Assembly (NCBI GenBank): GCA_026214975.1
Contig: JAOBSW010001090.1
Span: 1-64,000 of the forward strand
DNA: 64,000 nucleotides
Reading direction: 5' to 3'
DNA from: Gentiana macrophylla
Taxonomy: Eukaryota; Streptophyta; Magnoliopsida; Gentianales; Gentianaceae
Below, in pieces: positions 1 to 64,000 of this stretch (the stretch's first letter is position 1; each line of letters begins with the position of its first letter). The translations under genes and the position numbers were made by a program. The notes under the pieces were generated by a model that worked only from the letters and a program-made list of their open reading frames with translations, ran no database searches and was not told the origin of the DNA.

Positions 1-87
1 TAGGCCTTATAAGTGGCTCACAATAATAAATGAAATAATAATAATCATAATAAGCAGAAAGGACCAAAATAACCCCATCTTCCAACA
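1..87 (-). repeat. Start of the 3' LTR of a Ty1/copia element (cut by window edge)
   Basis: On the minus strand a purine-rich tract (ACTTGAGGGGGAG, 88-100) is followed by TGTTGGAAG, the usual polypurine-tract to LTR junction of plant copia elements. The LTR runs off the window, so its length and target duplication are unknown. Confidence 0.6.
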
Positions 88-3000
88 CTCCCCCTCAAGT
101 TGGGTGAAGATGTTGATCAAGCCCAACTTGCTCACAAAACTATCAAAAAGCCTTCCCCAAGGCTTTGGTTGGACCATCTGCAATCACTTGGCAGCGAGAG
201 GGTAGGAAAGGAATGCAAAGCGACCACTCTCCAACTTCTCCTTGATAAAATGCCTATCAATCTCCACATGTTTGGTCTGTCATGTTCCACGAGGCTCATT
301 TGCGATGTTGATTGCAGCCTTATTATCACAATACAGTTTGTGAGAAGAGTTACATCAGCCCCAATGTCTTCATTACCTTCTTCACCCATATACCTTCACA
401 AATTCCTTGTGCCATTGCTCTAAACTCATTCAAGCTACTTAGACACCACATCCCTTTTTGCTCCTCCAAGTTACCAAATTCCCCACAGGTGCAATAACCG
501 ATTATGGACCTTCTGTCTTTTGTACAAGAACCCGTCAGCATCTGAAGATTGATACATCTCTCTGTCTTTTCCTAAAATGCAGCCCCTTCTCGAGTGGATT
601 TCAAGTACAGAGCATCCTTCTAACGCTTCCAAGTGCATTTCATTGGGGAATGCATAAATTGACTCTGAACTCACAACATAGGCCACATCGGGCTAGTATG
701 AGCCAAATAGATGAGCTTCCCCACCACGATACATCCCCAAATCTTGGTGCACCTGTGCACTCCTACACAGGTTGCATTCCATTGGAGTGCTGTGAGCTAC
801 ACTTCTAAGCCTACTTAACTGCAGTTCAGGTGTACTTCCTCTGTGTCAAAACCAACCCCATGAAGATCTAGCAACCTCCATTCCGAGGAAATGCCTCGAG
901 GGCCAAGATCCTTGATCTCAAACTCTAAGCCGTTGTCTCTTCACGTGAGTGCCTCGTAACATCATTTCGAGTTAGAATGATGTCATCAACATACTATTAA
1001 GACGATTCTCTCCTTTCACGAGACCTCTTTGTGAACAAAGTGTGATCGAATCTTCCTGGGTGAAGCCGGACTCTTTACAAACTTCCCTCTCAAACCATGC
1101 CTCCGGACTGCTTGATCCATACAATGACCTTTTTACCTGCACACTCCTCCAACCTGATCTGTGAACCGGTGGAGGATCCATGTAAATTTCTTCCTTTGGC
1201 TCCAATTAAGGAAAGCATTTTTACATCCAGCGGTGAGGCCAATCCAGGTTGCGACCACCGACAACAATACCCTAATAGTATTCAACTTAGCTACAGGGAA
1301 AAAGTCTCTGAGTAATCCGGACCATAAGTTTGTGAGAACCCCAGCTACCAACGGCCTTGTGTCTCTGAATACTCCCGTCGAATTATACAACTACAAACAC
1401 CCACTTGCAACCAACTGTCTTTCTCCTTGGCAACTACCTCCAGTCCCATTCTTAACAGGCCTCATCTCTTCCAAGTGCTTCTCTCTCAGGAACCACAGGC
1501 TCCATTTGGTTTGATTGGTGGATCCATTTGAGTCATGAGAGAAAATAAAATAAAATAATGTAAAAGTGATTATAAGGTTGAAATGTTGTATTAAAGTTTG
1601 TGTTGATGAAGAAATGATTGGTGAAATGATTGGTGAGAGAAATATTATATTGATAAAGTAATGGTTCAATAGTGTGGTGGTGAATAAAATGAATTGATTA
1701 ATATTATTTTATGGTGAAATGATTGGTGAAATGATTGGTGAATAATAGTAAATAAGATAGTGGGTGAATAAAATATTAAGTTGGATCCAAATGGATCCGT
1801 CCGATCGAAACCAAGCGGGCCCCTAGAGCTTGTATGCTTTTAGGTATAGTGGTAGATGACAATCTTGAGTGAAGGCTTTATAGGAGGGAGACAATTTGGC
1901 ATATGAGAGGTATTTTGAAATGGGATGTTGAGTGCAGAGCTCTGGTGTTTTACGATAGCTATAGTACATCAAGATGCGTTCTTGCTCTGTTAGATGGACT
2001 TTGGTTTTAAGGTTTAGGGCTTGTCAATTTTGAGTTGGATTCGACTTCCGAAATTTTGTGAATCGGGTTGAGGCTTGGACCTGACCTGCACATTATCGAT
2101 CTGTCTGACCGGTGATTCAAGGTTCAACTCGTGGTCGGACTCGTGTTCGGTCCGATTCACTAGGTTGCTCGATTACTTCAGGAAACTTTCTCACATAGGT
2201 TTTCTCATGGAGCCGAAGGTTTGACCATCAGTGAAGGCCGAATAGACCTTTGTCTTTGCCACCGCCAACGGTCTTATCGCCATCAAGCCACCGGTCTTAT
2301 CTTGCCCTCATCATCACTGATTTCTTATTATCGTAATTAGGATTATTGACTTTAAGATCTAGACCTAAAAATCATAGATCAAGTTTTCACTATTAGTGTA
2401 GACTTCTCAAATTGACCGTGATCAAAGAACACGGTGTTTTCAAGGAAGGTTACATCCATAGTGACTACTAATTTTTAGTTTCATAGTCAAAACATTTATA
2501 CCTCTTTTGTTGGTGAATACCAATGAAACAACACTTCTTTGATCTAGTCCAATTCCCTTGATTATACAGACAGGTATGCAATGCACCCAAAATTTTAAAA
2601 GCGATTGTTCACCAACTGTTGTTTGGAAAACATGTTTGAAACATACTTATTGGTGTCTTATACCCATAACCTCGAGGGCACCCTATTGATTGTGTGTGGC
2701 TGTCAAGATCGCCTCCCTGCATGTTTTTGGACATTTTGAGGCAATTAATGACATCTAGCCACTTCAGCGAGGTGTCTGTTTGCTCGCTACCCCATTTTGT
2801 TGGGGGTTTATACAAGAACTTTGATGCACAACTCCTTTTCAATAAGTACCCACCTAAGTATATTGTTAAAATACTCGCACATTGCTACCAAGAAAATTTT
2901 GATTTGTGTGTGAAACTGTGTTTTTACCATTTCATAAAATTGTTTGAAAACATTCTCTACTCGCATTTATCTTCAGATAAACCTAAGTAAGTCCGGTGTG

Positions 3001-4480
3001 ATCATCAATGTAGTGATGAACCACCTTTTCCATTTAGGGTAAGAACCCTGGATGTCCCCATACATCACGTGGACCATGGTGAAGGGGTTTGGGACATATG
3101 GCTAAGTCCGTACACACTCCTACTTTGCTTTGCAAGAATACACATCACAATGAAAAGATGCAACTTTATTATTCAAAAAGTTCAGAAATAATTTTTGCAT
3201 ATAAGAAAATCAAGCTCTAGCCTTCTATGCATTACAATTACTTTATTATCATTCTTATTCGATTGTCTAAGAATCATGAGATAACACCCTTCAAATAGAG
3301 AATCCTTGTCTGAGATAGCTTCCTGATTCAAGATATAGGCTCCCCCAATGAAGTTTAGACTCGCCAATCATCTTTCAAAGTTGCCTCAAACACACAACCA
3401 TTTTTCAAAAAATAGCAATGCAAATTGCTCGTAGTTAATTTGCATATAGCTAACAAATTGCATGACAAATTGGGAACATGAAGTACATCATTGAGGATCG
3501 TTTGATTGATTGGATGGATCCTTCCCAAAGAATAGCCGAGAGAGATCCATCCAAGTCCGACTTTTGATTTGACACGGAAGCGCGCTTAAACAGATCGAGG
3601 AACCAAACATATGGTCGGGCTGCTCTGAGTCAACTATCCACGTATTTTATGATCGACTCCTATGTAAGGCGCATGGAAAAATTTATCCCAAAGAACAGCT
3701 TTGCTTTGATTTAAGAAAGTCGTGAAGCCGTAATTTTAATGAAAGGCTCTAATTGTTCGTGAGAGAGGAAAAGGTCTCATGAGATGAATGCCATCGGAAG
3801 AGACTTGATTAGCCCTAGCTTGCCTTGATTCTCGAGTGCCTTTATTCTTCCAATTTGGCTTCTCTGATCTCCCAAAGAATCCTTTGTATGGCCCGCCTTC
3901 TGCAATGCTCACACTTCACTGCTCACTCTCTTTTCATCCATTCCATTTGCCATTGCGTAACTTTCTATCTCTGGAAGGGTATTTATACATCACCCTTCTC
4001 CCAGATTCCCTGACTTCTAGAAGGTTTCTTGGAGGGGAGGGCTTCCACCAGGATCCCCACTTCATCCAACTCTTGATCGAGGTCCGTAAAAGAGTAAAAC
4101 TTTCATTCTCCTCCTTGAATTTTTACAATCGCCAGGCAACCCAAGTGTCACAACAGATGTCCAACTTAAAGGGTTAATATCATTGTAGTAAGTAGTGACA
4201 TCCTGGATTCTCCGCTTCCAAAGTCTTGTCTTTAGTCATAGATCCGTGAAGAATTCTCCAAGTCGTGAGTACATCTTTCACAAGATCCCACATGTCCTTA
4301 GCAAAGGATAGAACATACGCGGTCCGCAACGCGTGGCTCCATGGAATTTATCACCATGCCTTTACCATAGAGTTTTCGACTTCCATGTTGCAAGTCTTGG
4401 TCGTCACGTTCCTTGCTCGCCCGGTCAAGAATCCTAATCCTCTCGCCATCAACCACTAGTTTGACGGTCCGGGACCACCC
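88..4480 (-). mobile_element. Degenerate Ty1/copia retrotransposon, internal region
   Basis: Remnants of gag-pol lie in order on the minus strand. Gag-like sequence is at about 4480-4050 (it reads LNGKNYLGWSRTV in broken frames). The integrase C-terminal part and linker lie at about 3120-2430, with a VTMDVTF-like segment. Reverse transcriptase is at about 1390-970 (VAKLNTIRVLLS, KEEIYMDPPP, KRSLYG). RNase H is at about 540-150 (GYCTCG, EFRAMAQGICEGIW). Every domain is interrupted by stops and frameshifts, so no product is expected. No protease or 5' LTR could be placed. A MITE-like insertion interrupts it near 1.5-1.8 kb. It lies beside, or inside, the 3' part of the CHR18-like gene on the same strand. 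Confidence 0.75.
1499..1826. mobile_element. MITE-like element with about 30-bp imperfect terminal inverted repeats
   Basis: The left end (GGCTCCATTTGGTTTGATTG...GGATCCATTT) pairs with the reverse complement of the right end (GGGCCCGCTTGGTTTCGATC...GGATCCATTT), allowing small indels. The interior is AT-rich with several copies of AATGATTGGTGA. No clear target-site duplication was found, so the superfamily is open. Confidence 0.5.
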
Positions 4481-4779
4481 AAGTAGTTCTTGCCATTCGG
4501 ACTAGACTCTCTGGAACACCTCAAAATTTTATTGATATGGTAGTTTATTAATGCTATAAGATCTCAAGGATCTTAGTTCAAAACATTTATAAATTACATT
4601 TTTATTTAATAACGTATGGCGTTAATTGAGATGGTAATTAAAACAGGTATAATTAATTATCTTATTTAAGTAAGCTCTTTTGCTATATGCAAAAATTGCA
4701 AGTAATATGGGAATGCATATGGCTGATCCCACCAAACGGGACGATGCCTGCTGGTGGTTGTTGCTATACATTTGGATAC

Positions 4780-7700
4780 CTCACTGATAGTTCCTAAGTA
4801 GTCAAGTACGGCTGGAATCTTCGCTTCTGCAGAATCATTATAAATCTGGCCACAAAATACATCAATTGTTACATTATTAAGAAAGACAATCCTGCTAATC
4901 TACAGAAAAGCGATATTTGACCAATAAAATATTGCAGTTAAAAAAGAAATGCAATTGATGGAAGCAGAAAGATCTAGAAGATCACGATTATCAAATATAG
5001 TGAAAACATACACCACCAATACTACCCAGCAAAGAATGTCAAGTCCTTATGAAATGCAGTGATCTCATATTTCCGGGGCTCTTAAATTCTCGAATATTAG
5101 AATGTACAAAAAACATGAGAAGCATGATAGAACATCAGATTTTTGATAGAAAAAAGTTGCACCGCAGGGGCGAATTAAATGAAAGTATGTTTTACAACGC
5201 AGCATCGGAATATTGCAGAATATAACCCTAAATATCTAAGACTACATTTAAGGGTTTAAGATGCATAAAATATGTTTGGAGGGGAAGATATACAGATAGC
5301 AATTGAAAATGAATGTGGATCACATCCACACGATGACAACTCTAATTCGTAGTCTTTTCAAACACTATGTTCTTGAACATGTCCATCGACCGTCGTGTTT
5401 TTAACGAAGTTTATTAGTTTAATTCATGAACAACAATCATATCACAGTTGCAAATTTGTGGCCATATTTTCAGAAAGTACGCACGTCTAGTCCTTCATTA
5501 TATTATTCTACGCACAATAAATATCATGCATGGATTGGAATGGATCAATATCATCACAAAATAAGCAGAATAAACGTGACAAGAAAACAAGGAGCATTAC
5601 ATTGCCACCCTCAGTTCCGGAGACATAAAAAATATACCTTATTAATCAAATTCTTCTGAGAAAATTTCAGCGACTCAGCTTCCTCCTTGGTCTGACAGGA
5701 TTTAATTTTGCCTTTGATGACCTCCAACTGCAAAGAAATATACCATGATTAACTTATTCAGGTTTTACTGTATTAGAAACTAAATTTCAAGATATGCCAC
5801 ACATCTAAAGCATAAGAGATGCCCATCTGAAGGGAAGAGATGACTCGTTATAAACTAAGGAGGGGGCAAATAGCCTCAAAAACATTGAAGCACTATTTGC
5901 TGAATATGTGGGCATAATGACAATACACTTCTCAGAAAGAAGAAAACGAGAAATATGAAAGAGTAACAAATGGTAAAGGAAATCCATATCTTAGAAGACA
6001 AACCAGAAGTGTTTCCATGCCCAGGAAAACTCAAACCACATAGCGAAATATCTATTGGTTATTAAAGGCAATGCAATTTAACAAAGTGAACTAACCTCGC
6101 GGAATAAGGCATTGATAGGTCTCATCTCCTTTTCACCTAAATCCATGAACACCTGAAAGAGGAAGAATATTAAGACTAAGCTCAATGCAATAAAAAGAGC
6201 TACAATAAACAGCAATAACCTTCAGACTAGATAATGCAACATCAAGGCTGAGGGAATATAGGAAGTTAACGGAAGTTGATTGTACTAATTATACTATACA
6301 ATGCCTCATTTTTCAACGACAATTAAGCCTCATCCTACTACATGAGATCAGCTATATGAATCCTTTGACACTACTGCGCTTTATCACAATAATAACCTGT
6401 CAATGCATGAGAACGTGGACTTCCTTTTTCTAAATGTTCATCAGAACAACTTCTTTGCCCCTCCCCCCCCTTTATTTCAGTATGAACGTGTATAAGATCT
6501 CACACTCACATAACTAAACACGTGCATCTCAATTGTGCACGCACATGATAAAACCATCTCAGAGAGGTTTTTAACTCGATTGGCATGATTTCCACGAAAA
6601 GTGAGCTACTTTGTGCTGGAGCTTCTGAGGTGAAAAAACAGCAGCTCACTAATCCGCTGGGAGTTAATTTACGAGTTCTTCCTATTTGATACTCGGAAGT
6701 GCCATCGATTTCTAAAATACTTTCAGTTTCTCAATGCCAAGTGCTGGTGGATAAGGTTAGAAGTAGAGTCTTGACTTGGGCAAATATCAGAAGATTTCAT
6801 ATGAAGGCAGAATACAACTTATTAAAACTGTTCTATTAGCCATGTCTATCTATTGGGCAGTTATGCTCATTTTTACAGAGGAAATTTAAAAGTACTAAAA
6901 CAATTGAACACAGTGGAGGTGCACTTAATTCCCACAAAGATAAGGTGAGTTGGGCTGAGGTAAGTAATCCAGAGGAGTCAGGGGATGTGGGCTTCTATAT
7001 TCAGTTCATACATACTTTCCACTGAATCCACAGATCACCATAAAACGATACCTGTTGCCTTCGCTTCATAGGCAGCTCAGAAAGAACATCTTTTGAGTCT
7101 ACGGATCATCACAGTTGCTTTCATCAAGTTATGAAGCTGTCGTGATTACTTGCACCCTGGTAGACTCCAAACACACCCTAACAGAGTAACGAGGAAGAAT
7201 CTATAAATCTGATACCCTTCAAAAATAGAATCTATAAATCTGATACCCTTCAAAAATAAATGAGATGTAGTAGAGCAAAAAAAAAAAAAATAGTATATTT
7301 ACTTACACCCTTGCAGTATCGATTTCCGTATTCATGGACATTTTTATACACATCAGGGTATAACGCCTCCAGCTGTGAAGTATACTTTTAGAGCCAGTGA
7401 AATTAAAAAATGATACAAAAATGGATGTTAAAATAAAGCCTGTTCCTCTCAAAAAAACAAAAAAAACCTGTTTGAATAGTTCTATCGGTCTTGATAAAGC
7501 AGGAGTTCCACTCAACAAGATCACGTATTGGGCACGCTACAATCATCACAGTGTTAAATTATGACCTTGGGCAAAGGGAGAGAGAGAAAGAGACATGGGA
7601 GGAAGGAGGAATCGAGGGGGATAGAGAAGGAAACCTGTAAAATGGGAATAGATGCTGTTGTCCTTTTTGCTTGAGCGTTTTTCAAGAAATGTGATTCATC

Positions 7701-10700
7701 CACAATTACAACCTGAATGACATTGTCAATACAAATTGATGTATATTATAAGGCATTTGCACTGGGAAATTTACAAACAATATAGGGATAAGAGTCAACG
7801 GGAAACTTGAGCCACGGACACCCGATACAAGGCAGCCTAGTGCATGGAAGTATGCGACCTATAAGGGTCTAAGGAATGGCCGAGCCAGTTTGGCTTAGTA
7901 TACACAGCAATACTTTATGTTTCTATAAGAGGTTGTTTCTGTGGCTCAAACCCATGACATCTTGCCACACAGCGATAGCTTTATACTCCTAAGAAAAAAT
8001 GCACAAGTCACCGCGAGCAATGCATGATTGAAGGAATGATTTCTAATTACATTAAAAAAATGTAATCATTAACAAATCCAATCAGAAAACAGCACAGTTT
8101 TGACCTTTGAGTCGGCGTTTGAAGTACCCAGAAGCAACACCCAGTGAAAGTTGTAACAGATTTTTCCGGCTATAGACGTTAAACAAGGAAACTACTCACT
8201 TCATTTTATGCGAGATTACTTGCCAAAACCATGGTTTTACTTCTGAAATAAAGCAGTCAGAACTAGAAAGCAAGCAAAATGACTAATAAACGATGAGTTT
8301 GTACCCAAAAAAAGTCATACTCCAACAAATATATTTTGAGGCAAATCCCCTCATCCTCTCAAACGCAGGCATGGCCTATCATGAAAATTGTTTAAGAAAT
8401 AACATTCTCGCCAATAAATGAAAATTTAGACAGGGTGAAGCAATATAAGCGCGTATAAACAAGAGCTTATAGCCATCATTGGTTTTCCAAACAGCGGTAA
8501 GAGCAGGTGGAGCTCAAGTGAGAAAATAAAAGGCGTAGGATACCAGTACTTTAAACTGCGGAAGTGCTAACCTTAAACCCTGAAGTCATTAGTAAATCTT
8601 GAAACTTAGGCACAATATCATAAGATATGATGTTAAATACACCATCAAGCTGTACACCCCTCTTTGCGTTTGGCGCTTGAATATTAAAACCAGCCTTGTT
8701 TGATCGATCAGATTGAGATAAAAGAACCTGTCCAGAAATCCACAAGCAAAATTGCATAAATCCACATGAAAGATGATAATTATCTACCAAAAATGCTTTT
8801 TGAAGTTTCTACAAAAGAGGAATATCAAAGTGCATTTCAAACAATGTGATATTGGGAACATTACCTAGGAGAAACACACAACAAAGTCTAGTTCACAGAA
8901 AGGATAGGATCATTACATTGCATAATTGGTGCACAATTATCATTCTTAATTTCTCAAATTAACTTGTACCTTAACTATCAGAATAATACATATAATATAC
9001 TCAAGTTAAAACGCAACTCATGAAATGTTTATCCTAACAAAAGAACCATTCATTACAAGATTTCATAATTCAATTCTAAAATATAACTCAGAGTTGAAGG
9101 AAACAACAAAATGAAAATAATATCAAACTGGAAATGTTTGCAAAACCGTTTTCTCCCTCGGGAAAAACCCTTTAAACAATCCTACATATATAAGGATAGA
9201 AGGGCATCTTATGTGACAAAATGTATTGCAAACTATTTAATGACTTTGCAACCAGGAAAGAGGAATGAAAATAGAAAGAGAGTTGGCATAAAAAAATCAA
9301 CTGAAAAAATCAATGTGATGTTGGAAGAACAGTTGATAAAAATCAAGAGCGGAATGGGTGATGAATAGAAGAAAAGTGGTTTATTTTAATGAACTTTGAA
9401 ATCAAATCATCTTTCAATCGGTAAAATCGACCTTTTCATTTTTACTTGGATTTAGCAGCATAATGAGCTACTGAACGTATATACAGCTCAAATATCAAGT
9501 ACAACATGTCATATCTTCCTTCAGACCTACGGTGTGAAAGAAAGTACTATCTGTAAGTATGTTTAGAGGGGAAATTAAAGCACCATCCTTCCTTTATGAA
9601 TAAGATTTAGGTAACCTACTAGTATATCGGATGGAGGTATGCTTAGCCATTCATGGATCGTCTGCAGAAAACAAATGAAGATGTTAAATATTGGCGTAAA
9701 AGCAAAAGAGATGTCCAAAAAGCAGATTAAACTTACAGAAGCCCAATGTAGCCTTAAAGATGAAGGTGCCAGAACAAGAACTGGCCATGCTTCACGTATA
9801 CAAGAGGTTACAGCAATAGCCTACAGATATAAACAAACTTATAAGTGAATCTCCTTCTTGGCAAAAGGTGACCAAACAACAAATCTAGTTACTCAATGGC
9901 AGCAGCCATGATATCTACAGATCCTTCACTAGGTAAAACAATAAAAGTCTTAATTGATCTTTGATGTACTAAAATGTTTGACCAGATCTAGGGAGAGAAA
10001 GAAAAGGAAAAACCAAACATCTACGTTCTTCTACCTAGCTTGCAAAAGCTATTATCAAGCTGATACATGGAATTAAGGACCGAGAACATGTTTTTCTCCC
10101 AACAAAAATATGGCCCAGTGAAACAATTCTGTCAAAATATTCCAGAATGTTCAATATAGCAATTACAAAAAAAGGTTAGCATCAACGTAATGCAAAAAAA
10201 GATACAAGAATTAATAATGATGATGAAGTTGTCTGGGAATTGTACTTCTCAACAATGTAAAAAATAAGCTGGAATTTCACTTGAATGGAGTTAAAATTCA
10301 GGTCATGCACTGTAAAATGCAAGCCAGGGGAGGCAAGACAGAATTCCATGTTTAGCCATTTATCAGCTATTAAAGAGTGAACAGATGGAGAGTTCTATTA
10401 AAGGCGAATTTGGAACACCTGTGAAACTAAGAAAGTGGAATTCTTTCCTTCAGAAGCTGCAAAAAAAGGAGAAAAACAAATTGTTGAAGAAGATGATTAT
10501 TTTATTGTTTCCTAATTTAATACTACTTTTTAGTGTTAATTTAGGATCATTTTATTAATCCCTAATAGGCTTAGGATCTGTCTTAGTACTGTAACTAGAA
10601 AACAGTGTGTTCTGTTTTCTAGCCGTTGGTGCACTGTTTGCTTTTTGCTTTATAGCCGTTGGTGGCTATATAAGGATTGTATTCACAACTTATCATCTTA

Positions 10701-13700
10701 GATAAGTTGTTTAATATTAATAAAAGAGTTTACATCTTCCTCTTCAATCTCCTTATCTATTTCTACTAAATTCTACATGGTATCAGAGCGTTGATCCATC
10801 AAAGTTACTCAAATCTTCAAATTTTCTGGAAAATTCAAATTTCAGGAAATTTTTATCTCTCCGAAAATGGCACATGATTCATCCTCAGTTGTTAACTCAA
10901 GGGAAGAATCAAGTATGAATTCTTCCTGGAACACTGAGCCATCAATGTTGTCATTCTCCAGTCACACATTTAATGGTGACAACGTCAATCCTGATGAAGT
11001 AAGGGGGAGTATTCTGAGTCAAAAACCCCTCTCATCACAAAAGGCTATGGTTGCTGATATCAAATATAAAGAGAGCAGGAGAAAGCTACTGTTAAAGAGC
11101 ATCACTCCTACTGTCCATGAAAGCAGTACCATGGTCACAACATCTACTGGTGCGCAAAACAACAAACCTGATTGTCAAATTACCAAGGAGCAAATTGTGG
11201 GCTTAAAAAGGCTTCTAGCTGCTCATAGTTCACAAGATTATTCTTCCATGCACAATTCAGGTTTGTGTTTTAATGCATATACTGGAAATTCAATCATTAA
11301 GAATCTCTGGATTGTTGATTCTGGTGCTTCCAGCCACATGACTGGAAATCCAGAATTATTTGTGGATATACAGAAGTGCAAAAATCTCCATAATATAAGA
11401 ATTGCAGATGGCACTATTTCCAGAGTGTATGGAACAGGGGATGTGAAGGCAACAGAGAATATAACTCTGAATAATGTTCTATATGTTCCTAATCTGAAAT
11501 GCAACCTCCTGTCTGTAAAAAGGATCACAGAGGACTCAAATTGCACTGTTCTGTTTCATTCTAATGGCTGTAAATTTCAGGAGTTGAATTCTCTGAAGGA
11601 GATTGCTAGTGGTAAAACTCACTCTGATCTCTATATTCTCAAAACAGCCTTCACTGACAAGTTCCTTGATGAGATTCCTAAAGGCCTTGCTAGTTGCAAC
11701 AGTTCTGAAAATTCTTGCAATCAAATTATGATGTTACACTATAGACTGGGACATCCTAATTTTGCCTATATGAAGAAGTTGTATCCTAGTATGTTTAATA
11801 AAAAAAACAGTACTGAATTACACTGTGAAGTGTGTGAATTAGCTAAACATACTAGACCTGTTTATCCTACTGGAGGCTATACTCCCTCAAAACCATTTGC
11901 CTTGTTACACAGTGATATTTGGGGACCTTCTAAGAAGGCCACAACCACTGGAAAAAGATGGTTTGTGAGTTTCATTGATGACCATAGCAGGGTCACTTGG
12001 CTGTTTCTCTTAAAAGAAAAATCTGAAGTAGGAGGAGTGTTCAAACACCTCTACAACATGATAAGTAATCAATTTGGAACCAAAGTCCAAATTCTGAAAC
12101 TGACAATGGGAAAGAGTATTTTGAAAAAACTCTTTCATCTTTTTTCTCTGAGAAAGGGATTGTACATTTGAGTACATGTGTTGATACACCCCAACAGAAT
12201 GGGGTGGCAGAAAGAAAAAACAGACACTTAATGGAAGTGGCTAGAAGCATTATGTTCACCATGAAAGTCCCAAAATATCTATGGGGTGAAGCTGTCTTGA
12301 CAGCAACTTATCTCATTAATAGAATGCCTTCAACAGTTCTGAATTTCAGAACTCCAATGGGGGTTCTAAAAGAGCACTATTCTGACTCTCATTTATTTGG
12401 CAATATCCCTCTAAGAGTGTTTGGATGCACATGTCATGTACATGTCCATGCACAACAGAGAGGAAAACTTGATCCAAGGGCAGTGAAATGCATATTTGTT
12501 GGGTATGCACCCACACAAAAGGGCTATAAGTGCTATTGCCCCAATACTAGAAAAATGTACATCACTATGGATGTAACATTTTCTGAAAATGTTCCATTCT
12601 ATACTCCTACAATTCAGGGGGAGGGATTCAATGATTATCATCAATCATGGAATATAATTATTCCTGAATTTGAGGGTGATTTGAACCCCACTCCAGAATC
12701 TCAAAAGAAAAATGATGAGCATAATACTTTCAATCCTGAAGGTAGTGATCATCAGAATAATCCCTCACAAAGGGATGGTTCAGATGTCATTGTTTATACA
12801 AGGAAAAGAAAGGCAATGCATCAAAATCCTGAGATCTCTGAACATGACATTGAAACTGAAAATGGATCATCAACTGATGATGAATCTGACAATAAGAGTA
12901 CTTCCCATGATACCACAGATAGTGATGAATCTGTGGATCATAAGGAAGATGATGATCTACCTGTTGCTCAAAGGAAGGGGGTTAGAAAGTGTACTACTAA
13001 CCAAAAGTACACATTTCTATCCCATGATCAGTTGCCTCTTCCACTCCAGGGGTTAGCTTGCAGTTTGGACAGTATTGAAATACCTACTAATGTCCATGAT
13101 GCTATTAAAACCCCTGAGTGGAACACTGCACTACAAGAGGAAATGAATGCCCTCTTAAAGAGTGAGACATGGAATGTGACTTCCTTACCAAAAGGAAAAC
13201 GTCCTGTTGGTTGTAAATGGATGTTCACAGTTAAATACAATGCTGATGGATCACTAAATAGGTATAAGGCAAGGCTTGTAGCAAAAGGTTTCACTCAATC
13301 CCAAGGGATTGATTACAATGAAACTTTTGCACCTGTTGCCAAATTAAATACCATTAGGATTCTCATGAGCATTGTAGTTAACTTGGATTGGCCTTTACAT
13401 CAACTGGATGTAAAGAATGCCTTCCTTTATGGGGATCTAAAAGAGGAAGTTTATATGCACCTACCACCTGGATTTGAGAATCTAGGCAAACAAGGGGAGG
13501 TTTGCAAGCTAAACAAGTCTCTGTATGGCTTAAAACAGTCCCCTAGGGCCTGGTTTGGCAGGTTTACAAACTTTGTGAAAAAGAAAGGCTTTCACCAATG
13601 TCATAGTGATCATACCTTATTCACAAAGATCAGATCTGGAAAGACCACTGTATTGATTGTATATGTGGATGATATCATCCTCACAGGAGATGATAGTGAT

Positions 13701-16700
13701 GAAATTCAAAGAGTAAAATATACTCTTGCTTCAGAATTTGAAATTAAAGATCTTGGTGAACTAAAGTACTTCTTGGGTATGGAAAATCACAGAACCTCAG
13801 AAGGAATTTCCAAATCACAGAGAAAGTACACTCTTGACCTTCTCAAAGAAACAGGAATGTTAGGGTGCAAACCTGCAAACACTCCTGTTGAACCAGGGCT
13901 GAAAATTGGAAAGGAGGCAAACAGCCCTCTTGTTGACAAAGGGCAATACCAAAGATTGGTAGGTAAGCTTATCTACTTATCCCACACTAGACCTGACATT
14001 TGTTTTGCTGTAGGTCTAATCAGCCAGTACATGCATCAACCTACTCAAAGACACATGCAAGTAGTCTGAAGAGTAATTGAGATTCTAAAGAAACATCTGG
14101 ACAAGGCCTTATGTTCAAAAAAGGGTGAATCAAGGGATGTTAAAGTTTACACCTGATGTCGACTATCTTTGGGGCAATCAATGATTACAGATCTACATCT
14201 GGATATTGCACATATGTATGGGGGAACCTGACTACATGGAGGAGCAAGAAACAGCATGTAGTGTCCAGAAGTAGTGCAGAATCTGAACTTAGGGCACTTG
14301 CTCATGGTGTCTGTGAAGGGATATGGATACAAAGAGTTCTATCTCGAATTGGGGTTCAAGAAAGCTCTACCTATTCAAGTTTTGTGTGATAATACATCAT
14401 TACGAGTATTGCGTAAAACCCTACTCACCATGACAAGACAAAGCATGTTGAGGTTGATGAGACATTTCTAAGAGAAAAGGTGGACAATGAAGACATTGCC
14501 TTTGTTCATGTCAACTCAAGATCAAATTGTCGACATCCTTACTAAACCAGTCTCATCAAGTTTTCAATCATCTTCATAACAAGCTTATTTGCATTCTTCA
14601 CAACCAACCTTGAGGGGGAGTGTTGAAGAAGATGATTATTTTATTGTTTCCTAATTTAATACTACTTTTTAGTGTTAATTTAGGATCATTTTATTAATCC
14701 CTAATAGGCTTAGGATCTGTCTTAGTATCTGTAACTAGAAAACAGTGTGTTCTGTTTTCTAGCCGTTGGTAATCTGCTTGCTTTTTGCTTTATAGCCGTT
14801 GGTGGCTATATAAGGATTGTATTCACAACTTATCATCTTAGATAAGTTGTTTAATATTAATAAAAGAGTTTACATCTTCCTCTTCAATCTCCTTATCTAT
14901 TTCTACTAAATTCTACACAAATCTAATATGTGATCTGTTTTGCAAGAAAATTTGAAGAAACCGCAAGCATCTAGTAGTACATTGGGATGTTGCAAGAAAA
15001 CTATGTTCCTCTTTACACTTGTGGAGTAACATAGGTATAGCTCATATAGAAGAACATTCACTCAAGGGAACAGTCACTCCAGGGTTATCTCGTGCCGATT
15101 CACTAGACAGAGTATATACCTATGTATACTGAGTCAGACTAAACCTCTCGGCTCTCGGCACAATGGCTAGCACCTCAGTGGTGCCTTCGTCACCTTCTCG
15201 AAACATAATTGGCCAGGAGACAAGGTTATAAAAGATTAAATGGTGGCATTTGACTCTACAAACATTAAATGGTCCAACCTGAAGAGTCTTTCCAAGTCCC
15301 ATCTCATCAGCTAAGAGAACACGTATTCCATGTTGTAGCACAAATCTGAGAAAGAGAGCACAGTAACGGTTTAGAAAAAGCATACATTTTTCTGAAAGAG
15401 CATACTTAATATGCGTACTATCTTGTACAAACTTCAAAAATATCAAAACTATATTTCTACAAACCTAATGCCATCTCGCTGAAAAGGAAGAAGCTTTGAT
15501 TCGATGCTTTCAGGAATGAAACGATACCTGTCTGGAGAAACATGTATAACTTAGAGGGAATACTCCGAAAATCAAAAGCATATGATATTAACAAATTCAA
15601 TTTGCAATTAGACGTATTGTGATGATAAAGAAACTGACTAGTGATATAAAGATATCTTCCCTGGGAGAAGCAATTTTAGTTCTTTTTCAATTGAATTCAT
15701 CATAAGATGATAAGAACTTCAATCTAAAGCAGAGAAAATCACCTTGAAGATCGTGAAGGCTGCAGATGCAAACAACAATAGCTCGCCTTACTAAAGGATC
15801 CAGATTCTCCAACTAAAATGTCAAACAAAAACACGAATGACAAAATAATTAGACCACCTTGTTAGCAAACAGAAAAAGTATGTATTCAAACCGACAAACA
15901 GTGCTAACAATGTAAGGAAGAACATCATCTAAAGTACATGCAACACCATGTTAGCTAAAAAAACCAAATGAGATAAGATGAAGAGTCTGCACCTCCACGT
16001 TAGAGCCAGAAATATTGCTAAGAACATCTTCTGCTGATGACAACGATGACACTGGGAACATCCATATTCTGTGCAATTCACATGTGTAACACCAATTGGT
16101 TGTTGTCTTTGAGATGTAAAATGGATTAGAGATTTTTTTTCTTCAGAGAATTGAATTTCTAATTGAGGTTTTGGCAGTGTTCTACCAAATGGCGGAGCTT
16201 TAATAATCTTTGTCAAAATAATTTGGGGCCGGGCTTTTGATAAACAGGAAATGAGCGTAATTCCAGCCAAAACAATCCTTGTTGTCAGTTTCAACTTAAT
16301 GGGAATGGATGGATCCATGGGTATCAACCCCCCTGGGTGCAATAATGTCAATCCCAATCCACCCTTTCCTCAAACAGAAGTGTTCATGTCCAAATCCAAA
16401 CTAACTTCAGTTTCTATCATTCATATTTTGATTCCCCGATTTGAACCAAACCCTTATAAATCACAAAAATAAAGGTAAAGCAAGATCATTGCAAGAAGTG
16501 TTGGTGAATTCAAATGCAATAAAATAGAGAATGAGAAGCATGTGAAGAAAATTCCACATTTTAACATACTATCAGGCCACCTAGCATTTTAGGAGGTCAG
16601 TGGTTGTGATGATAAGGTTTTAATCTTTCGTGAATTTCAAATAAAAACCAGGCCATGTATAAGAGCAAAACAACAAACTCAACCTTTCTTTCGCATTCCA

Positions 16701-18441
16701 ACTGGATCTGGGCACTTTTCGAACTGCTTCCACTAGTAACTAGCAAAAGATTGAGCGTAAATGTATCAGGTGGACACAGGAGCAAAGGAACTTGACAATG
16801 AATAAATCTAGTTCACATAAGATCAAATACCTGATTGTATGGAAATTTTACTGCAATGCTCCCACTAGAGTGTAAGAAAATATTGACACAGAGCTTTGGC
16901 TGTTGTGGATGCTTAGAATGTTCCTCTTTGTAAATAATTCAAATAGAAAAAAAAATGAACACCAAAACAAGTGAATTCAGCAGGCACAACCCCTTTGAAT
17001 AGGAGATATATTGCATTAGAGATCAATGAAATAAAAGAACTAACCAGTCATCCTAGGCTCCATCGATGAAGGGATTATTGTAGGTGTTGTTGCAGTAGTC
17101 TGCTTTAAATATGTGGAATTAAACCCAAAATAAGTATTAAAAAAATAGAAGAGCTAAAAAATTAAAATGACATAAATCCTAAGAGAAAGTTGTGACTTTC
17201 ATTGTTGCACGTAAAAAGTAAAGGTACTTTCAGACCGTCAACCATGCTGTTTAGAGTATTCATTAAGTGAAGCTGGGAAAAAGGTTTAGAATTCTAACAA
17301 AGCCGTGACAACTGCAATTGGTATCAGCATAGCGTATAAACATAATAAAAACCTCGCTTATGTCATCAAATAAAGCAATTTACTGGTGTTCTTCATAATG
17401 TTAATTATTAAAGAATGTCAACCAAAAAATTCATAAACATGCTTAGCAGTATTTACTAATTATCTATAGGTGATTTGTTTGTAATTTAGGTCTCACGCTA
17501 TCTTTGGCTTGCCAATATGCAAAAGGTAGGCAAAGGAACATAAGTCCTTTATTTAGGTTGTTTGAATAAGATTGCTAACTTTTTCTTGGTATGATAGAGG
17601 AACAGAAAGTGAAAATACATAGAGGCGGTACTTGCGATATTTCTGGTTCCATTGATACACCTCACTTTTCATTCCAGTCTCTATCCATCCTATCCCACTA
17701 CCTTTCATTCCAGTCGAGAACACTTCAATAAAACCTAGTTCAATATCCCAAAATAGTAAAAATTACAGCTTTATATAAATTATAAAATGGCAGCAGAGTT
17801 TGCATTCATTTCAGATTCTTTCAAGCAACCAAATTAAGCTGTGATGCCAACATATCTCTAACCTGTTCCTAGGATTTTGTTCTTTCTCCTTCAGCTACTG
17901 CAACTTGCTGCAATAGCAACTAACCACCCCCCCCAACACACACAAAATTTTCATTTTCAATACATTGATATCTTTGTAAATGAAATCACAGCAACACTTC
18001 CACCCCCAAATGCCAGGATATTTCAGCTGATCCCAATTAAAGAAAACACTAGCATTTGCCTATGACTATCTCGCACTCAGAATTCTAAACTAACTTTGAG
18101 GAGAGGATGTTAAAAAAAAAAAGTTATGAAACTCTAGTAACATCGCCTGTTAGGTAGATAAAACAACTCAAAATCGCTAATTTTCAAAACGGAAGCAAGA
18201 AAGCTATACAATCAAGCAAGAAACAATCTTCAATTTAAAATCAAACAACCTGGGTGGAACGCGCTTCAAGTGCAGTACTGGCATATGAAGAGGTATGAAG
18301 ATTCTGGCGAGGAGGGTCGTGAGTATAACCGCTTGTACCAACACTAGAAGATGAAGAATTACGCTCGTTAATTCGCTTCATTGCGTCTCTTTCCAGAGAA
18401 TCCATTTCCTCAACGCTCAATTCCCAGTCGTCAAAATCCAT
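4780..18441 (-). CDS. CHR18: CHR18/SMARCAL1-like SNF2 annealing helicase, 5' and central part, frame-damaged
   Basis: The family uses ATP to rewind DNA and remodel stalled forks in the nucleus. Exons found (high to low): 18441-18250, 17099-17045, 16925-16831, 16739-16684, 16068-15993, 15812-15743, 15531-15465, 15345-15279, 9820-9737, 9661-9620, 8727-8572, 7712-7635, 7536-7468, 7372-7307, 7177-7052, 6152-6096, 5727-5638, 4845-4780. All have GT..AG junctions and phases agree throughout. The start MDFDDWELSVEEMDSLERDA matches the acidic N-terminus of plant CHR18. A HARP-like segment (FLHSSGSIAVKFPYNQ) precedes Walker A (ADEMGLGKT, exon 8), the DESH box (exon 12) and LLSGTPALSRPIELFKQ (exon 13). 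Exon 15 has two frame-breaking deletions. The second helicase lobe is not in the window, and copia sequence follows exon 18. Family assignment is strong; whether the locus still works is doubtful. Confidence 0.88.
7052..7177 (-). pseudogene. CHR18: CHR18 exon 15 with two frame-breaking deletions
   Basis: The exon keeps good splice sites (TTAG|GG and CAACAG|GTATCG) and encodes GVFGVYQGASNHD, then a LMKATVMIRRLK segment, then SELPMKRRQQ, but in three different frames. One base is missing just after NHD and two are missing after RRLK. The exon is 126 nt where 129 nt (43 codons) is expected. The two lesions cancel in length, but the stretch between them hits an in-frame TGA. This could be real decay or consensus error. 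Confidence 0.75.
10482..10777 (+). repeat. 5' LTR of the copia element
   Basis: It starts TGTTGAAGAAG and ends TTCTACA. It contains a TATA-like CTATATAAGGA near 10667 and an AATAAAAG motif near 10720, the expected promoter and polyadenylation signals. Confidence 0.93.
10778..10790 (+). other. Primer-binding site
   Basis: TGGTATCAGAGCG directly abuts the 5' LTR and is complementary to the 3' end of plant initiator tRNA-Met, the usual primer for copia reverse transcription. Confidence 0.9.
10867..12171 (+). CDS. Copia gag remnant, protease and N-terminal integrase (ORF 1)
   Basis: This 434-codon frame begins with a short gag-like piece (DEVRGSILSQKPL, then ESRRKLLLKS); the usual gag core and zinc knuckle are missing. 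An aspartic protease with active-site LWIVDSGASSHMTG follows at about residues 140-160. Next come the GAG-pre-integrase segment (LHYRLGHPNFAYMKKL), a CxxC zinc site and the start of the integrase core (LLHSDIWGPS, FIDDHSRVTW). A single-base loss near 12097 throws the frame off before the second catalytic aspartate, and it ends at 12171. A 4-nt overlap with the next frame reflects that break and is not an evolved overlap. Confidence 0.85.
   Translation: MAHDSSSVVNSREESSMNSSWNTEPSMLSFSSHTFNGDNVNPDEVRGSILSQKPLSSQKAMVADIKYKESRRKLLLKSITPTVHESSTMVTTSTGAQNNKPDCQITKEQIVGLKRLLAAHSSQDYSSMHNSGLCFNAYTGNSIIKNLWIVDSGASSHMTGNPELFVDIQKCKNLHNIRIADGTISRVYGTGDVKATENITLNNVLYVPNLKCNLLSVKRITEDSNCTVLFHSNGCKFQELNSLKEIASGKTHSDLYILKTAFTDKFLDEIPKGLASCNSSENSCNQIMMLHYRLGHPNFAYMKKLYPSMFNKKNSTELHCEVCELAKHTRPVYPTGGYTPSKPFALLHSDIWGPSKKATTTGKRWFVSFIDDHSRVTWLFLLKEKSEVGGVFKHLYNMISNQFGTKVQILKLTMGKSILKKLFHLFSLRKGLYI
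12168..14069 (+). CDS. Copia C-terminal integrase and reverse transcriptase (ORF 2)
   Basis: This 633-codon frame continues the polyprotein. The integrase remainder (TPQQNGVAERKNRHL, YLINRMPS) is followed by an acidic linker and the copia reverse transcriptase (CKWMFTVKYNADGS, RLVAKGFTQ, LHQLDVKNAFLYGDL, and the catalytic YVDDIILTGDD). It ends at a TGA inside the connection to RNase H (after RHMQVV) where related elements stay open. The start used is only the first ATG after the upstream frameshift. Confidence 0.88.
   Translation: MSTCVDTPQQNGVAERKNRHLMEVARSIMFTMKVPKYLWGEAVLTATYLINRMPSTVLNFRTPMGVLKEHYSDSHLFGNIPLRVFGCTCHVHVHAQQRGKLDPRAVKCIFVGYAPTQKGYKCYCPNTRKMYITMDVTFSENVPFYTPTIQGEGFNDYHQSWNIIIPEFEGDLNPTPESQKKNDEHNTFNPEGSDHQNNPSQRDGSDVIVYTRKRKAMHQNPEISEHDIETENGSSTDDESDNKSTSHDTTDSDESVDHKEDDDLPVAQRKGVRKCTTNQKYTFLSHDQLPLPLQGLACSLDSIEIPTNVHDAIKTPEWNTALQEEMNALLKSETWNVTSLPKGKRPVGCKWMFTVKYNADGSLNRYKARLVAKGFTQSQGIDYNETFAPVAKLNTIRILMSIVVNLDWPLHQLDVKNAFLYGDLKEEVYMHLPPGFENLGKQGEVCKLNKSLYGLKQSPRAWFGRFTNFVKKKGFHQCHSDHTLFTKIRSGKTTVLIVYVDDIILTGDDSDEIQRVKYTLASEFEIKDLGELKYFLGMENHRTSEGISKSQRKYTLDLLKETGMLGCKPANTPVEPGLKIGKEANSPLVDKGQYQRLVGKLIYLSHTRPDICFAVGLISQYMHQPTQRHMQVV
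14070..14610 (+). pseudogene. Broken copia RNase H
   Basis: After the TGA the sequence reads on as RNase H in shifted frames: GYCTYVWGNLTTWRSKKQ, SRSSAESELRALAHGVCEGI, then a tail ending at the polypurine tract. A deletion near 14100-14155 removes the link from the reverse transcriptase. No intact catalytic domain remains. Confidence 0.8.
14621..14917 (+). repeat. 3' LTR of the copia element
   Basis: Nearly identical to 10482-10777. The differences are one inserted base near 14728 and a cluster of four substitutions near 14770-14780. It directly follows the polypurine tract at 14608-14620. Confidence 0.93.
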
Positions 18442-18662
18442 TTTGGATTTTTACTTCCTAAAGGGATACTCCTCCTCAAACTAAAGACACTGCAAGAAAA
18501 TGAAGAAACCTTGTAAAGTAGTGATCAAAGGAGTGGAGAGAAGCCACAATTTGCTGGTGGATAATTATGAATGAAGGTAGAGACTAGAGAGTAAAGAAAA
18601 GGTAACAAGAATCAATTTTCTCCCGCCTTCAGAAAATTCTTTAGCTGTATTCCCTTAAGAGG

Positions 18663-18695
<33 letters not shown>

Positions 18696-19369
18696 ATGAG
18701 GTAGGGACTAGGGAATGTGAATATGAGATAAAAGACAGAAGAGTAAAGCGGAGAACGAGGTTTTTTTTTTTTTATTTTTTTTACGAGTTTTCTTTTTCTT
18801 CTTAAAATTTCTTTGTATAGTATATTCATGGTCAATTAGTTTGACTAATCCGAAATTTAGTTTGTGTCGTGTTTGCAGACCGATAATATTTGACTTATAT
18901 CATTTTTAATATAATGTCTCATAGAAGAGTTGAATTGGTGACCTCTCTAGGTATTTTTATTTTCAAATCAGTTACGATCCGAGTCAAGCTATTGGGTATA
19001 TCAACGGTTTGAACGTATTTGAAGTATATGAATTGCATAAGTTTGGCCAGTCTAATCCGACTTTGAAGTTGGTTAACCAAAACCGGAGTAAATCATCGAG
19101 TCGGTGGTTCAACGATATCCTCAACAAAATAGATATTATTAGGCATCGATGTTGGATGAGATGATTTATCCGTGTGAAACATTCTTATGTGTCACGCCTT
19201 ACATTTATGTGGTACCTACAATAGAGTTTCACATCTCTCATGTTTTGATCAACTAGAAGGGGGCAATGAGGTCTTTCGAGCCTTTGTTGTTTCATTATCG
19301 TTAGATTCTGAGTTTTGGGGGTAGTGAGTGGAACCAGGTCCCGTGTGGGTTGGTACACCTTCTTGTAGG
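18442..19369. other. Intergenic 5' flank of CHR18
   Basis: It holds the CHR18 upstream region, a run of about 33 T at 18662-18694, a shorter T-rich tract near 18761 and AT-rich sequence. I see no coding sequence. The T runs could be A-tails of minus-strand retroposons, but no body was recognised. Confidence 0.5.
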
Positions 19370-20860
19370 CCTTGTCTTTTGATGTGTGATTTTCAATAAA
19401 TAATCACTAAATCCTACCGCAATCGCACGGCTTATCGAGTAGTACTTAGGATGTCGATCTCACATGGACTTGTAGTCAATCACCAAACAATTCTCAACCT
19501 TTGTTAGCTAGACAAATCAATTTCTTGAAATGGTTTATTTAAACGTCCTAAAATTAAAGAAAATATAACTATGAGCCAAGAACTTCGAGATTTAAGTAAA
19601 GATCCAATTTAAAAGTATTTACATGATTTCGGAGTCACCACGAAATTACCTATATGACTTATCAAAGACCTTTCCCCCAATATATGAATTTCACACTTAT
19701 AAAGACAATTATCATTTTTTTATCACAAAAACGTTCTTTCGAATTATTTTCGTTATCGTACCTAAATTCAAACTACACTCGGTTTCCCACGATAAAGCAT
19801 GAGTTTAAATCCTTTAAAGAACCATAATTTCATGTCATCTAGGTCTTTATTAAATTTTCATTCTAATAAAACTCTAGATTTAATTCTTGTTTCCTAGAAT
19901 ATCTATCAAGCCGTACTTTTTTAGTCACTATTTAATCGAATAATTTCTCTTCGTAAACTGTGATTATTCACCCTCTCGGGTTATTAATTTCAACAATCAT
20001 ACATGAATAGCACAAGAATCAATTCAAAAGTATCAAATTCATAAAACAAGGGAAATATTGAATTTTTTGCATCATATATTCATATCCGGGTTTATCTTAA
20101 TCCTAGAAACTGATATCGACTAACGTTCTATATCAAGATTCCTAGATTTAACCATATAATTCATAGTTTGATACGAATAAATAAATAAAATGAGAATACA
20201 GAGAGAAATAAACCGTCAAAGTATTGCATAAATAATTCAATTCTCAAAAAAAATCTCGTTCTTGGAGATAGGAGATGATGATGAAGAAAAGAGGAGCAAA
20301 GTCCGACTAAAGGATGATGGAGGCATGAATGATGATTTTCACGACCTGGGGAATAAAATAAAGGGATAATTACATCATATATTAAGTTTCCATAGTTAAA
20401 ATTTCCCAAAATAATCTCTAAAAATAAATTTCCCTCTATTCCTGGACTCTTTATGCGTCATTTCTCTAAAAAAAATCATGTTGCCTTCTTGAATAAATAT
20501 TTGGAAAGCACTCTACCAACTAAAACATTTCGTTGGCCTGCAAAAAATCTGAATAGTAATCATACCATGTTTCGTTCCTTCATACTTGGGTGTGATTCTT
20601 CCTGCCTTCATGAAACTTGTCATCTTTTCCTCCTTTTCAATGTCTTTTTCTGCTCGGATTCACTATATCTGCAAAATATAAAAGTCACAACAGTTACATA
20701 TTCCAAAAGATGTAGTTTATCATATGAAAACCACAAAATAGGCATTAAAACAAGCCAAAACGATCCAAGAATTATCATATATGATGGATTTATCATCTTT
20801 CAATCATTGACCTTTGCCTGAGCTTATGTGGTCATCAGAGGGCTTTTAGGGACGGTTACA
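19370..20860. repeat. Possible solo LTR or decayed gypsy-type LTR
   Basis: The stretch resembles plant Ty3/gypsy (Tat/Ogre-like) LTRs in style: a segment with TATCGAGTAGTACTTAGGATGTCGATCTC, then long AT-rich sequence without ORFs. A similar style recurs at 47.1-48.9 kb. Termini and target duplication were not resolved. Confidence 0.3.
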
Positions 20861-21217
20861 CATCACCCGGGAAGTTATTGGGTGCCTCTCCACACGTCAT
20901 GGTCGAAGTGGCCGTGAGTTGATTGAACAGCGATTTTCATCATGATGTAAAGCTGTGTCGATCTGATCAATCGGGTCATTTCAAACAGATATTCCCCACC
21001 ACCTAATAACTTCCTCACATCCACCCCCACACTTTACACTTTCCCCATGTTTTCCTTGAGCTATTGTGAGTATATTTTCTTCACATCCGACAAAATTAAC
21101 TCCTTATAGTGTGTAAAATCTACCATAGCTGATGCTATGCGCATTGGGTGGGCCATTGTCTTGTCCAAAGGCTTCAAGGATACAAATCATGAAATAAATT
21201 GCCTCACTGATTATTTA

Positions 21218-21390
21218 AGGTGGCTTCTATCGACACCATGATTTACTATCGACATCTTTTTTTTTTTCTTTTCATTTACTTTCGGCACTACACATGTATT
21301 TTTATTTATTTGTTTTTACTTTTGGCGTCACTATTATGAACGCTATTTTTGCAAATGACGTCTTTTTCAAAAAAATAACGTCAGTATTAT

Positions 21391-21464
<74 letters not shown>

Positions 21465-21750
21465 TTTCATTTACTTCAAAGATACCACCAAATTACTTTT
21501 CGGCATCACGATACGCGCATCAGAGCCACTGACTTTCATTTTCGCTAATGTCAATGAGACTGACGTTTTTCACCAATGATACATTTATAAATATAATACC
21601 AGTGCCAGTGACACCCGAAAAAAACGTCGGTGACATAGACGTTATGTCGCAAAAAATAATAAAAATATTATTGTCAAAAATATTTTTTTGCGTGCCTAAA
21701 ACAATTATGGTGCCAATAATAAAAGTGTGGTGCCGATAGGAGTCGACTTC
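21218..21750. mobile_element. Non-autonomous DNA transposon candidate with imperfect inverted ends
   Basis: The left end (GGCTTCTATCGACACCATGA) pairs with the reverse complement of the right end (GACTCCTATCGGCACCACAC). The inside carries scattered GACGT/ACGTC motifs such as AATGACGTC and AACGTCGGTGAC, resembling sub-terminal repeats of plant CACTA or Mutator elements. An (AT)n tract sits in the middle. Confidence 0.45.
21397..21461. repeat. (AT)n microsatellite
   Basis: About 32 uninterrupted AT units. Its reading frames give only Tyr-Ile repeats and are not genes. Confidence 0.95.
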
Positions 21751-21986
21751 AAATATTGCATCGGAATGTGGTCGTGTGGGGCCCTTATCGACAATTTCAC
21801 TAAGAGTAATGATACATACACAAAGATCACAAGAACAACGAGTGACACATCGTTGATCATAACGTGTCTACTCATGATCAATTTAGACACATTATGATTA
21901 ACGGTCGCAGATCACCGTCATATTCATACTCGCCGCGCAGACAACCGGGTGTGTTCATCAATTACTCTTTTACTAATTATTTTGTG

Positions 21987-22248
21987 CACAACAAATGTGT
22001 CACAAAGTGCCACAACAATTTTTTCCACCATTGATTTTTTGAGGCCCATTTGAATCAATAGGTCTCATATCATAATCAAAGTGTGCCTAAAAGCCTTTGT
22101 TAACTTCTTAGCATTGTGCTGTTAAGATTATCACTACTCTTATTTTGTGTTGAGAAATGATTATTTCACAACAAATGTCACAACAACCTTTTCCACTATT
22201 GATTTTTTAGGGCCCATTTGAATCAATATGTCCCACATCATAATCAAT
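21987..22248. repeat. Two direct copies of an about 85-bp repeat
   Basis: 21987-22075 and 22168-22248 share CACAACAAATGT, CCACCATTGATTTTTTGAGG / CCACTATTGATTTTTTAGGG, and CCCATTTGAATCAATA. They look like two decayed copies of one short element. Confidence 0.6.
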
Positions 22249-22546
22249 AATTCAAAAATATGTTGTTGTGCATATTTGTTGCGGCATTATCACTATTTTT
22301 TTTTTTGTGTTTCTTCCGATTTTTCTTTTTTTATTTTGATAAATTAATAAACTAGAGGGCGTATTGTCATAAAAGAATTCCGGGGGGTCTTCTTGAATAA
22401 AATGTCAAGACTTAACCCGATAATGACAACTACCACTCATTCCAGTTTTCTTTCTAAACATATCTTCAAACCAAGAATTTCTTCTCTTATCGCAGTTCTA
22501 TGATTTAGGCCATGCAAATAAATTTCAACACTACTTTGTTTTGAAG

Positions 22547-24843
22547 ATGGAAACATCAAATGCATTGCTTCGGTCTTGTTTGAGCTTTGGATTACAGATG
22601 CCAATTGTTCGTTCCCACTATTGCTCAATCTCTTGGGTCTCATCAGCTGCGGTCAAGGTATTGCTGTTCAATTATCTATTATTGATTTGATTGTACAGTG
22701 ATTAAGTATTTGTAGAAATGCCTGACTGATTGAAAGTAGCGGATTATTCATCAATGATGTGTTAGCATTGTTTTTCAATTGTGAAATTCAAAATTGGTGT
22801 GTTTCCGTTGCATTCCTATCAGAATTCAAGAGAATATGAATGATTGCAGTCGTTTAGATTATTGAATTTGAGTATTTTACCTATAAAGTGATATGTATTA
22901 TGGCTGGTTTATTGTGAATATGATGAAGATTCAATGTGATAAGGCTTAATCCAAAGATGTTTTGTCATGCTGCTTTTTGAAATTTAGTTGTATTCATGTT
23001 AAATGACAATGTTTTAGGCTGGTGTGTGGACCTAAGACAACCTTACGCATTTATCTGGGTTTCAGTATCAGTCGGTTTAAGAGACTGGAACTAGGCAGAC
23101 ATTTTGCTATTTAGATTATCACCTCAAATTCTTATGAGTAATTGCCTGATCCCCTGTTAAATCATCCAGGTTTGGAAGTTTGAGATTATGTTATTAGACA
23201 CACAGACTTGAATCATGAGTGATTTGCACATCACACATCTTGGAAAAAAAAGTGCATTTGTTAGTTTAAGCATGCCTTTCTGGTTGGGTATTTTTCATGA
23301 AGGGTGATGAACATGTTACTTGACATCATCTTTCGGTATAAATCAGTCTGCTAGAGATGTAATTTCGGGTTTTTGGTTACTTCACCAAAGAAAGACCTAC
23401 TTTGGTATCGGTGAGGATCAAATCATGACGACGTGCTTGATAGAATACCCACATCTGGCCAAAATGACTGAAAACTAATTTAGAAGTACCGATGTTTATG
23501 TGGGAGTCTACTTTATCCATTTTATTAGCAATGCATCTATTGAAAATTGTCGTCTCCTTTTTGGGTGGTTTTGAGTGTGAGGGGATGTGGGGTGGTGGGT
23601 TATTCTGTGATTTCATAATGCTTTTGGATTTCTTCGATGCTATCACACCATCTTCCGAAGTCATTGATAGGATTTGAGATTATAAGAGTAGAATGCATCA
23701 TTTGCTTCTTGTAGTTTTCTATACATGAAGTTTATGCTTTTCGAATGTAGTTCTTGAATACAAATACATGAGAGATTGTCTTGTGCTCAGTGCTGGTTTT
23801 GTGGCTAGCTTCATTCAACCCCGTGTGCATCGTGGTGAGTGTATGAAGAAAAAGTTAGGTCAATTTAAAATCGGGTTTTGTTCCCTTATACAAAAATATT
23901 GGCAGCAGGAAAGTATGTTGGTTTGGTTGTGGTTTCTTAGCCTAAGATGGTACACCGGTGATTGAAGGCTTTAGTTTCAACTTCTAAAATGCAGAATTAT
24001 ACTTGCTATGTTTTCCGAACAAAAGAGTGAGAAACAAAGAAGAAACATACCGACATGTATGTGAGGAGGACCTAACAATATAGATGTGAACAATAAACTG
24101 AAAATTGAATATGTTGTCTTACCAAAGAAAACAGAGTGTTCATTTAAGTGCAAGAAAGAAGATGATCTGACCTTTAAGTTTCTTGATATGATTATTATTC
24201 TTAAATAGCTTTGCCTTAGATTATTAACCTCAAAAAAGTCCTCACTTTTTTCGAGCATCTCCCTTCGGACCTTTGGTTAAAGAATGCAGGAACGTAAAAA
24301 TCTTTAAAGTTTGTAAGTGCTGATATTATACTGATAAGATGTTTTTCTTAACTATGTCACAGCCCAAGTTAAATTTACAACGGAGAAGTGCTGAAATCCA
24401 TGGCTCTCGTCGTCTTGAATGCAGAGCATCTTCAGTTTCCAATCATCTTCTTCAATTATCTCCAATAAAGCTGCCCATATCTGATACTGCCACTTCAGGA
24501 GACCCGACAACATTGATGAAAAGGTTAACAATATTGATAGATTTAGACCCTGCAACCGCAAGAACTGCCATCACAATCCTGAGCCCATTACTTCCAGCTT
24601 TTGCTTTTCTATTCGTCGTGAGAATCGTTATGTCTTGGTACCCGAAGCTACCAGTTGGAAAGTTCCCATACGTGTTAGCGTATGCACCTACAGAGCCACT
24701 TCTTAAACCGACGAGGAAGTTGATTCCGCCTGTTGGAGGAGTTGATGTGACACCTGTAGTTTGGTTTGATTGTTAACCTTCAGAACGAAATATTGGTTGG
24801 TCCTCAAGGGCTTTTGGTCCTTTTGTCTCAACAGGTTAGTTAA
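22547..24843 (+). CDS. CCB3: CCB3/YLMG3-like YGGT-family plastid protein, frameshifted near its end
   Basis: CCB3 is a thylakoid/plastid membrane protein needed to attach haem ci to cytochrome b6 during cytochrome b6f assembly. Exon 1 is 22547-22657 (37 codons, Ser/Arg-rich and transit-peptide-like, donor AAG|GTATTG). Exon 2 is 24363-24843 (acceptor CACAG|CCC), with phase 0 on both sides. Exon 2 encodes DLDPATARTAITILSPLLP, a membrane segment around FAFLFVVRIVMSWYP, then KLPVGKFPYVLAYAPTEPLL and RKLIPPVGGVDVTPVVWF. Just after VVWF (24768) two bases appear to be missing, so the literal frame stops at TAA 24774-24776. The shifted frame continues NEILVGPQGLLVLLSQQ to a natural stop at 24841-24843. 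It may be a damaged gene or a sequence error. YLMG1/2 paralogues lack this C-terminal wording. Confidence 0.82.
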
Positions 24844-25538
24844 ATTCATAATTTCTTCAAATTCTGGTTACTTTATTATGTATTTACATTACATGATGAA
24901 TATGAAATGATTCTCTCAATGTTTAGATTTTCGTACAGAACTCCGAATAGGGTATGCGTGGGAAATTCTATGTAGAGGTATCAACCAGCATTCGATATAT
25001 GTTCTTTTGATTTTGTAGGGGAATCACAGGGCAAGAGAGTTCTAATAATGATAAAACTGGTAAAAATGATATGTTCTTTTGTATTTAGGTCAAAAATCTC
25101 GTTTTAGCCGACTTAGCCACTTATGCACGTGTGCACGAGCTTGAATATATTAGGCGTGTGCATCTCGAAACGACGAATTCCCACTCCTTACAAACGTGGG
25201 CGTAGACCCGGGCCTTTGGGTCAGAGGCTTGTGCCTCTAGAGACAACGAAATTGACAGACTGACACATCTTCAGTAATTCAACAGTATCTCTACGTTTAG
25301 AACTCAGATTTTTCAGTGGTACAAGTTCTTTTTGGAAAGCGCATTCAAAGATCTACAACTCTCACGAAGATTTCAAATCCTAATTATGCCTCTAAAGTGG
25401 ATCGAATCTTACTTGTAGTTAGAGTATAAGTAAAAGATTTGAAATCCCAGCTTCAAGCTCGTGCTCATCGAGATCAACTTTTCATCGCTAATTTCTCTCC
25501 TTATAGGGGTTTTAGGAGAGATTTTGTAGATAATGTTG
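24844..25538. other. Intergenic, no feature recognised
   Basis: This is the 3' flank of the CCB3-like gene. The segment 25085-25300 is locally GC-richer (GTGCACGAGCTTG, GACCCGGGCC), suggesting an old insertion, but no terminal structure or coding similarity was seen. Confidence 0.4.
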
Positions 25539-25674
25539 GTTGTAGGAAGGTTATACAAGTAAGATATATTGAGCCTCTCATTTTTACTCTTTTTCACATA
25601 ATACACTTTTATCGTGTGAGATGTTAGAAATGAGTGGTTGTAATATACGCCACTTTCAGAAACCTTCCTACAAC
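25539..25674. mobile_element. 136-bp MITE, copy 1 of a local family
   Basis: Terminal inverted repeats are GTTGTAGGAAGGTT and AACCTTCCTACAAC (14 bp, perfect). The interior (TTTTTCACATAATACACTTT, GTAATATACGCCACTTT) is found inverted and diverged at 35329-35456. The target duplication is unclear. Confidence 0.75.
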
Positions 25675-26214
25675 TGGCCAGTATTTTAAAATTTCACGGG
25701 TTTTAGTGGAACTTATATTCCGCAGTGAAGCATCTAAAACACCGAGCGTAACCCCGAAGATGAAAGATTACCTCAAAACCTACTAAAACCCACCAAAACG
25801 CATATAATTTTATAGTTTACCAAATAGGGGACAAATTATATGCTAAGGAATGAATCATGTGCTCTGAGGTAAAAAAAAAAACCAATGCAAATTAATCAAA
25901 TTAAGGTTGAAAAGGGGTCGTAAATGTGTCGGATGGAATCGTAAAATTGACCTACATCAACTACTCGGCAATGTATCTTTTCAAACTTGCTTTGGCCACC
26001 GACAGTCCCGGATCACATTATTGTACTTGCATACCATACATGCCATTGTATCTGAACGCCGTCGTTTGAGGAAACTCCCCACCATTAAAGACTCATGAGC
26101 AACTTATCAAAAGGTCATTTGACTTATTCATATCCAAAAACATAAAAAATGATCTGAGAATTCCTAGAGAGATCACGGTTCAGACCTCCTCCGATTCGTG
26201 CCATGTTAAAAGAG
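25675..26214. other. Intergenic, no feature recognised
   Basis: AT-rich. The small frames here show no family signature. Confidence 0.4.
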
Positions 26215-26305
26215 CATAAGTGTTTTTTTTCGTGGAAATGAGAATCGAACATTTGTTTTCACCAAGAAGTGTAATGACTTTTATCACCGGGCCAAATTCA
26301 ATTCC
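26215..26305 (-). repeat. SINE-like fragment with tRNA-type promoter boxes
   Basis: Read on the minus strand it has TTTGGCCCGGTGATAAAAG (box A-like) and TGTTCGATTCTC (box B-like) about 35 nt apart, followed by an A8 run. This matches the head of plant tRNA-derived SINEs. It is short and probably truncated, and it is not a folding tRNA. Confidence 0.5.
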
Positions 26306-26563
26306 ACCTTTCAACTTTTTACATTAATTTTCTTTAGTTATCATATGATTCATTTCTTTTTAGTCATACTTCAATGGGTATTCTTCCTATTGATATCAGT
26401 GTGAAGATTTCAAAAAAAGGAAAAGAAAAGAGAAAAAACATTAGAATGATACCCTTCTGATATTTTTTTTACTGTAGATAAAGCCATGATAAAAATTGAT
26501 TTTGTTTTTCATTTTCTTGAATATAGATGAAAAAAGGGAATTATGAAAAATGGCATAAGAATG

Positions 26564-26735
26564 GGGAAATTTTAGGTAGTGTGACTCAACGCAGATACAT
26601 ACTACGCGCACAACGCGTAATCTACGCGATCGTAACTACACACCACACAAACAATTCCGCAATCTGATCCCGCGCCTGATTACATGACGTAGTGATGCAC
26701 TCTCACGCAGTGCACACACTACCTAAAAATTTCCC
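26564..26735. mobile_element. 172-bp Mutator-type MITE nested in the Harbinger terminal repeat
   Basis: The termini GGGAAATTTTAGGTAGTGTG and CACACTACCTAAAAATTTCCC are inverted repeats (one indel). It is flanked by a perfect 9-bp duplication ATAAGAATG (26555-26563 and 26736-26744), as made by Mutator-like transposases. The core is unusually rich in CG and ACGCG motifs for this AT-rich neighbourhood. Confidence 0.9.
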
Positions 26736-26920
26736 ATAAGAATGTTGTACGACCTAACTGCGGTTCACGTATCCATAGACAACGTGTGACGGATGAATTA
26801 GTTTATCAACTTACAAATGATAAAAGCATCACGCATCACGATTCTCATAATACATTCTACCAAATTTGTAGATTTCATTTATCTATTCTTTACTTTAATT
26901 GACACTTATTTTTTAAAATA

Positions 26921-27390
26921 GGAAAAATACTACCTTGTTGATGCCGGCTACATGCTAAGAAGTGGACTACTTCCTTTCCCCTTTATCGTGGTGAACGGTA
27001 TAATTTAAAAGAATATTCTTCAACAATCCCCCAAAAATCTTGAAGAGTTATTTAATCTACGACACACATCATTACGAAACACTATAAAAAGAGCTATCGT
27101 AGTTATCAAAAGACGCTTTTAAGATTATAGGCAGAAATGTTGAACTTGTTTACTCATCTGACACTATGTCAAACACCTAATAGCTTGTTGCATCATGTAT
27201 AACTTTCTTATGGGTGTAGACCATGTGAGGTCGATGAAGAATTGTCCAACATATCTATACCTTGACGATATAACACCAACCAACGAGACCTGGATGTAGA
27301 TGAGAATGTTAGTTTCGGTGAAAATCTTATAGACACCATAACTGCTAAAACGTAGCATGATTATGTAACTCATGTAGATTTGCAACAAAC
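26921..27390 (+). pseudogene. Left-arm PIF/Harbinger transposase C-terminal remnant
   Basis: It reads YYLVDAGYMLRSGLLPF, then ELFNLRHTSLRNTIKRAI and VVIKRRFKI, matching the DDE_Tnp_4 domain pattern (YLVDxGY, ELFNxRHxSLRNxIE, GxxKxRF). Stops follow and the N-terminal half is absent. Confidence 0.75.
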
Positions 27391-27409
27391 AGCTTAATCA
27401 TGGATGTGT

Positions 27410-27885
27410 TTGTTACGAATCTACATGTGTTACATAATAATGCCAAATTTCAGCAACTATGGTGTCCATAAGATTTTCAACGAGACAAACATCTTCATCT
27501 GGCTCTATGGTTTCATTAGTTGGTGTTATATCGTCAAGGTGCATAGGTTTGTTCGACAATTCTTCATCGACATTAGCATTATTTAGCAATTAGTTCTTCA
27601 TCAGGATCTATACCCATAAAAAGTTATGTATGATGAAACAAGCTATAAAAAATCTGACATCAGGTGAATAAACACGTTCAACATTACTGCCTATAATTAT
27701 AGCGTCTACCTCTTGATATAGCGTTTCGTAATGACGCGTGTCGTAGGTCAAATAACGCTATTGGATTGTTTTGGTGGATTTGTTGAAGAACATTCTTTCA
27801 AATGATACTAGTTCACTATCGTAAGAGGCAAGTAGTCCATTTCTTAGCAGGTAGCCACCGGTAGTATTTTCCTATTTAAAAAAAA
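27410..27885 (-). pseudogene. Right-arm PIF/Harbinger transposase C-terminal remnant
   Basis: The minus strand repeats the left arm in decayed form: GYLLRNGLLA near 27850, then the CTACGACACGCGTCATTACG stretch corresponding to the RHxSLRN region, and a downstream acidic tail. It faces the left-arm copy. Confidence 0.65.
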
Positions 27886-29389
27886 CGTGTCAATTACAAC
27901 TCTAGCCCCCCTTAAAATATAGGTAGAATATGTGATCATGTAATATTTCACCAAGTGTGTGTGATCAATCAGGTTGATGAATAGATCGATCATCTGGTGA
28001 AATCATTGTTCTTAAGAACAGTATAAAAATGACGATTTATTGTTTCACTTGATTGACGAAATAAAACAACCATTCACAAGTCAAAACACCATATGCTAAC
28101 ATAAATAGAAATTTTGTCACTTGTTTTTCAACTGCCTCATATTTAGTGGATTGAATAACATTATTAGTTCACAGAATTTCACATAATTTTTCAAAAGCTC
28201 CTTCCTCCTACGAATGAGATGCATACCACTTTTATTATCATTTATAAGTTGATTAATTAATTAATTTATACCTCACACGTTGTCTATGGACACGTGAACT
28301 ACAACTAAGTCGTACAACATTGTTATGCCTATTTTTTCCCGCAAACCACCAAATATGCGGTAAAACATACTACAATTAACACAACCATTTGGTTACTCCA
28401 CCCCAAATTATGCACAGAAATATTGCCACCTTTCTCACAAATTTTCATCTAAACTCAAGAAAATGAAGAAAAATACTAGCTGGATTAGGTATACATCGAA
28501 AACTGCGTTTATAAATTTTTCAACCAATTGTATTCAGTATAACCAATAGACGACCATTGTGCTTAAATTCCGGCTCTTGCCTAGCACGGATATTGCTTTA
28601 CTAAATCAGGCAGTTTGTGAGAAAGAGGTTGAAATTGCTCTTTCTGACATGACGACATATAAAGTGGCGGGGCCAGATGGGTTGCCTCCAATTTTCTTTA
28701 AGAGATGTTGGTCGGTTGTTGGAGAATCAGTCTTTCTTTCCCGGCGAATGCTTTCAAAATTGGAAAAATCGATCTGAATCTCAATGAGACCATGATCACC
28801 CCCTCATTGCTAAAGTGGATAGTCCGGGAATCCCCTTTCCATTACCGGCCTATAGCACAAATGTGGCGGTTAAGCCGATCTCTAAAGTCCTGGCAAATCG
28901 ATTAAAGCTAGTTATTGGTTCCCTTGTCACCCCGACCCAAACAACGTTTATTCTGGATAGAGGCAATACCGGCAACATAATCATTGCTCAAGAAATACTA
29001 CACCACTTCCGGTAAAAGCAAGGAAAACTTGGCTATATGATGGTAAAGATTGATTTTGAGAAGACATATGACAAAGTGTACTGGCATTTCTTAGAGAAGA
29101 TTCTTCGGAGTATTGGTCTCTCACCACTCTTGTTCATATGGTGATGTTCTCATTATCATCCTTAAGGTTATCGCCCCGTGGCAGTAGATTACCATAGTTT
29201 CAACCGGCTAGGGGTCAACATCACGGAGACCTCTAGCATTGAGGAGGCGGTGGAAGAAGGCCTTTGAAACCAGTCAAAATTTCCCAAAGAAGTCCCCCTC
29301 TATCCCATGTATCTTTATGGATGATTTTTAATTTTTGGGAGGCCACAACTATCCGAGCACATGTCATGGAAAGCATTCTCGGGGATTTC

Positions 29390-29570
29390 TACAAGTGCTC
29401 GGCACAAAAAATTAGCGCCAAATTGGTTTGTTGGTGTCGCCAACTTACATATAATCATACTGATTTTTTGTGTCAAACCGATTTTTTGTGACACAAGTGC
29501 TCAGGACAAAAAATTAGCCATCAAACTTGGTTTGTTGTTGTCGCCAACTTACATATAAATCATAATGATG
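29390..29570. repeat. Local direct duplication inside the LINE
   Basis: ACAAGTGCTCGGCACAAAAA..GTCGCCAACTTACATATAA (29390-29455) recurs diverged at about 29499-29560. The copies are separated by a GATTTTTTGTG repeat. Confidence 0.65.
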
Positions 29571-29579
29571 AGCTAGGAA

Positions 29580-30025
29580 CAGGGACGGACTGAGCGCATA
29601 AGGGGGGGTGCATGGCACCCACTGGATTTTCAGATTTTTTTTTTGCAGCTTTTCAGTAAAAAACAAAATAATTTTACCCTAATACCTCCATTCCATCGTT
29701 TTACCTTATATTTTCATTCCAAAAATCAGATGTGCTCGCACCTCCTGCCCTCTTCAGCGGCTTACATTCACCATTTCAATTCACCTTGTTCTTGTTTCAT
29801 TAATACTTCCAAAAAGCAGTACATTACCTTTTACAAGTTAATAGAATCCATACATTACCTGCTACAATTTTACTTCCAAAAAGCAGAGTTCAGCCTCCTT
29901 CTCCTAATCGTCTCCCCGACCCGATTTACATTCATCGGCTTCTTGTTTTTTGTGGGAACTACTCTAATCTGTCGGCTTTTATCAGTTTGTGCCCCCACTG
30001 AACTTTTTTCCTGGGTCCGTCAGTG
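29580..30025. mobile_element. 446-bp non-autonomous hAT element
   Basis: The ends CAGGGACGGAC and GTCCGTCAGTG are imperfect inverted repeats. The flanks are a perfect 8-bp duplication GCTAGGAA (29572-29579 and 30026-30033), diagnostic of hAT. Removing it restores LINE continuity. The 211-codon frame across its right junction is not a gene. Confidence 0.88.
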
Positions 30026-30129
30026 GCTAGGAAGATACTTGGGAGTCCATTTGGCTCACTCGAGGAAAACGAAAAATTCCTATCATCTTATAGGTGAAAA
30101 GATGAAGAAAAAACTAGCCTCCTGGAAAG

Positions 30130-30479
30130 GGCTAAATTACAATTTTGGTCCTCTAACTAGACACGTTTTTCGATTTTGGTCCTGGTTTTTCTCCGGTGAC
30201 AATTTTAATCCTGTAAGTGGTCTTTTTTTTTTTTGCAAAAATAGTCCTGAACGCCGGAAAGACCACTTACATGACTAAAATGGGTCTTTTCCGGCGACAA
30301 TTTTACTCCTGTAAGTGGTCTTTCCGGCGACAATTTTAGTCCTGTGAGTGGTCTTTCCGGCGTTCAGGGCTATTTTTGCAAAAAGAATACCACTTACATG
30401 ACTAAAATTATCGCCAGAAAAAAACCAGGACCAAAATCGAAAAAATGTCTAGTTAGAGGACCAAAATTGTAATTTAGCC
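30130..30479. mobile_element. 350-bp foldback MULE-type MITE
   Basis: GGCTAAATTACAATTTTGG at the left is inverted at the right, and pairing continues through nearly the whole element (TAAGTGGTCTTTCCGGCG motifs in both senses), giving a long hairpin. A perfect 9-bp duplication CCTGGAAAG (30121-30129 and 30480-30488) flanks it. It splits a LINE tryptophan-lysine segment (SWK). Confidence 0.92.
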
Positions 30480-30760
30480 CCTGGAAAGCAACCTTACTAT
30501 CCACTGCACGTAGATCCATTTTAATCCAGAGTTCGCTTTCGACTGTTACATGTTATCACGTACAAGTCTTCACAAACTTCCTAACCTCTATGAATATTTG
30601 TGTGGAAACTCAAGGGCCAACTTAGAGCGAATTTCTTGCTATGAAAACAAGGAAATGAATCTCTTATTGTTTCATCCTTTTTTATGAGCCGTCATATTAC
30701 AACAATGGCCATATGCCATTTATGCGATGCTGCAGAGGAGACGATTTTGCATGCGATTAG

Positions 30761-30838
30761 GGACTGCAACTGGGCATTGCAGATTTGGAGGATGATTCTC
30801 CCTCGGACTGCAACTGGGCATTGCAGATTTGGAGGAGG
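30761..30838 (+). repeat. Short tandem duplication in the LINE zf-RVT region
   Basis: GACTGCAACTGGGCATTGCA plus GATTTGGAGGA occurs at about 30763 and again at about 30807, duplicating the C-x-W-A-L-x-I-W segment. Confidence 0.8.
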
Positions 30839-31516
30839 TTTCTTTCAAAGGAAGTAGCGAGAGCAAATGCTTTACGCCTCGCGTGGTGTTTACACTAGTG
30901 ATGATAGCTTTTTTGGAGGCTGTTTCTAGTAGCCAGTAGTGGCTTGATTCCACATTGTTAAGTTCTTTGTCTTGGCCTTTGCTAATAAAATGGATCGCTT
31001 CTTAAATAAAAAACTATTTGAATCATGGCTATATCTACATTTAAAAAATCAAAATGGTATTATTCTGGTGTTATCCTTTTGTTTTGTTTTATGAAACCAT
31101 CAGAATAAATGACTATGAAGAGATGAATCACTAAAGAAAAATAACTAAAAAAGCATGTCAAAGCCGAAAGAAAAAACTAGACGAAAATTCAAAGTATATA
31201 ACTTTTCTTTGGGTAAAAATAGTTTGTTTTGTATAACTCTATTTTTAATTCTTACGAAAATAAACCCGTCAAAACAGTTTGTTTTGTATACCTCTATCTT
31301 TAAGAAGATTCACTTAATTCTCACACCGATGCTAAGTTGGTTGATCGGGTATTGGAATCCCTGTTGGGAAACATATACAAAGCTAGGGAGAACTTTCAAT
31401 TCTCGTCAACGGTTGTGCACCGGTTGCTTATCAGATCGGTGTATTAGGATAGAGAGGATGAGCTTAGATTTCGTTTCGAAGATAGTGTATGTCGTTTCGG
31501 GAATGTAGAGTTTGCC

Positions 31517-32098
31517 TTGATCATGGGTTTATATTTCAGTGTACTAGAGCCAGACATACGGTCTGTTGAAGAGCGGAACCGTAGTAGTTTGACTGAATGC
31601 GAAAATCATGTTACTGGTGATGTTGATATGGCGATGGCTCCATTCCATGTAGAAGTAAGTCATATTACGATTGGCATGTTACAGAAGGCGTTGATGGACG
31701 CCACAAATGCCGAGATTGCATATAAACTTGGCCTGATACATTTGATTGAGTCAGTTTTGCATGGTAAAGCATTGAATTCAAACGTCTCTCCTTTTGTATT
31801 TCACATGGTGGACGATATACCGCGTTTTCTCCATTATTCATGGGGTTCATATTTTTGGGACATTACATTGAAGAACTTTAAGGGGAAACGAGACGGATTG
31901 ACGAGTCATATAGGTAGAAAGATCAAACCGATGAAAGTCGTTGCATGTATGATTAACGCATTTTTAGTGTGGGCCTACGAGACACAAACAAAATTCAAAC
32001 ATATTTGGAGCCTAAGATGGAGACCGCGTTGCAAAAATATATTGAGCACGGTAAATTTCTCACTGTTAAGCCTATATCCTCTTACGAGTTTTGGGTGA
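31517..32098 (+). pseudogene. Left-arm DUF1985-like ORF
   Basis: This 193-codon frame reads IAYKLGLIHLIESVLHGKAL, then FVFHMVDDIPRFLHYSWGSY and WDITLKNFKGK, the pattern of DUF1985 (found in MULE-borne plant genes, often with Ulp1-like proteases). The preceding bases continue the domain in another frame. It ends at a stop before the SWIM segment, which resumes at 31969-32240 in a different frame. A transposon relic, not a host gene. Confidence 0.6.
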
Positions 32099-32305
32099 CT
32101 GGCTCGAAAAAGAAGAAACCTAAAGTGGATCTAGATAAGATGACATGGGATTGCCGGAAGCTCAACATAAACGGAATACCGTGTGAGCATGCGTACGCTG
32201 CATTAGCCGATCGTCAATCCACTTTAGCTGATCGTCAATTCAACATCCGGCAATCCCATGTCATCTTATCTAAATCCATTTTAGATTTCTTCGTTTTCGA
32301 GCCCG

Positions 32306-32815
32306 TCACCCAAAACTCGTAAGAGGATATAGGCTTAGCAGTGAGATATCTACCGCGCTCAATATATTTTTACTACACAGCCTCCATCTTAGGCACCAAA
32401 TATGTTTGAATTTTGTTTGCATCTTATAGGCCCACACAAAAAATGCGTTAAACATACATGCAACGACTTTCATTGGTTTGATCTTTCTACCTATACGACT
32501 CGTCAGTCCGTCTCGTTTCCCCTTTAAGTTCTTCAATGTAATGTCCCAAAAATATAAACCCCATGAATAATGGAGAAAACGCGGTATATTATCCACCATG
32601 TGAAATACAAAAGGAGAGACGTTTGAATTCAACGTCTTCCCATGCAAAACTGACTCAATCAAATATATCAGGCCAAGTTTATATACAATCTCGGCATCTG
32701 TGGTGTCCATCAATGCCTTCTGTAACATACCAATCGTAATAGGGCTTACTTCTACATGGAATGGAGCCATCGCCATATCAATATCACCAGTAACATGATT
32801 TTCGCATTCAATCAA
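32306..32815 (-). pseudogene. Right-arm DUF1985-like ORF
   Basis: This 169-codon minus-strand frame is about 90% identical to the left-arm frame (VYKLGLIYLIESVLHGKTL, FHMVDNIPRFLHYSWGLYF). That both arms stay open over 160 codons suggests a fairly recent common source. Confidence 0.6.
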
Positions 32816-33103
32816 ACTACTACGTTCTGCTCTTCAACAGACCGTATGTTTGGCTTTAAAACACCGAAATATAAACCCGTGATCAAGGCAAACTCTACCC
32901 TCCCGAAACGACATACACTGTTTCCGAAAAGAAATCTAAGCTCATCCTCTCTATCCGAATACACCGATCTGATAAGCAACTGGTGCACAACCGTTTACTA
33001 GAATTGAAAGTTCTCCATAACTTTGTATATGTTTCCCAATCGGGATTCCAATACCCGATCAACCAACTTGGCATCGGTGTGAGAATTAAGTGAATCTATA
33101 AAG

Positions 33104-33512
33104 GCACTCCCAGCAGAAGCCCTATATGGTGCACTATCCCTAAAATGAAGATAAAAAATAGAGTTTACCCCAAAATAGCTTCCACAGCAAGTCCCTATCC
33201 CTATTTTTTTTAGGGATATGAACAGTGCATCCCTACTCGTGGGGATGCACTATTCACGCCATAAATATATTTAATTATTAAAAATTATAGGGACAGGGAT
33301 ATGGATGCCGTTGGAATGAAATAATAAATATTTAATGTGTATAAATAGTGTTGTGAGGTAGAATATGTATTATTTAATATTATTTGAAATGTTATAGGGA
33401 TAAGGATAGATATACTGTTGTGGAGGTTTTTGGATTGAGATGTTGTAAAATAGAGATATGTATTATTTTATATTATTTTAGGGATAAAATTTAGTGTTTC
33501 TGCTGGGAGTGC
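33104..33512. mobile_element. 409-bp MITE
   Basis: The ends GCACTCCCAGCAGAAGC and GTTTCTGCTGGGAGTGC are inverted repeats. The interior is AT-rich with an internal palindrome near 33225-33250 (CATCCCTACTCGTGGGGATG). The target duplication is not clear. It abuts the right arm of the MULE palindrome. Confidence 0.75.
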
Positions 33513-34008
33513 AATTTGGAACTGCGGTTATCCCCCTTATATACGTATTTTATTTGGTATCTATCTTCCGGACGAATGACCCATGTACCAGCATTCACCG
33601 CATCTATGTGTGAGATCACGTTAGCCACCAAAAAATGAAATGACAAAGGGCATTGGATCACAGCAACAAAGTTCTCACACTAAGGTAGCAAATACTGAGA
33701 AAAGAGACTTGTTTGATTCTGGGTTCGATTCGGGTTGAACATTTTACGATAGCAAACAAAGTAAAGCATCCACGTACCATCGAAGCATAAGGCAAAATGC
33801 ATAATTAAAAAAACAACATAGTTAAAAACATTTGTACTCCATTAATAACATGTCAAAGATCTTCTCCAAGCAAATGTATTAACAGAACATGATACTAATT
33901 TAGAATACAATTCCAACACTTAAATTAAAGAGTGTACAAACGTATTAACAGATCATCCTATTATTCACTCAATAACCATCCCTAAGAAAATGTGTTGCAC
34001 GATAATAG
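33513..34008. other. Intergenic, no feature recognised
   Basis: AT-rich. A GTATTAACAGATCATCCT motif at about 33943 recurs at about 34046. Confidence 0.4.
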
Positions 34009-34131
34009 GTGTTTTGCCCAATATTAACCCTGTTCTGTAGCCCAATATTAACAGATCATCCTGATAAAGCTGATACTGAACCAAGGTCTCCTAAGAAGGC
34101 CGGCAAATCCCCTAAGAAAGCTGCTGCTTAG
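34009..34131 (+). pseudogene. Histone H2A C-terminal tail fragment (SPKK-type)
   Basis: GVLPNINPVL (34009-34038) matches the H2A docking-domain segment. A second piece in another frame reads DKADTEPRSPKKAGKSPKKAAA and ends in TAG at 34131. SPKK tails mark plant H2A.W-type histones. About 25 foreign bases lie between the pieces and the histone fold is absent, so it is a captured or decayed fragment. Confidence 0.72.
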
Positions 34132-35282
34132 GTAGTTTAGGTTTTTTTTTTTTGTTACTAAATTCGCATAATCATTTGAACAAATTAATTTCTATACCAA
34201 TTATACGAGAATTCAAAACAAGAAAACGACTTGCAGAAAACTTTTTTTGTTAAAAATGATAATTAAAAACGTAAAATATCTGAAAGAGTGACAGTGAAAT
34301 TTTTTTCACGTAAAAAGACATGTCCTTATTCCACTGCATGATAATAAACATTGGATTTGCGCAGATTCCACTGCAGAAGAAATGATGGATTTGTTCTTAT
34401 CACCAAATTTATATTTTCACTGTCCTGATTCTTATTTTTTCTTTTTTTTTGTCCTTTTAAACCACTATGCAAAAAATGTAAAATTTGTTACCTTAATCAA
34501 TTTGGCTTGTCCTCTTTAATTGCTATATTGATTTGAGAAACATAATCACTACACCACTCCAGATTTGATGAGGAAATGGAAGGGCTTTTGCAGGTGAACG
34601 ACGACAGAAAGAGTTTTTGATCGACGGTGGTTTTTTTTCCCAATCACGATGATGTAAGTGAAAAAAAATATAATTCTGCCCCAGAATAAAATAAAAAAAT
34701 GTCGGACAATTGCAAAAAAAATAAAAAAAAATGTGCAGGACGGGATTTTTAGCCCGGCGAGTGAGAAGTTCTTTCGTGACGTGTTATTTTAATCCACCGA
34801 TGAAAAATAACCCTACTCACGATAATATATCCCTACCGAACGCTAAATCGCTCATTCTACCGAGTATTTTGACAGGGTTATACATTTAAGAATTAAAAAT
34901 AGAGTATACAAAAAAAAGAGTATTTTTACTCAAAAGTATATACTTTCAAATCCCAAAAAAAACTATTATGTTCCTTTTTTCTTTGAACACTCCAATATAA
35001 CTAAAGCTTATAAAACGAATGAACTTTAAATTTTGATGTACATAACCTAATATTTGATAGCCTTTAAAGGAACCACATTAAATCTAGTTAGTCACGATAA
35101 CAATTTTTAAAAATAGACATGTATTTGAGTGCTTTTAAAAGAAATGATAAATTTAATGTGATGACTTAAAAGACCATTTTATAAATATAAGTCTAGCAAC
35201 TAGCTAGACGTAATACAAAATGGACCAAAACAGAGTACAAGCAATACCGATTAAAATCTAACTAAAAATCGAGCAAAGCAAC
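34132..35282. other. Long AT-rich intergenic stretch
   Basis: I see no ORF or terminal repeat of note. There are several A and T runs. Confidence 0.4.
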
Positions 35283-35297
35283 AAACTACCCATAATA

Positions 35298-35591
35298 GCC
35301 AATCAGAGACAAATTTTATAATACAACCGTTGTAGCAAGATTGTATCAAGTGACATACATTACAACCATTCATTTCTAACCTCTTATACACGATAAAAGT
35401 GTATTATGTGAAAGAGAATAAAATGAGAGCGCCAAATATACGCCACTTTGCACAACATTTTTAATTCTGCAGACCATAAAAAGTCTTTCCCAATCAGACT
35501 TATAGACCAAGAAGTCTTGGGTTCAAGCCCCACCATATGCGGTGTGGGTGATTTTATTGTCCTTATGGTAATTTCGTTGCTTTAAAAAAAA
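35298..35591 (+). mobile_element. tRNA-derived SINE with 15-bp target duplication
   Basis: A box B motif GGGTTCAAGCCCC (about 35518) and an A-rich tail are flanked by a perfect duplication AAACTACCCATAATA (35283-35297 and 35592-35606). This target duplication and tail are typical of LINE-driven retroposition. The 5' part includes a MITE copy (35329-35456). Confidence 0.8.
35329..35456. mobile_element. 128-bp MITE, copy 2 of the local family
   Basis: The ends GTTGTAGCAAG and TTTGCACAAC are imperfect inverted repeats. The interior (TACACGATAAAAGTGTATTA, AATATACGCCACTTT) matches 25539-25674 in the opposite direction at about 85% by eye. Confidence 0.72.
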
Positions 35592-35924
35592 AAACTACCC
35601 ATAATATATTCCTTGTACAACCGGAGAAAAAAAAAAAAAAAAGAAAAAAAGAGAGAACACATATTTATTAATCAAATAATCACTTGATCAATCTTAGTTA
35701 AAAAAATTTACTTGATTAATAACATGATTAATAACAAATCTTCAACACTGTACAAAAGAGACGACATAACCGGAAAAAAAAAAAACACTATACAAAGTTA
35801 AACTCTTTTCACGTCTAAAAAAATCTAAAATTTTTCCTCTAGTTTTATCATTTAATTTTTTCACTAATTGACTGAGACTAAATTTAGACAGGATGTTAAT
35901 TGGTTTACAGACCGAATTTCAGTC

Positions 35925-36160
35925 CGAAAGTATCAATTATGTTTCTGACCGACCGATTTTGGGTCTAGAAAAAACCAACATTCTAACTCAAATTCGATCA
36001 GGATAAAAATTATTTTCTAAATCAAATTCGGTTGGCAGGAAAATTTCAATCAGAAAGTATCGATTGTTCAATATTAAGTCTAGAAAAAACCTACTTTCTG
36101 ACTCAAATTCGATATTCTATCAGGATAAAAATTATTTTTTGACATAAAATCGGTGAATAT
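35925..36160. repeat. Two-copy tandem repeat, about 125-bp unit
   Basis: GAAAGTATCAATTATG..GGGTCTAGAAAAAACC..CTCAAATTCGATCAGG..ATAAAAATTATTTTCT recurs as GAAAGTATCGATTGTT..AAGTCTAGAAAAAACC..CTCAAATTCGAT..CAGGATAAAAATTATTTTTT. Confidence 0.7.
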
Positions 36161-36417
36161 AACGTCGATGTATGAAATATAACCGGGAAAAATAATCCAT
36201 TTTTTTTACACTCTACCCATGCATCAGATTGCAGGACTCTAATCTACCAATGAATCACAAAGCACCTAATTATATTCAATATTGTGAAGTAAATTCAGCA
36301 TCGACCTTGAAAATATCGGTTGATGCTTTCAGTATTGATTTTCATAAATCGATTCTAAAAACGATTTCACCATTAGGTAAGATATAGCTATAGATCGGAT
36401 GTGATGCAAATAATACA

Positions 36418-36418
<1 letters not shown>

Positions 36419-36450
<32 letters not shown>
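36419..36450. repeat. Poly(T) tract
   Basis: About 32 T with no recognised retroposon body on the minus side. Confidence 0.85.
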
Positions 36451-36454
<4 letters not shown>

Positions 36455-37092
36455 GGTAAAAGGATCAATTTTTGTCAACAAAAAAAAAATTCAAATAAAT
36501 AAAAGAGTAGAGAAAAATTGATCGATACCTTAACGAAGGAGACAAAAAGTAATGAAATAGCAGTAAGCTACTCTACCACCGAGAGCCAACGATTTCTTTC
36601 TCAAAGAATTTTCATCACCATTTTTGCTTGAGCTTTCCTCGCTGCTAGTTGAATCGTTAAGGCTGCTCGTACTATTAATCTGATGAGTGTGAGGAAAGAA
36701 TGAGGCTAGTGACGAATGATTTGGAGATTTTTTTGAGGGGTTATATGCGAAAATATGAAAACCCTATAGGCGCACGGGAGTACTAAAAAGTCGAAAAAGT
36801 CCTGTGTGAAAAAAAGGCGGCAGGAGGTAAAGGGGAAAAACAAAATATGGGCTTTCAAGAAGTACCCCATTGAATTGAACCATCTGAATAGCGGGGATTC
36901 TAAGTAACCCACTGTTGTTGTGTTGTTTATTCTGGTGGGTTTTGTGTATCCCAATTGAGGCTTCGATTCAAGGCATGTGCACGACAACTGTTTGACGAAA
37001 TTCCTGTTTGAATGCGTTACATATTTCATCAAATCGACTACAAAGTGTTGTTATCTACGGAGGGAAAATAAACCAGAATCGGCATTCCAGAG

Positions 37093-40000
37093 ATGCAAGA
37101 GTCAAATCATACAACAGTAATAGAAAAGAGCAGTGATGAGCTGGAAGGGTTGTTGGAGTTTCTTCCTCCGGTTGATTTTTGCTGTGTATATGGTTCCAGT
37201 CTCCATCCTAACAATTCTACTAAACAGGTTTCTTACTTCTTGTCTTTCATCCTTTGATAACAGTGAAAAGAGAGGCATTTGAATGCATCTTTTTATTTAG
37301 AACAAATGTTGGGATGCATCTCCTTTTTTTTGTGTGTCTGGTTAGCTCTGTTTGGTAGTGTGGTTTAAGTTAGGATTTAGTTACAATATGTTACATTTGC
37401 TTGGTGTGTTTTTATTCTTGCAGACGTCCATGATTGATTACATTCTTGGGGTGTCAGATCCTGAACGATGGCATTCTGAGGTTGGCCTTTGGTTTGAGTT
37501 TGAATGAACTCTAAGCATTTCCAGAGGTGTTATTTCGTTTTTTATTTTTTGGCCCAGAAAAAAAATTGATATATAGTTTTCTGTCTAGAATTTGAAGACG
37601 AATCCAAAGCATTATGCACCCTGGATGAACTTAGGTGGAGGAAAGCTGGTGTTTCTCTCTCTTCATTTTTATCCTCTTTGCGTTGTTTTATTGTTTCTTG
37701 TTCTGTCACTATAATGGTATCATCTGTGGTGTTTCAGATTTCGGACATAGCAGATAACGTTGGTGTTGGTGTGCACTTCAACCCATTCGTAAGTGTGAAT
37801 AAAAAGGTATTTTTTATTGAATGCTTTTTTTTAACGTGTTTTGCTATGTAAAAAAAATCGCATTTTTGCAAATTTTTATGCTTTAATTTATGTTATATTT
37901 AAAATTATCACCTTTGGTTAACTTGGCAGATGTTCAAGTATGGAGTTGTTCGAATGAATGACCTGATTGATGATATAACAGGATGGAAGAGGTTCTATCT
38001 TAGTGGTCGCTTGCAGAAGCCGGTATGCCTAACCTGAATGTTCTTCTTCTTATTATTTTTTAATCTTTTTTCTCGTTAATGATTTATCTGTGTTTATATG
38101 TCCTCATAATTGCCAAGCAAGAAAGAATATTAAACTTTGTGAATATGCGGGCTTATGCTGAACGATTGTCATTATAATAGAATGGATCCCCTGTTTTGGC
38201 AAAAAAGGGTTTTAGGAATGGATTCTTGATAAACATGTTGAAGCAACAGACTTGAGCACAATTGACAATAATAAATAATAACTTTAAACCATTACTGTAA
38301 AATATAGATATAATGCTCCTCAAAAGGAATACAAATGCGATTGTCCTGTGACCTGACGATTCTACAATTCTATGGACATGTCATTTTTTGACAATCAACC
38401 TTTTTACCCAAAGCTGATATTCAAGTATCGAAATTTCCTATGGAATACCAATCTTATGATGTTGATTGATTTCTTAGGGTCATGAGTTGATGCAATCACA
38501 GGTTGATAAAAATGTCTAACCACCTCTATCAGATTCTTATGATCTTGTTAATCATGCGTTTAACCAAAATTTTCAGCCACATGTGTCAGATTCCAAAGTT
38601 TTCCCATTCAAAGACATGAGAACCAGATTCCAAAGATTTCCCATTCTAAGAAAAACACTCTCTTCTTAATCAATTTTTTTTTTCTCCACATCCTCAAGTA
38701 GAAATACAAGAAAGATAAGTCTGCATACCGAATGCCTAAGTGACCCGGGCCTTACCTGTACTATGTATTGGTGGAATGCTTCCATGCATTGGCCTTTTAA
38801 TTATTTATTCCTTGTCTTAGAAAAAAAAAATATTACTCCTTGCAGTTAATAAAAGTTTGGACAGCTATGGCAAGAGTTTCTTGGCCAAGTTTTTCTTTAA
38901 TGGCCCAAGAACTGGAAGTCATATACCATAAACTGTTTCAGTTAGTAATCTTTTTAAAGTCTGGTTGATTTGTATTTGCTCATTGATGTTGCAAGACATT
39001 AACATGCCACCTTCTGTTGCTGGCTAGGTAAATGTTATTGTAGACAATGGGGGGATTCAAAGCCTGAACTATGAAAATCTAAGAGCTGCCACTTCTGCTG
39101 CTTTACTTCTATTGCCTTCAACGTTCACGGAGGTATGTCTTATCTGTAATCTTCAACAATTGTCAAGAATATACACTAGTGACTGTTTTGAAAATGATAT
39201 GCATGCAGGAGGAGTTTTATGCCACAATATGTAGGCTCTCCTATATGGGTGATTTACGAATGCTTTTTGCCGAGGATAAAAACAAAGTAAGTTGGTTTAA
39301 TTTGACAGCTTAGCAAGTGTTGTTTCTCATCATGGTGCTTGTTATTCTGGAAGAGAAACTTTTGGGTGTCACTGGAAGATTATACGTTCATCTCCCCCTT
39401 CTCTTTCTCTCTCATGCATTTCTTCCTATTGAGTAGAACGTTTGTGGGGACGTGTTGTGTTTTCTTTAAGAGCCGAGATGTGTTCAGTATGATTCAGTGA
39501 ACTTATGCAGGATTCTTAAGTGGTTGGTGTTGTTTAAGTGAGCCTATCCAAAGCTTGTGTTTTGCTACATTATGTATATGCTCAGTGCTGATGTTGCCGT
39601 TCGTTAAGGTATTGATTTGCTGAGCACTGTTTTGTATCTTTCTGTCTTAACGCTATTTTTCTTTGTTATACATGTCTATTTTAGGTTTCAAAGATTGTTC
39701 AAGGGCAATTCGATTTATTTCAGACAATGTATAAACCATTGATGAAAGAATACGCGTTGAAAGATTTGTTGCAATCTTCTAGCTCTAACAGTGATAGAAA
39801 AGCAAGTGTTTATCAGGTTGGTACATTTATCTTAGCTTTCCCAGTAAAATCATTTGTGCTTCTGAAATCTGAATCCTGTTTCTTATTTTGAAATGGATTA
39901 TACAAACTGAACGGATGGAAGTCAACTCACGTATTCTTCTGTACAAAAAAATAATTGGAAAATTCAGCCATAGAGGGCTCTTTTTTTGTGTAGTTTACGG

Positions 40001-40826
40001 TCAACGTCAATTTGCTTAAAAATATCTGTTGGTGTCTTTTTGATGAATAATCAGCTAATGGGAAACTGGTAGATTTTTTCTTTAGTCTGTGAAGTTATAT
40101 GTTGCATTCATGATTCTACATTTTGAGTCAAACGTGTCAACGGTTTTTGTGTGTGTGGTGTGTGTGTTTTCAATGACAACATCTACATTTTGATGATTAC
40201 CAGAGTATCATTCCAAGTAAGAATGTTTTAAATAGCTTGTATTCTCCTGCTATGTGTCACTTATTAAGATGCCTTATTAAACTGTTGAAATTAGGACTGT
40301 GGAGTATCTGCTGCTTCTGCTCTCGTCTCTCATCTTCCGTTGCCTATCAGAAGTCAACTGGAGATGAAACTCAGAGAGAACAAAAGGCTGAATGGATTTG
40401 GTAAGTTCCGTCATTTTCTTTTATCTGATTTATTGCATTGTCACGGTAATTAACTGCTTCGTATTGAAATATACACTAGGCCTAAATGATACGACTCTTC
40501 GTTAGATACTGTGTAAACGTGATGCGTCCATCTTTGAGTGTCTCTCTTTTTATTACAATTTAGAAATTCTTGGAGGGTATACTGCAATTGGTCTAATGTT
40601 TGAAGTGTATTTATTATATACATTGTTTTGTATAGACCAAAACAAAGGTGAATTGATAATCAAGTCAAAAGAACAGGCAGCAGAAGGCTTGAAGAAAATC
40701 TTAAGGCATAAAGTTAGGGTTTCAAGCGCGAGGCAAGCTGTTGCGGGGCTATTGACCGTTGGAGTTTTTCGTGGAGCTCGATATCTTGCAAACAAAATGC
40801 AGAAGGCCTGGAATTCTAAGAATTGA
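37093..40826 (+). CDS. TAM41: TAM41, mitochondrial phosphatidate cytidylyltransferase (CDP-DAG synthase)
   Basis: It makes CDP-diacylglycerol from CTP and phosphatidate on the matrix face of the inner mitochondrial membrane, feeding cardiolipin synthesis. Exons: 37093-37227, 37424-37480, 37589-37648, 37738-37806, 37930-38022, 39028-39132, 39209-39286, 39685-39816, 40295-40400, 40636-40826. All have GT..AG boundaries and consistent phases, giving 341 codons plus TGA. Landmarks are LPPVDFCCVYGSSLHP (residues 24-39, nucleotidyltransferase GS motif), MIDYILGVSD (48-57, candidate metal-binding acid), VGVGVHFNPF, RFYLSGRLQKP (about 128-138) and LSYMGDLRMLFAED. The tail GARYLANKMQKAWNSKN matches the family end. 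No frame damage was seen. The start is the only ATG before the conserved block. Confidence 0.95.
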
Positions 40827-41954
40827 TCTCAACACTTTGGGATGTTAGGATCTAAAATTTGGACCCTAATGACTTATAAGACATGTGGAAAGTTGTTAGC
40901 TTTCACACCTTTGTTAAAATGATATGGTTTTTGCCTTCCTCTAGCTAGAATAGATTTCTGATTTTGTGTTAACCAAAACACAGGCACTAATTTCTGTTTT
41001 CTCCACAATGCTGTTGTATAGCATAACTTAATCATTTGAGATAACTAATTTTATTTATTTATTTATATAAGATGTCCTTTCAGTTTTTAAGATCTTCGAT
41101 CTTAAGTTGATCGATACACTTCGTAAGAAAAATCGTTGTCTTACTCGTTCCTCTTGTGAGAGGTTATGAGAAGTACGTAAGTGATTGAAGAGATATAGGT
41201 GCGAAGCCACTCTTAGTATGTGAGCCTACCTTACGGTGAACACTCACTGGGAAATATCGGTTCTGAAATTCATTAGCATTTTGAGAAGAAGTCTATCAAC
41301 CAGAATCAACATCAACAATCACTCGATCTTGTCACCACAACCACTAGTATCGCACACCATACCACTCTCGTCACAACGGCCACGACCACGGCCACCACAA
41401 CCACCGATATCGCCACCTCACATCATCCGCTACCACTCACCACCGCATGCCCCACCACCATACACCCGCCACACTCGTCATCATGCATGTCCATCACTCA
41501 CCGTGTCACTTGGCACATGTTATAGAAACTCACACATTTCATTACATTGCATGCCAAACATAGGAATGGAATCACATCATTCCATTCCATTCCATCAGTT
41601 CCATACCACTTTGTAACATTCCAGCAATCCAAACGCACCGTAGGAGTTGTATGTGAATGTGCATTCAATTGGTCATTGGTTAGGTACTAGTTAAACCATT
41701 ATATACTACCAGTTCTGAAAAAGCTCAACAGCTAGAACTGCACACTATGCATGAGGGACCATACACTAGTTTCCGGTGGGTGTTAGAGCGGTCAGAAGTG
41801 CCCGTTTGCAGGTCACATAATAGCATGACGATTAGTATCACATTACATTGCAATCATTTTACAATTCATTTCAATTCAATGCCCTGCCCTCCAGGGCTTA
41901 CATGAGAGGGGTCCTTCCGTTCTAGGTCATACGAAGGCATAGTACTCAAGCTTC
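40827..41954. other. 3' flank of TAM41 and low-complexity intergenic DNA
   Basis: 41330-41470 is CCACCA/CACCAC-rich and yields a Pro/His/Ser frame that looks like simple sequence. The rest shows nothing recognisable. Confidence 0.5.
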
Positions 41955-41959
41955 GGTAA

Positions 41960-42578
41960 TGATGTGATTCCGGTTGGAACCAGATCTGATGTTTTGCCCA
42001 GGAAGTAACTAAGGGGAACAATGACGAGCCAATGATCCTAGACCTAGTAATCCAACTAAATCGTAAGCGAGAACGCCCAACAAATGCTCACAATCTTTGG
42101 TAAATCCTCAAAGGGTGAACCTTCTACGACGAAGAAAGTTCTCACTCATGAAGTGATATTCAAGTCTCACGACTTGGTTGAGTAAAACTCAATAAAGCGA
42201 TTTTTCATATAATAATTGTGTCAAGAATGAATAGCTAGTGTTTGCCTTATATAGGCTTACAATCAAAAGAAAAAGAAACATCTAAGCAATGTGGGAGAAA
42301 TTCCACTTAAAAATGCGCCTATCTCTCCTATTGCTGAAACGAAATGTTCTATTGGCTAATAAAAGAATAAATAAATAAAGTGCTAAAAATCCAATATAAA
42401 ATAAAACCAACTCCTAATTAATTAAATAATATTCATAAATAGCACGAATGATGTATCCTCCGAGCATGAAGCGAAGTGCTAAAAATCCAATATAAAATAA
42501 AACCAACTCTAATTAATTAAATAATATTCATAAATAGCACGAATGATGTATCCTCCGAGCATGAACTGGATCACATCA
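41960..42578 (-). repeat. 3' LTR of the gypsy element
   Basis: The ends TGATGTGATTCC and GGATCACATCA are short inverted repeats. An about 90-bp internal duplication (from AGTGCTAAAAATCC to CCTCCGAGCATGAA) is present in both LTRs, so it predates insertion. Confidence 0.9.
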
Positions 42579-42716
42579 ATTCCTCCCGGTTCGAAAGGAT
42601 TCGTCCTCGAATCAATAGGACATCGTAAAATTGAGCTGCAACACACACCATTCTTGAACAACCCGCAAAAATCAGCAATGATATACCGGGATCAAATAAC
42701 GTGCGATTACACAACT

Positions 42717-43463
42717 TCAAATGAAGGGCACGCTGATATCCGATCCATGCGTCACTAAAGCAACGTGAAAAGTGTACATCGGGTTGATATAAATGTCGAT
42801 GACGTTCGGAGTGGCTGAAACATATTCATAACAACTCAATGTTGGATAATCATCAACACGCGCAGCAAAAGGATCATGAAAAGTGTGCTCTGGTTTGCCA
42901 CTAATGTGATCACGATCAAGATAAATCAAAGGCGAGATACGGGCTGCATTGGATGTATCTAACAACCCGGTGTCCGCTTCATTTGGCGTATCATCATGTA
43001 CCTGCAAAGAAGATGCAACAAAGCTGGAACAAGAATTGAGTAACACTGCAGCTTCTTGTGCCTCATTCAAAATCAACTCCTCGTGTTCTTCTTCAACAAT
43101 AGACTCTCGAGACATCTCTACTTTCTCACCCACTAATTCAGGTTCATTCACCGCCACCACACTCTCACCTTCCTTCTTGTTCAACTCATCCTCACGAGTA
43201 CTCACAACCTTCTCGGTTTTCTCTTCAATCAATTCTTTGTCTTGTTCTGATGCAAGTTTCAAACGATCGTTTTCCTCCATTACATGCCCTGCAAAGTTTT
43301 TAGCGAACCGAACCTTATCTTTGTGAGCCTCGTTAGGGGATAACGCAACGAGCGTAAGCTTTTTACCCTTATGGCGCAAGGTGTAGTTATTTGCATACCC
43401 ATCATAAGTAACTCTTCTATCAAACTTCCAAGGTCTTCCAAGTAATAGATGGCTGATGTGCAT
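42717..43463 (-). pseudogene. Gypsy protease C-terminal part and Glu-rich linker
   Basis: This 248-codon frame begins with HLLLGRPWKFDRRVTYDG, the post-active-site motif of plant gypsy proteases. A Glu/Lys/Ser-rich linker follows, where other elements carry reverse transcriptase. It stops about 140 bp before the LTR. Confidence 0.8.
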
Positions 43464-43516
43464 GGGGACTACATCACATAAAACTACACCATCGAGTTTA
43501 CCAAGATTGAAGGAGA

Positions 43517-43750
43517 TTAAGGCTGTTGGGTAACCCGCATTTCACCAACATCATTCAGCCATGTCAACGTATACGGTTGAGGATGGGGTATAGTAGGAAT
43601 GGATAATTTACTAATCACATACATACTAACTAAGTTAGCACAACAATCAGGTTCAATAATCATAGAGCATAGCCTTTCACCAATCCAACAACGTGTAATA
43701 AAAAAATCGCTTTCAACATCACCTTGCACACTATTATCTCTTTCTGTCAT
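43517..43750 (-). pseudogene. Gypsy aspartic-protease N-terminal part with altered active site
   Basis: It reads FFITRCWIGERLCSMIIEPD, then CCANLVSMYVISKLSIPT and PYTLTWLNDVGEMRVTQQ, the pattern of plant gypsy proteases. The active-site triplet position (DG/DS-G in relatives) reads EPD, so catalysis is unlikely. A frame break near 43517 separates it from the C-terminal part. Confidence 0.78.
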
Positions 43751-44740
43751 TGTCTCAAAGAAAAGACCTCACAAACTCATGTGTTTGCACTCCCCTCTTT
43801 CTAGGTCGTATAAAACACCCTTGTCAAACGAACCAGAAAAGCAAGCGAAAGTAAACAACAATCAAAACCGACTCTCTAGACGGTACACTAGGTTTTCAGA
43901 CCGAGAATAGGTTGAAAGGTATGGGGATGAGTGGAATAATGGGTGAAAAGTTTCTAAATGCGATTATTAAAGACAAGAAAGGAAATGACTCAAAAGACGG
44001 AATGAATTCGGATGACTGCAAAATTTGACGGGTGTGAAAATTTTCACACCCAGGTGTGGAACTCACGTATTTAATGACCAAACTAAGACGAATATGCCAA
44101 AACTCAAAATACAAAAGTTGTAGAACAGAGAGTTTTCTAAATGATGTCAAAATTTCAGATTTTTCGGAGGTCTAAAAGTGGCTCAAACAATCATTTTTCA
44201 GAAACTGGTGCAATCTGTCATAAATTTCCAGAATGAAGCAGTGATTTAAGGTGCCGATTGGGACCAAATTAAAACGAATTTGGGAAAACTCAAAAGACAA
44301 AAGTTGTAGATCGGAGAATTTACCATAAGATCACCAAGTTTTGGGTGATTCCGAATCGTATAGACCACAAAACTCGAATTCAAACGACGATTAACAGGTG
44401 CAGTTTTTCTGGGCAGATCGTGTGTATTGATCGGCAGTTTTAGACAAGGTATGTGTCGAATCTGGATTGGGTACAAAGACAAAAATGTACATCGAGATGT
44501 GTTGGAGATGTGGTAAAATTTTAGAAATTTTGGAGCGTTTTTGGTTAGGGATCGAACTGATACAAAAACGGGTCTGGGAAAAACAAATTAGGGTTCTTGG
44601 GATGAAGGTTTGAAGATTGCTTGTGTTCTTGGGGGGGTGGCGACTGAAAAAAAATAAAAAGAACAAGAAGAACGATTTTTTTTTTGTTTGGAATAAAGGA
44701 AGACAAAAATAAAGGGATATTTGCTCACGAAGTTCTTTGA

Positions 44741-44752
44741 GCTCGATACCAA
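44741..44752 (-). other. Primer-binding site of the gypsy element
   Basis: TTGGTATCGAGC on the minus strand lies next to the 5' LTR and resembles the initiator tRNA-Met complement with one base missing. Confidence 0.65.
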
Positions 44753-44753
44753 T

Positions 44754-45377
44754 CGATGTGATTCGGTTGGAACCAGATCTCGATGTTTTGCCCAGAAGTA
44801 ACTAAGGGGAACAATGACGAGCCAATGATCCTAGACCTAGTAATCCAACTAAATCGTAGCGGAAGAGAACGCCCAACAAATGCTCACAATGTTGGTAAAT
44901 CCTCAAAGGGTGAACCTTCTACGATTTAAGAAAGTTCTCACTTTCGCAGTGATATTCAAGTCTCACGACTTGGTTGAGTAAAACTCAATAAACCGATTTT
45001 TCATATAATAATTGTGTCAAGAATGAATAGCTAGTGTTTGCCTTATATAGGCTTACAATCAAAAGAAAAAGAAACATCTAAGCAATGTGGGAGAAATTCC
45101 CACTTAAAAATGCGCCTATCTCCTATTGGCCAGAAACGAAATGTTCCTATTGGCTAATAAAAGAATAAATAAATAAAGTGCTAAAAATCCAATATAAAAT
45201 AAAACCAACTCCTAATTAATTAAATAATATTCATAAATAGCACGAATGATGTATCCTCCGAGCATGAACTGAAGTGCTAAAAATCCAATATAAAATAAAA
45301 CCAACTCCTAATTAATTAAATAATATTCATAAATAGCACGAATGATGTATCCTCCGAGCATGAACTGGATCACATCA
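44754..45377 (-). repeat. 5' LTR of the gypsy element
   Basis: Matches 41960-42578 with scattered single-base differences and carries the same internal duplication. Confidence 0.9.
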
Positions 45378-45422
45378 GGTAAGTCATGTATTGAATACAT
45401 GTGTGTGCATGCCTATGTATGA

Positions 45423-45449
45423 ATGTATGTATGTATGTATATATATATG

Positions 45450-45483
<34 letters not shown>

Positions 45484-45489
45484 TGTATG
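45423..45489. repeat. (ATGT)n microsatellite
   Basis: Imperfect ATGT units with a short TATATA interruption. The Met/Cys/Val/Tyr frames through it are artefacts. Confidence 0.9.
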
Positions 45490-45492
45490 GAC

Positions 45493-45656
45493 CAGTGGCG
45501 GAACCAGGAATTACCTATGGGGTGGTCTTGGTTATTATGGGGTGGTCTTGGTTACCAGTTTGGTCTTTATTATGGGATACTACAAATATATTCTCACTAA
45601 TTTTTTTTTTTTGGGGTGGGCTTGAGACCACCCCAAGATACACATGGGTCCGCCTG
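45493..45656. mobile_element. 164-bp hAT MITE
   Basis: The ends CAGTGGCGGAACC and GGGTCCGCCTG are inverted repeats. A perfect 8-bp duplication GTATGGAC (45485-45492 and 45657-45664) flanks it. It carries a tandem GGGGTGGTCTTGGTTA pair. Confidence 0.92.
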
Positions 45657-47100
45657 GTATGGACACACATATATTATACTTTGTAGTAACTTATTAAATT
45701 TGCATCCTTGGACGACCATTTTGTCCTTTTGTGTTTTTTTGTTTTTATCTAGGCAGCTAACACGTGTATATTCTTGGACAGGTGTAATAATTCTGAATTG
45801 TAAATGCTTTTATCCCCAGACAAAATCCTCACCACCACCGCCTAGTCTATCATTTCTCATCTCCACCCACCGTCTCTCTCTTTTGTATCTCCATTGAAAT
45901 GGAGATGCACCCATTTCACTTGCTACAGAATCAATGAACATTTTTGCTTGTCGGCGCTCCGGTATGGCAGTAGTTGAGGGGGTTTTGAATAATAATTTCC
46001 TCCTATTTGCAACCGAATGCAATGCCGTGGCGATATACACTCTCCAGGCCTCCACCACCGCTTCATTTGTTTCAGTATGTTTTGGGCTTCAATTTACAGA
46101 AACGTGAAAAATCGAGGTATTGATTGCAGCCTTGATCTTCTCTTGGTTGGGCGATCTCGTCGCCGATTCCTCGTTGCTCGAGGTCGTGGTCGTGTGGCGA
46201 TGGCGGAGGTCGTGGTCTGCATATGACGATGGCGGAGAATCCAACGAATGGTTCTCTTCTTCACCCAAACCTCTTCCCACCTCCATCTCTCTTTCCTTCT
46301 AAAGTTAAGAGACTATGAAGATTATCTGAAAAATTCTCTGTGAATCGGTTACCTGGATGGTAGATTGAAAGAAAATCAATCTGCAACCAGTGTAATCGGT
46401 GATGCCTTAACGGAGATGAAAACCATAGGTTTGAGTCTCGAATTTATGGTATTTGTACTCATGAGGCATCAATTGGCACTAGACGTTAATGGGACATCCA
46501 GCTTGCATCAGATTCTACAGTCTGACATGTATGCATGCCAAATTAGTTGGAGTATAAATGTCTCTGTTTTCTAATTTTTTGGTTCTTGATAACATCTCCC
46601 TTTTTTTCTTCTTCCCCTGTAATGCTTGTTTGGATTTATGGCTGTTCTGTCTGTACTGTTTGGGTATTTGAATCAATTGCTTGGTCTTTGGAGTTGGTTG
46701 GTGTGTTTCTTCTGTTTTTGGGGTTGCATGGTGTGTCTGACCAGGCTTGCTTGTGCCAAACGAGTGTCTGTTATTGTGACTCTTATGTGCTTTTGGCTTT
46801 CACAGTGGATGCACAAATAGAGACACTATGCATGTGTTAATTTGTATGGGTATTTGTATTGTTGCGTGTTACTGCTATTTTGTTGGGCTGATTAGCCTTT
46901 ACATGTTTTGTCCAAAATGTGGAATGTGGTGATGAGGATATAGGTTAGACTGTTTGTAGGTAGATACAAGTGTGATAGACAAACCTGCTTCTTATGGATG
47001 TTATTATGTTGGGTAATTTAGATAGATCTATTTTATCAGTTTGAGGATTATCATACAATATCTTTTAATTTTGCTTTGTTTCTTATGATTTTCTTGCTGT
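45657..47100. other. Intergenic, small unassigned frames only
   Basis: Frames of 60-97 codons near 45810-46300 and 46547-46840 show no family motif. 46820-47100 is T-rich and intron-like. It could have been the 5' part of the Rab locus before the LTR-like insertion, but no Rab first exon was found. Confidence 0.4.
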
Positions 47101-47109
47101 GAAGTGACG

Positions 47110-48880
47110 TGGCCTTTTCTAGTGCTAATACCAGTCCTTAACCGACAGTGTATCGGGTCAAACTGTAGTGCTAGTATGGTGAGTCGAGTATCGTATCCTC
47201 GGGGAACTTAGTAATTCTTCTAAGTGTGGTTAAACACCAAAAGAGTGTTATATTAACTCGATCTAAATCTAAGTTTTATAACACAGATCACTACTATTTT
47301 ACTTAACATAAAATAAATGCATAATTTAAAATTTATTCTAATATAATAGGTATAGATATATAAATATATATAGATATGCATAAGTTGCAGAATATATATA
47401 TAGATATAAATATACAGATGCCAAATATATTATTAGAGAACTAGCCAAAGTTTATATAATTGATTTATACGATCTTTTCAGTGAATGGAATGTGCTCGAT
47501 CTTTTTATATTAGGTTCAATTGAGTAAATGAAACGGTGCACTCCTGAGGTTAACAATTCCTCCTCACATAAGCGTACGAAATTGTCATATGTCCATTGTC
47601 ATCATCCAAGATCCACAACCGTTACGGTTTTTCTTGAACAGGTCCCGAGTAACGATTCTACCTTTGAATAAAAGGAGTCATTCCGTTCGTCAAACGGTCA
47701 ATTTTATTTAAAGGCTCCGGTTGTCAAGGCCGGGCGATTCAACTTTCGGTTTAAGTTTCAATTAAATCGATGATTTAACATTATTACGATCTCGAGTACA
47801 AATTTCAATAAGATTCATCTTTTAGGACAAATCGCCTCGGTAGGAAATCGGGTTCCGTTGTCACGTTATTCACTCGGCCAATTTACCCTCCGGTTTTTCT
47901 ATTAACGAGTTCATAACCTAACTCATCGAGTGTCAATTCATAATTAGATTATGAATTCTTTCGAATCAAACTTTATTAATAGAAAAGATTCAATTAACTC
48001 AATTTTAGTCAATTTTACTTAGACAACATTCCTTTACCGAAAAGATCGAAATAAAACGATTACATAACTTTGGCTAGTTATTAGATTTAGCCTACTAACA
48101 TTATACGAAAATAAAAACAAACATAACAAACATAAATACTTTAGAAATTTTACCCGATTACAACAATTGAATCGAAAGTCGTATTCTTCCGGATGCTACA
48201 ACGACTTCAACAACATTGATCTTCCGATAATTTCTCGAGCATTATAACGATACTACTTTATTTATGGCATAAGGCCTATATACATACCTACTACTAATAA
48301 AAGAGGTAAAGAAAATATATTTTGTTCCCTATGTGCCTCGCAATGTCGCTTCTATTTATAGCGATTTTTCCCAAGCCGGATCGATCCGAGAAAGGGCGGA
48401 TCGATCCGGGAATAAAAATATTATCCAGGATATTCTCTGCAGGCCACATCTTTGGTTAAATCATGATGTTTCCTCGGATCGATCCGAGGTAAATCCGGAT
48501 CGATCCGGATAGATTTTTTTCCAAACTTGATCTGAAACTTGATAAAATCATAACTTGAGCTCTGGATCTCCAAATGACATAATTCAAGATGCGTTGGAAA
48601 GCTCTTGAGAAGATCTACAACTTCCTGAAGGACTTTTCTTCAGAAAATGCCTTTTGATGGGCCATTTGTTCGTTAAAATATAACTTGATACGGTGTCACG
48701 AACCATTGATCCACTTGAACTTTAAAACTCGTGGCACTTCCTTAATTCCTTCAAAAGATATGATTTTACTCAAAAAGTGTCGCCACTCGGGGTCTTGGTT
48801 TACCTAAGATCAGTAAATAAAATACCAAAAATACCCACGTGAATCTGACACGATACTCCGGTTATTAACCCGGTACAAAA
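47110..48880. repeat. Putative gypsy-type solo LTR with GGATCGATCC motifs
   Basis: The stretch opens with a segment in the style GAGTCGAGTATCGTATCCTC, continues AT-rich without ORFs, and contains four copies of the palindrome GGATCGATCC at 48377-48512. Its style resembles 19.4-20.8 kb. Exact ends and target duplications were not resolved. Confidence 0.4.
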
Positions 48881-49534
48881 TTTATAACTTTTTATCATTT
48901 TTACTTGATTTTTATAGTATTTAGATTTATTCATAACTATTAATATTTTATAAGATTATCGTTATAATTACTTATATTTTATATAAAAAGAGTCGATAAT
49001 GTATATAAAACATCGTAATTTTTATCATATAAATGTTATACATCATGAAGTCGTTTTGTTAGTTTATGTTGTTTTATTAGGTTGTATTTTTTTGTTTCTA
49101 TTTGAATCAATTGATTTTGTGAATGCTCATTTGGCTGATTCTGTAAGAGGATATGGCCTTCTAAGAAGCTATGATCTTTGTAAATGTCCATTTGGACATG
49201 AAATATTTCGATTTGGTTCATATACAGTTGGTTGCGATTTGTATTGAGTTGTGCCAACCCAAGTTCATGGGATATTTGTGAGTAGAAAATTAGCAGAGAG
49301 ACTTACTTTATCCAAGATGAATAAAGTTGTTTTATTTGATTCAAGATGAATTATAAATGATTCATAACCAAACACATTATAATTTTGGTGAATGGTCATT
49401 TATGGAACATGGTTGCTCAAGGCTGTTTTTGCTGGGAAAATCGGAAGCAGATTATTGATGTTTCTATTCAGTTCACTTAATTTAGGAAGCCCTATTACAG
49501 TTGAATATAACCATGTGCTACAATCGTTTTGCAG

Positions 49535-50434
49535 TGATTACCTTTTTAAGCTTTTGCTAATTGGGGACTCCGGTGTTGGCAAATCTTGACTTCTTCTGAG
49601 ATTTGTTGTAAGTTCTCTATACTCATTATTCAATTTGGGTGGTCACTTCCTTGTTATGAAATCGTCTCATCTCAGATTCTGTGATTATATCATTATAAGA
49701 AGCAAAAGATATACATTTTGTAGTTTCCTTTTCATTTTTGGGCATGTTTTCTTTTTTACGTCCTTACCAGGCTTTATAATGTGTTTAGGATGACTCATAT
49801 CTGGAGAGCTACATAAGCACCATTGGCGTGGACTTTGTTAGTACTTTGTTCTTTTCTTTAACGTGCTTCATTTTTCGAACATGGGACACCGCTGGACAAG
49901 AGCGTTTTAGGACTATTACTAGCAGCTACTATCGTGGTGGTCATGGCATTATTGTTAGCATCGCCTTTTTCTCATATGTGTGGAAAATGTTATCTAATGA
50001 GCTTTGTAATTGTGTGTGTTTTATATACTGATCTGTTGATCATTTCACATATTTACAAGTGGTGTATGATATCACTGATCAAGAGAGTTTCAATAACGTT
50101 AAGCAATGGCAGAATGAAATTAATAGATATGCAAGTGATAATGTAAACAAGCTTCTTGTTGGCAACGAAAGTGATCTTGAATCCCAAAGAGTCGTTTCCT
50201 ACGACACCGCAAAGGTAGTTCCTAATCCAGTTTGGTCCTTGTAGTTTTAATGTGTACAATTTACTCCCTGTATTTTTGACATTTATGTGTACTTCCTCTA
50301 TACCCATGTCCGGTTGTTTTCTTTCTCAGGCATTTGCAGATGAAATCGGGATTCCTTTCATGGAAGCAGGTGCAACCGATTACCGTTGCTGTGCTACTGA
50401 AGAACAACCTGGATGGAGCAAAGCGTGTAATTGA
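49535..50434 (+). pseudogene. Rab1/RABD2-type small GTPase pseudogene with introns
   Basis: Exon-like blocks: 49535-49607 (DYLFKLLLIGDSGVGKS then TGA, LLLRFV), 49789-49836 ([16 protein letters not shown]), about 49880-49953 ([20 protein letters not shown]), 50060-50214 ([16 protein letters not shown]..) and 50330-50434 (AFADEIGIPFMEAGATD). The wording is that of Rab1/RABD2, which acts in ER-to-Golgi transport. The P-loop is followed by a stop where Cys is expected. The exon for KIRTVEQDGKTIKLQI is missing. The guanine-specificity NKxD motif reads NESD, and the C-terminal half with prenylated cysteines has decayed. Retained introns mean a DNA duplicate, not a processed copy. Confidence 0.9.
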
Positions 50435-50940
50435 GTATGAGCATTAGCAGTAAGCATTAGTTTTAGAATCTGCTTTGCTGGTGTCTTGCATCTTGTCTTA
50501 TTCTCTATTTTGCCAGGTTAAGGCTGCTTTGTAGAATTTCTGGTTTGCGTTTCAGTTTCGGGATTGCTTGTCTATCTGGTTTAAGTTCAGGTCTGCCATT
50601 TGTTTTGCTAGGTAAACCGCAAAACATATGTTTTGCTGTAGGTCTGGAAAATTGTCAATACGATGGTTTAATTCGTAGTCAGTTCAATTTAATTCTTCGT
50701 TTGCATTCCATTGGTAGCAGCAAAAAAGCATATGTCCTTTATAAAATGAAAATCATTTTGATTTGTGCTGGTACAACTATGTCTAGAGTTGTGTACGTAG
50801 TTACGGCTATCTATGTATAAATCATATTTTTACAGACCAGGTCTATCAATCGAATCGAATGTATGTATACGTAGCTTCCTCAAAAGCGAGGGCAAAAACG
50901 TGCAGAGCACGTTGCCGCCACTAGTATATATCTATATATG

Positions 50941-51197
50941 CAAGGGCGGCTCCACCCTTACTGAAGGTGGTGCGGCCGACACGCTAAAATAAAAAAATGT
51001 GTATAAACAGTAGATAATCTTTTTTATAAACACGTATGTATGTGAAATTGACTCCATTATTTTTATGTATTGACCTTCTGTTTTCGTCTATTACCTTATA
51101 ATTACATGTATTGAATTGAATATACAAATATATGTGTGATACAGAAAAAAAATTGATAAATTTCTGACCCATATCAAAAATCCTGCAGTCGCTCCTG
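50941..51197. mobile_element. 257-bp hAT MITE
   Basis: The ends CAAGGGCGGCTCC and GCAGTCGCTCCTG are imperfect inverted repeats, flanked by an 8-bp duplication TATATATG (50933-50940 and 51198-51205). The duplication is low complexity, so slightly less decisive. Confidence 0.78.
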
Positions 51198-51205
51198 TAT
51201 ATATG

Positions 51206-52455
51206 TATACACTTTATCCCTTAAATTTTTTTTGACATAACTAATCCCGTGAAATGTGTAGAAAAAGAAGAAAAAAAAAGTTAAGTGGTTAATCAAAGCA
51301 AAACGGATTAACTCTTAAAAAAATATTTAGAAAAGGGACCCGGTCAAACTAAAGTTGAAGGATACGAATAGATCACAAATTTTGAGTATAAAATGAGATT
51401 ATTTTCTCTATTACCTCCATTATTTAAATAAACATATACTCATTAGATTATAAAAAAGACCACCATCTTTTTTTTTTCTATTTTATTTTAGAATTTTCTG
51501 TATTTTTGTTGATGTCATTTTCTCCATAAACGACAACGTTTTTGGTGATTTATTCAATGCAACTTTGGAGTTTGGACTACAAGGACTTCATGAGCCTTTA
51601 TTAAGGGTTAAATCTTAATCACGAGTGTCCCACGTACTCCCTCGTCTACTGGAATAAGTGTAGAGAGTTAATCGCAGAACCTAACGACTCGAGTTATGAG
51701 TTGCTTTATTATCTAGTAAACCGAAAGAAGTTTCATCTATTTGTGGGGTTTGAACCTTCACTTTCCAGTTTACGGTCCAGCTGTCCTTAAAAGACACCTA
51801 AATAAATAATATGTCGATATCATGTTATCAACAAGTTGAGGAACTTTTCAGTAATATATATAACAATTAACGCAATGAATGAAACAATCTGATACGCTGG
51901 AAAAATGCTAATTCAGCAAAACACTTACAGCAAAATTATAAAATGCATTTTTACATTATTCAATATAATACAACCACATTAATTAATATGTCTCACACCA
52001 TAATTAAAAATGTAAAATTTTGTTATGAAACTTTGTTGTGTAACGAAATCTCATTAAATAAATGTCATATCATTAGAGTTCTTGTTACCATGTTAGCATG
52101 GAAAATTCTAATATGAAGACTCCCCCATAGAGAATAACCCATGCGGGAGATTCTTGATCAGTCCACATGGGTTACTCTCCATGGTAGAACTTCCCTGTTA
52201 GAGTATTCACTATAGTCACAAGAAAAATAAACACAAAAGTGATAAAAAAAAAACTGACAATTTAATGGTAGTTTCTTCCAATAAAAAGCTGACACAAAAA
52301 AATATCAATAATATATTTTAAGCATCAAAATAAATGAATTAACAGGTTTTATAATTATTATTTTTTTATTTTGTAAAAGTGAAAAAGAATTAAATATCAA
52401 TTTATTTGCATATGGTGTGAAGATGAATGTGGACAGAGTATGAAACACCGACATT
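51206..52455. other. AT-rich intergenic, no feature recognised
   Basis: Short frames only. An internal palindrome-like pair, GAATAACCCATGCGGGAG / CATGGGTTACTCTCCATGG, lies near 52130-52190. Confidence 0.4.
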
Positions 52456-52910
52456 TCAATCTGGGCACCGTGCGCCGCGCGTATCCAACATATTTCCGAC
52501 ACGACACGCGACCGACACGTGTCTGACATGTGTCGGCTGATTAAAGTAATATTATTTAAAAATATCCGACACGGCGCCGACACTCCCCGACACTCTTGAA
52601 CCCAATTTTTCAATTTGGTTTTTTTTTTCCCTTTCTTTTTTTAAGTTTTCTTCAATGAAAACATTAAAATACACGATATCCATCTTGATTGTAATTTAAT
52701 AAATAATAAGCTGTATTAAGTTTATACGTTGCTTTTTGATAAACAACCATTTTTACGTAATATTTTGAAAGTCAATCACGATTTTGTTTTTACTTTTGGT
52801 ACCGTATAAAGATCGAATATCTATTGTTGATATTCGTTGAGTTTATGTATTACGTATCTTATTTTGTCTAGTTTTTTTCAGATTTTTATGATTTTTAATA
52901 AATTGAATCG

Positions 52911-52953
<43 letters not shown>

Positions 52954-52954
52954 A

Positions 52955-52994
<40 letters not shown>

Positions 52995-53472
52995 CAATCT
53001 GGGCACCGTGCGCCGCCCGTGCGTATCCAACATATTTCCGACACGACACGCGACCGACACGCCTCCGACACGTGTCTGACATGTGTCGGCTGATTAAAAT
53101 AATATTATTTAAAAATATCCGACACGGCGCCGACACTCCCCGACACTCTTGAACCCAATTTTTTAATTTGGTTTTTTTTCTTTATTTATTTAAGTTTTCT
53201 TCAATGAAAACATTAAAATACACGATATCCATCTTGATTGTAATTTAATAAATAATAAGCTGTATTAAGTTTATACGTTACTTTTTGATAAACAACCATT
53301 TTTACGTAATATTTTAAAAGTCAATCACGATTTTGTTTTTACTTTTGGTACCGTATAAAGATCGAATATCTATTGTTGATATTCGTTGAGTTTATGTATT
53401 ACGTATCTTATTTTGTCTAGTTTTTTTTCCAGATTTTTATGATTTTTAATAAATTGAATCATTTTTTACATA

Positions 53473-53520
<48 letters not shown>

Positions 53521-53530
53521 AATATATACA
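52456..53530. repeat. 538-bp tandem duplication ending in (AC)n tracts
   Basis: 52456-52993 and 52994-about 53530 are nearly identical by eye. Both open TCAATCTGGGCACCGTGCGC, pass through CCGACACG-rich sequence and end in CA microsatellites split by TATA. The differences are small indels and a few substitutions. Confidence 0.92.
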
Positions 53531-53592
53531 CACACACACACACACACATATATCCGTGTCGTGTCGTACGGCGTATCCGTGATCTGTGTCTG

Positions 53593-54574
53593 CATGGCCG
53601 GCCCTATGCTAAGGCCACCGAGACCCGGGTCTTAAACCCAACGTTGTCGGGGGGCCCAACGGTACATGTCTCGCTAAAAGAAAAAAAAAATTCGTGTAAA
53701 TTTAATTCGATCCAACCTAATATAATATGTTAATTTTATTTTTTGATAAAGACCCAAATTTTTTTTTTACTCCAATCAATAAAGGTCCCAATAAAAAAAT
53801 TTACTTGGCCCAAAAAAAATAGACATACAAACAAGTTTTATTAATTTTTTGCATTTACGGATGTTAAACACGCGATAAGTGTTGAAAAAAATGTAGTACT
53901 TAGGATTTGACAGAGAATTAGAAACTCCAAGGCACGTTAATAACGTTGTCTTTTAAGAGATGTTTCGTCCCACACGATTTGTCACTAAGGGATCAAAATT
54001 GTCACTAAGGGATCAAATGAAAATCTCTTTCATGATACAATGAGGGTGTTTGATTCAAACAGTGACTTGTTTGAATCAAACCCGAGGACAATCAAAGTTT
54101 TTCTGATGATGTTGTCAAACTTATAAATTTTCGACTGCATACTTATGCCTTTTATAGGTTGCAAGTACTCCATAAACGAATGAAGGTACTCTCTGCACGA
54201 AAGGGTAGGGTTGTCACCATGGCCGACCCTCGCTTTTGTTGAGTTTAAGACCAAGTCTCCGAATTGGGCCTTTTAGTTAAAGTTTTTATTTTTATTTTTA
54301 AAACATACTTATTGTTAGATATTTTTTCATAAATAAATATTTTGGTTATCGTTTGCATAACATTAATTCGTTGCGTTGCGATATGTCAGGTCGAACCCCG
54401 TTTCGTTGCGTTAACATTAATTCGTACGGCAACTCGTATGCAAACGATAACCAAAATATTTATTTATGAAAAAATATCTAACAATAAGTATATTTTTAAG
54501 AAAAAAAAAACTTCAACTAAAAGACCCAATTCGAGAACTTGGTTTTAAGCCAACAAAAGCGAGGGCCGGCCCTG
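53593..54574. mobile_element. hAT-like element with an inverted duplication of its right end
   Basis: The ends CATGGCCGGCCCTATGC and GCGAGGGCCGGCCCTG are inverted repeats. The flanking 8-mers TGTGTCTG (53585-53592) and CGTGTCTG (54575-54582) agree at 7 of 8. The last about 140 bp (54435-54574) is inverted at 54216-54358, making a hairpin around a 76-bp loop with a repeated TTCGTTGCGTT. Confidence 0.72.
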
Positions 54575-54723
54575 CGTGTCTGTGCTACATAGGGACAAAC
54601 CCACTACCACTCCTACATTCACCCCTCAAACAATGTGTTCATTTGAGCCATTGTGAAGCTTTCGTTTTGAATTTCTGACATTTTTCCTTTTTACAATATG
54701 CTTAAAGAAGCCATAGCTGATGT

Positions 54724-55162
54724 CGGTGGTGGATCCAGGAATATTTTTCAGCGGGATCACTGAACCGTAAAACTACACTTTTCATTCAAAAATGTGTTCA
54801 AATGGGATTACCAGAGCCTAAAATTACATTTTTAACAACAAAAATAACATTTTTAACAACAAAATTACATCGTTTTAATACGATTTTTTTTCCGGATCTT
54901 AGTGGGGTCACGCAGGGGCGGATGTAAGTGTACTAAGGGGGTGTCACGTGACCCCACTGGGATCCGGGGATTTTTTTTGGTATTAAAACGATGTAGTTAT
55001 GTTGTTAAAAAGTGTCGTTTTGTTCGTAAAAAATGTAGTGTTACGCACCGGTGACCCTACTTGAACAAATTTTTGGATAAAAAATGTAGTTTTACAGTCC
55101 GGTGACCCCACTGAAAAAATTTGTGGATCCGCCACTGGGATCATGTGACCCCCTTGATGCCG
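54724..55162. mobile_element. Decayed hAT-like element carrying a nested relative
   Basis: The left end CGGTGGTGGATCCAGGAA is of the CAGTGGCGGATCC type. The body has GGGATCACTGAACCGTAAAACT motifs. The right end after the nested insert (GTGACCCCCTTGATGCC) is degenerate, so the boundary is approximate. Confidence 0.5.
54913..55137. mobile_element. 225-bp hAT MITE nested in the preceding element
   Basis: The ends CAGGGGCGGATG and GGATCCGCCACTG are inverted repeats. The flanking 8-mers GGGTCACG and GGATCATG match at 6 of 8. The interior repeats CCGGTGACCC motifs of the same family as the host element, in opposite orientation. Confidence 0.7.
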
Positions 55163-55214
55163 ATGCTCTTAGGGTGTAACATTGGTTGTGTTAAGATAAT
55201 TGTGATATTAGCTT

Positions 55215-55466
55215 CTACTACAGACAAGTATGTCGAAAAGAAAATCAGAATAGATGTGAAAAGTAGTTCTTTTATTGATTGATTAAACAAATGGTAGAAT
55301 ACAACCAATATTTATAGTGAAACTCTAGTCTAAATGATAAAGATAGACAAATATTAAAAATGACTAAAGATAAACTAAACATTTAAATTTAACTATAACT
55401 ATTTGACTAATTTATTAATTTTATCATCAACTTTATCACTTATGTGGTTTTATCTTCTAATACCCT
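55215..55466 (-). repeat. Copia-like LTR, minus orientation
   Basis: On the minus strand a purine tract in TTTGAGGGAGGG is followed by TATTAGAAGATAAAACC and about 250 bp ending CTGATTTTCTTTTCGACA. The second half reappears in plus orientation at 56230-56356. Confidence 0.6.
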
Positions 55467-55515
55467 CCCTCAAACGAGGTCGGGTTTGGAGGCTGAGTTT
55501 GTTTTGGTATAATTT

Positions 55516-55730
55516 GGAGGGCATCTCCACTCCGGCAGGTCTTTCGGAGTCCATTGGTTGTTGTGTTTTGGAGGGCATCTCCACCCCGGATGTTTTTCCG
55601 GAGTCCAGTAGTTGTTGTGTTTTGGAGGGCATCTCCTCTCCGGTTGTGCTTCCGAAGTCCATAGTTGTGATTTTTGGAGGGCATCTCCACTCTGGTCGGT
55701 TGTTCTTCCGAAGTCTATAGTTGTGATTTT
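55516..55730. repeat. Four tandem copies of a 52-54-bp unit
   Basis: Units start at 55516, 55570, 55624 and 55676, each opening GGAGGGCATCTCC and containing TTCCGGAGTCCA-like text. On the minus strand the first three are in frame (54 bp is 18 codons). They lie just inside the purine tract of the adjacent LTR, and one related unit lies inverted at about 57065-57115. Confidence 0.88.
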
Positions 55731-55916
55731 TTACTGCATCGGCGCACGTAGTTCCGGCTCTTCCGATATCTGTTTTTTTTTTTGTTTTTGGATTGTGATA
55801 TCAGCCTCCAATTGTTTCGGATTGGATCTATCTCGTTCCTGCAAAAAAGAGATAACTAATGCCAAAAGGATAAAATTGATGATATATATGTAGCAAAAAA
55901 AAACTGGACGTAGTTG

Positions 55917-55918
<2 letters not shown>

Positions 55919-55959
<41 letters not shown>
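55919..55959. repeat. Poly(T) tract
   Basis: About 41 T, close to other A/T homopolymers (56428, 56680). These are likely retroposon tails or slippage products. Confidence 0.85.
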
Positions 55960-56229
55960 CGGGGTGTGGGAGAATGGCTGATGCTAAGATTATTTATTTA
56001 TTGTAAATAACAACTAATATTCAGAAAAAATGTAGATTCATAGGGATAGTTGGACGAGGTATGCTGGATTAAATAAGGGTAAAACATGAAGGATTTTTTA
56101 TTTTTATTTTTATTTTTAGAGTGGCTGGAATGATGCAAACAATGGGAATGACGCAGAGACGGGATTAAGGAGATGAACATGGTAATTCTAGTGGCTGGGA
56201 CTGAATCTTATCACAAAAAAAGTATCAAA

Positions 56230-56356
56230 CGATGAATGCATAAGGCATGTTGAATTTTAGACAAGAGTTTCACTATAAATATTGGTTGTATTCTACCATT
56301 TGTTTAATCAATTAATAAAAGAACTACTTTTCACATCTATTCTGATTTTCTTTATA
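56230..56356 (+). repeat. 3' part of a copia-like LTR, plus orientation
   Basis: CAAGAGTTTCACTATAAATA to CTGATTTTCTTTATA matches the minus-strand LTR at 55215-55466. It is followed by GTATCGGAAGCGAGG, which resembles a primer-binding site. Confidence 0.65.
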
Positions 56357-57156
56357 GTATCGGAAGCGAGGAGGCGAGGTTCAATGGCTTAATGCGTTGG
56401 TGACCCGCCCGCCTGTTCTTCCGCTTGAAAAAAAAAAAAAAAAACGTGTCTGCATTTTGTATTTCCTTTTCTTATGCATTCATCATTTAGCACTTTTTTT
56501 ACAATAAAACAAGCAGCCATCGTCCATTCATCTTTTGATTTTTATTTTTATTTTTTCATTCCAGTCTTTTATATCTCAAAAAGGAAAAAAAAAAAAAATT
56601 TAAAAAATTCTTATGCTCGTCGAACTTAAATTGCAGTCTATTGTTTGTTCCATGTAGTCTGCATCCAGTCCCAAAACAAAAAAAAAAAAAAAAAAAAAAA
56701 AAAAACCAACTACGTCCAGCTTTTTCAAATAAACATGGATTGATTCCATTAATCCATCTTCCATCCATACTTTCTTACTTTATTTATTTTTATCATTAAA
56801 TAAATAAATATTTTTACATATAAAATCCACTATTTCTTTTGGCATCCATTCAATGTATATTTTCAGGTGTTCGAAAAAAAATTCAGATCCACCGCAGTAA
56901 ACACAATTGGAGGCAGATGTTACTAAAAAAAAAACGATCCAAATTTTGTTTGACTTTTGGAAGAGCCGGATTACGTGCGCCAAGAAGTTAGCTTCACAAA
57001 CCACAACAAGACTCCCGGAAGAGCCGGAAATACGTGTGCCGAGAAAGTCAAACATGCAAACTAATGGACTCCGGAACGAAAAAGAATTGCTCGATCCGGA
57101 GTGGAGATGCCCTCCACAATATCATCAAACAAACTCAGCCTCCAAACCCGGTCTCG

Positions 57157-57425
57157 TTTGAGGGGGGTAATAGAAGAGAAAATTTGAATAGATCGGATAA
57201 ATGCCAAAATAGATAATTGTTATATTGTAATCAACATAATAGTGGATAAGTGTTTGTTTATTGTTAGGATTTGAATATATTGCATTCATATCTTTAGATG
57301 ATTTTTTTTATTTTAAATTACGATTTATGCCATTTATTTCCTATAAAAAGGAGGCTTACTGTATCATTTTATTAAGACTAATAAAACAGTTATTCAGAGT
57401 ATCTTCCACTATTCTGATTTTCTTT
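57157..57425 (+). repeat. Related copia-like LTR, plus orientation
   Basis: It follows a purine tract (TCGTTTGAGGGGGG), begins TAATAGAAGAG and ends CTGATTTTCTTTATG. Just upstream is the same NKLSLQTR-coding segment seen inverted near 55490. Confidence 0.6.
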
Positions 57426-57690
57426 ATGTCGGACAAGTGAAAATATACTTACAATATTAGTTTGCTGCAACCCGCCGCGTTGGGTTAACTATTTTGTGTA
57501 GGAGGTTAGCCTTTTATTTATTTATTACCTAAAAAACAAATCTATCCTTTTACTTATTACGCAAAATAAGTAATCTGAGATATTTCAATATCCTGCAAAC
57601 TGATTAAATTATTTAGTCACATATATTTTAATAATGATAAAGAAAGGCGTATAGGGCTCTATCACACATGCAAGAAAGAATTCACATCAC

Positions 57691-57697
57691 TATAAAT
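57691..57697 (+). promoter_or_regulatory. Candidate TATA box of the knottin-like gene
   Basis: TATAAAT lies 115 bp before the ATG at 57806, a normal distance for a plant promoter with a short leader. Placement is by position only. Confidence 0.45.
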
Positions 57698-57805
57698 TGT
57701 ACTCCAATATACCATTATAATTCGCACATTTATTTTCTCAAACATAAATATATATTGAGTTTCATAAATATATATATATAAAATACATTTCTCTACAAGA
57801 AACAT

Positions 57806-58868
57806 ATGGCCAACAATTCAGCATGCATTATTATTCTATTTTGCTTCATTCTCTTTACAGAGTACCAGGATCAAAAACTCTCCTGGGGAGGAGGTAAACA
57901 TATGGAACAATTGTCAATTAAAGTTTCTTTAGATATGAAGTAGTATAAATTAAAGGGGTTTTCTATTGTCGCTTTCGAATTACTTTGAGTACTACCGGAG
58001 GTGTAAATGAGCCGAGGTGAACTGAATTGAGATGTTTAAGTTTGTGTTTCTTAACTACACGAACGAGCCTGGTTTTGTTTGTTTTAAATAAACGCGCTAT
58101 ATTTTATATTTGAGTTGCGTTTGCCAAAATATTGCTCGAGCTCGTACCTAGGTATCCGGTAGACAACCATAACTTCAATTCCTTTGCTCTACACTTGTTT
58201 AATTAATGGTGATAATATTGTGGAATATACATTTTGAAGAAGATTTCCTTCGGTTTCTACTCAACGCACCTCATTATGACCATTTGTTTGGCTTTTTTTT
58301 TTTTTGGTTGTTGTTGTTTTGTACTATTAGGTTGTTAGGTTGTGTGTTCTGGTCCTCTAGTGGCTATCTGCCAGTTAGAGCTATCTGTTGTATTTTCCGG
58401 CATTAATCTGGTTTGATAACAATTGCTTTCGTTTTCAGGAAAAAAAGAAAATAGTTATTGAATCACAATTAATGAAATCTTTTACCTTGCAGCAAAAGCC
58501 ACTGAAAATTTCTCTCACATTCATCAGCGATTTCAAGAAAATTACGTGATGCTGACTCACAAACACTTATTACTGAAGAGGATTGCAATGCAGCCATTTG
58601 CGATCGAAGCTCTTCGGTCGATACTTGCCAATCGGGTTGTTTTTGTGGTGTAAATAAATGCTCTGTTGTTGTAGGTTCTGACTATGATGAAACCTTAACA
58701 TCTTCAAAAAAATTATTCTATGAATCTCGAAAACTTAATGATGAAAGCTTTTGCAATCAACACACTTGTGATGCTGATCCTCAAGCGGAGGACAACTGCC
58801 CAGATTACTGTTTCTGTGGTGTCGTCGTCAAATGCACTCTGCAAGAACAATCTGATCACAACATTTGA
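57806..58868 (+). CDS. Predicted secreted precursor with two tandem six-cysteine (knottin-like) domains
   Basis: Exon 1 is 57806-57893 (signal-peptide-like MANNSACIIILFCFILF; donor GAG|GTAAAC). Exon 2 is 58528-58868 (acceptor TCATCAG|CG after a pyrimidine-rich tract). The product is 142 residues. Domain 1 has Cys 49, 54, 63, 67, 69, 74 (spacing 4-8-3-1-4) and domain 2 has Cys 105, 110, 120, 124, 126, 132 (4-9-3-1-5). Both contain CFCGV and end K-C. Each follows an SRKL spacer (33-36 and 96-99), consistent with processing into two peptides. The C-x3-C-x1-C-x4/5-C tail resembles squash-type trypsin inhibitor knottins, but the first loops differ. No known family was recognised. Function is unknown: protease inhibitor, antimicrobial or signalling peptide are all possible. 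A stronger-looking acceptor 35 nt upstream would destroy the cysteine frame. Confidence 0.72.
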
Positions 58869-59487
58869 GCCATACGCGCGTTACAATGCACTTTTACATC
58901 GTTTAGCAATGGTGTAAGGTCTATCGTTTGATGTGAGTTTCATCATTATCAATGATGTAATTAAAAGTGTGTTATGATATAAGTTTTGATTCTTAGTGTT
59001 ATGTGTGAGGTCAATAATTTAACATATATATATATGTACCCTTTTCTTTCAAGAAATATTTTGTCCGCTAGATATCGAGTCATTACACGTTTCATTGATC
59101 AAAACGTAGGATCTACTAATAGATACAAGTCTTGCTATGATCATTGGTAATCGACAAAAGTGTTCAACGAAAGAAGTAATGAAAAATGATAGTAAATGTA
59201 TCTGCATTGCACTTTGCGTTCTTAGGTGGGTTTTGGGGAGGAATATTAAATTGGAGGCGGGAAGGGAATCATAGTTTGCGTCGAGAAAGTGTAATTACTC
59301 TATATGTCGTTTGTGTTGTGCGTAACACTCCGTTCTCGGATAATGAGTTTTTATCTGGAAAATAACGCTCGACACATATAATATTAAGTAAATCTAACAT
59401 TATACGCAAGCCTTATGTCATCATATCAAATACAAAGCGACGTGGAAACGAAAAATACTTAATTACGATACAACCCAAAGACCAACA
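58869..59487. other. 3' flank of the knottin-like gene, intergenic
   Basis: AT-rich with no ORF of note. It presumably includes the transcript end. Confidence 0.4.
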
Positions 59488-59492
59488 AAGAG

Positions 59493-59641
59493 TGTTAAAC
59501 ACAACACAATTGGGAAAAAGATGATTCGTATATTAACAATAGTCAAGTATTTATAGTACAATGATCACCAAAAACCCTAGACCAAAAATATCGTAACTGT
59601 ACAAATATACCCTTACATATATATTGTTATATATTTCCACA
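59493..59641 (-). repeat. 3' LTR of the third copia element
   Basis: It starts TGTTAAACAC and ends TTTCCACA on the plus strand. On the minus strand the purine tract (AATTTGAGGGGGCG) directly precedes it. Confidence 0.85.
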
Positions 59642-59648
59642 CGCCCCC

Positions 59649-60104
59649 TCAAATTGGAGTATGTAAATCACAAATGCCCAACATGCCTAAGAGAAAACGA
59701 AATTGTTGCCTGCCGAGATCCTTCGTCAAAATGTCGGCCAACTGGTGCGTAGTAGGAACATAAGATGGCGCTAAATTTCCGGATAATAATTCATCACGAA
59801 CAAAATGACAGTCAACTTCGATGTGTTTGGTACGATCATGAAAGACATGATTCTTTGCTATATGAAGCGCCGACTGACTATCGCAAAACAATCGCATAGG
59901 CTGAGGATGCAAAACACCAAGAGAAGATAACAAGGACTTGAGCCATTTAAGCTCACACGTGGCAACCGCCATAGAACGATACTCAGCCTCGGCAGACAAA
60001 CGGGATACCGTAGGCTGCTTCTTGGTCTTCCAAGAGACTGGGGAACGACCAAAAATACCAAATAACCAGTGACAGAACGCCGAGTCAAAGGGCAGGCGGA
60101 CCAA
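59649..60104 (-). pseudogene. Copia RNase H
   Basis: It reads [20 protein letters not shown], then [20 protein letters not shown] and [21 protein letters not shown], the copia RNase H pattern with its DSQSA and H motifs intact. A frame break near 60050-60100 separates it from reverse transcriptase. Confidence 0.85.
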
Positions 60105-61156
60105 TCACTATCACATAAAGCAGTCAAGGACAAATCATCGACATGTTGTAACAGAATACCTTGGCCAGGACTCCCCTTCAAGAAGCGCAAAACACGTACT
60201 GCAGCCTCCCAATGCGGGACCTGCGGATCACTCAAAAACTGGGCAAGAGTATGCACGGAGTAACTCAACTCAGGACGAGTAACAGACAAGTAGACCAAAC
60301 GGCCCACAAGTCTGCGGTACCGAGCGGGATGGGCAAATGGCTGACCGGTAGCGGAGGCAAGACGATGATTTTGCTCCATAGGCGTGTCAATGGGTTTGCA
60401 ACCCAACATGCCAGCTTCAGTCAGAATATCCAACGCATACTTGCGCCGAGAGAGAAAGATATCCTCGGGTCCACATGCCACTTCGATGCCGAGAAAATAT
60501 TTCAAAGGGCCCAAATCTTTCATATGAAAGCAAGAGCGGAGGTACTGCTTGAAGCGAACAAGCATATCATGAGAAGAACCGGCAATAATCAAGTCGTCAA
60601 CATAAACTAGAACATGAAGGGAAACACCGTCCCGATTATAAGTAAACAGTGAATAATCCGCATAGGACTGAACAAAACCAAAAGTCTTCAACGCAGTAGA
60701 GAGCTTGGCAAACCATTGCTGAGGAGCCTGCTTCAAACCATATAGGGATTTACGTAATTGACACACAGTGCCAGGAGAGGAGGCACGATACCCAGAAGGA
60801 AGTGGCATGTAGACTTCCTCAGTTAAATCACCATGCAGGAAGGCATTATGAACATCCATCTGATGAAGTTCCCAATTACGAGCCACCGTAACAGACAGAA
60901 AAACATGAACAATCCCCATTTTAGCCACTGGAGCAAAGGTCTCATTATAATCGACTCCTGCGACCTGTCTATTTCCACGAACAACGAGTCGAGCTTTAAG
61001 ACGCTCCACATCACCAGTGGAGGTGTATATAATTTTATACACCCAACCACAACCAATAGCACGTTTACCAGGAGGAAGAACCTCCAGAGACCAGGTCCCA
61101 TTACGTTCCAAAGCATCAATCTTCTCCTGCATAGCCCGATGCCAATCGGGCAACAA
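59858..61156 (-). pseudogene. Copia reverse transcriptase
   Basis: This frame covers the whole copia reverse transcriptase: AIGCGWVYKI, RLVVRGNRQVAGVDYNETFA, HQMDVHNAFLHGDL, SLYGLKQAPQQW and the catalytic YVDDLIIAGSS. Its last about 65 codons after SVTGYLVF are out of the true frame. Relatives start further upstream, so the ATG is not a real start. Confidence 0.88.
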
Positions 61157-61159
61157 AAC

Positions 61160-61850
61160 AGCTTCACGAAAACTGCGGGCTCGCGGCCTTTAGTAATAGC
61201 TGTCAAAAAACACTGGTGGCGAGCATAAAAGTTATTATAATCAACATAACAAGATATGTCAAAAGGCGTACCTGAGGAGCCCGCGGAAGACGAGGAAGCA
61301 AGTAATGGGGTGGGGTCTTCGTTATGCCGAACAATCGTGTGAGTAACATAATCCTGAAGCTTTGTGGAAAGGATTTTCAAACGTTGACCTCGGCCCAAAG
61401 TATCAGAAGTAGGCACTCCGCCATCCGAAGAAGAACTTGGCTCGTCCACACGCCCCATTAAGGGGGGCGAAGGGTCCGGGGGGGGGGGGCGAAGTAGTGG
61501 TATCCGGAGGTAGAGGCTCAGTATAAAAAAAATAACGGTCCCATTGTAAGCGATCACGGTCAGGGAGGGTGTCAATGAACGAAAACTGATCCCCCTAAAA
61601 TCAACATCACGACAACAAAAATTCATGAGCTTCGAGATCATAAAGCCCTCAGCCCTTCTGACCGTAGTGATAACCAATAAACATACACCGGCCAGACCGA
61701 GAATCAAATTTATCTTGGGCTCGAGGACGAATAGCGGCGTAACATAAACATCCAAATACCTGGATATTATCATAAGAGGGAAGACGACCATATAAAAATT
61801 CATATGGAGTTTTACCATGTAAAAGTCGAGTAGGGGTCATATTAATCAAA
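61160..61850 (-). pseudogene. Copia integrase C-terminal part and linker
   Basis: 61649-61849 reads TPTRLLHGKTPYEFLYGRLP and FGCLCYAAIRPR..KFDSRS..CMFIGY, the integrase C-terminal region. A run of ten G (about 61481-61490) in the linker and further shifts break the frame before reverse transcriptase. Confidence 0.8.
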
Positions 61851-61870
61851 TGAACTGCAGTAAGGACGCA

Positions 61871-62506
61871 TTAGCCCCAAAAATATTTAGGCAATTTTGC
61901 TTGAAAACGCAGGGCGCAAGCGACATTAAGAATGTGCCTATGCTTACGTTCAACATGTCCATTTTGTTGCGCTGTATCAACACAAGAAGTTTGATGCAAA
62001 ATACCCTTGGAGGCAAAAAACGATGCTAAACTCAAAAATTCCAGGCCATTATCGTTGCGAAAACACTTAATCCATTTGTCAAACTGGCGTTTGATCATTG
62101 TATAAAAACTTCCAATTAATTGGCGAACTTCATGCTTGCCAGTTAATAAATAAACCCACGTGGCACGAGAACAATCATCAACAAGAGTAAGAAAATAACG
62201 AGCATCACAACTGGAATGAAACTTGTAAGGCCCCCATATATCACAATGGACTAAATCAAATAAATCCACGGCTTTATTAAAACTCAAGGGAAACGAAGCA
62301 CGAGGCTGTTTACTCTTAAAACAAATAGAACAATCAACGTCACAAACTTTATTTGAATTATTAAGACTAGGAATGCCGGATAATGAAGATACCACGGACA
62401 TCGAAGGATGCCCTAAACGTCTATTCCATAACAAATGAGTATCAGCCACAACAACTTTGTTAACTCGAATATCTGAAGAGCACACGGACTGAAAACGGTA
62501 GACCAA
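61871..62506 (-). pseudogene. Copia GAG-pre-integrase and integrase core
   Basis: The 211-codon frame has LLWNRRLGHPSMSVVSSL, a CxxC zinc site, DLVHCDIWGPYK, TLVDDCSRATWVYLL, FRNDNGLEF and TAQQNGHVERKHRHI, including all three catalytic acids. Its N-terminus crosses the deletion junction at 62499-62506 into LTR sequence. A stop near 61868 ends it. Confidence 0.88.
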
Positions 62507-62567
62507 AAATATCGTAACTGTACAAATATACCCTTACATATATATTGTTATATATTTCCACAAAGAG

Positions 62568-63439
62568 TAACAACACTGTCAAACTTAAACACATGTAGAG
62601 TCTATTACAACACATCTTACAAACTAACTCCAAAGACATAAGTCTTATTAGCCAAACACACTAGTCTTACGCAAGTCTTAGTCCTACAAACTGGAAAATA
62701 GAAATACAACATGTCTTCAACATAATGAAAGATACAAAGTCAGAGATACACAAAAACTGATAATAAAAGAAAGCTAAATGTTCCCAAGCACATCCCATGA
62801 ACTCACTCGTCATCAAATAACATGTCAGCATCATAAAAAAAAACATACAAGACATGCAAAGAGGTAAATACATTGAGTACTTAGTAAAACGTAAAATCTA
62901 TTGAACACCATATTTTTTAATGCTCAGAAAGTAAATACATTATTATTAAATGATTATCTTCATTAAATCAACATTACATCTAAGGTATCAACTCATATCC
63001 TATATTCCCATCACACGTTGTGAGTTTCCTATTGGTTTCTAGCTTAGCTTATGTTTGTCACACCAAGGTTTCAAGGGAATTACGCTTAGTCAATGAGCAC
63101 TAAGAACCCGTATGGTTGCAACCCACTAGAGAGTAGAGAGTCGCTCTAGCTATCCCGGGAAGTCCTCCCGTTAGTGTGCGATCGGCAGAGGTTGACCACT
63201 TTTTCTGATCATGATCACATCGCGATATTGTACCATGCCTTACCATGAAATTCAAGATGTTTATTCTTTTATGTAGTGAAGTATGTATCCTATTTATCAT
63301 TAACTAGCCACCTAAGTTCATTTAAGGAAAACCTTACCTAACCACTCTACTCCCTCAATTTAGACCACTAGACTCTAAACAAAAAGCAAAAAGCAAAAAG
63401 CAGATGGGAGATAGGGACCTCGGCCTCTCTTCCAAATCT
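62568..63439. other. Intergenic, no feature recognised
   Basis: AT-rich. There is a short AAAAAGC triplet repeat near 63382. No terminal repeats or coding families were seen. Confidence 0.4.
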
Positions 63440-64000
63440 AATACCCCGGAGGGCACCCCAGCATACATAATCGTCTAACAGTGCCGTAAACCCCTATGCA
63501 CATATAATAAAGAGAAAATGCGATAGCGGATCACCCTGTTGGATGCCCCAGGTAGGCATAATCCTCTGGCTCGGCTTTCCTTTAATCAGGACCCGAAAGG
63601 AAACACTCGTGACACACCTGCGGACTAAGTCTATAAATGGTAAGGGGAAGCGCATACATTCCATAACGCTTCAAAGGTACTGCTACCCAAGTCGATCAAA
63701 GGCCTTGGCCATATCCAACTTCAATGCCGCATGATTATGACAACCCTGCATGCCAGCCCAAAGAGAGTGGAAGCTTTCAAATGCTATAATCGCGTTATCC
63801 GTGATGAGACGTCCAGACACAAATGCACTCCGATTGCCCAAAATAACATCCTCAATCAGCCCCTTCAGCCAATTGATGACCACCCGAGAGATGAGCTTAT
63901 AAATAGAATTACACTGTGCAATCGGTCAAAACTCAATCATAACCGTATGAGTATCTACCTTAGGTATCAAAGTAATAAAAGTTTCATTAATCGTACCTAA
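63440..64000 (-). mobile_element. L1-type LINE reverse-transcriptase fragment, running off the window
   Basis: On the minus strand 63883-63683 reads NRSAFVSGRLITDNAIIAFE, then FHSLWAG and LKLDMAKAFDR. A shifted continuation at about 63600-63480 gives FRVLIKG and GIQQGDPLS. These are consecutive plant L1 reverse-transcriptase blocks. It is frameshifted and its 5' part lies beyond 64000. Confidence 0.8.

Follow-up and report, generated by a model that had tools for sequence, protein, structure and literature searches.

Plant cysteine-rich peptides are classified by the spacing of their Cys residues and by the layout of their precursors. For plant knottins, a pattern of C-X3-6-C-X5-C-X3-5-C-X1-2-C-X5-6-C and a generally neutral or positive charge have been reported (PMC11253845). 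Several precursors with more than one peptide have been described: cyclotide and TIPTOP precursors are reported to hold several core peptides (PMC11253845), those of oat avenatides hold four (PMC9127739), and the bleogen type IIb precursor is depicted as a leader, pro-domain, module, hinge and module (PMC5743680). In TIPTOP units, Asx is described as conserved at both ends, and a recombinant asparaginyl endopeptidase was reported to process units of this type in vitro (PMC7101308). In addition, MCh-1 from Momordica charantia is described as a proven cystine knot with a 4-7-3-1-9 spacing, and both MCh-1 and MCh-2 are reported to be inactive against trypsin (PMC3792974).

We examined a gene in a 64,000-nucleotide stretch of Gentiana macrophylla DNA (hereafter the window), which, judged from its translation, appears to encode a predicted secreted precursor with paired acidic six-Cys modules in two exons. 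Exon 1 (57806-57893, plus strand; 29 codons and 1 nt) provides the start codon and a hydrophobic leader, a putative phase 1 GT...AG intron of 634 nt follows (57894-58527, plus strand), and exon 2 (58528-58868, plus strand), within an open frame at 58506-58868, encodes a pro-region, two six-Cys modules and the stop. When 57806-57893 and 58528-58868 were joined, translation gave 142 residues in frame with no internal stop, which bears out the two-exon gene with a hydrophobic leader and an open exon proposed in the initial annotation. The splice dinucleotides are GT at 57894-57895, in a GTAAAC donor, and AG at 58526-58527, in a pyrimidine-rich CAG acceptor, and T content is 39% in the intron compared to 31-32% in the exons. 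In-frame joining uses the acceptor ending at 58527, whereas a better-looking CAG acceptor upstream, ending at 58492, is out of frame.

Translation of the whole of exon 2 contained no Met, and therefore the start codon must lie in an exon upstream. Pairing ATGs between 55.5 and 58.4 kb with two usable acceptors yielded 56 candidates for the first exon. The exon at 57806-57893 had the best donor score among them (6 of 9, tied with two others), and its leader hydropathy (3.55, peak over 11 residues) was the highest among candidates with a donor score of at least 5; this hydropathy was also reached by a variant of the 57806 exon with a later donor. The predicted leader contains Cys at residues 7 and 13. 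Inspection by eye found no clean small-x-small cleavage site directly past its hydrophobic core, and because an obvious signal-peptidase site does not follow the core, we infer rather than observe its signal-peptide status and the secretion of the product.

Both modules and the repeated motifs that flank them can be read directly from the open frame. Module 1 (58584-58661, plus strand; Cys1-Cys6, residues 49-74) has Cys at residues 49, 54, 63, 67, 69 and 74 (spacing 4-8-3-1-4), and module 2 (58752-58835, plus strand; Cys1-Cys6, residues 105-132) has Cys at residues 105, 110, 120, 124, 126 and 132 (spacing 4-9-3-1-5). A CFCGV stretch was present in each, and loop 1 is NAAI in module 1 and NQHT in module 2. 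Identity between the two was 46% or 41%, depending on the alignment ends used, and BLASTP gave an E-value of 6e-7 for this single comparison; the score of the pair was equaled by 1 of 2000 Cys-preserving shuffles and by none of 2000 full shuffles. Thus, alignment, shuffling and Cys positions all confirmed the earlier view of two homologous modules of the form C-x4-C-x8/9-C-x3-C-x1-C-x4/5-C, both with CFCGV. The gene encodes a predicted tandem precursor, a term used here for a precursor in which a linker joins at least two homologous modules. The best local alignment between the DNA of the two repeats covered only 14 bases, 13 of them identical, which suggests an old duplication.

The repeat unit reaches past the Cys residues, with SRKL[RN]D before and SD[YH][DN] after each module. 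The first pro-motif, SRKLRD (residues 32-37; 58533-58550, plus strand), recurs before module 2 as SRKLND (residues 96-101) in a 30-residue linker (58662-58751, plus strand) that also contains SDYD and includes Asp81, Asp83, Asn100 and Asp101. The C-terminal tail (58836-58868, plus strand) carries SDHN, ends in Ile and the stop, and aligns without gaps with the SDYD stretch after module 1. SRKL had been described as a spacer in front of each module. It does precede both, starting at residues 32 and 96, but 13 residues separate it from the first Cys of module 1 and 5 from that of module 2; given this difference, it is a shared pro-motif and not a fixed spacer. The repeat units are 46 and 40 residues long, each with a calculated pI of 4.05; cut after SRKL[RN]D and SD[YH][DN] and with three disulfides each, they would have computed masses near 4791 and 4489 Da, or 18 Da less if cyclic. 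The computed net charge of the modules is -6 and -8, unlike the neutral or positive charge reported as the norm for plant knottins.

Squash trypsin inhibitors carry a basic inhibitory residue in loop 1. Neither module has Lys or Arg in this loop, and the spacing of MCoTI-II, 6-5-3-1-5, differs from both spacings found here, its first two loops being 6 and 5 residues compared to 4 and 8/9. The likeness to MCoTI-type peptides lies in the second half, C-x3-C-x1-C-x4/5-C, and in a Cys1-Cys6 span of 26 in both module 1 and MCoTI-II. The last four Cys had been said to follow squash-type spacing (3-1-5 in MCoTI-II), which is exact for module 2, whereas module 1 is one residue short. TIPTOP precursors of Momordica cochinchinensis also hold several knottin modules; however, the modules found here are acidic, unlike squash (MCoTI-type) inhibitors. 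Alignments to MCoTI-II were matched by 1135 of 2000 (module 1) and 403 of 2000 (module 2) Cys-preserving shuffles, with no sequence similarity between squash trypsin inhibitors and the modules past the Cys residues and no Pfam family up to E 10. On spacing, loop 1 and shuffle-level alignment, the reading as a squash trypsin inhibitor was rejected, and the different first loops with no basic residue argue against trypsin inhibition.

As MCh-1 has been described, its likeness to the modules consists of a loop 1 of 4, a loop 2 of 7 and C-x3-C-F-C, whereas MCh-1 and MCh-2 differ in a single-module precursor and in a hydrophobic loop 5 of 9 residues (4/5 here). For module 1, similarity to MCh-1 was borderline, with 77 of 2000 shuffles scoring as well (74 in a previous run), and for module 2 it did not exceed chance (527 of 2000; 502 in a previous run). 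In albumin-1, the second part of the precursor is not known to be a second knottin. Loop 5 of pea albumin 1b is longer (9 residues) and hydrophobic, compared to 4 and 5 residues here, and albumin-1 was rejected on this loop and on the absence of a Pfam match; what the legume albumin-1 b-type is reported to share is an intron that interrupts the coding region in a small gene for a cystine knot (PMC3601976). Compared to the reported plant knottin pattern, loop 2 (8 and 9) and loop 5 of module 1 (4) fall outside, and the other loops fit.

Other small frameworks were also considered. The modules have no adjacent Cys pair, which excludes the hevein-like and jasmintide frameworks, reported as C-C-CC-C-C (hevein-like and alpha-amylase-inhibitor knottins) and C-C-C-C-CC (jasmintides); this also sets them apart from bleogen IIb and avenatide, both with CC at positions III-IV. 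For jasmintide jS3, an antifeedant assay on mealworm has been reported (PMC6042386). The order of leader, pro-region, module, linker and module is that reported for bleogen type IIb, and long Asx-containing linkers are a likeness to avenatides (PMC9127739). Among PDB sequences, matches up to E 10 were limited to bulb-lectin chains, a phospholipase and Evasin-3, none of them convincing. Seven bulb-lectin chains (E 0.04-0.52), whose alignments leave the CFCGV cysteines unpaired, and the phospholipase (E 1.8) were rejected as chance matches. Matches to tick evasins of the Evasin-3 class were weak (E 0.34, 0.59 and 1.5). Evasin-3 is a reported knottin (PMC6643034), and members of its class, which are tick proteins, resemble the modules in a C-x3-C-F-C-G stretch and, if the modules fold as predicted, in the knottin fold, with a loop 5 of 10-11 residues as the difference; we read this resemblance as convergence on the knottin hairpin.

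An AlphaFold2 model made from two sequences gave module 1 a pLDDT of 74.8 and a pTM of 0.41, with a knottin-like C-terminal hairpin and a helix on residues 2-7 around Cys1; for exon 2 alone, the model was poor (pLDDT 50.0). Structure matches of the module model were few and non-significant, and all were small disulfide-rich peptides. Most likely, each module would fold as an inhibitor cystine knot with Cys1-4, 2-5 and 3-6 pairing.

The initial annotation recognized no described family with this pairing and proposed profile and protein searches, which found no convincing relative in Pfam, NCBIfam or 5.8 billion proteins. In Pfam, neither exon 2 nor the two modules taken singly matched a family up to E 10, in a scan whose HMMER filters drop most weak matches, and NCBIfam yielded no convincing relative. 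Among the 5.8 billion proteins, no candidate shared enough words with exon 2 or with the module alignment, and the full model gave 56 word-sharing candidates, none at E 10 or better; this search needs shared 5-residue words and would miss fast-evolving relatives. The Cys pattern, spelled out, had no match in the open-access literature covered, where papers on two, tandem or double knottins dealt, by title, with medical technique or animal toxins and with no plant. Within the open-access literature covered, no described equivalent of this two-module precursor surfaced. The absence of a recognized family thus held, although plants are already known to have cysteine-rich precursors with modules in tandem; it is the 4-8/9-3-1-4/5 family that is probably undescribed.

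Asx is present at both ends of both units, as reported for TIPTOP precursors, and given these residues and the 30-residue linker, we propose that the modules are released as separate peptides. The proposed order is leader, short pro-region, module 1, cleavable linker and module 2. Such a precursor would enter the secretory pathway, and proteolysis would then free the modules. Asparaginyl endopeptidase would be the likeliest cutter, acting after Asx at the borders SRKL[RN]D and SD[YH][DN], and the products would be two acidic peptides of about 40-46 residues with a calculated pI of about 4, whose differing first loops would offer different surfaces. Defense, as a digestive-enzyme inhibitor or antifeedant, would be the likeliest role, being the default for plant knottins. 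We give about even weight to this reading as a whole, that is, a secreted tandem knottin-type precursor cleaved at Asx into two acidic peptides with a likeliest role in defense and not in trypsin inhibition. Points against it are the poor model of exon 2 alone, the low pTM, Cys1 helix and two-sequence basis of the module model, the non-significant structure matches, the borderline or absent similarity to MCh-1, the unclear leader site, the linker, the charges and the chance that a lone gene among transposon fragments is silent.

The linker bears most directly on whether the precursor is cut. In oat and other cereal hevein-type precursors, linkers of 1-6 residues are reported for the uncut class and 13-18 for the cleavable class, with Lys/Arg in short uncut linkers and not in long ones (PMC9127739). 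Our Asp/Asn linker of 30 residues resembles the long, cleavable linkers more than the short ones that stay uncut, but it exceeds the 13-18 range of the cleavable oat class and contains Lys/Arg. The Lys/Arg would suit a 12-Cys protein that stays uncut and bivalent, like double-headed inhibitors or bivalent animal knottins, as would the fact that one chain carries two homologous modules much alike in size, and animal bivalent cystine-knot peptides are reported to keep both domains (PMC13172734, PMC9950431). However, an Asx linker of this length with a repeated border motif looks like a processed repeat unit, and the reported uncut hevein-type linkers are far shorter, which makes an uncut protein unlikely, if still worth some weight. 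Similar weight, short of likely, may be given to a secreted signaling or reproductive cysteine-rich peptide, hormone-like and not defensive: reproductive peptides that evolve fast typically show acidity, divergent loops and a lack of relatives, but no Pfam family of any kind was matched. We consider it improbable that these tandem acidic knottins form an undescribed, lineage-restricted family in which a TIPTOP-like Asx-bordered unit evolved independently of squash inhibitors, perhaps with cyclization of the freed modules, end to end, by asparaginyl endopeptidase.

Other alternatives concern the gene itself. A different first exon may precede exon 2, leaving the mature modules unchanged; the next distinct hydrophobic leader listed, at 58276-58330 (MTICLAFFFFGCCCFVLL), has a hydropathy of 2.74 and a donor score of 5 of 9, and the exon at 57806-57893 beats it on both measures, so that such a substitution seems very unlikely. 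Transposon pieces on both sides of the gene, the lack of a homologue in the 5.8 billion proteins searched and the weak leader cleavage site could also point to a decayed or never-expressed gene, or to a chance open frame. Against this stand two intact homologous modules, in-frame splice sites and the absence of an internal stop. Across all six frames of the window, the strict pattern C-x4-C-x8/9-C-x3-C-x1-C-x4/5-C had two matches, both in exon 2. Allowing Cys in the loops added 8 matches in frames of (CA)n microsatellites near 53 kb, and barring it left just the two in exon 2. In 60 order-3 Markov windows of equal length, not even one such six-Cys motif occurred, even with a much looser pattern. 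Decay or chance is therefore an improbable explanation, although a lone gene among transposon fragments could be silent. Apart from the gene and its own modules, tblastn found no further copy in the window, only chance-level matches (E 3 or worse), and at E 1e-5 the DNA of the gene matched nothing else in the window.

With cleavage into two acidic peptides as the preferred reading, the sequence probably represents a cysteine-rich peptide family that is new but has a precursor of an established type. It would add to the catalogue a strongly acidic 4-8/9-3-1-4/5 framework with no detectable relatives, and the diverged module pair would be natural material for studying how knottin loops alter function. 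Orphan plant cysteine-rich peptides are common, and if this is a mere orphan of a crowded class, it would have little import past annotation.

The window has a G+C content of 36.6% and looks, from its genes and transposons, like nuclear DNA of a flowering plant. It contains two elements with RVT_2, rve and gag_pre-integrs domains, to which we assigned the label copia-type. Scans for Rfam families (gathering threshold) and tRNAs found none in the window, and a bacterial promoter scan, whose models are not meant for plants, was at chance level. Upstream of the gene, the stretch from 55.2 to 57.2 kb carries an inverted-repeat element and fragments related to it: 55237-56353 has 98-nt inverted arms that are 98% complementary and 921 nt apart, resembling a foldback or MITE-type element, and inverted fragments tie 55464-55535 to 57096-57167. 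A 54-nt unit with GGAGGGCATCTCC is repeated in tandem in 3-4 copies at 55504-55731. Downstream, between about 59.6 and 62.5 kb, a copia-type element lies on the minus strand, flanked by a 71-nt direct repeat (59571-59641 and 62492-62562; 97% identical, 2.9 kb apart). By eye, 52450-53560 seems to contain two tandem copies of a roughly 0.55-kb segment, both with (CA)n/(TA)n microsatellites. At 49530-50450 lie what we take, by eye from the protein motif, to be exons of a Rab-like small GTPase, and an exon of the YGGT family (PF02325 in Pfam, E 5.8e-14) is present at 24324-24776. The region at 31448-32833 contains DUF1985 twice, once on the plus strand (E 2.3e-13) and once on the minus strand (E 3.1e-7, below the curated cut-off). 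An ORF that encodes a SWIM finger overlaps the first copy, and the pair probably represents a transposon-derived gene present as an inverted repeat.
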